A DNA stretch of 64,000 nucleotides from assembly GCA_903813345.2 (NCBI GenBank), contig CAIIXF020000010.1, positions 6,503,169 to 6,567,168 of the forward strand. The letters run 5' to 3'. The position numbers were made by a program, and so were the translations under genes. How positions within the stretch are numbered: the first letter of the stretch is position 1; every line of letters starts with the position of its first letter. The DNA is from Owenia fusiformis (taxonomy: Eukaryota > Annelida > Polychaeta > Sabellida > Oweniidae). The notes beneath the pieces were generated by a model. It worked only from the letters and a program-made list of their open reading frames with translations. It was not told the DNA's origin and made no database searches. This document shows positions 1 to 64,000 of this stretch, one piece after another.

Positions 1-94
1 CGAAAGTTATGGCGTTTTGAAAATTTCGAGAAAAATCGATCTGATGATATCCTGATAGAAAGTCAAGAGTAGTAAAGAAAATATAGAAAAAAAT

Positions 95-215
95 CATCCA
101 TCCTTCCTTCCTATCCTGTCTGATCATATCCTTCCTATCTATCCTTCCTTTCTATCCATTCCTTCCTATCCTATCCTTCCTTCCTATTCTATATCCTATC
201 CTATCCTAGAACTGG
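95..215. repeat. TTCC/TATCC-rich microsatellite
   Basis: Irregular tandem TCCTTCCTATCC-type units. It lies in the presumed intron or upstream DNA of the DEG/ENaC gene. Confidence 0.8.
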
Positions 216-349
216 GTCAAATCTTACATTTTCAATATTCTATCAATTATCTTCGTCATTATTTATCGAAACATCTTCATCTTTTTTTCATCATTTAGCT
301 TATAAACAGCCCTTTTATAAGTGTGCCATCCGTTTTTTGATTACTCTTA

Positions 350-955
350 CTGATTTTGAAATATGGCGTCTGGAAAGTAGGTCAAAACAAAAAGTTTTCC
401 AAATTCAATGTATGAATTATGAATTAGGGGTAGAATTTCGTCAGGAATCCGAATCTGCAAACCAAATTTCAATCCGACTCTCGGTTTCGGAAGTTATGGC
501 GTTTTGAAAGCTCAAAAATCGCTAAATTTGGTGCCCCATGTTATGTCAATGAGCAAAAAGATTTTTTGAAGTGTAAAATACCAGATATAGACTGAGTTCA
601 GCTTAACATTCTGAAAGCCTATAAAAGAAGGGGACCTCGAAGGCTATCTAGCTTTAAAATTTGGACACCAAAATGCCTAAGTCAATATCTAGGTCAAATT
701 CATAGTTTTACCTTATTTTTGCGATTCTGACATTACACTTTAATGATTTGCTTCGAAATTTTGTATACAGGTAGCAAAGAGTGTGCTAATATCGATAGCC
801 TTTTGCCGTCAGAAAGTATTTTGACCCACTTTTGAGATATGGTGTCCGTAAAGTAGGTCAAAATAAAAATTTAACTTATGAGTTATGAATTAAGGGTAGA
901 ATTTTCTCAGGAATCCGAATCTGCAAACCAAATTTCAATCTGACTTCCGGTCAAA
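350..955. repeat. Pair of diverged copies of a ~475-bp-spaced repeat
   Basis: The stretch from about 355 to 480 recurs with substitutions at about 832-950. Both contain GTAGGTCAAAA, a GAATTA..GGGTAGAATTT block and GAATCCGAATCTGCAAACCA. The first bases of the window (AGTTATGGCGTTTTGAAA) repeat at about 490-508, which suggests a longer tandem array entering from upstream. No coding signal is seen. Confidence 0.7.
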
Positions 956-957
956 AA

Positions 958-1165
958 TTCCTACTTACCTACCTACCTACATACCTACTTGGCTACCTAC
1001 TTAGCTACCTACTTCTCAGCTACTTACTCGGCTACCTACTCAGCTACTTACTCAGCTACCTACTCAGCTGCTTACTCAGCTACCTACTCAGCTACTTACT
1101 CAATCACTTAATCATCTACTTACTCAGCTTCCTACTCAGTTACTTACTCAGCTCTTTACTCAAGT
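958..1165. repeat. Minisatellite, CTACCTACTCAG-type unit
   Basis: Roughly 12-bp units of the form CTACYTACTCAG repeat about 15 times with point changes. It lies about 320 bp upstream of the first visible channel exon, so probably in an intron. Confidence 0.85.
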
Positions 1166-1485
1166 AAATCAATCTGGAGTCTTAAATTGAACTTTGTTCA
1201 ATTTACCAATCTAGTTCTATTACCTTTCCCCGGGTACCTTCCATTTTGTCTGGACTTCATCCAAACTTCAACCGTGCCAGTCTTGATTATGGTCTGTTTA
1301 ATGGGAACATATTAAAAGGAACAAATGACCAGACATATTTGTTGTGAAAATATAACAAAAAGAAAGAACCTAAAAGGAAAGCAGAGTGAGACTAAAGGGG
1401 TTTTTGAATGACATTGTAGTCACTGTTATACAAAGGTATAACTTGTAAGAGCCTTGGTTTAAATATAATTATGTTATTCTTACAG

Positions 1486-2075
1486 AGAAAATTGACGAGA
1501 AAGATGATGCAATCCAGTTCCTCAATGAAAGGTGTAACTGGAAATATGTAAGTATTTACGATGGGCTGCAATGTTGATATATGTAACGTAGTAATGAGCC
1601 TGAACTAAGGTGCTGCAAAATGCAAAATCAATGTTTTGCTAGAAAGTCCAACAAATCTACAAATTTATTTTTCACAAAATATGTTGATTAATTTAAATAT
1701 TGCTTGAAAAACCAAGTTGTTTTTTCAAGAAATATTTAAATGATCCAGCCATATTTTAGTTGCGTTTCATGTCATGGGGATATCTATAGGTCATATACAT
1801 ATGTATGTTTGTGTTTCAGGAAGGCAAATCTTGTGAAGCTTGAAGTCTACTTCCAAGAAATGTCCGTTGAACATATTGAGCAGCAGAAGTCGTATGAGAT
1901 CGAGAACTTATTGAGTGATCTAGGTGGTCAACTTGGCCTTTGGTTGGGACTTTCAGCCATAACAGCCTGCGAGTTCATAGAATTTGTCATTGATGTTATA
2001 AAACTTATTATCACTAAATGTAGTTCGAAGAGAAATGAAAGAAGCACAACTCCCATTGAACCATTCAAAAGTTGA
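1486..2075 (+). CDS. DEG/ENaC-family sodium channel, C-terminal two exons (partial)
   Basis: Two exons are visible: 1486-1547 (after a TTCTTACAG acceptor, before GTAAGT) and 1820-2075 (after TGTTTCAG), ending in TGA. Only one frame joins them without a stop. The last exon reads ...NLVKLEVYFQEMSVEHIEQQ, then LLSDLGGQLGLWLGLSAIT and ACEFIEF. This is the pre-TM2 segment and second transmembrane helix of amiloride-sensitive DEG/ENaC/ASIC channels, including the G-x-S selectivity-filter position (GLS). A short basic cytosolic tail follows (KCSSKRNERS). Family members are trimeric plasma-membrane Na+ channels. The N-terminus, TM1 and most of the cysteine-rich ectodomain lie upstream of the window, so the subfamily cannot be assigned. 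The first of the two exons is less conserved and rests mainly on splice phase. Confidence 0.88.
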
Positions 2076-4363
2076 TAATTCTCACTCAACAGATGACAAT
2101 AGTCATTCAAAGGATGACAATGATCATTCAAGGGATAATTATCCCCATTAAGCAAATGATTCAAATGATGACAATAGTCATTCAAAGGATAGCAGAATTC
2201 TTTCAAAGGAAGACGATTGATTCAAAGGAAAGCAATACTCATATTTGAAAGCTACAGATTTTGCGTTATATCTTTCGCATTTCATATTTCACATTTTTGT
2301 GAAAAGCTGATAAATAATGTTAAGAATAGTACTAAGATGGTCTAGTTATGATTGTCACATTCTATAATGATACAGTTATTTAACTGATGGGTTCTAGAAT
2401 ACTCTTGTTATAAAATGATCGTCATCAATGTGATAAATGTTTGAAATAGTTCTTGAAATGTTCTAGTTATAGCTGTCAGATTCCAGAATGTTTTAATTAT
2501 GAATGTCAGGTTTCGAGAATGTTCTATTTATGACTGTCAGATTCTAGAATGTTCCAAGTTATAAATGTCAGGTTGTAGAATGTTCTAGATATAAATGACA
2601 GGCTCTAGAATGTTCCATTTATAAATGAAAGGTTTTAGAATGCTCTAGATATAAATGTCAAGTTCATTTACTAGTCATAACTAATAATGCTAAATTCTAG
2701 TGTGATCTAGTCATACATGTACAATATTTGAGTTATAACTGTAAAGTACTTAACATTTTTGTCAGAATATGTTTATTTCTATCATCTTTAATGAAGATTC
2801 TTGTCATAAAACATTATTATTGTCAAGTTCTAGAACATTCTTTGTCAAAAAATATATGAGTTATAACTGTCAGGTTCTAGAACACTCTTGTCATAAAACA
2901 TAACTGTCGGGTTCAAAAATGTTTTGTCAAAAAAAAATTTGTATGTTACATATATTTGAGTATTATGTTTTTCACTGAACCACTTGTTATGTGTATGAAA
3001 CAAAATTTCTTGGTTCCTTCTGTCAGCAAAGTAAAGTCACAAATATCATATTATTAACATATATCATTGATGTATTTTTATAAAATAAAATTGTATTACA
3101 ATAAACATTGAATTGTATACCTCTGAATTACATATTTCTTAACAATTCTTCCTCCAAAACCATCTATAATCATCAGAACCAACTATAAATACTTAATAAG
3201 GCATATACATGCAAAATGTCACCACCTGCCATTTGTTACATTGCGCTGACTGCCATTTGTTACAATAATATTGTGTCACTTCTTCAGTTGGTGACATAAA
3301 AACCAATAAATGAACATTATTAAATTCATAAATATCTTTTTAACAACAATTTAATGATCACAAGAACAATAATGTGAAATTAAATACTCATTTGAAATTT
3401 TATCAGTCAACCATGAAGTAATAAACAAGGTATTGGCATGACAGAATGTTACTACCTTTTGTAATTACAAAAAATGGGACACCAAGATGTCAGTAGGCTA
3501 CCATTTTCACCACCTGCACCAGGTGGCTAATTTGGGTCAGATAACATGGCAGATATAGTCGAAAGTTCCCTTAATCTGTTTTAATTGGATCAATCTTCAT
3601 ATAACCCTTGTGTCCGATAATTACACAAATGTGTCAGTAAAATAATATATAGTCTGTCCAACACAAGAAAAGATATTTCACTCTTTGTAATTTAATAACA
3701 TGGGGTCTATGGGGAATCTTCCCGGCATAGAAGTCACATTTTCAAAAAAGAAATTTTCAAAATTTATCAATAATTTTCTAACCACATGTTTAGATGTAAT
3801 AGTACATGTAGACTTGATATAAACCACTTTGGTGAGAACATAAAATGTCTCAATTTCCTGTGAGACAACTCTAAATATAAATTCAATTAAACAACTAATA
3901 AGATTTACTATTTCAAAGAATATTGCAGTGACCCAAATCTTGCTCTTAATTCTTTTTGAATTGTATTTTTAATAATTTTAATAATAACCAACTAATTAGT
4001 CTTATAAATACTATCTAAATAATTATTTATCTGAAATGTGTCTTATTCTGATAATTTTAATTTGGGGATGTGTTTCCAAATATTACTAGACAGTCATACT
4101 CAGGCCCACAGTCAGTTCTCATCATCTCATCACGATTGGACCTGAATTTTCAAACAGGATTTGATATATTTCAAATTTTGCAAACATACCAAATAATTAA
4201 AATTCCAATTTTGACAAGAAAGTATGCCAATTTTGCACCTTTCTAAAAAAACATAATTTTCAAGTGGATGTAGATCAAATTTTTGCAGGTGGAAATTTGG
4301 CCCACTTGCATCCACCTGGCCATCCAGCATAGAACAGAACATTGCTTAAATACTATAGCTATG
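2076..4363. other. 3' UTR of the DEG/ENaC gene plus convergent intergenic span to ZPR1
   Basis: After the channel stop codon, GATGACAATAGTCATTCAAAG-like units run to about 2220, followed by the degenerate 30-bp repeat listed separately. AATAAA-type signals at about 3084-3105 could end the channel mRNA. From there to the ZPR1 stop codon at 4364 the DNA is AT-rich with no convincing ORF. It should hold the minus-strand ZPR1 3' UTR, whose end I could not fix. Confidence 0.5.
2380..2900. repeat. Degenerate ~30-bp tandem repeat in or near channel 3' UTR
   Basis: About fifteen diverged units built on TTCTAGAATGTTCTAGTTAT followed by a GACTGTCAGG-like segment. Units differ by substitutions and short indels. 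The short inner palindrome TTCTAGAA recurs in most copies. Confidence 0.75.
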
Positions 4364-7300
4364 CTATCTGTAATTTTCAGTGTTCATTTCATGAATGCCC
4401 AGGACATCATCATCTTCCCTTGTTCTCACATAGTGTTCAATTTTCATATTGGGATCATCATCTGGGGCATATACATTCTGAAATACAAACATCAAACAAT
4501 CATAATATGTTGGGAATACATAACTCAAAATAATGGAATACACAAATTGTGTTGGAGTCCACACATCAACCAATCAAAATGGCTGTTCTATACATGAAAT
4601 ACAGAAATCAACCAATACCATGTTACAATATAGAATTCAACCAATCTCTATGTTGAAATACATATTGCGATCCGTTGCTATTACATAATGAAATACCAGG
4701 CAAGCCTTTTATGAATTGATTCATTTTTGAGTGTCCCCTGCACTAACCTGTACATAGCAATTACCAGCAGGGTCATCTAACACAATCGTAATGTCTAACA
4801 TCTCCCCAGCAGCTATCTGAAACAAAATAACATCCATAAAACTATTATACAATTATTAAGACAAGGCACATGACGTGAATGAGATCATGTGTGCGATTTT
4901 GGAGAAAATATGATGAGCGGTTTTCCTGAAATGGCGATAACAAGATTTATCAAAAAACCTTCAATATGGCCGCCAGAAAACGAGATGGCCATCCAAAAGT
5001 AAATCGCGATTACAAGATTTATCGAAAAAAAAACTTCAAAATGGCCACCAGAAAATAAGATGGCCATCCAAAAGTTAATCAGCTCTAGAATTTAATATTC
5101 TCTATTATGTGTGCAAAGTTGGAGAAAATCCGATGAGTGGTTTCCCTGAAATCGCAATGACAAAAAAGCAGGAAGATCACGCCATCATCATGATGATATA
5201 TCCCACCAATGTTGTGATAATAACTGTCTCAATATACAAAATTATTCGTTTATCAGTGAGTTTATTTTCTTAAGATTACAGAAACTGTGTGCACAAAATC
5301 ACCTCTAGGCAAAACAGGTATAAATGGCAAACAGATATAAAAGCTGTTTTTGACTCATATCATTCATTGACATACCTTTTTTCCAAATCTCACTCCCCAG
5401 AAAAGTTAATACTTTATTTTTGGGAAATCACAGATTTTAATATTGTTCTATTGATTTTACATAACAATTATATAACTATACCTTTGTTAGCGAGTCAACA
5501 ATATTCCCCAAGGGGCTGTCATTAGGGTTTGCACTATCCCCCGTCAAGAATGGGTTTGCCTGCAACAACTGAAATTAAACAAATACGTATTCCTAAATTT
5601 GTTTAAAGTTTTGTCTCAAATCAAAATACCACAATTAAGTTGCCAAGTGAAGTACTCATCATCTCCAGAAGAGGTCTCTCAGTCAATAGGGGGGAGGGGG
5701 CAATAGGACTCCTTTCACTCACACTGAACAGATAATTTATGTTAAGAGAAAGAAGCTCTAAACAAATTAAATTGCTTTTGGAAAAAAAAATGGCCCAAAA
5801 TATATGGTTCTGAATAAATTAATTTCCCATACTAGCCTGTCAGCTTCTTCAAAGTTCAAACGAAAATATTATGTAGTAGGACTTTAAAGTGAATCCCCAT
5901 TATGACCCTAAATGCAAAATCAAGAAACAACAGAGCCATATACCATACTATAAGTGTAAAGACTGCATGCCAAATTCCAGTCAAGCATACCTGATCTTTC
6001 ATGTCAAGTAAAAGTCCTTCCAAAGTCGTAAACTTTCCCCCAAGTGTACCACTCTGCATCTCAAAGTCAAGATGTGGAATACAAAAAGCTGCAGTGTCAG
6101 ACTGGAAGAACAAGATTAGATGAAGATTAGATTAGATGAAGATAAGAACAACTGGGAGCTGCACATGAAAAATTACATGCAGTCTGTTATTTTATCAAAA
6201 CAGGCAAAATGAGAAAAGCACATTGAGAAAAAAAGGTGAGTGATATGCGATATTATTCAAAATCAAAATATAATTGTATCTGGTCACAATAATGATTTAT
6301 AAATTTTGTTAAAATAAAGCCTCACCTTTAAAATGTCCCTGGCAAGGTCTGAAGAATCTGTTAACTTGAGCGTGATCCTCGTTCCTTTGGGCGCAATCCC
6401 AGCGCCACCTTTCACCTCATTATCTCTATGCCCACATGCTTCACACACTGTTGCCATGATGACAACTTCTTTGAAAAATGGAATATCTTAATAATGTAAA
6501 GGAATATATTTATATTAGATACTTCTTTTACCATGGTTATTGGTCTTTTGAAGTGCTGCACAATTTCTACTTGAAGGAAAGTACTGAAATTCATACCTCA
6601 TATTAACTGTACAAATAACATGTGTAGTATCTAATATTTTGTCAAATTTTGATCGTCGCCACTGTTGGTCAATGTAGTTTAAAATTATCATTGAATTTGT
6701 ACCTCTATAATAAAGATCCTACTTGCTGTCTCATACAGTTTTTCATATTAGAATTATTGACATTCAATTTTCAAGGATACCGACAACTTTCATATTGCTT
6801 TCACACGGACTATTACACGCTGGGCAGTTGACATGAAATGTTATAACTTCGTCTTTGCCAATATTTCCTGCACCATCGCTAGGCTCTGCTTCACCCTCCT
6901 TCTTAGGCTCATCTGGTGTTTCTGAGGTTTTATTCGGAGTTTCTTCACTCTCAGGAGCTTCCTTTTCATTTTGTCCAGCATCTTGTTCTTTTTCTAAAGC
7001 TTCTTCTGACTGAAAATACAGTATAGGGAGAGAGGAATCCTTCACTTCCTTAAAAGAGAGTTTCATCTGATTACTAGACTCTTATAACAATTTCAAATTT
7101 GAATAGAAACTGTACAATCAATAGTCAATGAGTAACACTCAAGGGATGTATTCAAATGTACAGAGATGCTTATGTTTAAATACTGATGGAACAGATTGAG
7201 ATGTATGAGATGTACAAAGCGACTATATATTCTGATTATAATTAGACAGTAAGAATCGTATATTCTGTGTGTTTTCAAAAAGAGTTTGTAATAATTTCTT

Positions 7301-10300
7301 AAGCCATTACTTACCTGTAAGCCTAGCTGTACATCCTGCTGAGTGGTCCTTGTAAAGTGTTTACCCGTCATCTGGGGGTCCGCATCAGGGGCACATGTGA
7401 CAACAGTTAAAGAACAATACAGTCAAACATGTGTATGTGAACATATCTCTATGGTGATACCTCAAAATGTGAACAAAAGAACCTTCCTGGTTTAGCTTTT
7501 TAGGCTTTTAGAGATAATATGATGAGTTTAACGGAGAGATTTATGTTCATGGTCATTTAGATTGAAATCTCTTCATATGAAAACTATTTTTATTTATTAC
7601 CCTCAAATCTATTAAATCACTTTGCAATTTCTAAGGCAATTTCATTAACTCTGTTTTTATGATTGGATTTACTGAATTTGAAAAGGATATGGATTTTCTA
7701 CAAAGGTGTTCCCTGATGGATCATCAAATACCTGGAAGTAAATAAAGCAAAGGAAAACATTTGAGAAAATCACCCAGGGAAAATCGAATCCCCTGTAAAA
7801 TAGCAATGGTATCTACACTAGTGTATTGATATAATGATAAACTTCATTGTGAGTACTTCCAAAGCGAACACTTCTCATTCATCTTAAGTATTCTTTGTCA
7901 TTTACAGGAGGCTGTTTATTAAAAGAGTGGGCTACAAATGATATCATTATACATTGTTTTGCCTTCAGGGATATTGCCATAGTAACAGTATAGACAATGA
8001 CTATTCATGTTTTAGAGAAACAGCTTTTTGGATGACTGTATACAGCTGAGTGTATTATATACTCACGATATCAAATGGCTGACTAAGTTCAATAAGTCCT
8101 TTTAGTTTTCCAATAAAGTCTTCAATTTGTTCTGCTAATGTAGGATTAAGAGCCTGAAATGGGAATTAAAACATACATTGGGATTATACTTGTGGATATT
8201 ATCAACACCTAGCGAGACCTCTTGGGTATTAGTACTAGTTTAGAAGGCTTATATTTTACGATATTGACTTGAGCAATAGTGGTGGGCCATACTTTTCTAA
8301 ACACTGAAAAGTTGACAAGAACAACCAGACATGTGTGTTTGTCTCACACATGTGTGTTTGTCCAAAATATTTTTACTTCAAAGTATAGCCGATGACAGGT
8401 AAAATGGCTGTCTACCTATTTCTATACTGCTACACATAAGTATATGCAGTGGTCTCCCTAGCATTAAAGCAAGTGGGCGCAGCACCCACCTGAGATTTTG
8501 AAAATAATTGCTCGCACCCACCTGAAAATCCATTTGCACCCACTTGAAAATGAGAAAAATCATGAAAAATTTGCATATTTTGACCAATTTTGGTCTGAAT
8601 TGTGAAAATGAGAATTGTGCACCCACCTGAGACAAAATCCTGGGGAGATCAGTGATCAATGGTAGACATTGCTAACAACACTGAATACACCTCATGCTGC
8701 ACAGGTAAACTCAATTTTATATTTTTACAAACACTGATCAAGACTGATAATTATGATCACCATACTGTAGGCCATGATCGTTTTCTGACCATATGGGTAC
8801 ATACCACATAGGGGTGTATGTCACATAGGGGTATAGATGACTTAGTGGTAATTAGCCCTAATTAGAAACTGTCCTTTTCCATGTAATTTATTTATAGTGG
8901 TTAAACAAATACATGCAAAGTACTGATAACAACAAAAGGAGATGATTTAGATAATTTTTAATTTAGTATGAAGGCTTTGGGTATCTGCAATCAGAATACA
9001 AACTGACAAAGATACGTGGGTTGAATCAATTAAACTTTTTTTGAACTACAGTATAAGGGAATGTATCACTATTTTGATTTGCAAAAAAAATAAACAAAAA
9101 AATTCAGGTCATATGTTTTGCTTAGAATGAGTCTCTCCATCCCTCAAAATGAATGCAGTGAACATCATATTTATTGTAGGTAAATCTCATGCCTCAGTCA
9201 CATTTGATCAATCAATGGCAACTTTACCGTGGCTGTAGCTTCCAGAAATCAGGAGAAATATGCAGTATTAAATATAGGGACAAGCACTACGATGTACATT
9301 TTCTATATCAATTTTGTGAACCTGTGACTACCATATGCCTGTCATATAGAGTAAATGTGACCGAGGCTTTGATAAACCTTGGATTTTATAAAAAATGATG
9401 TCAAACAAAAAATGTTAAGGGGTCCCTTACCCATAACATGCTGATAAAAAATTGATATTGTGATACATCCCCTTTTAAAGCAACACAACAGGGTACTCTG
9501 TCAGATGCAATTAATCATTTTTGGCTATAGGGGGTTAATGAATTGAACTTTATGGTCATGCCCATTTAACTCCATGTCTCTTCAAAATTTAACTCTTACA
9601 TCTATTTTTGTCAAGTAGAGTATATCAATCAGAGGTAACCAATTTTATGAGAATCCTCCACAGCAGATTGTTAAGGAGTTTTCATAAAGTTTAAGTGTTG
9701 ACATTATGTCCAGTTCATTCTAGTCTTTTCTATTGTGCGAATCTCCTTGAAAGACTTTTAGAGACACCAAGATGCTGATCATTGTGCTATGCAAATGCTC
9801 ACCATTTTATTACTGCTATTATTATTCAAACACTCACCTTTCTTACTGGTTGGTCTTGACCGAGTTCATCAATAGAGTTCTGTATGAGTCCTTCTACAGT
9901 TGTAAGTCCTGCAAAATCAACATGCAAGTTAATCATATTATTTCATTTCAAATAATGAAGCATTTACACTGTGATTATGACATCATTATGTACACATCTA
10001 TCATGCAGATGCAATATTCAACCTATCACATCTGGATTGTTTAATTCTACATGCATTGTCATTTTTACAACTTATAATTCATATTCACAAAATATAGTCA
10101 CAAGAGATAACAAAGACTTAGACCCAAGACCATAATCCATTTTAAGAGGGTCTAAAAATAAGCGATTTAAGCCTATTAAAGGTCCCGATAGACCCATGAT
10201 ATATTACTGAAATAAAATATTTAGAGTGTAACAATACAAAAGTAAGACATTCAAAAATGTGCATACTTCCTTTGCCTGGAGGAATCTGGAAGTCCAAACT

Positions 10301-11560
10301 TGGGATGGAGACTGTGCAACTGTCAGCTTTAACAACCTCACGTAGAAGATCCTTAAATCATTCAATTTACGTTAATGCATGATATTATGTACAATGTACA
10401 GTGAAAACTTATTTTTGACTTATCAAAGCAAAGTATTGAGCTTCAGTTCATAGTTCAGATCGAAATGATGTAACATAATATCCTTACTAATTCATCTCAC
10501 ATTAACATTCCACACATATAATTATTCATATCTGGATTAATCAAGAATCAACAGAAAAGCGATTACCTTTTTTTGTTTAACAGTGAGTGTGATATTAATG
10601 CCCTTCTCCTGCACCCTCCCTCCAGGCTGAATACACTTGTCTTGGAAGCCACATTCATCACATGAGAATGAGGAGATAACAATTTCTTTAAAGAATGGTA
10701 TCTTTGTCAGCAACATTCTGGTCTGACCCTGGAATATACACAGAGTATTTGGAAAGTGTTTTAACTTTTTGACAGTCTTGTATCAAGCCACCATGAAATA
10801 CATCTACCTTGCCATCTATCAGGGCTGTAGGTACTTATTGTCCACTTTTCAAATAATTTCAGGGAGGTTCACTTTTGACAACTTTGGCGAAAAAACTGCA
10901 CGATTTTGAGTGAATTTTGGACCAAAGGGAGGGGGGCTACGGGCCTGTATATGATTCCAAAATTCATACACAAGTTTTTCTTCCAGAAACAGTTCTAGAT
11001 CATACAGCCTTGTAGTCTACTGATTACGAAACATGGTGATATAAAAATAGAACTGCAAACTTACTCTGATTATAGATGGGCATGGTTAAATCATGGGAAG
11101 GGGTTGAACATCAATGATCCATAACTCATTCCCACTAGGTTAGATTAAAAATTTGAATTTGGTGTTCTAAATCAAGGATCATTCTCGGTGAATATCATTG
11201 GCAGTGGCTATAACATTAATAACCATACATAGGAACATGCCCAGATATAAGACAGGCGCCTAACCAAAATTTTGCAGAAAAATATTTTCGAATATACAGG
11301 TTTATTGATGGAAATTGTAAAATAAAATCTAATGATAGTAAAATATAGCCTTTTTCTTGCCTCCCCTACTTTATCTAAATCTGCCTCCCTTATTTTTATC
11401 CTTGCGACCCCTCTGCAATAATTGATTTCACAAATACACTTACGTTACCATGGCAGTACATACACATACTCTCCATCTCAGTGACTTCCATGTCATCTTC
11501 ATCTGCATCTATATCTCGGAATATTGGCTTTTTAAGTGTACCTCCATCTTCTGTTGCCAT
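4364..11560 (-). CDS. ZPR1: ZPR1 zinc-finger protein
   Basis: Thirteen coding exons (plus-strand coordinates, in gene order): 11560-11444, 10728-10567, 10351-10267, 9908-9838, 8153-8067, 7731-7691, 7396-7315, 7009-6781, 6486-6326, 6101-5991, 5568-5482, 4816-4748, 4477-4364. Phases close to 471 aa plus stop; human ZPR1 is 459 aa. ZPR1 binds translation elongation factor eEF1A and shuttles between cytoplasm and nucleolus. The protein has the duplicated ZPR1 module. Module 1 has zinc finger CMYC...CDEC, then [17 protein letters not shown] and KGRLTTVEGL. Module 2 has CPAC...CEAC, then [18 protein letters not shown] and [12 protein letters not shown], ending [19 protein letters not shown]. The linker between modules is acidic. 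Two introns look U12-type (separate entries). The acceptor of the exon at 5568 has an in-frame alternative 9 nt downstream. The gene is divergent from TOMM40. Confidence 0.97.
4895..5165. repeat. Tandem ~65-bp duplication with GGCCGCCA motifs in a ZPR1 intron
   Basis: Units containing ACAAGATTTATC, AAAATGGCC(G/A)CCAGAAAA and GAGATGGCCATCCAAAAGT occur twice, flanked by a diverged direct repeat around GAGAAAATMYGATGAG. It lies in the intron between the exons at 5482 and 4816 and has no coding potential. Confidence 0.65.
6487..6780 (-). other. U12-type GT-AG intron in ZPR1
   Basis: Read on the minus strand, the donor is GTATCCTTGA, matching the minor-spliceosome consensus RTATCCTTT far better than the U2 donor. 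Upstream of the terminal AG is TTCCTTTAC, close to the U12 branch consensus TTCCTTRAC, with the branch A about 10 nt from the end. The 3' end is TTAAG without a strong polypyrimidine tract. Splicing here joins MKVV to [11 protein letters not shown] in frame, as conservation requires. Confidence 0.8.
7397..7690 (-). other. U12-type AT-AC intron in ZPR1
   Basis: The intron starts ATATCCTTTT and ends TTGTCAC on the minus strand. No GT or AG is available at either point that keeps the conserved sequence. Splicing at these AT...AC ends joins GENPs-type sequence [12 protein letters not shown] to [14 protein letters not shown] in frame. The flanking exons are 41 and 82 nt and phase exactly. A near-consensus U12 branch site, TTCTTTAACT, sits about 10 nt before the AC. 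Confidence 0.9.
8447..8654. mobile_element. Short MITE-like repeat, copy 1 (family also at 32764)
   Basis: About 205 bp bounded by imperfect inverted termini related to AGTGATCTCCCCAG (left AGTGGTCTCCCTAG; right CTGGGGAGATCA). The interior has repeated CACCCACCTGAAAA and CACCCACTTGAAAA blocks. A diverged copy lies in a CIC intron at 32764-32962. It sits in a ZPR1 intron. Confidence 0.7.
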
Positions 11561-12129
11561 GGTGAATGAATCCCTGAAACAATAAGCATCAGTAGCCTAA
11601 AAAATTGGGCCTTTTGGTCATAATTTGGCCTCCGTCCTAAAATTTGAAGTGGATATTCACATGTTGATGCCGACTCTTCAAATGTTGAGGTGATTTTGGA
11701 GCCCAGAATGCAACATGACACCTGTCACAAGTAAATAAGGTGAACTGATGTTGCATTCTGGGAGTCAATCCTCCTAGGATCACAAACATGGCGATTCATG
11801 AAAACATTCATTCGATTTGGTAGAATTTTATTGATCATTTGCAGGTATGAAACTTTGGATTCATTTATTGTGCCACTTAAAGTGAACGGGAATTATTTTT
11901 TTACCGCTTGTGAGAGTTTGAGACACGAAACTTGGAATTTAGCTCATTGTCACAACTTTTGATGGTTGAGGTTTATTTTTGTCCCCCACTGTAAAATAAA
12001 CAAAAGTTAGGACATGTATAAATGTTTCTATTTTTACATATTCTGTTTCAATGTGGTCCTTTAATTGTTGATTATTTTTTAGATTCAAAGTAGTTCCAAA
12101 CATTTAAAATTTTACTGTAGCAAGTTCTG

Positions 12130-13737
12130 AGACCCTATCTGTTGCAAGACTAACGCCTGGCGTAACCGTCACCATGTTATTCAGTGTTTTTTAAGTAGTG
12201 CATGGATCCTGCCATGACCGTGGTAATGTTATCGTGAAAGCCTGGTATAACCGCGACGATGCTGTATTATATTGCAATGCCTGCCATGACCGTGATAATG
12301 TAATATAGTTCTGCAAGGCTTGGTATGACCGTGACAATGTAATATAGTACTGCAAGGCGCTGGCATGACCGTGACAATGTAATATAGTATTGCAAGTTCA
12401 GGTATGAGAGTGGTAATGTAGAAATTTACGATTAGGACTGCTATAACCGTGACAATGTGTATTGCAAAGCCTGGCATGACCGTGGCAATGTAATATAGTA
12501 CTGCAAGGCCTGGCATGGCCGTGACAATGTAATATAGTATTGCAAGGCTTGGTATGACCGCCGTGGCAATGTGATATAGTATTCCAAGTTCAGGTATGAG
12601 AGTGGTAATGTAGAAATTTATGATTGCTATAAGTGACTGTGACAATGTGTTTTTGAAAACCTGGCATGACCGTGACAATGTATTATGGGATCGCAAAGCC
12701 TGGTATGACCGTGACAATGTAATATAGTATTGCAAGGCCAGGTATGAGGGTGGTAATGTAGAAATTTAGGCTTAGTCCTACTATGACCGTTATAATGTAT
12801 TGCAATGACTAGTAAATATATATGGCATAATGCCAGGAATATCCTTAACAATTTTATGTGATCGGCATTACAACTAAACAGTTTAATACTACTGTACGCC
12901 CGGTATTATTCGCGTGCGATTAACTTTCGCGCTTTTCGCGATGGTGTTAAAATCGCGAAAAATTATCGTCGCGAAATTGCCAATTAAATCCCCGGGAATT
13001 TGTTTTTACCCGGGGCTCTGATGCATTTCGTCAACTTCTGATCCCTCCATTCCTACATCTGTAAGAAGAACTACAAAATGCATTTCGTTTTGTGTAAAAC
13101 GTTTCGTCTAGTGTTATTGGGCGATAATTGGATGATTTCCACCAACATGTCTATTTTAAGTTGGCTAGTCAGGCCAACTACTACCAATGGGCCTAGGCTA
13201 AATAATGACATCGACGATATTATAGAAACTGAAGTTCAAATTGCTAAAAATAACATGAAGCGTGTACAACGACGCAGAAAGGGCAAACATAGCCAACGAC
13301 GCAGAAAGGGCAAACATAGCCCGGCACGCACTTCTGAACTTGTGAAATTCGCGAAATTTAATAGCCGCGAAACCGTGTTTTCGCAAAATTCGCGAAATTA
13401 AAGCTCGCGAATAATACCGGGCGTACAGTATGATCATGGTGTTTAACTACCTTAATCATGTCAAAATCAAAATTACTACTATTCATTAATATTCACATAA
13501 GCTTATAAACCACAATAAAGGCTACGGTCGCACCAGGCTTCCACGATAACACTTCAAGGGTCATAACAGGCCTTGCAATATAATACAGCATTGTCACGGT
13601 TATACCAGCCTGTCACGGTTATACCAGGCTTACACAATAACACTACCACGGTCATGGCAGGATCCTTGCGCTACTTAAAAACACTGATTAACATGGTGAC
13701 GGTTGTGCAGGCGTAAGTCTTGCAATAGATAGCATGT
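12130..13737. mobile_element. 1.6-kb inverted-repeat element with internal minisatellite
   Basis: The left end (about 12134-12290) and the reverse complement of the right end (about 13535-13733) match over roughly 150-200 bp: TTGCAAGACT, ACCGTCACCATGTTA, GGATCCTGCCATGACCGTGG. The 10-mer GCAAGTTCTG flanks both sides (12120-12129 and 13738-13747), a possible target-site duplication. Between about 12230 and 12800 is a tandem array of about 40-bp units (TGACCGTGACAATGTAATAT, then AGTAYTGCAAGGCCTGG). A second element is inserted at 12892-13428. No transposase is seen, so it is non-autonomous. Read through, the minisatellite units give long spurious ORFs. Confidence 0.8.
12892..13428. mobile_element. 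Non-autonomous TIR element (MITE) nested in the 12130-13737 element
   Basis: It has inverted termini CTGTACGCCCGGTATTATTC and its complement, flanked by a TA dinucleotide on each side (12890-12891, 13429-13430), as in Tc1/mariner-type insertion. It is CpG-rich with many CGCGAAA and TTCGCGA motifs. A 27-bp direct duplication (CGACGCAGAAAGGGCAAACA core) occurs near 13268-13320. It is 537 bp without TSD and has no transposase. Confidence 0.82.
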
Positions 13738-13949
13738 GCAAGTTCTGGAACTTCTGCCAAAATAAATTGCTGGAAATATATTTTTTCAAAGAAAATTGGA
13801 GATGTTTCGGTGAATATACAGAAGACAAAATGTGACTCACCTTTGAAATGAATGTATGACTAGTAGATATTGTATACAGCAAACCTATTTTTGCTGTAGA
13901 AACCAGTCCCTTGACTCGAAATCCGCAATGTTTTGACTTTTACTTGAAC

Positions 13950-14142
13950 GTGTGGAAACCGGAAACGGATATGAAAATAGCGCATGCGCTCTCTGTCATC
14001 TTTGCACATGCAACAAAATTTTAATTTTTTACCGCTTATTTGATAAATCTGAAGTTATAAAAGCAATATAAGAATATCTAACGAATGCTGTTCATAAAAA
14101 ACAAATCTTAGGATACTAAAAACATTAATTAGGAAAGTTATC
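13950..14142. promoter_or_regulatory. Bidirectional ZPR1/TOMM40 promoter
   Basis: About 200 bp separates the inferred ZPR1 5' exon from the TOMM40 ATG. It contains ACCGGAAAC (ETS/GABP-like CCGGAA at 13959-13964) and TAGCGCATGCGCTC (NRF-1-like core at 13980-13989). No TATA box is placed convincingly for either gene. In animals NRF-1 and GABP sites mark housekeeping and nuclear-encoded mitochondrial genes, which fits TOMM40. Transcription starts are not known from sequence. Confidence 0.65.
13980..13989. promoter_or_regulatory. Palindromic NRF-1-type site
   Basis: GCGCATGCGC is a perfect match to the core of the NRF-1 consensus (YGCGCAYGCGCR) and is self-complementary, so it could serve both divergent genes. 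Confidence 0.65.
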
Positions 14143-17100
14143 ATGGGGAACGTTCACGCAGCAGAAGGAGTCCCTGCCCCGCCATTGGGATCAGTTCCTG
14201 CTCCGACTCCCCCAGGCCAGCAAGCAGGCCAATCTACACAAGCACCTCCACCCCCTCAACCCTCAGAACCAGAATCAGATCATCCAGGAACCTTTGAAGA
14301 TCTTCATCAAAGATGTAAAGGTAGTTACACAAATGCTCCATTTTCAGGCCTGTCAACTGTCCCGCAATTAGCATATGTGTCACGCATTTGCTGAAGGATT
14401 TGAAGTCACGCCAGTTTTTTTGCGCGACAAAAAATGTCACGCAAATACACACTTTTTACTTGGTAATTGTCTTGAGCAAAAATATTTCTGTAGAAAAATC
14501 TCCAAAAATGTTTGCCGATACAGTAAAAATACGAACGCCAAAAAAAACGTACGCATTCCGTTTGTACTTTTCACGCTATTCACGTATATGTCACGCATTC
14601 CTTTTGAAATTTTAATTAACTACCCCCCTCCTCCTGATTTGTCCCAAACTGCAGAACATCATGAGTTAGTCATATAAATCTGACCGTTGTATGCTGTTCT
14701 TCGATGTTCCTGGTTCTTATTTAGATATTTATTTTTTATCATTTTCTTAGCATACAAGGTCATAGATATAATAGCTAACAAATTGCGGGAAACACTTTCC
14801 TGGCCTGTCTTGCTAACCATACCAACAAAAGTCACACAAATTATGGATTTATTATTTTGCTCCAACATCAAAGTGTTAAATCTTACCTTAGACATGTAAA
14901 ACGCTTGATAATTGACGTAATATAATCAATTGAAGTATATTTTCATTATCGCCCGCCATGTTGCTAAATGTTGTTTCCGGTAGTCTAAATGTAAACATGT
15001 ATCGAAACGGAATCATAATTATTTATTACACAGAGATTCAAAAGCCGTTCTCTTATACTACTCACTTTTCTCATTTCTGAAACAATAATTTTTCCATGTT
15101 ACTTCCCTTCTTAACGACACTCCTTTTCTTCCATCTGAATCTTGGCTTGAGGTAATTTCATCTGGAATACTGTGAACTCAATCAGATAAATACACCCTAT
15201 GCAGACAGAGCCTGTGGGAAATATTGGGTGCGGCGCAAATGAGCAGAGGGTGCGAAGCTAACGGTCATTTTTGAATTTAAAATTGGGATATTTCTGAAAC
15301 TAAGCCGTTTTGGGACTGCAAATATACCAAGATATGTGTATTTGACACCAAATATCAATAAAATTGTGAAAATAGTAGTGCAATTCATTTTATAGCGACG
15401 CAGTATGCCTTAAACATTTCCCAGACCTATATATTTTGAGACTATCCTTTTAATACTGCGTCCCCAGCATTCATGAAAAATGGTGTTCAAGATACACTAC
15501 CCATGCAAATTATTTTTGCATCTTGGAAGCCAGGCAGTATCTGTGTGATTTTATAAAAATTCGGAAATGTTCTTCAGATATGAGCCCCCTCTAAATATTG
15601 GGTGCGGAGGTACGTTTATGGACCGACTCGGTTCCTTGCATGATTGATCGATATTGCATGATTTCATCAGGATTTCGTCTAAAATTAAAACAAAATGGCG
15701 ATATTCGAAAACTGGACGAAATGTCGTTAATGTCTGATATTAGTAACTGGCTGTAAATTCTAAGTTAGCGATCCAGAAAATGTGAACTAATACATTGATC
15801 ACTTCATGTGTGTTTTGGAAATTTTGGTGAGAAAATAAGACCAAAACTCGCAATTCAAAACGTGATGTAGAAAAATGGCGGACATTTGATTTCAAGTTTT
15901 ATGATTATGACATGACCCGTTATACATGCAGGAATTTATCTTTGGACGAATGCCATGATACAGTGGCCTTAGAAGAAGTTTAATTGGTATATATTTAGAC
16001 AATATCCTCTAGTCTGAAATTTTTTTGAAATTTGGAATGAAAATATTCAGACTATAGCCCATATATGTTAAAATTTGGGATTAAAAATTATTTGTTTACA
16101 TAGAAAGTGGCATTCAAAATGGCCAATTGGGTAAATTAATTTGCATATTTGTTACTTCCCCTAGCTTTATTTCTATTTGACAATATGCTGTGTTACATTT
16201 TATAGCATTAATTGTACCTTACTACTTAATGGAATTGTTATAATGCTATTTTTTGGAAATGAAGTTAACTAAAATTGATAGTAGAATTATCAGGAAAAAT
16301 TACATTGAGATTTTAAAGATTTTTTGCCAATAATAGCAAGATATTTAATCCTACTGCAAAAGTTACATATTATTTTGATATCATTTCAGGTGTGTTCCCA
16401 ATGCCATTTGAAGGTGCCAAATTACTAATCAATAAGGGATTAAGTAACCATTTCCAGATCAGCCACACACTAACCATGAGTTCTATCATGCCTTCAGGCT
16501 ATAGATTTGGAGCCACTTATGTTGGCTCAACACAGTACGGCCCTATGGAGGTAAGAAAGCAGTAATGAATCCATGCTTATAAATCACATTTTGTTTTCCA
16601 AATTCTTTTAAAACTTCAAATTAAGACTCATGCTCACAGGGAAATTGGGTACCTCATATTATGTAACTTACCAATCAGTGAGAGGAAGACAAGATTGCAA
16701 CACAAGTCTAATGATGTATTCTGGTCCCTCTTATTTGTCTTTTGCGAGACTTTTGAAAGATTAAGACAACGGGGGTCGGGTGCAGTTATCACAATGCAAA
16801 TGATGATGTCAGAGAAAAAATTATTTTGAAAGAATGGCAGAATAGACCACATGTTTATACATGAACTACACTTCTGCCATCTTTATATCAACCTAAATCA
16901 TATGACACGGACAAACTGAGATCTTGCTCAGTTATGATTTTGACACCATTAGAAAAAGTTTTAGAATTTCGGTGTGTAAACATATCATTCTAAACAAAAT
17001 CTGCTACACTGACAACATTAAAGAATATTTTTGTATAATTTAACAGAATTCAGATTGATTCCAAAAGGTTATATAATGACTAATGAGTGGTGATGTGATA

Positions 17101-20100
17101 TCTCTTTTCTGATGCAAGTTGACCATTTGATGAGCAATATGGTCCCATTTAGATTCATAAATCACAATTATCTTAATTGGTCATTCTTATTTTACCACTC
17201 TCATTTTAACTGCAGCCCTACTAAGTAATTCAGCTTTTCAATTTATGTTCATTTCATTTTGAATATGTTTTGTATTTTCAAGGCGTTCCCTGTTGTCATA
17301 GGAGACATTGACCCAAGTGGCAACCTGAATGCAAATATCATCCACCAGTTCTCTTCCAACACACGAACAAAACTAGTATCTCAGGTAAGATCATTGTTTT
17401 GCTATTGTTCATCATAAAGTGCTTATTCTCCAGGGGTTTCCTAGTATTTCTCACAACAGGCTAAATAAATGAAAGCAACGGGCAAAATTATTGGAAATCA
17501 TAAAGGAGCACGAGTTGTTTGTAGAATGAATCTTGGGAGCTTTTTCATGCTAGTGTTTTTCATCTAAAAAACATTGATACACTTTAAAACATTTCTATTG
17601 TAGTGTTTTATAGGCTGTAGCATCACAGTGGAAATTTTAACATGGAGTTGTAAATTAAATAAGGTATTATACGGTTTTATGTATAACCCTTGATTAACAT
17701 CAAAATACACATTTTCAGATCCAAGGTGGCAAATGGGCAGCGACCCAGTTCTCAGGAGATTACAAAGGCGAAGATTTCACAGCATCATTAACGCTAGGCA
17801 ACATAGATGTGCTCAATGAATCAGGTATGTACTGGAATAAAGATTAACAAGTAGTAAAAGAAACCGTCAAAGATGTGTTGATGATTTAATTGAGGTAGTT
17901 TGTAGATATAGGGAATGCCTCCGTCCGTCTGTCCATACGTACATCCATCCGTCCATCTGTCCAGGCAATAACTCAAATACTGTTAGCCTGATTTCGTTCC
18001 TATTTTGTACACATATGCTCTATGGGAGCAAAAGTAGTGGAGCGATTTTGTTCATATTTGGTATGTGAATACTATAAGCATAGCACGCTGTCTGATGACA
18101 CTTTTGGTAGTAGGCAGCCATTTTTAAACGTTTTTTTTACTATAACTCGAAAAGTAGTAGAGCGATTTTGTTCATATTTGATATGTGAATACTATAAGCA
18201 TGGCACACTGTCTAATAATATTTTAATAAATAAAGTTAGTCCGGTCTGGCCGGAAAGACCTCAATGATCCCGGCATAATTTTGAAATATTTAGCTGGACA
18301 CACAGACAGATTGAATGTATCAGAAAAACGAACAAAACAGGTTTGCGAATATGAGCTAATGTTAAATTTTCATTGACTCGAAAATAAGTTTTGGCGTCTC
18401 AATTGATTCATCAAAATACCGAACGCAACAGGTCTTGTGTAGGTGCCCCGTGTTAAATTTCCATTGAAACAAAAATAATTGTGGTGTCTCATGGGTGAAA
18501 TATCAAAAATTACGAAAGTTGGCCACTTTTAAAATGATGGCCATTTATTATATGCTATTTCACGATTTTTACTAGATACTTTGTTTCTAAAAATGCCAAC
18601 CATGGCTGTTCGATGGGATTTGCTGCGCTTTGGCGTTGCTGTTGTCTAGTTAAATGCTGGTATCTGTTTTAGGTGTGGTGGTCGGTCAGTATTTACAAAA
18701 CATCACTAAAAACCTAGCATTAGGGACAGAGATGCTCTACCAGTATGGCCCCAATGTTCCTGGAGGAGAGATGGCCATGTTGACATTTGCAGGCAGATAC
18801 ACTACACCACAGTGGCAGATCAGTGGCAATGTGGTGCCAGCTGCTGGAGGACTACATACATGCTATTATCATAAAGTAAGTGTTATTATCATAAAGTAAG
18901 TGTTATTATCATAAAGTAAGTGTTATTATCATGAAGACAAGTGTACATATAGTGTATATATACATATTTTCAGATAAATCAAATGATATGACTCACCACA
19001 TGTACATATTTCCAGATAACAATGTGACTAATCACATTTACAAATAACATATTTCCAGACAAATGATATGACTAACCAAATGTACATATTTCCAGACAAA
19101 TGATATGACTAACCACATGTACATATTTCCAGATAACAATGTGACTAATCACATTTACAAATAACATATTTCCAGAAAAATGATGCACATATTTCCAGAC
19201 AAATGATATGACTAACCAAATGTACATATTTCCAGACAAATGATATGACTAACCACATGTACATATTTCCAGATAACAATGTGACTAATCACATTTACAA
19301 ATAACATATTTCCAGAAAAATGATGCACATATTTCCAGACAAATGATATGACTAACCACATGTATATATTTACAGATAAATGATATGGACTAACTACATT
19401 TACAAATTACATATTTCCAGAAAAATGATGCACACATTTCCAGACAAATGATATGACAAACCACATGTATACATCTCCAGATTATTTACCTCCTGACTAC
19501 ATGTACATATTTTCTGATAAATTATATGACTAACCACATGTACATATTTTTCCAGATAAATGACACGGCTCAAGTTGGAGTTGAACTTGAAGGAAGTTTA
19601 AGAACACAAGAATGTACAACATCTATTGGGTACCAGATTGACATGCCTAGCGCCAATGTAGTATTTAGAGGTGAGTGGTGTTGGATTGTAGATGCATGGA
19701 TATTTGGAAGTAATGAATGGCATATCCTCAGTTATATAATCCATTTTTATGTGGAACACACTTGTAGACTTCATTTCAGAACCAGGCCATGTTTTCTATT
19801 CATGTATGTCTGAAAGGATATGAATTTGTAAATTATTTTCATTAAAATTGAAAAAATCCAAGTAATCATTGCATGTCTAAGTTGACCCATTTCTGAACTC
19901 CTGATTAGAATAATTTGGAATAATTCATATCTGTACTTTAATTATGATGCCTATTTGGCATTTGATGAAAAGGCTGTCGCAAAACGTCTATTATATTATA
20001 ATTTCAATATTTGATAAGTTTTAATGATGAGAGGTATGTGAGCCTCGATTGGATTAGTTTCGTCAAGATTTAAACAATGATGTTTTTACCCGACACCTAT

Positions 20101-20261
20101 AACTGTTCTGACTATTTTCAGGTCAATTGGACACTAATTGGTGTATAGGGGCAGTATTAGAGAAAAAGTTAATGCCCCTTCCATTCACATTAGCACTAAG
20201 CGGTATGGCTAACCATGTAAAAGGACAGTATAGATTTGGAATGGGACTGATCGTGGGATAA
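14143..20261 (+). CDS. TOMM40: TOM40, mitochondrial outer-membrane import channel
   Basis: Seven exons: 14143-14320, 16390-16550, 17283-17384, 17719-17824, 18673-18875, 19556-19670, 20122-20261. All have canonical GT-AG junctions and the phases close to 334 aa (human 361). Tom40 is the beta-barrel pore through which the TOM complex imports nearly all nuclear-encoded mitochondrial proteins. The N-terminus begins MGNVHAAEG and continues into a Pro/Gln-rich leader, like vertebrate TOMM40. Barrel landmarks follow: GTFEDLHQRCK, INKGLSNHFQISHT, YRFGATYVG, AFPVVIGDIDPSGNLNA, FTASLTLGN, LHTCYYHK, VGVELEGS, TNWCIGAVLEKKL and the terminal FGMGLIVG. The last motif contains the aromatic-x-x-hydrophobic beta-signal type recognised by SAM. 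The start is the only ATG that gives the conserved MGNV leader. Intron 5 carries duplicated splice sites (see findings). Confidence 0.98.
15192..15625. mobile_element. Solo arm of the 849-bp foldback element (TOMM40 intron 1)
   Basis: It matches the left arm of the element at 24563-25411 from the terminal ACACCCTATGCAGACAGAG through AATATTGGGTGCGG and into the loop (TACGTTTATGGA), then stops. The second arm is missing. Similarity is high, with scattered substitutions. Confidence 0.85.
17900..18652. repeat. Dispersed repeat in TOMM40 intron 4 (family also at 23040-24250)
   Basis: It shares phrases with 23040-24250: GGCAATAACTCAAATAC, TGGAGCGATTTTG-like segments, AATGGCCGCCAT-type motifs, and a terminal GTTCGATGGGATTTGCT...TTGGCGTTGCTGTT.TCTAGTT. 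Inside is a direct duplication of about 125 bp (GTAGTGGAGCGATTTTGTTC at about 18033 and the near-identical AGTAGTAGAGCGATTTTGTTC at about 18153). No ORF of substance. Confidence 0.65.
18860..19555 (+). repeat. TOMM40 intron 5: tandem-duplicated donor and acceptor segments
   Basis: At the left edge a 20-bp unit (TTATTATCATAAAGTAAGTG) that includes the exon 5 donor is repeated three times, giving GTAAG donors at 18876, 18896 and 18916, with a fourth decayed copy at about 18936. From about 18965 to 19555 the intron consists of units like ACATGTACATATTTCCAG followed by AYAAATGATATGACTAACC. The last of these carries the real exon 6 acceptor (TTTTTCCAG at 19547-19555). Confidence 0.9.
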
Positions 20262-22950
20262 CAACTGCTGTATTAGGACAATTACCATCTAAAGTTGATT
20301 TATAATTTGACACGCATGAAGCCATTCAGGTTATGGTATTTGACCGTCGAAATAATCAAAATGAAATATTTAGGTTCACTAAGTGTAAAATTTTACACAG
20401 TATGGCCTATGTATTTTTTCATAAAAGAGTGGCTTTATGAAGGTTAGTTTGCAATGTGATTGTGTTTACTTCGGCTCCTGTCCTGATGTATGGTGTTTAC
20501 TTCAGCTCCTGTCCTGATGTATGGTGTATGATTTGATTCATGTTTAGAAGAACATGGAAGGATAAAATATATACTGAGAATGTACAAAACCAAAATATTT
20601 ATGTAAGAACCACCATCTTTGACTAAGAATTTCAATCAGGAAAATCAGGAAGAGTTCTAGAAAATAATCAACATAACATCATATTGCTTCAACTTTAAAC
20701 CAGTCAAAAATGAATAATGACGATATTATTTATTTTATGGTTTCATTGATGCTTATCTAATATGTGCTAAATCATGCTTTTGTTACTTTGGTCATTTTGG
20801 ATGTAAATGCATGATTAGAAATCGGTTGTCTTCAGAAAAGAGAAAAATAATATGTAATACTAGTCTAGGTATTACGTAAATTATAGGAAGAAATGTGGCT
20901 AAGGGCTAAGGCATACTAGTCATGTTGTCAGTGGTGTAGATTTATAATTTATGGCCATATATGGACATGTGTGAAATTTCAGTCATGTCACTGAAGTAGA
21001 CTTGTGATTGAGGGTCACGTGTAAATATGGACAAATATGTCTCTTCATGTCAGTGAAGTTCTCATTTATGTTCATATATGGTAATGCAAGAATAGGTCTT
21101 CATGTCAGTGATGTATTTAAAATCCATGGCCATATATGGTAAGAAGAGATTGGGTCTGTTCATGTTGTCAATTGAATAGAATCGTAATTTATGACTGTAT
21201 ATGGACAACAGAATGGCCAATGAAGTAATCTATGACCATAGATGTGCATGAACGAATAGGTCCGTTCATGTTTTAGTTGTCATGAAGGTTATTTGATTTT
21301 TGTACAAAATAAAACGGAATAAATTAGTAATTATAATCTAGTATTGTCTTGTGAAGATTATTTAATAAAGACAATATAAAAATGATTAAATGAACATAAG
21401 AGTACCTATATATGCTAATGGGAGTCTGTAACAAATGGCAGGTAGTGTTTGTTAACGCCTTGTTAATTAATGTCACAAACCAGTCCTAGCAAAGTGCTTG
21501 AAAAATACATTGAAAATGTCATGAATCTATCTGAAGTATGTATTTTTGTTACCTTAAAAATATTCTTCAAAATTATGATATCGCAAAGTATAATATTTCA
21601 AAAAGCTAAACATTCATGAAATCTGTTCTCCTATGCTAGAGGATGGAGCAAATTGATAGTATATACAAAATATTTGGACCCTTAAAACGTGGAGTCCCAA
21701 GAGACCTTCTCAAATTTTTGTTTTTTCCAACATTGGATGTTTTAGCATGACAAAGATCATATACCAGCATACCAGGTTAATTAATGTTGCAGCAGGAAAA
21801 ACTCATGCGTGCTTAGACTAATTAATCTCCAATTTTATCGATAAATTATATATCTTGGGAGGGAACATTGTCCAGTTGGAGACGATCTTCCAGAACAAAA
21901 TTGTGAGAACTTGACGGCCAATGATTTTTTCTATGGTCAAAGATATAATTGACTGAAAGCCCTTACCATTTATGTTGATCTTTGGTACAATAAAAGCCCA
22001 TGGTACAATGATGACCACTTCTCCATAAGTTTTATTCTATTTTTTGTGCATTGCAAGGGTCATGATCAATTTGCAGAATTTCGATATGTCGAGGCTTATA
22101 CATGGTTTAATAGTAGGAATCGGCTGATGGACCGCGACTTCACTTGGATTCGAGTATGGTCACATTAGGTAGCCTACGTATAGGCTTACGTTACCTTACG
22201 GCGCCCGCAATCAGTTTTAGCCGGAAATCGAACAAACATCTGAAGGATATCGTGGGGACTAGTGAGCTGAACCCGTGAGACTCGCACGACCATCGCAAGG
22301 CTATCTGATGACGACCGAACTATCATATGGTCAGAATGGTACTCGTATCGATGATCGTGCTTAGTTCAAGTAACTACATTATGCCGTGTGGTCTCACAGT
22401 TCGCCGTTGAGCATTCATTATTAATTCATGATTAAAATATTTTGTTTTTGGTGAGAGGGGATATGTGAAAATATTTGTTTTGCCCACGCTGTGTTCATTC
22501 CGCGCAACTGGGGCCGTGCACCACCGTCTGCCCCAAAGTATTCAAACGATGAGCTCACATGTCCTACCCGAACGGCCTTATGTGACAGCTCTATTATCAT
22601 TTTCTGTTTTCTGTCCCAACATGGCCAAAATTATACCATAAAAAGGATTCAAAGTCAAAGACGGTTCAAGGGGAGGGGGTTAAATTCTTCCAAATAATAA
22701 AAATGTTAATCATAAAAATTTCAAATTATTCACTATTTTTTAGTTTCCTGGAGGAATAAAGTATGCACATTGGGCATCTTTAGAAAAAAAGACGTGACAA
22801 AGAATAATGTGAGTCAAAATTAATCTAGGCTAAATTAAAACAATTTTTGGTTTTAACGCTATCTGGATTTGATTTTCTCTTTAGCTCGAACTACATGTTG
22901 CGTAGACGCAATTGCATGTAACAATTCATGAACTTAACTTTATTTTAAAT
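20262..22950. other. TOMM40 3' UTR and intergenic DNA
   Basis: No coding region is supported. A 34-bp direct duplication (TACTTCRGCTCCTGTCCTGATG core) lies near 20467-20525. Degenerate units of the type ATTTATGGCCATATATGG with CATGTCAGTGAAGT recur at about 20930-21270. A plausible TOMM40 poly(A) signal is AATAAA at about 21308 or 21365; neither can be chosen from sequence alone. Confidence 0.5.
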
Positions 22951-23039
22951 GAAGAAACGCTAAAAAATCTTCAGTTTCGAGTAATTTCGACCTCATCAAG
23001 TATGTCTAAACCTACTTTTTATCATGGACCTCGATCCCA

Positions 23040-24250
23040 TAGAGATATATGTCCATGTTTTATCACATCTAACGATGTTCGATGGGATAAATAGAGAACG
23101 GCCCCGTCCGAACGTCCGTCTATCGGGGCAATAACTCAAATACCATTGAATGAATATCGTTTTTATTTAAATGCATATGCCCCAGGGGAGTACAAGTTCT
23201 GTTAGTGGGGTGGGGGACGGGGGTAGCCCTATAGAGCTTAAGAGTTCACATATATAAAATTACGTATCGTGCGTACCACCTCCGTTTGTCGTGCAACTTC
23301 TCGTCATTTAGTTTTCGAAAATAACACTTTGGTAATGTTTTATCAATGTAAGCATATCCATTTCACCTTTCTTTCTCTTGATCCAAAATAACAAGCCATG
23401 ATATTTATCAAACGACACCAGAAAGTAACATGATATTATTCGAAGCGTGTTTCGAACATTTTGAAACCCGGCGCCCCAGGCCGATATGTCTTCTCAACAC
23501 AGATTTACATATTAGACATATAGGCCTAGTGTTCTTTGAACCCTGAGGTTATCCCCTCCTGACTGAGTTCTGCTCAAATTTGTTTTTTTTCAAAATGGCC
23601 ACTGGTTTCAAAATGGCCGCCATATTAGTGTCACTCAGGTAGGCCTACAACTAGTACTTTTATGCAAAAATTATAAGGCCGGGATATTGATTTAGTTGCA
23701 TTGAAAATTGAAATGAATCGTGGCCATCTTGAAAAATGGCGGCCGTTACGTGCTATTTTGTGGCTATTTTACAATTTTTGCTGTAAGCCTATAAGCCTAC
23801 AGGAGGAAGAGAAGCGATTTTGTTGATGTTTGATATGTGAATAGGACCCATATGCACTGTCCGGTGTCGCCTTTGTCTTTTTTTACAATAACTCAAAAAA
23901 AATGTCCATGGTATGACACACTATCTTATGACACTTTGGCTAGTTGGCCGCCATTTTTGAAAAAGGCGGTCTTTTAAGCTTACGTGTTTTATTTTAAGCT
24001 TAAACGTCTTATAAAATTTACTATCTATAACTCAAAAAGTAGTATTTATATGTGTTTAGTTAGAGGATTAATCTTATTACACTTTCTTATGACAATTCGG
24101 CTAGTGAGGGCCCATTTTGAAAAATATTGGCCAATTTTATACGGTTATTTAACGATTTTTGCTATAATTGTAAAAGTGGAGGGATTTCGTGAAATGGCAG
24201 TCATAGCTGTTCGATTGGATTTGCTACACATTGGCGTTGCTGTTATCTAG
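23040..24250. repeat. Dispersed repeat, longer copy of the 17900-18652 family
   Basis: It begins near a GTCCGAACGTCCGTCTATCG segment and ends with GTTCGATTGGATTTGCT...GGCGTTGCTGTTATCTAG, matching the other copy. It carries several AAAATGGCCGCCAT-like motifs, seen also around 4960 and 55140. No transposase or RT motif was recognised. Confidence 0.6.
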
Positions 24251-24562
24251 TTGTTTTCTTCCCTTTCAGCTTACTTTTCAAATTGGGGGAAGACCCCCTC
24301 CCACCATGCACGTACATGTAGGCTATTCCCCCATCCTGGTCCCCCACGCTCCCAACGTGATTAGTTTTCAGGAGCTTTTGAAACAACATACTCCTTCATG
24401 GTCGTGGTTCCATGTTATGAAATTAAAATGACTTTGTCATGTTCAGGTCGGGTAAAAAATGTTACAAGAACTAGCTGACATTGTAAACAGTTTACTCTCT
24501 AAACTCGTGACCACCTTAGTCAACATCTTTCGTCACCCTGGATCGAACCTGTTTACTAATAA

Positions 24563-25411
24563 CACCCTATGCAGACAGAGCCTGTGGGAAATATTGGGTG
24601 CGGAGCAAATGAGCGGAGGGTGCGGAGCTAACGGTTATTTTTGAATTTAAATTTGGGATATTTCTGAAACTAAGCCGTTTTGGGACTTCAAATATACCAA
24701 GATATGTGTAATTGACACCAAATATCAATACAATTGTGAAAATAGTAGCGCAATTCATTCTATAGCGACGCAATGTGCCTTAAACCTTTCCCAGACCTAT
24801 ATATTTTGAAATTATCCTTTTAATACTGAGTCCCCAGCATTCATAAAAAATGGTGTTCAAGGTGCACTATCTATACAAATTATTTTTGCATCTTGGAAGC
24901 CAGGCAGTATCTGTGTGATTTTATAAAAATTCGGAAATGTTCTTCAGATATGAGCCCCTCTAAATATTGGGTGCGGAGCAGCTCCATAAACGTAGCTCCG
25001 CACCCAATATTTAGAGGGGCTCATATCTGAAGAACATTTCCGAATTTTTATAAAATCACACAGATACTGCCTGGCTTCCAAGATGCAAAAATAATTTGCA
25101 TGGGTAGTGTATCTTGAACACCATTTTTTATGAATGCTGGGGACGCAGTATTAAAAGGATAGTCTCAAAATATATAGGTCTGGGAAATGTTTAAGGCATA
25201 CTGCGTCGCTATAAAATGAATTGCACTACTATTTTCACAATTTTATTGATATTTGGTGTCAAATACACATATCTTGGTATATTTGAAGTCCCAAAACGGC
25301 TTAGTTTCAGAAATATCCCAATTTTAAATTCAAAAATGACCGTTAGCTCCGCACCCTCCGCTCATTTGCGCCGCACCCAATATTTCCCACAGGCTCTGTC
25401 TGCATAGGGTG
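24563..25411. mobile_element. 849-bp foldback (palindromic) element with 5-bp TSD
   Basis: Two arms of about 415-420 bp are near-perfect reverse complements, separated by only a few bases around 24980-24992. Ends are CACCCTATGCAGACAGAGCC and its complement. The 5-mer AATAA directly flanks both sides (24558-24562 and 25412-25416), which supports transposition of the whole palindrome as a unit. It encodes no protein of its own; the open frames in it are mirror shadows of each other. Confidence 0.92.
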
Positions 25412-26363
25412 AATAAGCTTACTACGATTTTAAGAAACATAAAGAAGTTTTCCTTCATGGGCGTTACTTGTAATTTCTAATTTTAATTCGTGACTCATTT
25501 CAAGTCACTTTTCGTTTTCAAGTGGCATTTAAGAAGAGTGACATACGACCACGTGTAAATTGTAAAATACGCTAGACTTATCCAGGCACGAGAGCCGAGA
25601 GTGGACTTACACCCATTGACCTCCGAAATACTCTTGCAAATCCATAACAAAGGCCAACACAGTCAACAAAAGAGGGAAAATGAATCATATCCATGCAAAT
25701 CACCAGACACAAACAAGCAAATTACTTCCATGTTCTGACTGGGGAACATTTCCATACGTCGTAATTCACACAAAAAGTTAACCAACTTTAATAGATTTAT
25801 CTCACAATGTGAATTGAAACCAGGTTGTGTTTGTACGATCAAATCAGCTGATCTGGGGTTGCTAATCCAGGGGTCTGACACTTTAGCTTACTAAGTAAGG
25901 GCATGTATTTATAGGCTTAAAGGTAGCATCTGTCATAGAGGGAGTGTAAAATACGGGAGCAATATTCACTATTTTCCCATGCGTTATTTTCTACCACCAT
26001 GTTTTTCCAATAGGCCTAGCATACATATGGAATATTCACTGATTAATGTAAGTCAATGGTACATGTCATAAATGGTGGAAACTGCAAATAGTCTCAGGAT
26101 GAATCTTCCAAAATAATCATTTGTACTGGGGACATCGCGACACCGCCCTACGACAGTAGATCTGGAATGTTTGATTGTTTACATATGTACCAAGATCATG
26201 TCTCTTGAGTAAATGTATAATGTTCATCCAGGTCATTTTTGTCAATTCCCGAAGTAGTCTAGGCGTCTAGGCAAAACTACATTTGCATTCCATTCCATAT
26301 GTTTTTAGAAAAACTTGATTTCACAGCATATATTTGTGGCTTACCATTGTGTCCTGCAGAATG

Positions 26364-26364
<1 letters not shown>

Positions 26365-26406
<42 letters not shown>
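26365..26406. repeat. (GAT)14 trinucleotide microsatellite
   Basis: Uninterrupted GAT repeats of about 14 units. Translated it gives runs of Asp on + or His on -, which explains the open frames around it. Confidence 0.95.
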
Positions 26407-26409
<3 letters not shown>

Positions 26410-26799
26410 CAGACTTTCTTGTTTGTAAGTCCTTGCATGAGGAAGGGGAACAAAAACGGATCGTCATTCCGGCTTGAAGTTGAACAGAATATTTTTGTAG
26501 AAATAACATTTTTTGTGTACAGTCTTACTCAATAAATAGTCAACTGACCCATGCTCAAAATATGTATTTCTATTTTCTTGTAGGAATTGAATGATTTTTG
26601 TTACAAGGCACTGATCAGTCATTTATCAGAAGAACTCAGTGTGTGTTCGGCTGCATGGTATTTTGCTGCTGGTATAACATCAGCAATGTATAATAGTAAA
26701 CATAAAGAAAATAGTAATTTTGTGCGCAGCATTAGAAAGCAAATCGACATTAATTTATGCCAACGGGATGGCAACAGCATGAATAATTTATGTTAATAT

Positions 26800-27240
26800 A
26801 CAATCCATAAATGGTTGTACTTATTTAAATGATAGCAATTTCATTGGTTAGCACTAAATGACGTCACTTTTCTGGATATTGATTGGTTACTTTCAAGGCT
26901 AGTGACGTTCCCAAATATCTTTTGTTCTGCAAAGTATAGTAATTTGAATGATGCATATGACAAATCGATGCCTCTATTTTAAACATAAACATGTTAAAGG
27001 TAATATGCATTATGTATTTTATTGCCAAAATCGGTAAATGTTGTAAACGTCAACATTATAAAGTCAATAATCTTGCAAATAGCCAGCTAGTGCCCAGCTG
27101 GTTGCATAAATTACACACGTGATGAAAATAAAAATACCGACCAATCAATTCGATGAATTCCGTCTATGAACGTCACGTGGGATTTGGATAACCAATCAAA
27201 TTTGACAAGACACGGGACATATGCTCATTCACCTTTTTTA
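26800..27240 (+). promoter_or_regulatory. Candidate CIC promoter region
   Basis: Upstream of the inferred first exon lie a perfect CRE palindrome TGACGTCA (26859-26866), reversed CCAAT boxes (ATTGG near 26843 and 26881), direct CCAAT boxes (27141, 27192) and an E-box CACGTG (27174-27179). The cluster of CCAAT boxes and a CRE within 400 bp is typical of a TATA-less promoter. Start site not determined. Confidence 0.45.
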
Positions 27241-27317
27241 GCGAAAAAGAGATGTAAGAAATCTCCATCCAGATCGCAAATTCAGACGACCAGATGGCTA
27301 TTTGGATATCTGTTTTG
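27241..27317 (+). other. CIC: Candidate CIC 5' exon with overlapping upstream ORF
   Basis: A clean donor TTTTG/GTAAGT ends a probable exon at 27317, and the next exon begins at 28038 after TTTTTCTAG. An ATG at 27294 reads eight codons to the donor, continues in frame through 28038 and ends at TAA 28077-28079. This 21-codon uORF overlaps the main start at 28066. The 5' edge of the exon is a guess. Confidence 0.45.
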
Positions 27318-28065
27318 GTAAGTTATTGTTCATCATTACCTTTTCTACGCATGTGATGAAATAATAGGAGTGAGAGGCGGTCTTTTTGTGCAAAATATAG
27401 CTGCAAATTGAAGGATATAGTCCGTCATTGTTGGGGCCGCAACATGGCAGACAGAATTCTAGACGCTTTATTTTACAAACTGGGCAATATCTGAGCTCAA
27501 ATATGCCAATATGTTCTGAGGTTTACAAGGTTATCAATGAATATAGTGAAATAAGATAGTTATGCATATTATGTTGCAATTTTGTGGCTAAATCTGTAAA
27601 ATTGAGGATGCACGAGCTTACTAAAGTTTGGGTGTTTGTTACGCGATTGCGTTATCAACTTTCGTCATGAGCCATTTTGAATCACGGCGTCACGATCTTT
27701 TCAGGAACCCCCTAATTTGGAGCTAGATTTCTTCCTTAAATCTCAATTAAATAGGATATATTTGGTATCATTTTCAAGGTAATCATCAGGGCATCACGTT
27801 CGAGTGGTGATATAGGTCAGTACCATCGTTTCTTTGACGAAATGAATTACTATGTCAGTTACGTTTTGCGCTGAGGCCACCTGTCATGTTTGGGCAGCCA
27901 TTTTATGATAGTAAAAAATTCCACTTTTTATAACATAACAACAATTTCAAACATTTGTACAAGGCATGTCATCAGTTTTTCATCAAAATTTTAATCATAT
28001 TTTGTGCGTTTTGATGTAATTTTGAATATTTTTCTAGGTGATGGACATTTTGTTGGAATTTGGAC

Positions 28066-30186
28066 ATGAGATATTATAAGGGAACTCGCAGTACATCAAA
28101 GCGTACTGCACAAGTTGACTCAGCTGAGCAACAAAATCCTTCAAGTCCAGCTACAAAAGTGCCTGAAACTGAGGACTCACTCACTGAAGGAAAAACAACA
28201 AGTGGTGCTGAAACAAAAAAGAATCTTGCACGAGGCAAGAAAAAAGTTGATGGTGTCGATAATTCTCAACCCGACAGTTCCAGTAACATAACAGTCCAAT
28301 CGCCATCATTTGAAGTGACATCGGCTATTGTAGTCAATGTATCATCCCCCTTAACTGCAAAAGTAGACCTGAATCAACTGGTTCATAGCATGGCATCAAA
28401 AAATCCAGTCTCCGGGGCCTCCCAGGTGATGGCTTCAACCCGTATGCAACAACAATCGCCAAATACAACTGCCCCTAAAGCAATTGCCAAACCTCCAAAG
28501 AAGAGAAAGGGAGTTGACATTTCCCAAGATAACCCAGCTTCATTCCCTGTTGCTATGCCAACAGTCCCACCACCTGCTAAGAGGTTCCGTATCGACCTCA
28601 GCCAATGGAAGGGCCATCGAGTTCTTGCAAAGAAACAAAACTTTTATCAACCTGGTGTCATCAAACAGATTCATGGAAACTGTGTCTCGGTTTTATTTGA
28701 TGGTGCAACTGAGCCTGTCTACTTCAATGATGTCTTAGATCTTGAAAGTAGAGATATCATTGGTGATATGAGCCCTCCAGCAAACCAAGTCCAACCTGGG
28801 GCCAAAGTTTGTGTCAGAGTGAACCAAGATGAAAATGCTTTCTTTGTAGGAAAAGTAATTGAGAAGAAAACATCCCCAATTCTCTACAGTGTGATACTTG
28901 ATGACAAACCAGCAATGAACTTGTGGTTGACCCGACCAAATATCCGTTTGCTTCAGACACCTTGGTTTGAAGAATTAGAGGAGTTGACACCAGAAGTAAC
29001 CCCACCCCCTACACAGATGATGTATACCCCTCCTCCAGCAGCCACAAGCTCAGCAGAAGATAAGATACTTGTGTCACCTAACAATCCTAAAATGGATGAC
29101 AGTCGTGACTCTTCTGATGATGAGATGAAAATGGAAGATGTAAGCTTTGGATCGGAAGGTATCTCTTCAAGGTCAGGCAGTACAACTCCTGCATCATCTG
29201 GCAAGGGACGTAGCTCTGTAGGTAGTAGTCAGGTAGCAAGAAAGCGTGATGCAGGAAGTAGAAGTCGTAGTGCCCAGTCTTCAGGGAGCAGGGCTAGCAC
29301 TCCACGATCTCCTCTCACTGCCCAAAAGTACAAAAAAGGTGATGTGGTAGAGACAAACAATGGCATAAGGAAGAAATACAATGGGAAGCAATGGCGCCGA
29401 TTGTGTAGCAGGGAAGGATGCAGTAAGGAGTCTCAGAGAAGAGGTTACTGTTCCCGTCATTTGTCTATGCGAGGTAAACTTCCTCGTTCATCCCTCTCAT
29501 ATCCTGGTAAGGACCCTGAGGATAATTCAAGAGATAGTGACCCAGATAGGCATTACCGGGAACGCTTGGACATGGATGAGGCAATCGCTGCTAATACACT
29601 TATATCCCTTGGGAACTCAAGTCGATCAGGGACTCCAGTGTTCTCCCCTACGCCCCTCTCACCGGGTCACCACGCCCACTCCCCATCACCATTGATGGTA
29701 TATCAGCGTGGTGGAAGTGCAGTAGGGTTTACCCCCATCTCCCCTCACCCACACATTACCCCACAAGGTCACATGGGTCTCCTTGGTTCCCCGAATCAAA
29801 GATGGAGCACCCCTAAATCAGGACGATCCTCCACAGAGCTGATCTCCCCAGTAGGACCCAGGGGACAGCACAATCTAGGTACGACACCAACATTTCAGAC
29901 ACACCTCAACTTCAACACTCCAGGGCAGGCATACAAGAACAAAGCTGCAATGAAGGAGCCACTTAGAAGTGAGGGTGGAGATTCGGGTATTGAAATACAC
30001 ACTCCAGGTACAACTCCTGTACATGGCATGCAACGAGGTCAGTTGATATCGCCTCAGAAGATGGTGTCCCCGAACACCCACAAACTGCCACACCAAGGAG
30101 AAGGACACATAAGAAGCAGATCAATCAGCGGTGACAAGAACCAACCTAAACTGATACAGCGCCATCTGCAGCAGCAGCAACAACAG
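28066..30186 (+). CDS. CIC: CIC long-form-specific exon
   Basis: One 2.1-kb exon encodes the whole CIC-L-specific N-terminus (707 aa). It includes [20 protein letters not shown] leading into the Tudor-like domain, and the cysteine-bearing block [20 protein letters not shown] that is almost invariant from flies to mammals. Also present are [20 protein letters not shown] and [14 protein letters not shown], conserved in vertebrate CIC-L. The exon ends inside a Gln run whose last CAG abuts the GT donor; the Gln tract continues in the next exon. Confidence 0.95.
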
Positions 30187-33100
30187 GTATTGTTTCTTTT
30201 AAAAACTATAATCCATATTCATTCATACATACATGTATATCTCTAATGCATAGAACAGTATAAGGTCAGTTCTCTTGTGTCATATCGGAAAATAGTGTTT
30301 GCACAGAAAATAAACACAAAAGGCTCACATCATTTCATAACTTTAATACCATCGATGGAAAGCGATGCATGAATGACTACGATTGATTGAACCTTTAAAG
30401 ATTCACTTTAGTTTCTGAAATTATTGAATCTTTGGGGTTGGTTTCTTGAATAAAAGTTGCAAACATGCCCCAAGTGGGAACTTGTCCTCTCTTTGCTCAA
30501 TTGAATATAGAGAGGAGAGGGGTCCATATAGGGCCTGTTTTGTATGGTAAGTTCAATGGCCGTATTTGTTTACAAACATACATTACTTTTGTAAGACTTG
30601 TGTTAGACTTGTGTAAATGCAATATTGACTCAATAATTCTGCTATTCTGAGATAATTTGGACAACTCACTTTTGATAAAGCACCACATATTTTAATCAAA
30701 AAATCGATCATCATTATTTTACACAGTCAACACGATTTATGCATCAATTGATAGAGCATCTAACAACCAGACATCCCAGACTGTTCTCTGCTACTCTGAA
30801 AAAATTGACATCTCTCTTAAATGATAAAGCACCACATATATTAATAAGAAAACTGATCATCATTATTTTACAGCCAACACATTCACCCTTGGTATACGCA
30901 GCTAACGAAAATTGACCGGTACGGGTCAAAAGCTGGACCGGTACGGGTTAACGGTTTTATTTGAATTTAAAACAGCCATAACTTGCTCAATATTGACTTC
31001 CTCGTGTCCAATTTGAAATATATGATGCCTCCCGATGCTTTTAAATACCCAAATTTTTTACAGATTTTTAAACGGACCAAAACTCTCTAAATGCGCATTT
31101 ATGCTCTTTTCTCTCGAGAACGACTGTCTCATTTTCACGATAACTTTTATTTAGTACTTCTAACATATAAGATCTATTTTTCCCCATCAAGGTATGATGT
31201 AAATGACATGCTATTTACATCTTGTGAGTTTCAATGACGCGCGTTTGATTTTATAAAAAATGCCAAACTTTGTGACAAAGAATTTCATCAGCTATTGCCC
31301 CGAACTGGTCCATCTTCTCGCTGCAAGCAGGATGAAATTCTTTGTCACAAAGTTTGGCATTTTTTATAAAATCAAACGCGCGTCATTGAAACTCACAAGA
31401 TGTAAATAGCATGTCATTAACATCATACCTTGATGGGGAAAAATAGATCTTATATGTTAGAAGTACTAAATAAAAGTTATCGTGAAAATGAGACAGTCGT
31501 TCTCGAGAGAAAAGAGCATAAATGCGCATTTAGAGAGTTTTGGTCCGTTTAAAAATCTGTTAAAAATTGGGGTACTTAAAAGCATCGGGAGGCATCATAT
31601 ATTTCAAATTAGACACGAGGAAGTCAATATTGAGCAAGTTATGGCTATTTTAAATTCAAATAAAACCGTTAACCCGTACCGGTCCAGCTTTTGACCTGTA
31701 CCGGTCAATTTTCGTTAGCTGCGTATACCAAAGGTGACATTTATGCATGGATACATGCTAATAGCCGAACATCCCAGAATGTTCTATTTGTTGCTAGGAA
31801 CAGATAAAACACTGAATACAATGTCAAGGTCTTTTCCTGTAATTCTATATACATGTATTGACTTTATGTCATGTTTGTCATGCTATATTTCGCCTTGAAT
31901 GAAATGGGCAATCTGAGGTTAAAGTGACAAAAGAGCATGTTGGTTAAATTGGTTCAGACCTATAAGAGGCTTAATCATCCCATGATTCTTCCATTCAATT
32001 TGAATATATTTGTCACCAGCAGGTGTTGGTTGGACAAGTTCATCATGGACCCGAGACTGTTGCGTCTCTAATGGCGAAACAGCAGCAGCAACAGCAACAA
32101 CAACAACAACAACTTGAGCAACAACAGAGGATGGCAGCACAAGCCGGCAAACCTGTCATCGGGATCTACCAAATTGAGAGCGCAAAGCCGTCATCAGGAG
32201 ATGACCAGCAGGGCTCATCTAATCACCCTCCACCCACAGCATTGTTGCCATTGATGCCTGTAGTTGTACAAGAGGAAAAGAAAGAAGAGGCGAAACCTGA
32301 CAACAGTAAAGGTGAGTAGATAATCGAAATCACTGATTTAATATGTAATCCTGTTAAGGACTGCAGGTTAACCTATTTTGTCCTAAATAAATATGATTCA
32401 GAATTAACTGTAACTAGCTGATAACAAGCAGCAATAATATCTGAGCATCTAGTGTTTGCAAGACATAAAGATCTATCAAGTGTCAGTATGATGTTTCTGT
32501 GTTAATTTGCAGTGGTTCTGACAGCCAGTGAGTTAGTCCAGTGTCAGGTCTACCCATGGCACTCTGTTGTCCCTTTCCTGACTACCCCTCCTCGCCCCAA
32601 GGGCCCAGATCTTCCACCCCAGGGGCAGCCACAACAATCCACTCAACAGGGGCCCCCTACACAACTCGGTGAGTACAGATTAATAATAGAAATATTACTT
32701 CAATTATTCTCAACACAGTGCCAATAAATCTTAATCCTTAATTAGGTCAGTACAGCATACATACAGTGATCTCCCCAGCATTAAAGCAAGTGGGTACTGC
32801 ATCCATGTGAGATTTTAATATTAGCCATGCACCCACCTGAAAATTCATTCTCACCCACTTGAAAAATAATGAAAAATACGCATATCTTGAAAATTTTGTC
32901 TATACTGTTAAAATAAGAATTTTTTACCCACTTAAGATTAAATCCTGGGGAGAACACAGTGACATCAATGGCAATGCTAAGAAGCATGGGTATGACATGG
33001 AATGTTCACTGCTACACATTGCCTTAACTGAACCAATCAATAAACTTCAAGCCTCGCTTCAATCTGTGGTAGACAACAATGAAAAATACATGTGATGAGC

Positions 33101-36100
33101 ACTTGAAATAATTCTCCATTTGGATTTATATTGGAAGCATTTGTTCACCTTGTGTTAGCATTTGAATAATTCCCATCCTGGTTTAACATGCTGAGTTAAC
33201 TATTCCATTTCATTGAATTCATTCTTCGCTCTACTTAAAAGTTATAACTTCTCTACTGTATTATTTCTTGAACGTTTTGCTCCAACTATTTTATATTAAT
33301 AAATTTTCTATATTTTTCACTGCAGTAGCCTCTTTAATACTTGAGTACTTCATACACCTTAACATTTTAACACACTAGCAATTCATACACTATCACCCAT
33401 GTTAACACTTAAATGATCCATTCATGTTGTGTTAGCACTTGAATTATTCATTCACCTTTTGTTAACACTTTTTAGATAACACATTTACTTAAGTAATTCA
33501 TTCACTCTCACTGTCAACACTTCAATGATCCATTTATCCTGTGTTAACATTTGAATGATCCATTCACCCTGTGTTAACACTTGAATGCTCCATTCATCCT
33601 GTGTAAACACTTGAATGCTCCATTCATCCTGTATAAACACTTGAATGATCCATTCACCCTGTGTTAACACTTGAATGCTCCATTCATCCTGTATAAACAC
33701 TTGAATGATCCATTCACCCTGTGTTAACACTTGAATGCTCCATTCATCCTGTGTTAACACTTGAATGATCCATTCACCCTGTGTTAACACTTAAATGCTC
33801 CATTCATCCTGTATAAACACTTGAATGATCCATTCACCCTGTGTTAACACTTGAATGCTCCATTCATCCTGTGTTAACACTTGAATGATCCATTCACCCT
33901 GTGTTAACACTTGAATGCTCCATTCATCCTGTATAAACACTTAAATGATCCATTCACCCTGTGTTAACACTTGAATGATCCATTCACCATGTGTTAACAC
34001 TTGAATGATCCATTCATCCTGTGCTAACACTTGAATGATCCATTCATCCTGTTCAAACACTTGAATGATCCATTTATCCTGTGTTAACACTTGAATGCTC
34101 CATTCATCCTGTGTTAACACTTGAATGATCCATTCATCCTGTGTTAACACTTAAATGATCCATTCGCCCATTCATCCTGTATAAACACTTGAATGATCCA
34201 TTCACCCTGTGTTAACACTTGAATGCTCCATTCATCCTGTGTTAACACTTGAATGATCCATTCACCCTGTGTTAACACTTGAATGCTCCATTCATCCTGT
34301 ATAAACACTTGAATGATCCATTCACCCTGTGTTAACACTTGAATGATCCATTCACCCTGTGTTAACACTTGAATGATCCATTCATCCTGTGCTAACACTT
34401 GAATGATCCATTCATCCTGTGTAAACACTTGAATGATCCATTCATCCTGTGTTAACACTTGAATGCTCCATTCATCCTGTGTTAACACTTGAATGCTCCA
34501 TTCATCCTATGCTAACACTTGAATGGTTCATTTACTTAAATAATTCACTCACCTTTTCCTAGTGTTAATAGTTGAATGATCATTTCATTCTGTACTACCA
34601 CTTGAACACAGTGTTAACACTTAAATTTTAACACTGAATGATCCACTCTCCCTGTGTTAACACTTAAATGGTTCATTTACTTCAATAATTCACTCGCCTT
34701 CTCTTATTAATAGTTGAAGGATCATTTCATTCTGTATTAACACTTGAACATAATGTTAAAACTTGAATGTTAACACTGAATGATCCACTCGCCCTGTGTT
34801 AACACTTAAATGATTCATTTGCCCTGATTTAACACTTGAATAATTCAAGAGCCCTGTGTTTCAGCAAAAGTTAACTTTGCTGATAAGGTTCAAAACATAG
34901 AAGAAGATGATGATGACGATGATGTCTTTATAAGTGTAGATGATGAGACCCCGGGCGATGTAGTTTCTGCAAAGAGGCGCTCTCAATCTCTTGGTGCTCT
35001 ACCCAAAGATGAACCTAAAAGCCCCCGAAAGGTAACAGTATTCACTGTTCAGTGTACAGTGTTCAGCAATTTATCATTTGATGAATTAATTTGTGTTGAC
35101 CTTTATCGCAAAGCCATCATCTGAAGGACTACGTTATTTTAAAGCATAATAAACTGGATTGTTGTTTCCTTTCTACGCTTAAATAATTAATGTAATTTTT
35201 TTTAGAGTACATTTCTTGCCAATTTAGTACAAAGTTATTTTCATCCTATTTTTTTGTACTTAATTCCAGTTGCTTACTAGTAATTAAACTACACCACTCA
35301 GAATGTAAGCTGTCTGATGGACACAGTTCATTCTTCAGTGTTCTTTGAAAATCAGTTATTCTCAGTGGCTAATAAGATGTTCAATGAATGTATTTAATAT
35401 TTTTTATGATCAGGGGTAGAGCTAAGGTTCTGAGAGCAGCTGGTCAAAATGGCATTACAGACCGGTTGCCATGTTATTTCCCTAAAAATCAGGTGGTCTC
35501 TATCAAAAGTAACCTGTCAAATGACAATTGGACCAGCCCCTTAGCTCAAGCCCTGTTTTTTATCACCTGAGTCACAAATAAATTTTCATGCATGTTATTT
35601 TCAATTCAGATAAAAGACAAGGACCACATAAGACGTCCTATGAACGCATTCATGATCTTCAGTAAGCGCCATAGAGCCAAGGTCCATGAACGGAACCCCA
35701 ATCAGGATAACCGAACTGTCAGCAAGATATTGGGAGAATGGTGGTATGCTCTGGGGGCTAAGGAAAAACAGGAGTACCATGACTTGGCATTCCAGGTAAA
35801 CATCTTTTGATATCTTTCATTCACTCCAAGGGGTGTATTGCATTATAAATATTCTGCTATTCATTATTATACAACTCACATGCAACTTTGATTTTGAGTG
35901 GGCCAAAAAGCTGATATTTTATTTTTCTGTTGACATTTACAAATTTGGCAATTAAACCAACATGCCAGTCACCTTTTATTGATTATTTCACCTATAATTT
36001 CTAGTTAAAAGAGGCTCACTTCAAAGCTCACCCAGAGTGGAAGTGGTGTTCTAAAGACCGCAAGAAATCTGCAGGAAGTACCAGTAGCGCCCCAAGAAGA

Positions 36101-39100
36101 CGTCTCAGCTCGTCTGATGAACTGGCAGCAGCTGCTATCGAAGGTATTGAGAAAAAAATAAACGTAAAATGCTCCAGATTGAAAATACTTAAAGGATGTG
36201 AGACCATAATAATATATTATTCAAGAAATTGTATTATATACAGGGCGTTCAGTAAGTAAAGCTAATTTTGCTCTCAAACTTTTATTTTTTGTCATTTATC
36301 TTTCAAATTTTCAGTGAAGAAGCATTTGACATGTTTCTAACTACCCTGAAAAATTAAATAAGATATGATGAATAATAGCAAAACAATGGTTGTCATAGTA
36401 ACATGAATACAGGTTCTGCGGAGCAATTTCTTACTTTAATAAAAAATGTTATAATGCAATGAAATTGATTAAGATTAATGCTGCATATGTCTTTGTTTGC
36501 TATGGCTGAAAGTCACGACAAACATAACAACAACATACACAAATATGATACCATGGCAACAGCAGTCTATGACATCACAGACAGATGATACAACAGATGG
36601 AATGATCCAGAATGATCCATCAGACACTGCTCCATGACATCATCAAAATCATGGCTGCCAGGATTGCCAATGGAAGCAAAATTAACAATGACCCCTGTTA
36701 CACAGGCCAGTTGAAATGCTTCGTTACGAAGCAATTTGACAAAAAGCTTCGTAACGAAGCAATTTTGGGCCAGTGTAACACCTCCGCCTTCGTTAGAAAA
36801 GCTTAGTTGATAACGAAGCAATTGAGTAGAAAATTCAACGAAGGTTAGGTCCCAACGAAGCTTTTTTGGCCTGTGTAACAGGTAGCTTCGTTAGAAATTG
36901 CTTAGTTGGCGGTTTGCGCATGCGCGTAACAAAGAGCACATTCATCATTTTGTATTAAATGAGAGGAATTGCGAGGAAAGAACATGTTTTTAAGTACGTA
37001 TCATTATAATGCCACGTTTTGATTAAAATAATTACCTATTTGCGTCACTGATTGACGCTAACTCAAGCCCTAAACGCCACGTACAAATGTGATTTATCGT
37101 CTTTCGTAGCATTTCATTCGATTCCCTGCCTTTCCTCGTATTGATATGACAAAAAGTATTAAATCTAAAAAACTCAGGTTCACCGTATATATGTATACGG
37201 TAGCTTTGAAACGTTTATCTGATCTATTTGAGAATAAACCTAGAATATTTAAATGTCCCTCTTTCGGAAAACTCCGTCTCAAGTGTGGAAGGGTAAACTT
37301 TTGAAATCACATAAGATATGCTTACTAAATAGAAAGTTGTGGCATACATGTTTAATATTAATTTTTTCTTGCGCCTTGAATAATTATACCTTGAATGTAA
37401 TTCTAAAGGTGTTAATACCATGATACTGATACAATTGCTTCCCGGTGAATCACATCAGGTGAATTTAGCCGATTTGATTGATTCGAAAATGTCTCTCTCA
37501 CGCCCGGTGATCGTAGAATTGGGACGGAGGGGGGGGGGGGAGCAGGCAATTTCTGCTAGAAATTTCAACAAATCTGGAAGATTTATTTTTTAAAGAAGTA
37601 GTTTACTATTGAATTGCTAAATAAATAGGCTCACGGTATTGTAAAATATGTTAGGTATTCTAGGATTTTTTTTCAACCGATACTCTATTAGGGTATAAGA
37701 TCTATTAAAAAAGGCGCAACGCACCAACGTGCAAAAGTCAATGTTGTTGCTATAAATGAAGCAACAATGGTGTACATGACCTGTAATAAATACTTGTAAG
37801 TGACATTATCGTCACAAAATTAATGTTATTGCTGACTTTGTAAAATAAGTTTCCATAGGTGAAATAAAAAATAATCGAAAATAATTTTGGGACGGAGGGG
37901 GGGAGCAATATGTATTAAGACATGATACATATTGCTCCCCCCCTCCGTCCCATAATTATTTTCGATTATTTTTTGAATTTAAACTTCATGTTTAAATATA
38001 TTGAATTAATTACGTTTCAAAACTTCCGTATACAAATACGGTAAAACCACCTGCAGACAAGGAACGGTGGCCAAAATTGTTTCGTGTCGACAGATATTTG
38101 CCACAGAGAGGCTGCATGTTTTAGGCCAGCCCCAAACACTATTGATGTGTCGTAAAACGATGCTTACAACTGATATTCAAGTTTCTTCCTATTTGCGCCA
38201 TTTTCGAATTCAACGGACGGCTGATGGATTAACATACTAATTTATGTCAAACTCACTCAAATATGCATGGAATATTGGCGAAACGGGTAATATTCATATT
38301 AAGATGAATTGGTCATGAAATAGTAGTTAAACCACCAGCCGAACACCAAGATATTTTAGTAATGGCTACACTATTTGAAATATACTGAGAAGTCCATTTG
38401 GAAATTGAACGTTTTTATACGATATTACATACTAGTCCTCTGTATAAACCCCAAATCCAATTCCTCCTAGTAATTAACATAGGCCTATTTTTATTCCATA
38501 TGTTTTCCAAAGGAAGTGATTGAAAATAAAATTGAATATTTTTGAGTTTCATCAATTGTTTATATCAAAAGAATAAAGATATTAATCATAATAAGTGGGT
38601 GGGGCAGATGAGTAATGCGCACGCGCAACGAAGCATTTTAAGTGCAGTGTAACACCAAATAATTGCTTCGTTAGGGTTGGATAAAGCCAGTGTGGACACA
38701 ATTTTGTCGCTAACCTTCGTTACAAAAATGCTTCGTTAGACTCAACCAAGCAGTGTAACAGGTACCAATGAAATGAAACAACAATTGAGAAGTAGCATCA
38801 GATACAATGTGTTGCTAGGGAAATCCAAGCAGGATACCATTAGGGATATCCAAAAAGCATATGGGGACAGTGTGCCTAAGTACACAATCTACAAATGGTA
38901 TCAGAAATTCCAAAAGGGGAGAAATACAACAAGTGATGAGCCAAGGTCAGGGAGGCCGAAACTTCTAACCAAAGAGGCTAACATGAATCATTTGAGGCAA
39001 TTGTTAGATGAAGACCGCAGTATAACTGTAAGGGAACTCTCAGAACTAACCAATATCAGCCTAGGATGGGTACATTATCTGATTCACAATTCTCTAAATA

Positions 39101-42100
39101 TGTCCTTGGTGTCTGCGAAATGGGTACCAAATAATCTGACCGACGAGCAGCGTAGAAATCGTCTGGAAGATTCAGTTGCATTCTTGCGCCGTTAACTTAA
39201 ACATCAAATGATCAAATTCACATTTCATTTTCTGGTGCTGCGGCGCTATCTTGTGAATGCGATTCGCAAGAAGAGGCCCCATAGGACTCTCAACTCCTAC
39301 ATATTCCATCAAGATAATGCGCCATCGCATAGGTCGCAAATGGTGCAGGATACTATCCAGAAAACGCTGGAGATGGAGGTTCGAGGCCAGTCAGCGTATT
39401 CTCCTGACAAGGCACCATGCGATTTTGGGGTATTTTCATGTTTGAAAAATGATCTGCGTGGTAAGATCCACGCAAATATCCATGAGCTTCAGAATGCTGT
39501 TCAACGTTCACTGACAAAGAACTTTCCAGATGGTTTCCACAGGATATATCAGAAGTGGATAGAACGACATCAGCTGTGTGTGAAAGCTAAGGGGAACTAC
39601 TTTGAACATGAAATAGAATGCTAACTTGAAAGTAGAAATGTGGAGTAGCCACAGAACTAGGGTTGAAATATAGACAGGACAGAAACTAACGTTAACAAAA
39701 TCTACTATGCTGTGAACTTATAAAATTGCTCCGCAGAACCCGTATTCGCGTTACTATGACAACGACCATTTTGCTGTTATTCATTACATCTTGATCATTT
39801 TTTCAGGATAGTTAGAAAAGTGTCTGATGCTTCTCCACTGAAAATTTGAACGATGATAGACAAGAAATAAAAGTTTGAGAGCAAAATTAGCTTTACTTAC
39901 TGAACACCCTGTACATGTTTTGTGTTTTGTTTACTACCAATCAAGGTTATTAATTACTACGTGCCTTTGGGAATACATGTACATTTATACAGTATTTATG
40001 GTCATTTACACATCTGATCATTGAAAATAAGCACTCACACAAGTACACAAACTTTGTACATCACCTCGATAATGAGAAAAAATGTTTGTTATGCTCCTGT
40101 ATATTTGTTTATTTTTTTTAATGCACTTTGAAAAGTGATGTATTGTCATCATTTTGTGAGCGGGTGCCACATAAATTTTGTCATCAAAATTCTAGGAAAA
40201 CAGCATATCTGTTCAAATCAAAGTTAGGCACGGGACAGTTTTGGGCATGCTGAGTAAATTACATGGCTGCCATTTTGGTCTTCAAAAGTGCAATATTTAT
40301 CTCTGTGTGTCTTAATTTACAGGTAACCTGAACCAGTTGCCATCAGTCACCGACACAATTGATGATGATGATGTGTTTGAGGCTGCCAAGAAAATTCCCA
40401 ATATTCCTGTTGCATCAAGCTCTGGTCTTGTGGCTCCCCCTGGTGTAGGTGATAACACACAAGCCTTGGCAGAACTCAAGCAGGTTAAGGCATTTTGTGT
40501 TCGTATATCATTCCTCATAGTAATAATATTTTTATAAGTTTTGAGGTCAGTAAGCATACTTTTTAAGGGATTGAAGTCCCTCTTCCTGAGCATAATTGAA
40601 CTATCAATAAAACAAAACATGCTGGTATGGGATACAATACAGTTTTTTTTAAAGTTTCATATTGGATTGTATTTCGCAATGAAAGGTTGTATTGATGGAA
40701 TAAACTGGGTCCTCTGTTTTCCTTATGATACATCCCATATTCAAAATCCCCATAGTAAACCCTTGTATATTTAATGTTGTAGATGTGCTCAAGTCGTGCC
40801 CCTTACCAGCCTGCAGGTAAAGCTTTAGTCACAGTAGGAGAAGCCAGCCAAGCAGGCCAGGATCAAGCAAGGGCAAAAGCTGCTAAGACTGCTACTGGAG
40901 AAGAGAGTGACGATGAGGATAGAATGATCATTGATGAGAAACAAGGTAACGAATGAAACTCTACATAACAATCATCCTCTTAAGCAGGTATCCAGAATCC
41001 GCGCCTCCTTCTTCCCCCTGCTATAACCAATTTGGAAGCGCCCAATTAAACTGAATCACGTGATCTAATTATGCACAATGACTTATACATGACTTCTGTA
41101 GCAGTGTTGTGACAGCCAATCAGATTGCGAGTTCTTAATCGGGGAAATGCTAACTGCTTATCGCAGGGGGTAAAAAGAAAGAATATATTCTGGATTTTGA
41201 AGCCCTGTGATAGGAGGATGCATAACAATCATGTTGTATTCTTATTGGTCCTGATACATATTATATTAGACTGATAAAGACCAATAGATACATTGGTTGG
41301 AAATTATTTTGTACTATTCAATAAATCATGGATCGTATCAGAAATTTTTGACCATATATTTCCTTGCTTTCTCACTAAAAATGGTTTGAAATCAAAGCAT
41401 TCTTACAAGTTTTTGGCATTTTACTATATCAGCTATTTAATTTAGAAACTTCAAATTTTACAATTCAGTTTGGCAGATTTCTGCATTGTTCTGTTAAGAC
41501 AACATTCATAAGTATCAAAATTTTGAACTTCATTTTGCCATCAATTTACACAAAGCCATGATTTGACAACTCCATGCTTTTGTTAATTTTAGGAAAAGAA
41601 CAATTTACTGTGGATTTATCTTTAATTAGAAATAGACTTCAAATCACCTCCCTAAAATAAAGCAGACAACACACCTACTCGACCTTCTCTGACTCACCCT
41701 ACAGTTTACAATATATGTTGCACCATTATCCTTTTAAAAATTTGGTGAACATGCACCCAATACACAAGTACACATTTTTATTAAATATAATTTGTGTAGA
41801 TCGGAAAGAAGTTCTTAGTCTGGTGCAATTTTAAACATGGACCAAATAGTTGTTGACTGAATATAAATTGTTGGTCTGGAGCAATTTTAGGCAAAAATTC
41901 TGTGACAGATTTACATGTCACTCTTTGTCTTAAAGGAGAATTTATTTATAATCGAAATATATGTTATTGGTAATTAATGCTTGTTAATTGCAGTGGATGA
42001 TGAGGTGGCACAGGCTGACCAAACTGATGGTATAGACCTCAACTGCAAAGAACATGTCTCTGACAGTGAGACAGACAGCCAATCAGAGGACGAGGTAATC

Positions 42101-45100
42101 GAGAACAAAGCGTTTCCACAGCAACGGTTTTCTCCAGTCATGAAACGGATCCAACATCATGACATCACATACAAACCAAAACCTATCAAAGTCACGCCAG
42201 ACTCCCCGCGTGAACTTGGCACACACGGATCACCAGGTCTTGAAGATGGACTCCCAAGGCCCTCTAGCAATGGCTCAACATTCCAACCGAAAGGAGCGGT
42301 ATTCAAGGCCCACTCCCCTAAGGGTAACCGTATTGATTTCCTCCAGAGGGTTGACCCAAATGCCAACAGGCCTGATAGCGCGAAAAGTGACAGTGCAATC
42401 ATGGCGATGAAAGCTTATGATTTACCAGGCACACAGCCGACTAACACTCTGCAAGTGATAAGCTCCACCACGACGCCAGTGGGTCAGAAGCTTATCATGA
42501 AGACGAGTCAAGTGAGATCTATCCACAATGTCAGCATCAAGCATGACAAGCACAACTCAATGATAATGACATCAACGTCACAGATGATGCTAGGAGCCAA
42601 TCAGGCTCCTGCGATTAAGACCCCACCCAAGACCATACATGACATCATGGCAGCCAATGCCCAACAGGTAGGATATTAAACCTTTATACTTTCTCTGGAA
42701 TCTTAAAGATATTTATCTTGAATATAACAGTCAAGAATTTAAGTAATGTTTCATCATGAATCTGATTTCAAAGAGTTTAATAGAGGTTTTACCATGAAGA
42801 AATTAGGGTGAAATAATTAGACCTGGATTGGGCAATGGTACATCTATAAAATTTTGTCCATAACTTTTGAATCGCCCCTTGTATTTAAATTTCAGCAACA
42901 GCAACATCAACAACAACAGCAGCAACAAAATAAACAGCAGATTGCCCCATCACAAAATCCAGTTGTCATGGTAACCCGTAGCAACAAAACATCAGTGCCA
43001 TCTTTTAAAAGTCAAACAATGTCTTCAGCACCCGTAGTGATGCTGCAGTCGGGGCAGGGTAAGCCAGCAGGTACCCCTCAGGGTGGTTCAGATGCTGTCC
43101 CTGGACAACTGAAGAACGTGAATGCTTTGTTAGTGCCGACTCAGCCTGTCACCATCTTGAACTCTGGGGGAATCACTCCTGCTAAGAGTCCAGCAGCGTC
43201 AGTGAGTAGCATGGTAACTGCTTCGAACCCACAGTTCATAACCACCACCCTTCGCAACATTGTTCCCCCTACTAGCACCCCCAGTACTCCCACAGGGACC
43301 CAACCAATAGCTCCTGCCTTACAAGTGACAAATTTTATCCTGAAGCCCACCTCTGCTGGTCAGGGCCAAGCTGACAAAGGAGCGGGGATGTTACAACCTG
43401 GGCAGCCCACCCAACTACAATATATCTTACCCTCCCTCACAGTCCAGCCTGCCCTGGGGGGCAAAATGCCAAACATCCAGTTTGCTATCCAAGGTGGTTA
43501 CCCTGTAACCACTATGGCAGGTCAACAGGTACAGCAGGTCCAACAAGGAGGAACAATCCAAGTCAGTGCCATGCCTTTAGCTAGCCCAGGAATCAAACTC
43601 ACTCCTGTGAAAACTCGAGACACCCCACAAAGTCAAGCTACAGGGCAAAATGTACAACCGAACATTGCCTCCCAAACACTGCAAGTTCTCAGCAATCAGA
43701 ATATTGCTCAACATCAGAAACAGCAAAATGCAGTACAACACACATTACAACAACAACATGCAGTGCAACACCATCAGGTGGTACAACAACAACAGGTGAC
43801 ACAACAACCACACACAGGACTGCAACGTGCAGTACCGCAGCAAACCTTACAACAAGTAATTCCACAAGAAACACATCAGCAGCAAGTGTTTGCTGTGAGC
43901 CAACAACAGGGTGTCATGACAACAGCAGTTTCCCAGCAACCTGTGACATCACAACAGAGAATTATCTATCCATCATCCAAGTAAGAACAAATAGAGTAAA
44001 GGCAGTTTTTATGTCCCATATTGTTATGGCCTCCATTTTTTGGGACGGTGTCTGGCAGTTGGTGGTTGACAGTTAGCGTCTGTATAGACAAGTAACCAAT
44101 TCTTACAACTTCCGATAACTTAACAAATACTGTTTAGGCTGACTTCAATTTTTTTCTAAATCATCTAAAAGTTCAAATCTGGCAGGGATCACAGGGTCAA
44201 AATAGGTCATAAAAGTCATTTTTCAACTTGCTTTTGCTTCATATTGACCAATTTTTTTTAATCATCTACAAGTTCTCAGAAGTTCAAATCTAACTTAAGA
44301 TTTCAGATCTGAGTAAGTAGGTGGTGACGTTATGTCATCTTAATGCCTTGTGTGATCTATGCCATAATCATCAATATGTCTTATGCTCATGTCATTCAGG
44401 TTACATATTATGTAACCTAAATTAGACCTCTGGTTGACTGACAAAATTAAACTCATTCATTAAACTACATTTGGAGCAGGTTAGGTGGAAGTTAATACTA
44501 CAGTATAGTAATAATTTAAAAAGTTGCACATTTTAATGTTTTACATGTACATTGTACTTAGAATGTCATTTGTTTTTGGGTATTTTTTTATTATTCAAAA
44601 TTATCCCATTTCCCATCTGTAAAAATGTGACATTTTTGTTTTGAAATATATTCCGTTTCATTAATTATTGGGCACCCTGTATGCCCAATGCCTATTGAAT
44701 GATGAAACTGCCTTTAGGTATCCGCAGCAGCAGTCAGTTGGAAACCCTGTAGCAACAAGTGTGGCAAGCAAGCTGTCTAACAGACCAGCACTTGGAGGTG
44801 ATGGCAATGCAGCATCAACCAACACTCTCCAAGCATATCTAACTTCAGGTACTTAAAAACATTGAGTGTTCTATTATAAGTTGTTTCATTTCAATTATAA
44901 TGACCATTTTGGTCATATCAGAAGTTATCTCTTGGTCTACACCAAATAAATGTGATTTTTAAGAAATGTTTTTTTAAGATCCTTGTCTCATGAGATTATA
45001 TCTTACATATATTGGCTTACTAATATGATTGAAGTAAATATTGCAAATCTACATCCATTTGCAAATGAATTATCATATAATCCTGCACTTATCCATAGAT

Positions 45101-48100
45101 GACTCTTTGATTACTTACAATACTCTTCACATGTATTATATCAATTTGAATTCGTTTCTAGGCTCTAACAAAGTTGTTCTTCAAACTACCAATTCGCCCA
45201 TGCCGAGTACACAGCCTCAGCAGCAACACCAGCAGCAGCAACAACAGCAGCGTTATCAAATACTCCAACAGCAGCAACAGCAGCATATGTTACAACAGCA
45301 GCAAAAGCAGAGTCAACACCAGCAACAAAATCAAGAGAGATTACACCAGGAGATGCAGCAAAAAATACTAAAACTTGAGCAGCAATTACAACAATCTCAA
45401 AAACAGCAGCAAGAACAGCAACAGCAATATTTAGAAAAACAACAACAACAACAACAACAAAGACATTCACAGTCAATACATGAGGATAATTCTAAAGTTG
45501 AACGGCAGCTCATGCGCCAACCAGCCATATCCTCCCAGGCCCATGTAGCGCCCCAAGGCCCTGTGACCCCCCAGGCCCCAATAGGACCCATTTCCCAGGC
45601 ATCTACACTCTCTAATACTCACCCACAATACAACAATGACAACAAAGCCAATGGTAACCATGACACCAAAGACACTCAGGAGCTTGTAAGTGGCAAGCCC
45701 CAGAGGTCTTGCAAGGGAAAAAGATACAAAGAGATAGTTGCTGAAAGTGGACTAAAATCATTGAAAAAGGAACGCAAGGTATTAGAAATCACCATCATTA
45801 ATTTTATCATTAGTTGGATTAAAATAAATCTGTATACTTACACAGTATTATGCAGTGAAACCTGTATATCCGAACACCTCTCTAATCTGAACATCTCAAT
45901 GTGAACACTTTTTCTTGGTCTAAAAATTGTTGACTCTTATTGGCTTACATGTTTATAAAACCTTGAGGCGTTGGATTAGCCTGTGTTTACTGCATTAATT
46001 TTTCTAACTTACCACTCCCAATGCTCCATTTATAATGGCTTTATGATTTGACATCACTAAACCTACTAACTATGAACCCTTGAAATGCTTCTGCCCATAT
46101 CCCAGCTGATTAACGGGCATAGTATATTGGATTTCATCAATCAATAGATAATTTACCAACATTATGACTCGTGTATGTGTAACCTAAACCTCAAAAAGAA
46201 CAAGTAAGGAATTATGACTCTAGAAATTCTTTTTCATTGAAACATTGATTTATAGATTTGAAGAATAATATTTTAGCTTTGCAAGGAGAGTAAGAGATGT
46301 TAAGCTGTTTTCATAAAATATTCTAATCAAGATAAAAAAAAGCTAAAAACTGCTTAATTAAAGATCTAATGATAGGCCATAGTTTCATTGCTTAGGACCA
46401 ATCATTTTAAAGTTTACTACGTAACCAATCAGAGCATTTTAGCGTGCTCCCACTGATCATGATTTCCAAATATGGAGAACTATTTTTGAAAGATGACATA
46501 TTCTGATTGGTTCAACAAATCCTGAAATTTTATCAGATATGTATCTTTTTTCATGCAATCAGTCATCCTTACGAATGTTATATTTTATTGCTTTATTACA
46601 GGTGTACAAAGGTGGCTCAAATACAGGTGATAGCCCAGATGAAAGGTCCCCAGCGAGTGCTGCCGTAGAGAATAACAAAAGAGCAGATAACTCACAACTT
46701 CAGATGGCAAAGGTACTTTTATTTTTGGATTTTATTTATTTGTTCTACAGTTTTTAAATCCATGTACTTTAAATAAAAAAGAGTTATTTGAACAGTCACA
46801 CATGAGTTCAGTTGAATGAGTTTAGTTACATCTGACACAAGATGCTCTATAAAGCAAAAGAGAGGTCCTGCATTGTTTGAGATGAACTTTGCAGTTTTAC
46901 AGTATGGAACCAGCTTTTCCATCATAGGTAGCAATTTCGATGATGTATCTGTTTTGTTTTAATGGCCTACAATGTTGAAAGGAGCCCATGCCCTACCACA
47001 TCATTTGTATCATAGTTGAACAATAAACTAAGTCAACTATCTGATACAATATTATTGATTACAGGAGCGTAAAAGAAGTATTCCACCCCCTCTGAATGTA
47101 CCTCCCCCTGGTAGCTCTGACATCCCACCTCCCTCCCCCAACACTGCCAGCCCACGAAGAGCCTTTCTTAAACGCAATGTTAATGATGGAATGGAAAAGT
47201 AAGTACATTACAGTGCATATCTTAACTTTGATTTCATAGCATAATTCTTCATAAAAGTTTACTACAATTAATACTAAATTGGTTATTTGAGGAAATATTT
47301 CTCATTCAACATGAAGGAGAAGAAATGTGCTTGATTTCTTGCTGTTAAAGTGAAATGTTCACGATTCAAGAGTAAATCGGAAAATATTAAGGTTTATACA
47401 TTATGTTTGTGAATGATGTAATGATTTTGGTGATTCAATCAAAAAATATTTGTAATTTAATATCTAACAAATTCAATTTTTTGTGATTTAAGGGTACTTG
47501 AAGAAGTTGACTTTGAGCGAAGATTTGAAAGTTTGCCTCAGTTCAAGCCAGACAACTCTGAAACTGGCACACCTCTGCCTAAGAGTCCTAGAGGGATCGT
47601 CAACTCGTACCGGAGGAAAAAGAAAATGTCAATAGGTTTGTCCATTCATTTATAAATCTGTCAAAAATAGGAATAGATAGGATTCATCATAAAAATACAT
47701 GAAAGGGTCATTAAACCATAAAACTGTTTGAGTAAGAAATGAATATGTTAAAATTGTGGTACCAAGATTATTAGTTCAGGCAAGTTCATGAAAAAAACAA
47801 TAAACAATTTATCTTTATTTTTTATGTTTTACTCATCAAGATTACTAATGACCTTGTTCCCTGTTATAGATCTGAGTGGGACCCCAGGTGTTGACAGCAT
47901 GGATGAATCTACCCCCAGTGCTACCCCAGGCATTACCCCTGTCATGGGAGCACCCATCTCAGCAGGATTCCGGGGACAACCAGCTGGCAACAATGAGTCC
48001 CCAACCCCTAAGAGCATGAAGCTTGAAGGGCAAAGATTCTTCGGGAGTAACTTCCACCTTGATGCTCTGAATGAAGCTGCAGCAATTGGTTTGTAAATCT

Positions 48101-50273
48101 AGCTATATTCCAGTCAATAATTCCAAGTTCTCATCAGATTTTAATCTTTCAAACTCTTAAGAATGCATGAATTTAAAGATTACTTAATTTGACTCCGGTG
48201 TAAAGAATGCATGAATTTAAAGATTACTTAATTTGACTCAGGTGATGGCTCAGAAGAAGACTTGGGCTCTCCCCGGACCCCAAAGACACCAGCCTCTCCT
48301 GGGGCTTTTTCCTCTCTTCGGAGAATTCTGGAACAGAGACGTACACTTGTCCTACAATTGTTCGAGACAGATGGATTTTTTCCTTCAGGTGAGTAGTCTT
48401 TACATGAACAAATAATCAATGGGTTATATCATTGTGTACCACAGCCCAAATCAGAGGCAACCAACATTTTCAGAACGACCTTGGTTAGGCTAAAACCTCC
48501 TGTTCAAGAATCTCTATTGCAACCAAACAAAATTTTAAATACATATTCCCACTACCCAGTAACATAATTTTGCTGGTTGAGAATCTGTCAAAGAATTTTG
48601 CTAGATAATTAGGATTTCACAATATCCCCATGCTAATAGCACCCTCTGACTCATCTCCAACATATTCATATTATATGAATCAACTCATAATTATATGGAT
48701 TGCAGTCATTTGACATTATTTTTAGTCAACTATGAGGTATGTGCAATTTGCTTAAAGGAAACCATACAATCATTTTATGCATATATGGAATTGTTGTTTC
48801 CAGCCTAGGGAACCATACAATCATTTTATGCATATATGGAATTGTTGTTTCCAGCCTTGGGAACCATACAATCATTTTATGCATATATGGAATTGTTGTC
48901 TCCAGCCTAGGGAACCATACAATCATTTCATGCATATATGGAATTGTTGTTTCCAGCCTAGGGAACCATACAATCATTTTATGCATATATGGAATTGTTG
49001 TTTCCAGCCTAGGGAACCATACAATTATTTTATGCATATATGGAATTGTTGTTTCCAGCCTAGGGAACCATACAATCATTTTATGCATATATGGAATTGT
49101 TGTCTTCAGCCTAGGGAACCATACAATCATTTCATGCATATATGGAATTGTTGTTTCCAGCCTAGGGAACCATACAATCATTTCATGCGTATATGGAATT
49201 GTTGTTTCCAACCTAGGGAACCATATAATCATTTTATGCTTATATGCCATTGTTGTTTTTAGCCACCTCAACAGCAGCGTTCCAGGAGAAATACCACGAG
49301 ATCTTTCCCACTAAGAACCTGCTACAGTTGAAAATTCGAGAGGTGAGAAAGTAAAAAGGTTAAATCTTTCAAAATAGTTGGGGTGGGTTCAATATTCATA
49401 TATATTGTATTAGTTAATGTAACCTGAATATAAAAATGAGTAGAAATATTTGAAAATGTTTTTAATTGTATGTTTCATTGAATTTGATTAAAAAGATTGT
49501 TTTAAAAAACTGGAGATTCTTGGAATTTAGACCTACATGTTTAAATTACATTACAAATTGAATTACAATAGGTGTTAATTATTAGAGAATGAAGTTTTAT
49601 TCTAAAACTTTCACAAATAATCCCTCTGGTGTATTTTATCAATGCAGGTACATTTTGTTGCATGATTTTACATTTATTTAACAGACTTGAAAAACTTTCA
49701 TTACGTTTGTGGGAAATTGGGTCAAATTATTCCTTGGGTTCTTTAAAAGCCTTTCAGTCAGGTGGAGCTGAAGCCATTGCAAATGGGTATTCCGCAATTG
49801 CTCGACTGCTTCAGTCGAAATTCGAGTATACTTGTACTCATGAAGGATATTGTATCTAAAACGAAAATTGCGTATCGTCACTATCATGTAACTTCAATTT
49901 AATACAAATTCTTTGTAGTGAATTGATTCATTTTGCTTCAAATCTTTAAAGATTACTTTACCTTCAGGTGAGACAGAAAATGATGGCAGAGAGCTCCACC
50001 CCTGGGCCAGAAGAGGGGGAGGAAGACCAGGCATCTAGTCAACGTTCCCCTGCAGTCGTGGGGACTAGTAGTGCAGTTAATATGCCAAGTGGGAACAGTC
50101 ATTCCTTGCTTGGCCCATCAAGTGGCAGTGGAGCCCTTAGGGGAACTGGCCACTTGGTGTCACCACTTGTCAGAGGCCAGGGTAACCAAGGTAACCCAAC
50201 GTCCAGTGGCCGACAAACATTTACACCACGTGCCTCTTCGACATCTGAACTAGCAGCTGTTCACAGGAAATAA
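28066..50273 (+). CDS. CIC: Capicua transcriptional repressor, long (CIC-L-type) form
   Basis: Nineteen coding exons: 28066-30186 (acceptor at 28037), 32023-32311, 32513-32668, 34865-35031, 35610-35795, 36005-36143, 40323-40483, 40783-40945, 41994-42667, 42896-43980, 44718-44848, 45162-45778, 46602-46712, 47065-47198, 47493-47635, 47870-48088, 48242-48388, 49263-49342, 49968-50273. Total 7029 nt, 2342 aa. CIC is an HMG-box DNA-binding repressor downstream of RTK/Ras/ERK signalling; it binds TGAATGAA-type sites and in mammals partners ATXN1. Domains in order: Tudor-like CIC N-terminal domain (about residues 170-300), KYKKGDVV...[11 protein letters not shown] block (about 425-470), ataxin-1-binding-like [26 protein letters not shown] box, RRRLSSSDE (14-3-3/RSK-like site), [12 protein letters not shown], Gln-rich regions, C1 region and an NLS (YRRKKK). 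ATG 28066 is the first in-frame Met after an upstream stop. Confidence 0.97.
30883..31737. mobile_element. 855-bp foldback element in a CIC intron
   Basis: Arms of about 405 bp (30883-31289 and 31330-31737) are reverse complements with only a few mismatches, and the loop is about 40 bp. Termini are TCACCYTTGGTATACGCAG and complement, and CAT flanks both ends, a possible 3-bp TSD. It sits in the sense intron between CIC coding exons 1 and 2. The surrounding DNA is itself a diverged tandem duplication (GATAAAGCACCACATAT at about 30676 and 30825). Confidence 0.92.
32764..32962. mobile_element. Short MITE-like repeat, copy 2 (family of 8447-8654)
   Basis: Same layout as copy 1: left AGTGATCTCCCCAGCATTAA, internal CACCCACCTGAAAA and CACCCACTTGAAAA blocks, right ATCCTGGGGAGA. 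More diverged in the centre. It lies in the CIC intron after the exon at 32668. Confidence 0.7.
33490..34864. repeat. 30-bp minisatellite filling a CIC intron, with higher-order alternation
   Basis: About 33-35 copies of a 30-bp unit (TGTTAACACTTGAATGATCC then ATTCACCC) run from about 33500 to 34530, then decay into longer diverged units up to the exon at 34865. Two variants alternate over long stretches (GATCCATTCACCCT and GCTCCATTCATCCT; TGTTAACAC and TATAAACAC), giving a 60-bp higher-order period. The unit length is a multiple of 3, so minus-strand reading frames stay open; they are not genes. Confidence 0.95.
35610..36143 (+). CDS. CIC: CIC HMG-box exons
   Basis: Exons 35610-35795 and 36005-36143 encode [19 protein letters not shown], then the helix 2/3 signature [15 protein letters not shown] and the helix 3 end [26 protein letters not shown]. 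This is the Capicua subgroup of sequence-specific HMG boxes. RRRLSSSDE follows directly. In human CIC the equivalent position is an RSK-phosphorylated 14-3-3 site; the conservation here is of the basic-x-x-Ser pattern only. Confidence 0.97.
36694..38762. mobile_element. 2.07-kb non-autonomous DNA transposon nested in the mariner
   Basis: Ends are CCTGTTACAC and GTGTAACAGG. Subterminal regions on both sides are crowded with CTTCGTTA and TAACGAAG motifs in both orientations, like the subterminal repeats of hAT-type elements. A CGCATGCGCGTAAC stretch sits near the left end and GCGCACGCGCAAC near the right. No transposase ORF was found. TSD is unclear (ACC near both ends), so the superfamily is not assigned. 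Confidence 0.8.
37862..37975. repeat. Perfect short palindrome with G-run arms
   Basis: Arms of about 50 bp read AATAATCGAAAATAAT, GGGACGGAGG, a run of G, GCAATATGTAT and the exact complement, with a loop of a few bases at about 37918-37925. A related TTGGGACGGAGG followed by about 12 G occurs once more at about 37518. Confidence 0.85.
38773..39624 (+). pseudogene. Mariner transposase remnant
   Basis: The first part (38773-39195) has the paired helix-turn-helix DNA-binding domain with [18 protein letters not shown] and the WVPxxLTxEQ linker signature. The second part, in the same frame (39208-39624), has the second catalytic Asp in HQDNAPSH and the third in YSPDKAPCD, 35 residues apart. The block of about 120-140 residues with the first catalytic Asp (TGDE motif) is deleted, and a stop sits at the junction (39193-39195). 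It cannot encode an active enzyme. Confidence 0.92.
42896..45778 (+). CDS. CIC: CIC glutamine-rich exons
   Basis: Exons 42896-43980, 44718-44848 and 45162-45778 encode low-complexity Gln/Pro/Thr-rich sequence with mixed CAA/CAG runs, plus short stretches shared with vertebrate CIC (for example [13 protein letters not shown]). A basic segment [19 protein letters not shown] lies near the end. The Gln runs begin immediately at the acceptors or within a few codons. No folded domain is recognised. Confidence 0.9.
47493..50273 (+). CDS. CIC: CIC C-terminal (C1) exons
   Basis: Exons 47493-47635, 47870-48088, 48242-48388, 49263-49342 and 49968-50273. They encode [17 protein letters not shown], the basic [49 protein letters not shown] and [13 protein letters not shown]. 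The C1 segment cooperates with the HMG box in octameric-site DNA binding in CIC. The DNA-contacting C1 core spans the junctions of the three exons at 48242, 49263 and 49968. TAA stop at 50271-50273. Confidence 0.96.
48159..48244 (+). repeat. Direct duplication of the CIC intron 17 3' splice-site region
   Basis: A 43-bp segment (AAGAATGCATGAATTTAAAG, then ATTACTTAATTTGACTC) occurs twice back to back. The downstream copy ends CTCAG/GTG, the real acceptor at 48241. The upstream copy reads CTCCGGTG, so its AG is lost. Confidence 0.93.
48757..49262 (+). repeat. 51-bp minisatellite at the 3' end of CIC intron 18
   Basis: About ten units of GGAACCATACAATCATTTTA, TGCATATATGG, AATTGTTGTTTCCAGCCTAG. 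Eight copies keep the acceptor-like TTGTTGTYTYCAG/CC, one has AA instead of AG, and the last diverged unit (TTGTTGTTTTTAG/CC) is the actual acceptor of the exon at 49263. The unit is 17 codons long, so several frames remain open on both strands; they are not genes. Confidence 0.96.
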
Positions 50274-53200
50274 CTGATATGGCAGCCCCGCACAGTCAAC
50301 AATTCAACTGGCAGCAACGCACAGTGAACAGTTCAACTGGCAGCCACATATTTAAAATAATGAAATAATTATGAAAAAATAATGACGTGGCTGGCAAATA
50401 TAGTAAATAAGTGAATTGGCAGCCATGTATAGGAAGTTACTGAATTGGCAGCCATAATGTATGGAATGACTGAATAATGGCAGCCATATGTATGAAATAA
50501 CTGAATCTGTAAACTGTAAATAAGACATATCACAATTATGATTGTTGATCAATCGAGAAATTTTAGAAAGTTTCAGAGATGTAAGGAAGTCAAAGAAACT
50601 TTTTTGAAAGTTTCAGAAACGTAAGTGCGTCCAATTATGCCACACAATTTTGATACTTTATCGACTTTCCACTTGGAGCTATCATTGTGCATTTTAAGCA
50701 TATTGTTATGCTATATATGGTCACATTTTCATGAACGCACAAGGAATCTCAACTCCTAAGCCAGTGGCAGTGTCCAACATGTCCAACATGCTGTGTGCAA
50801 ATTAGATTTGAACAACATCATTGGAGAACCTCTCTAAACAAATTTTGTTCAAAATGAATTCATTATTCATGATAGATTTGACTAAGTTGAAACATTAGAT
50901 GATGACAAATTATCATAGTATAATACAAATTTGTTCATCCTAGATTTAAATGATCACTTTTAAAGATAGAGAGTAGTAGTAGTAGTAATAGAACTATTTG
51001 ACGAGACTAATAGTCAAATTTGACATTTTTGATTTGCTGACTGCAGTTGTATGTTGAAGACTACCTCTGATATGTTGAAGACTACCACTGGTATGTTAAA
51101 TAAAAGACTACCTCTGTGACAAATGAGTTGAGAATGAATATGAAGTGTTTAGTGTTGCTCATGGGTTTGAAAAGTAATGAATATATATAATATGTTGTAT
51201 CAACAATTTGCAAGGGATGTAGTGCATTAAATGTGCTCACAGATGTGAAAGACAATATATGAATTTATTGTGCATATTAATTGGAAGTGCTTATTATGCA
51301 CATTGATTGAAATGCTGTTTGGTCTTTGGCAATGGATGTGTGTCCTTATGTCCCCGATATTTTGTATATTGAATTGTAAAGCAATGAGCAATGGAGTCGT
51401 TCCAGTAATTTGCAGCTTTGCTAATTTGGCTTGTTTCTAGTTAACTGTATAGCCATGTTATGCATATGTGCAGTACATCCACGAGACCAAAAGACCAAAC
51501 ATAACTCAGTAGAATTGCAGTGTTGACTGGTGACCTAATCCAAAAGTAAAGTCTTGGGTGGTGGGTTTAGAATCAATACTCCTTTACCAATGAATTTATC
51601 TACGTAACTCGGCATGAAATGAAGGTGAAATGAGCAAATAAAAGTAGTTTTTGGCCTGACACTGGTCCCTTGTTTCATGCAGTCGTCGCTTGATATTTAA
51701 AAGTCACCAGCTTTGTCCTGGTATCGGTGAATATTGTGGATTATGATGTTAGTTATTTGATTATGTGCAGCAATGCACAGATGTTTTAATATAACACCTT
51801 CCAAGAGACCTATATCTGGTTATGCAATTCTTCAGGTATTCCACCTTTGATTGAACTTTGATATAGGTTTGTGCCAATGTTATTATTGATTGATGCACGG
51901 CGACAAAAGTTATTCTTACATTTTGGGTTTGGTAATTTTTGGAATGGATCACTTTTAAAGATTCAATATCGTTTTTCTAGGATTGGGGCTTAAAAGGAAG
52001 ATGTATCTGAAATGTAATGAATTACAAAAAGTTATCTTACCCTTGATAATTTTATTTAAAAAAAACAGGGAAAAGCATGACTTCATATGGTTCTCTTGGA
52101 AGGAAACGTTTTTACAGTGAGGCCCGTGGTCTTCTGTATGAATGATAATATTGCAGTATGGTGTGTGTACATAGGAAGAAGATGTATTTATGTACTGGAG
52201 AAGAGAAAAATATGATAAGTACTTTATTTTGATAATGTGATTAATATCTTAGAGAAAATAATCAGAATTTGGTATATCATGGACCCGAGTCCATTGGTAT
52301 ATCGATAATTGTATTGTGTATTAATATGCATCTGTTTTTCATGTGAAAGCCCAAGATTGATATTTATCTATAATAATAGATGGCAGGATTGCAATGTATT
52401 CAATATTTGTATGTTACCCGATTTCTCGTTCATAGTGTATGACAAGTTGTTTTGATGGTTAGAGGGATATGGTTTGAATTTATGGTTTGGTAGGCTCAGT
52501 CAAAAGTTAACAGAACCTTGTATTCTGGGCTTATCAGTTATTGCAGTTTGTAAAAACATTGTAATTATAAATTTTATTGTCTCAAGACCTTTTATTGTCC
52601 AATATTAATAGATGGTGTTTTAAATGCAAAATATTCTTCTCATATATAATTAGACTAAATTATGACTTGCAAATTGAAATACCTCAAAAACACTTCCATG
52701 GAACCATTAAAGATTTGATTTTTAAGACCTTATACTTACATTTACTATAAGCTAATTGAACAGCAGAACCAATCAATATTATGGTCTACTATTGTAAATT
52801 ATTACATGGTATTACCACCTTTGTAATATTTTACAGAGGCTTCATGATGGTGTAAAGATAGAAACTGATGTTAACATATACTGAATAATAGTTAATGGGT
52901 TCCAGGTGATTAAAATGAAATGTAGTTCTATTTTTACTATTCTAAACTACAGATTTTGAAAGGTAAAGAATGTTGTATGTTTTTTTATGTATTCATCAAT
53001 TAATATTTACCTCATCATTAAACTGTACAGTAAATGTCATTTTAAGTTTTTCATGTCATAAGATCAGCATATTTTTAGTCAGTCTTCTTGGTACTCGGCC
53101 TATTATTCTGTAATTTTTGAATTTAGTTTCAATTGGTGCATTTTACTGGAAAAGTCTCTCAGTTGAGATGATACCTGGTTCATTTTACTTTGTTTGAATA

Positions 53201-54240
53201 CGAATTGTTTTGTCATTGCTGTTCATGAGACTCTATGTATTATCATTGGTTATCAGTTAACTTGTATTGCATTAGTTTGTGGATATTTCCTAATTACACC
53301 CTATATGAAGTGAGTGGAGGTCAACCATATGGATATGGTTAAGGACAAGAAAAGGTGACAAAAATCCAATAATAATAGCATCTCTGAACTGAGCGGATCT
53401 CATACACATAGTCATTTCTCATCACATCATGATTGATTGCAGGATATTTTTACTGTACTAGTATCTTTAAATGACTGTTCATGGAATCAGCATGGGATCT
53501 TGTGATTATTATCTAGTACTGTACTGTACAATACAAATACGACTTACAATAGTTATTTTTACTGGATTTTTGTCACCTTTTTGCATATCGCCTCACTTCA
53601 TCTAGGGTGAATTCTATCATTAAAAATGCACATGGTGATGAAAAAGTATCCCCCCTCCCACTCGGGTGTCCTCTCTATTGAAGGGAATATGTGGGTAGGA
53701 AAAGGGCACATGGTCTTGATGTTAGACTAAGAAAAGTTTTTTTCATTATTTCATTAAATTTTGAATAACGGGCACCAGACCAGGCATTTCTATACAATTC
53801 AGAATATTGCCTACTACTTAGTCTTGCATCAAGCCCCTCTGATACTTCCTGAGGCTTTGTGCAAGACTTGTTAATTCCTCTCATTTTCACTGTATTTTAC
53901 ATTGTAACATCACCATGTCATTTTCTTGTGGTCACTATGGATTGCCATGACAACCTTGTAATAATAATTATACTAATTGGCTCGATGTAATTATGGCACT
54001 ACATAGTGATTACATATACGTTATCCTGTACTTGATGTAAACTCATTAGATCATCGTGTTAAACATTCATCTTGAGATTTTCGCAGGATTCCGTGCTACC
54101 ATATTTATCCTTGAAAACTTGCCAATTCTGTAGTTTGGTATTCTGGATGGTTTATCATTCATGTGTTAGTGAATATTAATTTGTACATGTAAATGCTGTT
54201 AATGTCTATTTGAATATAAAGTCTTTATCATTTACAATCA
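50274..54240 (+). other. Probable CIC 3' UTR and downstream DNA
   Basis: Directly after the stop codon are degenerate units of about 30-40 bp around AACTGAATTGGCAGCCATAT (to about 50510). Candidate poly(A) signals are AATAAA near 51099 and 51637, and a weak AATATA near 54213 followed by GT-rich sequence. A Pumilio-type TGTAAATA occurs near 50514. An inserted MITE lies at 53297-53609. The true mRNA end cannot be decided here. Confidence 0.45.
53297..53609. mobile_element. 313-bp MITE with CACCCTA termini
   Basis: Inverted ends of about 60 bp: CACCCTATATGAAGTGAG...AAGGTGACAAAAATCCA and the complement of the right side with CACCCTAGATGAAGTGAG. The flanks AATTA and AATTC could be a 5-bp TSD with one change. 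The terminal CACCCTAT is shared with the foldback at 24563-25411. No ORF. Confidence 0.85.
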
Positions 54241-55859
54241 TGTTAATGTTTTGTCTCGTATATTTTACTTGACCTTTTGATTTTATGTCACCTCCAGAAG
54301 TGACGACATATTGTTAAATTCTCCAACTTTTTTATGGACGGAAGTTGGCGTCTGTCACACGTGGTGACATTTCCTTGTTCTAGTTATTGCCCTGTAGTCT
54401 TCCCTGTGTATTGATAATGATTGTCTCCCAGGGACTAGACATCCTTGTACGTTTTGACGTCTACACGATTTGATTTGTGACAGAAACATCTGTCATTCTG
54501 TTTTCAAGAGCTCAGTTTAGACATGCAACACATGACAGAATGTGGCAGCAAATGGACAAATTGCGGAAATTATGTCATACAATATATTTTACCACCTGAT
54601 ACTTAGTGAAGTTAGTGTTACCCTCCTGTTGATTGGCAAAAGGATGGGAGATGAAAAGGCCAACAAATTAAAAAATCTGCTATAAATGACTGCTGAAAGA
54701 CCCAATTAGTACCAATAGATGCACCATCTTATACTTCCAATTGGTTATCCTAACACTATTGGAATTGGAGCAACTGGAACCTTGTGAATCAAGATGTAGA
54801 TGTGCTAAGTTGGAGACCTATAATCCCAAGCGGTCCTTATTTCTGCTACATGGGTTCATAATTGATGAGTCTATTAAGTCTGGTGGTTAATTGGTGATTT
54901 ACAGTACAAGGCCAGATTTTCATAAGTGAATTCAGACAAAACCTTATCCTCAGCAGGGACTATATGACGACATTTAAGCTATAGATTTAGAATATGACAT
55001 CTGTTTTGTCGAAAGTAACATAAGAAAAGCATTAAACTGACACAAATCTCATACATCTACAAGTTTAACCTTATTAACATCGACAGGGTTTGCCGCCTAG
55101 TAAATGGTCCAAAAGTGAATTTTGCGAGACAAAATTGGCGGCCATTTTGAAAATAGCCGAGTTTTTGAACCAGGAGTCCTAGGAGTGTTTTAAAATGGGA
55201 ATCCTATCGACAGAGGTTTTTAAATGTGACACTATCTGACTATTGTTGAGCTATGATTATTTGTCAATACAAAAATGATGTACCTTTTAATGGCTGAGGA
55301 CAAGGAAAGCTTCAAAGTTCGTGCCTGAATGAAAAATAAGTATCGCAATTTGTCCTAAGGTTCTAACACGTACCATTTGAAAGGTATACGTATTCTCATA
55401 GTGACAAGTTTGTCACGAACACGTCGTCTGCTTCCACAGTAGAGTTCCACCTGCGTCTATGGTACTAAACTAATATTGTCTCCAGTTCAGATTGTTATAT
55501 TTTGTAATGATTCCTACTTTATATATTCACACGTTGCGTGACTGATAAGCTCGGGTAAGGTCACCATGCCAAATGTATGAAAATACCGACAGTTATACAA
55601 ATGCAATAATAACTGCCGCTATTATTAAAAAATGAAGGAACAGAGCTTGTAGAGGATGTCTGGATCTTTGGGTCTGGGGGATGGTAAATACCTCTACTTG
55701 CATGTATCTTCTTTATTCAAACTGTCTTCTAACTTACTTGACAATATGCGAATGTTGACATTTTCAGTTTAGTTTTTACTTAATGATGATTTCCGGCACA
55801 CCAGTGATTATGATTCTCCATATCATAACTGAGTTCTTCAATGAAAATGGGCATCAATT
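54241..55859. other. Intergenic span without recognised genes
   Basis: No supported ORF or RNA gene. A GGCGGCCATTTTGAAAATAG segment near 55137 resembles the motifs in the dispersed repeats at 4900-5060 and 23040-24250. Confidence 0.5.
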
Positions 55860-56549
55860 ATACGTTTAGGGTTTTAGATACAATTGGATATAAATTGTAA
55901 AACACACGATGAATGTGTAAGTCGAAAAATCAAGCAAGGGTTAGTGTTGATAACGCGTATCAGCGCACAGATTATGGCGACTTTCACCACTCACACGTGG
56001 TTAGAAAGAAGCAACGTTTTTAAAGCTAGTACAGAATTAGATTATCTGAATAAAATGCGCTCGTTGGATGAATTTGAAGTAAAAGATATGAACCACATTA
56101 ATTATCACATAAGAAAATGCACTCTAGAAAAGGACAGCCTCTCTCCTAACACATTTTTACTCTTAAACGATTCCAAAATTGCCTTCACATGAAAAAATTT
56201 AGAACAATTATAGGTCAAAACTCAATAAAATATTCAGGTGCTCAGCTTTGGAATAATCTGCCAACTTCTTTGAAAACATTACCTTCCATTAACTGTTTTA
56301 AAAAGAATTTTAAAATTCATATGACATCAACCTATTCTGAACTGAATTACTGACAAACATATATGTAGATTTTATATATTGTTATCAATTTTATTCTCAT
56401 TTAACTGAGTAAATATTTTTAAATTGTTCTTTTTTCTCATTTCCATTTGACTCAGGTTAATATTTAAATGTTTTCACGCTGATACACTTATTAAAAGTGT
56501 CTAGTGTTATTATGTATTTGATTTTAATTTTAGAGAATAAATATTTTTA

Positions 56550-56581
<32 letters not shown>
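55860..56581 (+). mobile_element. 5'-truncated LINE retrotransposon 3' end with poly(A) tail
   Basis: The frame at 55884-56189 begins LDINCKTHDECVSRKIKQGL, like the (N)WKTHV..V..KIS.G segment after the RT domain of many non-LTR elements. After one stop the next frame reads KFRTIIGQNSIKYSGAQLWN, the typical C-terminal 'IRYxGxxLWNxLP' end of LINE ORF2. A run of about 28 A ends the element at about 56580. Only the distal part of ORF2 and the 3' UTR remain; it is inactive. Confidence 0.8.
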
Positions 56582-56582
<1 letters not shown>

Positions 56583-57289
56583 ACCGTGGAGGGAGTTCAA
56601 CTTGGAATTTTGACAATGAATTGTTTTGGTAATCAAAGAGAACTGGCTCCCAGGATCGAAACTCGATATTTTCCAATATGAAAATGTCGTTAATTTCTGA
56701 AATTATAACCGACTATGAATTCAAAATAAACGGTTCAAAATATTCGAACCAACATATCTCTCATTTCTTGTGAGCTTTGAAATTTGTCGCAATGAATTAA
56801 GACCACAATTCTCAATTCAAGTGTTGAAGTGGACATAATGGCGGCTGTTTGAATTAGAATTTTCTATCACGTCATTCCCATATATGGGACAGAATATCAA
56901 TGTTGCACTCTGGGAGCCAATCCTCCTTGTATATAACAACATAGACGCATGCCCAGATATGACGTTTTGAAAGACATACCGAACATACCGAATTTTTATG
57001 TTCAGGTTTATGCATACATACAGGAAAATGCCTTACCCCAGAGAATCTGCGCTTTCACCAACGTGGTAGTACGTCAATAACATTCGAATTCATCGCTTCA
57101 ACAAATAAAACTATTTGTTTTTATATGTCAATGTAATGAATCATACCATGTATCTATGAATTACATATTCTGAGACCACGATGATTTTATGTTAGTCCCA
57201 GATAAAATGAATTACGCCATTTACTCCGATTGCCAAGGTGCAAGGTCAGACCAATTACACAAGCTGCTGGAGATGTTTTTAACATCATT
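56582..57289. other. Intergenic DNA, no genes seen
   Basis: AT-rich without supported ORFs. CACTCTGGGAGCCAATCCTCC near 56904 resembles CATTCTGGGAGTCAATCCTCC near 11754, and CATGCCCAGATATRA recurs at 11236 and 56948. Together these suggest a further low-copy dispersed repeat. Confidence 0.45.
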
Positions 57290-58190
57290 CCGCTGGGGAC
57301 TAATTTGTTTCAACATGAATTAACACCTCTGTTAGAATTTTGTTCTTTATCGTTTTCACCTTGAATTTTTATTGAATATTCCTCTCAATAAAGGATTTGG
57401 CGAACTGAATTGAACACATGTTTCGCTTAAACCAGTTTTTAAAAAATTCCGAGTGAGAATTTTACACATCGTCATGATCTAACGATCATCTTTTGAACAG
57501 TTGTTAATTTGAAAATATATATGTACTTTTCTCTATATGTTTTAGAAAACACATCAGACACTTCTTTTGTTCTTGGTATCATATGAAATGAAACATCTAT
57601 CCGAACCTCATTGGAACAAAACGACATAAACACAACGTGTTTAGGTCTCTCAATATTGTAATTGTACAAAGGAAAGTTTGGTTGATATCAAAAGGTACAG
57701 TATCTTGTTAATGAAATAAAAGGTTTATTTATTTATCTTTTATCTATTTTGGTTTTTTTATTTTAATTTTTTAAAAACACTTTTTGTGAAATCAACCACA
57801 TTTCCTTTGAATAACTATAATATTGAGAGATCTAAGAACATGTTGTATATGCTATTTTGTTCCAACAAGGTTCGGAAAGATATTGTATTTCATTCTCAAG
57901 AATTGGTAAAAAGGAACAAAAAATAATTGCACTAAAAATCAAAAACAAAAATAGTTATGAAAAATTTATTCAAATAATTTTCGCATCAAATTGTTGTCAA
58001 ATAGTGACCATTTCATTAATGATCATGTTGTTTACGGAATGTTTTCAATAATTGGTTTAAATGAAAAACAATGTTGAATTCAGTTCACCATATCGATACC
58101 AATCCTTTGTCAATTCTAGCTCACTAGTGTTAAAGCATGGATTGGACTCCACATTTTCCTTGTTGATCTATTGTGGTCTCCATTAACAGA
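57290..58190. repeat. Degenerate ~900-bp inverted repeat
   Basis: The left half matches the reverse complement of the right half in patches: AAAGGATTTGGCGAACTGAATT at about 57390 against a complement near 58080-58110, TCCGAACCTYRTTGGAACAAAA near 57600 against 57860, and AAAGGAAAGTTTGGTTGAT near 57670 against 57790-57810. The centre is at about 57740. Probably an old foldback element. Confidence 0.65.
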
Positions 58191-58511
58191 AATAAGTCAA
58201 GTAATGCACACTACACTACAACATGGTTTTGAGCTCAACTGAACAAAAGGCAACATATAGTCTGTTCATCATTTATTGTAAAAGTACCAGAAAGTTCAAG
58301 TACCAGAAAGACATATAATATGTATAATAACATAAAACTATTGTACAGCACATTTATACAAGATCTTATGGAAACTTACATTTATAATCAGAAGAAAGAC
58401 ATAATGTACCAAATTATAGATAGTTCATGTATACCATCTTGCATTTCCAAGGTATGATGTTTTCATATTGAAAGATTGAGAATCAAACTGGGAAACGAGT
58501 ATGCATATATA

Positions 58512-59043
58512 CAGGGTGTCTCAAAAAAGGAAACCGAGATTTAAATAGAAAGGTTTCACAGCTACCATCTAATAGGTTATGATGTCTTCTTTCTTATGAT
58601 ACCAAAGTTGTTCTAGGAGATTTAAGTGACCACGTCAGAAATGGATTTGTGCCATGGGATCTAGGGCAATGAGAGGATTGAAAGGAATGGGATCATGTTG
58701 AGGGACACTGGTGTTAAAGAATTTTGAATGGACATTGGGATTCAAAAGGGGTGCTAAACATGATATGTGTAACTTTAATGAGTAAAATTAAATGAGTAAA
58801 AGAGTAATATCCTGATAATGTTGTTACTTATCACTATGTAATGATGGTGAAATTGACTTGGCTGAAAGTGGCACAAACCCATTTCTGACATGGTCACGTT
58901 AAATCCCCGATTGCTCAATCATCTGTGGAGGAAAATAATCAGGACATAATGACGCAAATGATGGTATCTGCGAATTTTCCCTAACCTTATTTATGTTTGA
59001 AAAATTAGCAATTTAATTTCGGTTTCCTTTTTGAGACACTCTG
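58512..59043. mobile_element. 532-bp mariner-type MITE
   Basis: Termini CAGGGTGTCTCAAAAAAGGA and CAGAGTGTCTCAAAAAGGAA (right end reversed). Internal inverted segments (GTGACCACGTCAGAAATGGA against the complement near 58880-58900) extend the palindrome. A TA precedes the left end; the right flank is GT, so the TSD has decayed. No transposase. Confidence 0.82.
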
Positions 59044-60662
59044 GTTAGGGCTAAAAAGAACCTTTTTAATGTTTCATTAAATAATTTTTGTATTAAAAAG
59101 TTTCAAATGTATCATGACATTTGTTCTTTGTTGATTTCAACATATTTAGAATAAAATGAAAAAAAAGAAATCCAATACAAAAGCTACATAAAATGAACAT
59201 AAATACACAATGCAGAGTAGTACAGGGTTAGTAACAAAGCCAATATCATATTCAAGGTATAATTTAAACCGACATCACTTCATCCCTAAATAAGCGTCAG
59301 TAAGGGGTTTGTCATATTGTATAACGCAACAGATGACCGATCTTCGATTTTCAGTTACTTCAAAACAATCACTGCAGAAATAAATGTATTATAAATTAGT
59401 TAGTTATAATAACGTTATAATGGGTGACAAAATATGCAATCCATGAACGAAAATGAATTTGTTTACACATGTAAAATCAAGAAAATATTCACAAAGTTTT
59501 TCAAAAAGAGAATTGCATTATATGTGTCACCCTGTATTAAGGTGTTATTTACATACGTGTGTATTTATTAGTAGGTATTTCAGATACACTGCTTTACTTT
59601 GAATAACGCCACAAAAATTAATATTATAGCAACTGTAACTTAAAACTTGAAAGTTGAAAAATTGCTCCATCAATGATTATTATGTATTGGGGCTATTACA
59701 GGATTATAGTTAAATGCGATACTTTTAGTTCAAATAATTCTAATATACAAACATTGCCAATAAATAAGTTCACTCTAAAATAGATCATGAAATCCGACGT
59801 AACTTAATTGATGATAAACCAGTCAATGATTTTATAGTCTGGGATACATTTACATGTGGCACTTTAAACGCCATCTTAGTATTACAATGCTCTAATGGAC
59901 ACTTCAAAAACAAAAAGAAAACTGCAGAGCTAATCTGTTTTATATTCTTTTTCCAAATATAAAGTGGTTTTTAGACTATCTAAACATGGTTATCCAATCA
60001 ACCTCCTTGTTTATGTCATGCGTTTATGATGTGATCAGAAAGAGATGTGAAAACGTGTTAAGAATAGCAAAAGCATAATTTCAAGTATATTCTCCAGTAT
60101 TTTCTCTTCCCTCAATAATTTCACAATAAGGTATTTCATTAATTTTTGTTAGCGAGGGCGAGGAGTTTATGCTGCATGACTTGTATTAGATATGAAGTTT
60201 CACAATGTTCTTGGTATTTTCTCAATACTTGATGTAGCGTGTACATTAAAATACTAAGATGACGAAGTGTTCATTGTTTACGGGTCTCATCACTTTCTTT
60301 TGACTCATAACAGGTGTATTCAATCAACATGCATGTTGTATGATGTAAGGCACCAGTTTGTGACCCCTCTCTCTCTGCTGATGACGCATTGTCCTAAATG
60401 ATGCGCCATTTGCATTTTCATATCGCTGCCCCCATTGCTAAGTAGGCTAGAAGGATGTCAGGTGTGCAACTACATGTAGCAGGATGGGTGTTGGGCAGGC
60501 GGGCTGCAATCTATGATGATACTACTGTATTATAGAATATCCTCGAACCTGAAGACCTTGTTCTTGGGCGTGGCTTAAGTGCCGCCTCAAGGCTTACAAA
60601 ACTTCAGTTACAGTAGTAAGGTTTGGTACAGGTACATAACACGCCTATTTATGGGTGTCACT
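59044..60662 (-). other. Probable 3' UTR of the SK channel gene and intergenic DNA
   Basis: No coding sequence found. Because the minus-strand SK gene ends at 60663, the adjoining part of this span should be its 3' UTR; no poly(A) signal could be singled out among several TTTATT (reverse AATAAA) sites. Confidence 0.4.
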
Positions 60663-61125
60663 TCACACTGGTCCTGATTCACGTGATAGTTCCTTATGTT
60701 GTGAAATTGTGGACTTTCTAGGAGGGGAATTCGAATGACGAACTCCCCGTTGACCCGGGGACTGGTCAACGTGCATTAGCTGAGTTTGAAGGGCCACTCT
60801 TCGGGCTATAATGTTGGGCAACGAATCCAACTGAGTCTGGAAGTATAATGCATATAATGCATACAAAATTAGCGTTAAGTAACCCGCACTGACATTTTAT
60901 ATTCTAGAAATTTCAGAATTGCACAATTACCACAACACTTTTTAACCCTATATAGGAGATTTGGATACTGTTTAATTGTTTCCTCAATTCACCCACTTAG
61001 ACCTGTTTTTGTCCAAAAATTACCTGCATTTGTCTCAGCTTCATCTCTATTTCATTAATCCTTAAATCACCTTCTGTCTGTTTGGCGTACATATCCGTAA
61101 CCAGATCATACATGTTGGTCTGGGT
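60663..61125 (-). CDS. SK-type (KCNN) Ca2+-activated K+ channel, last two exons (partial)
   Basis: Two minus-strand exons: 61125-61024 and 60836-60663, with consensus splice sites (TTTCAG/ACC...CAG/GTAATT; CTTCCAG/ACT). They are joined in phase 0 and end in TGA. The product reads TQTNMYDLVTDMYAKQTEGD, then LRINEIEMKLRQMQTQLDSL and PNIIARRVALQTQ. This matches the C-terminal coiled coil that follows the calmodulin-binding domain of SK channels (AKTQN.MYD..SDL......I..LE.KL). A Ser/Pro-rich tail of about 40 residues follows. SK channels are voltage-insensitive plasma-membrane K+ channels gated by constitutively bound calmodulin. Transmembrane and CaM-binding exons are not visible and should lie beyond 64000, given no good candidate in 61126-64000. 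The paralogue cannot be assigned. Confidence 0.82.
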
Positions 61126-62428
61126 CTGAAACATAATAGAATTTATTCGATGGGTGTGTCTAATTTTCCCAGTCCCAATTAGGTTAAGAATTTATCTTTC
61201 ATCAAGTACACGCTCGCGTCTCATCATTTTTATTCCAAACACAGAATGAATGTTATATTATTATACAGAGGGAGGAATCGGGGGATCACATATCCGACTT
61301 ACATCTGATTGAAGAGACTAGGCAAACGGACATTTGAATCCGCCAAATGCAAACACTATTCCCGAGGTACAAAAGAAAAACTTGTTGGTATTCTGTGTTT
61401 GGAAGATGTTTCGTTCACTCGACTCCCGTTGGTCGAACGAATGCAGTGGAGACCGAGCGTGCGAAGATGAGACGAGGCACATACAAATGGTGTTAGGTAG
61501 TCAGGTAATTAGAGAGCTTATTACTTAAATATAATGGTGGCAAACATAGCAACATTTGAAAATGTTTTAACTACATGTACGAGTATGTAAGCAAGGAAAA
61601 CTGTCCACACGTTATACATTTGGAGTGTATGCATGCACTAAGAAAACAAACAATTAGATAGAAAAGATGTTGAAGCCCACACACAGAGAAGAAACTCTGA
61701 AAAAAACACAAAGAGAAAATTATATTAGATAGATCTAGAAGGTTATAATCAAGGTATAAGCATATATAGTAATTATTGGGAGAAGGATGATTGTGTTGAG
61801 AAAACCAAAACGTCTACACAAGAGCAGCCAAAAACACTAGTTATATTCGTCTACACAAATACATACTTCTTATAGCATTCATGCATATATACATATATGT
61901 ACTAAACTACCAAGGCACCATCATGCACCTGCCACTAAGCATGCATGGATTGCCATAGATATATTGTAAACAAGGAACAAAAATAGTGATACTCTAACTA
62001 GCAGGGTTTCATCTCAAAAAAGTTACATCTGGATAATGAATTTTACAACTATCATTGACAAAAGAGCATTGCATACAGAATCAGAATAACATCGGGAATA
62101 TGGCTGGTCTCTTCTTTTATGGTCTTGAGGTTGAATGATTAAACCTTGTACATCAAGATACATGGTGAAAATTGATGATGTTATGACCGATTTTGGAATG
62201 GTATTTCAACTGATTGGCGATATTACACATTATTATATCACTATCTAGCTAGCGACAGTATGATTGGTCAAAACCGGGTCACATGTCGTGGGATATCTGG
62301 CGATATTCAATGGCAATGCTAATCAGATAAGACAACCGTGAGATATCTAGCGATATCCCACGTTCCCCGGAATTTTCAAAGAATTTGTTTTCGTTCAGTG
62401 TACATAATTTAGTTCAGTGTAAGTCAAA

Positions 62429-62482
62429 ATGGCAGACGAACCGAGTAGATTCGTAAAAATATCTGAAGACTTAATGACTTAA
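62429..62482 (+). pseudogene. 17-codon start fragment MADEPSRFVKISEDL..., possible TE relic
   Basis: ATG in AAAATGGCAGACGAA context opens a frame that stops after 17 codons. The MADE.SRFV..SE style of N-terminus is seen in Crypton/KCTD1-like transposon proteins of invertebrates; this is recollection of a family style, not an alignment. It lies just before the hairpin at 62522 and may be part of the same element. Confidence 0.25.
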
Positions 62483-62521
62483 TAATATTAGGGATGTTTA
62501 GCTAGACAGTGATATAATAAA

Positions 62522-62659
62522 ACAAATATTTCACTCTATTTTCGGTAAATACCTGTAGCACTTTCACAAGGTGATATTCCACTTGCCCTTCGGGCTTCGT
62601 GGAATATCACTTAGTGAAAGATGTACAGGTATTCACCTCAATAGAGTGAAATATTTGTT
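62522..62659. repeat. Imperfect hairpin, ~60-bp arms
   Basis: The left arm AACAAATATTTCACTCTATT...ACCTGTA...CTTTCAC..GGTGATATTCCAC pairs with the right arm GTGGAATATCAC..GTGAAAG.TGTACAGGT...AATAGAGTGAAATATTTGTT. The loop is TTGCCCTTCGGGCTTC, itself self-complementary. Likely a MITE or the termini of a deleted element. Confidence 0.85.
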
Positions 62660-64000
62660 CAACATCAGGAGTATAACATTATATCAATGCATTCTCTAGC
62701 AATTGCACAAGGGAAATCAGCGGTCAGATATCAACAGAGAAGGTATTGTTAATATGCTTTCTAAATTGATTGACTTCATTTCTTTTGGATTATATTTGCA
62801 TATTCCACTAAATGTTACTAATGTTGCCAATATATAAACAAAACAATGACAACGCCAAAAACACTAACTATGAGATATAATTTCCTAAATATATTCAGAG
62901 AGAAAATATTTACATTGATCACTGGGATTGCTTTGTTTTTCTATACATGTGGATATTGGCATAATGTGTTGTTATTTAAAATTTGACATCATTAATATTA
63001 GAATTGATAAAAAGGATGACATTTCAGATCACAAATTTTGTTGTTTTAGTATAACTTCATTGTTCGTGAAAGCTCATATGCGATGGTTCATGCCTCATAC
63101 CAACACATAATACTTTGGATATACAAACCACTACAGTTTCTCCCACGACCACTTTTACATAACTGAGCCCCTCATCTATGTTCCCGGTTCCCAAGTTATG
63201 TTAAGTGTTATAACAAATATTAGGTTTTTGTTAGTTAGCTAGCTGAATTGAAAGTCAAACCTGTCTGTAGATCACGTGAGGTTTGGTACAATATAAACTT
63301 GGAGCGGGACCCAGGCCATTGTGTAAAAACCGCTAGAAAATGTAAAGTAAGATAGGCACACGTTAGTTTCTGTTCTGGAATAAATCTAGGGGCGTAGCGA
63401 GTATCTAAAATAGGCGAGGCAAATGTAAATGGGCGAGGCAAAATTTGAATCAAAGATTTTTATACTTCTATGGAACAAAAATGTTCACAGTTTCAATGGA
63501 GAAAACGTGTAAAAATGTTGAGGCATTTGCCTCGCCTGGTTCATAGCTAGCTACGTCCATGATATCGATGAAACCTAAGTCCACCTGAAGTGAATGTGAG
63601 ATGACTTGACTGTCCCATTGAATTATTGAAAGAAAAGAAAGTGATAAAACATGACTAAGCATTGACATTCTTTCAATCGCCCCTTCGAATCTATAACGTT
63701 AGAGTCTAATTTTACAGTGGTAGATGATGGCACAAACAAATAAACCCAGAGATGATTCTAAACCATACCATAAGATGACAAAAGCATGCTCTAGCTGCTA
63801 ATATAGTGTCTTCAACAGTGCAAAAATACTATAGTACAATGAATATCAGAGAACTACACTACCAGGCCCTAGTTCAAAAGCAGCAAAATGGACATTCACT
63901 ATGGGTAAGTAAACTTACATATGTAAGTCAAATGCAACTAGCCAGCTTTAAAATATGAAAGGGATTTCCGAACGTCCTCATTTTGAACGATGCACAAAAT

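Follow-up and report, generated by a model that had tools for sequence, protein, structure and literature searches.

The closest systems described so far are the "mirages" of amphioxus, minisatellites situated at 5' and 3' boundaries in which many units carry the AG or GT signal and for which unit lengths of 10–160 bp are reported (PMC3087553; PMC3902484). The BflGb6 mirage is described as homogenized in its interior with the boundary unit exempt (PMC3087553; PMC3902484), and according to the amphioxus globin paper mirages seem not to interfere with regular splicing (PMC3087553). In human, the 25-bp units of a VNTR in ABCA7 intron 18 carry a donor signal; retention of one unit or use of a neighbouring cryptic site is reported to lead to a frameshift, and VNTR length is reported to affect splicing, which shows that the signals of an intronic repeat can be used (PMC5954066). 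Studies of AG exclusion deal with AGs located between the branch point and the acceptor (PMC7317903), and a 27-bp minisatellite is reported in intron 3 of an abalone gene, the available part of that paper mentioning no splice boundary (PMC6905558). Among the literature matches listed, which include few subscription papers and are in part accessible only as excerpts, we came upon no boundary minisatellite other than those of lancelets, which does not prove that none exists.

We analyzed a window of 64,000 nucleotides of Owenia fusiformis in which a 51-bp tandem array ends on the acceptor of CIC intron 17, in the middle of the sequence coding for C1 (Table 1). An earlier note on this DNA had called the array a natural series of nearly identical acceptors ending in the real one, a description that our results support; the intron, numbered 18 there, is intron 17 counting the exons visible in the window. 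By analogy of structure, the array is of a known kind, that of the amphioxus mirages, and the match is close. Like them, it carries the splice signal (CAG) in 8 of the 9 upstream units, its first nine units are alike and the boundary unit is divergent, and this tenth unit spans the junction, marginally on the exon side, with the true acceptor and two exon bases. Two further arrays, in TOMM40 intron 5, clearly span boundaries. Unlike mirages, the CIC unit includes just two exon bases. The ABCA7 VNTR is likewise an intronic minisatellite whose units carry a splice signal, but its signal is a donor and the accessible part of the report mentions no exon boundary within the unit. The CIC decoys differ from the AGs of exclusion studies in lying outside the interval between branch point and acceptor, provided that the branch point is in unit 10. 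The window also differs from amphioxus in base composition, with a G+C content of 36.0 % compared to roughly 41 %.

The CIC gene and its intron 17 array

The CIC model comprises 19 exons on the plus strand (28038-50273) in one open frame throughout, the only stops being one at the very start, before the first ATG, and the final stop codon. Exons 17 to 19 jointly encode C1. Joined exons 17 and 18 align to PDB 7m5w "Protein capicua homolog", which we take to be the human protein, with E=3.3e-22 and no gap at the junction, the sole gap lying near the end of the alignment. The acceptor preceding 49263 is thus real at the level of protein conservation, and the alignment supports the last acceptor of the array as the one used for this exon, as had been proposed. 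The exon had also been said to carry the C1 core; this is correct for the second half of C1 and not for the whole, which spans three exons. Pfam finds an HMG box and DUF4819 in CIC (1020 N-terminal residues submitted), Porin_3 in TOMM40 and ZPR1 domains in ZPR1, and supports all three gene names. Within CIC intron 6, two open frames at 38740-39624 resemble a transposase of the mariner type.

Tandem Repeats Finder (TRF) places the array at 48756-49258 with a period of 51, 9.9 copies and 95 % matches, and cutting every 51 bp from 48757 gives ten units ending at 49266, so the ten units previously counted are borne out. Units 1 to 9 show 0-3 differences each from their own consensus and are pairwise identical at 46-51 of 51 positions. 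Unit 10 shows 8 differences from that consensus and shares 41-43 of 51 positions with each of the others, which indicates that it is homologous to the array, again as claimed. Its changes fall at unit positions 11, 25, 32 and 33, in the tract (44-45) and in the exon (50-51), and upstream of the tract they include three purine-to-pyrimidine changes. The CAG acceptor is kept in all upstream units except unit 9, which reads CAA (49209-49211), and the true acceptor is the TTTTTAG ending at 49262; the unit alignment and the capicua alignment together confirm the reported arrangement of eight CAG units, one unit without AG and a last unit holding the true site. On a reading by consensus only, the candidate branch points of unit 10 are TTTAT (−27) and CTTAT (−21), and on motifs alone the true unit is distinguished from the decoys by the additional branch-point-like CTTAT and by more pyrimidines.

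Units 3 and 7 have one variant in common, and unit 8 is identical to unit 4. The spacing is four units in each pair and suggests the trace of a 204-bp block exchange. A dispersed element was considered as the source of the array and rejected: no other copy of the unit was found in the window, allowing up to 17 mismatches in 51, and there is thus no sign of such an element. A 26-base piece has no exact match in viral contigs.

Table 1 Coordinates of the CIC exons and boundary arrays in the window
Feature	Position	Strand	Basis or remark
CIC exon 17, C1 first half	48242..48388	+	gene model, protein alignment
CIC exon 18, C1 second half	49263..49342	+	gene model, protein alignment
CIC exon 19, last coding exon	49968..50273	+	gene model
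Nine upstream 51-bp units, CIC intron 17	48757..49215	+	TRF, unit alignment, matrix scores
Ends of CAG decoys	48803, 48854, 48905, 48956, 49007, 49058, 49109, 49160	+	
Tenth unit: candidate branch points, tract, true AG (49261-49262), first two exon bases	49216..49264	+	
Duplicated acceptor, CIC intron 16	48159..48244	+	two copies, 3 nt of exon 17 included
TOMM40 intron 5 donor array, 20 bp, TATTATCATAAA/GTAAGTGT	18864..18936	+	three copies intact, a fourth degenerate
TOMM40 intron 5 acceptor array	18960..19563	+	16 upstream copies: 15 CAG, one CTG adjoining the true site
30-bp array, CIC intron 3	33400..34864	+	ends 4 nt before intron end

Reading frames and scores of the decoys

Joining exon 17 to the CAG decoys gives GCC TAG, an immediate stop, in 7 of 8 cases, in agreement with the earlier reading that most decoys do so in the phase used; the unit 2 decoy (exon start 48855) leads to a stop 56 nt past the junction. 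All eight stops precede the last junction by 177-534 nt, a distance at which decay is expected by the 50-55 nt rule. The array also contains eight CCTAG sites, which would shift the reading frame and bring a stop 28 nt ahead of the last junction, and whose matrix scores are low (−1.35 to 1.69).

These scores come from an acceptor matrix built on the 32 other acceptors of the window (36 minus those of CIC introns 16 and 17, TOMM40 intron 5 and one AT-AC intron), a small matrix that ignores branch points. The true site scores 4.61 compared to 5.37-7.40 for the eight CAG decoys, six of which reach 7.40 and the remaining two 5.37 and 5.83. The longer T run, previously held to be the main distinction of the real site, is therefore rejected as the reason for its use: every decoy outscores it, and unit 10 differs outside the T run too. 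The advantage of the true site must lie elsewhere, the candidates being exon context, the CTTAT at −21, the three purine-to-pyrimidine changes or weaker folding. Scores of at least 7 are found for 24 of 1049 AGs in introns other than the three array introns. Two AGs of CIC intron 17 outside the array (ends 48705 and 48725) also score above 7, nearly level with the better decoys, so use does not follow from a high score.

Other arrays at splice junctions

The window holds several boundary arrays, that of CIC intron 17 among them. At CIC intron 16, the two copies of the acceptor (48159-48200 and 48203-48244) are identical at 41 of 42 nt, the single mismatch changing the upstream AG to CG. The acceptor tract of CIC intron 3 looks like a modified partial unit of the adjacent 30-bp array.

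TOMM40, modelled as 7 exons in one open frame (14145-20258) that ends before the stop codon, has an array at each end of intron 5. The donor array begins 12 nt inside exon 5, and its 20-bp unit consists of 12 exon bases, encoding YYHK, followed by GTAAGTGT. YYHK at the end of exon 5 is part of a conserved stretch (CYYQK in TOM40 chain 9etm_A, to which the exon 5-6 junction aligns without gap); the copies in this array are thus derived from the exon boundary. In the acceptor array, the true AG is at 19554-19555, the repeat extends about 8 nt into exon 6 and many copies contain TGACTAAC. The 15 CAG decoys score 4.93-7.55 compared to 7.26 for the true site, and 14 of them lead to a premature stop. 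Since many copies match the true site from the branch-point motif through tract and AG to most of the first exon bases, position and context are likely to decide acceptor choice in TOMM40. The nearest intact decoy (−75; 19481-19555) would add 25 codons, keeping the frame and introducing no stop.

To estimate how arrays are placed, we merged 57 TRF rows by hand into 32 spans and compared the 9 arrays lying mostly inside the 36 introns to random placement, in a post hoc test. Four of the nine cross a junction, against 0.76 expected (P=0.0025), a figure for which the end of the CIC intron 17 array was set at 49264; with the TRF end of 49258 and a tolerance of 0, three of nine cross. This choice affects the crossing figure only. 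Five arrays lie within 5 nt of a junction (1.05 expected, P=0.0008) and six within 12 nt (1.46 expected, P=0.00025). Counted by position instead, acceptors show no enrichment in duplicated sequence: a score of at least 20 is found for 3 of 36 acceptors, for 1 of 36 donors and for 12.6 % of 2192 intronic control windows. Taken together, the excess per array and the lack of positional enrichment suggest no avoidance of splice sites by arrays and perhaps a preference for them. In ZPR1 intron 9, a 16-bp repeat of 2.2 copies (6112-6147) comes to within 10 nt of the acceptor end.

Three acceptor arrays have units bearing an AG, and in each of them the copy adjacent to the true acceptor has lost it, through a different base change each time: CAA in CIC intron 17 (one copy among 9 upstream), CTG in TOMM40 intron 5 (1 of 16) and CCG in CIC intron 16 (the only copy). 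The array of CIC intron 3 was excluded from this count, its units having no acceptor of the sort found in the other three. Combined by Fisher's method, the three cases give P=0.014 on the assumption that the AG could have been lost from any copy and P=0.054 if edge copies are more mutable, assuming 12 changes for the TOMM40 edge copy. The rule was formulated post hoc, edge units diverge anyway, and the TOMM40 donor array does not conform to it, its degenerate copy being the most distant one. We consider nearest-copy AG loss a new but weak pattern.

The window contains further features outside the arrays. ZPR1 is modelled on the minus strand as 13 exons (11560-4370) in one open frame ending before the stop codon. 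Its intron 6 (7397-7690, minus) resembles a U12-type AT-AC intron, with donor ATATCCTTT, branch-like TTCTTTAAC and a terminal AC, and its intron 8 (6487-6780, minus) a U12-type GT-AG intron, with GTATCCTT and, near the end, TTCCTTTAC. Of the 35 real acceptors for which a score was computed, that of intron 8 ranks lowest. The open frames at 15197-15409, 24567-24779 and 25195-25407, which occupy both strands and closely resemble one another, are probably copies of a dispersed element, and an open frame at 1740-2075 resembles the end of a DEG/ENaC-type channel.

Origin of the array and choice of acceptor

We consider it likely that the CIC intron 17 array is a boundary minisatellite that grew through unequal exchange, with decoys that are mostly unused. 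A tandem duplication of the 3' end of the intron, comprising a candidate branch point, the pyrimidine tract, the AG and the first two bases of exon 18, would have come first, and unequal exchange would have multiplied and homogenized the copies. The copy touching the exon would have been held by selection and still be the acceptor, leaving the upstream copies as relics that still resemble acceptors. Use of a decoy would place a stop ahead of the second half of C1, with decay of the message expected. Decoys are most likely used rarely, since only the true site has its own exon and a nearby donor, and the closest decoy has no AG. We infer the direction of duplication, the low decoy use, the cause of the preference and the decay; for the direction, the CIC unit holds only CC from the exon, which may match by chance.

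The order of events could be the reverse, a minisatellite having first formed in intronic sequence and then extended or moved until one of its units became the acceptor. The array of CIC intron 3, which stops 4 nt short of the intron end next to a tract resembling a modified unit, is consistent with such a course, as are the mere two exon bases of the CIC intron 17 unit. The TOMM40 units, however, hold exon sequence from both sides of the intron, including conserved codons, and arrays cross junctions more often than random placement would give; we therefore regard this order as unlikely. Quite unlikely in our view is that RNA folding hides the decoys, upstream units pairing with themselves and the last unit having lost its hairpin, a reading that would account for the acceptor preference and is compatible with a boundary minisatellite. 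Folded singly, the nine upstream units reach −9.1 to −11.8 kcal/mol and unit 10 only −5.7; the array RNA is more stable than its shuffles (z=−4.5, a value inflated by repetition of one unit), and the last AG is the most accessible (0.086 compared to 0.000-0.054 for the nine others). Yet shuffling the consensus unit gives sequences of comparable stability (z=−0.68). Among random variants with six changes, 21 % fold as weakly as unit 10; its weaker folding is not significant against such substitutions, and we place no weight on sequestering hairpins.

The decoys might also act as regulated poison acceptors, used in some conditions and lowering CIC output through stops and decay. All eight CAG decoys do lead to a stop well ahead of the last junction, and all eight outscore the true site. 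Such stops nevertheless come free, given a unit length divisible by three and a single TAG, and selection on the decoy AGs as a class is not visible in units 1 to 9 (1 change in 18 AG bases compared to 11 in 459 bases). Amphioxus globin mirages, moreover, are described as seeming not to interfere with regular splicing (PMC3087553), and we consider such regulation highly unlikely. Short tandem arrays are often misassembled, so that the length or composition of the array could be wrong. An artefact of this kind is hardly plausible here, several units having private variants and the flanking coding exons being intact.

The arrays provide a ready-made series of nearly identical acceptors and donors in two conserved genes. 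They could reveal how an acceptor is chosen by means other than its motif, such as exon context, distance, branch point or folding. It is conceivable, if somewhat unlikely, that in a genome outside the lancelets junctions recurrently become minisatellites and that selection silences the nearest AG each time, leaving distant copies intact. Silencing of the nearest decoy, if general, would measure the proximity at which a rival acceptor harms an exon, and both the density of boundary arrays and the condition of the decoy closest to the true site merit further attention. The arrays also bear on the creation of new introns by boundary duplication, as proposed for amphioxus globins.
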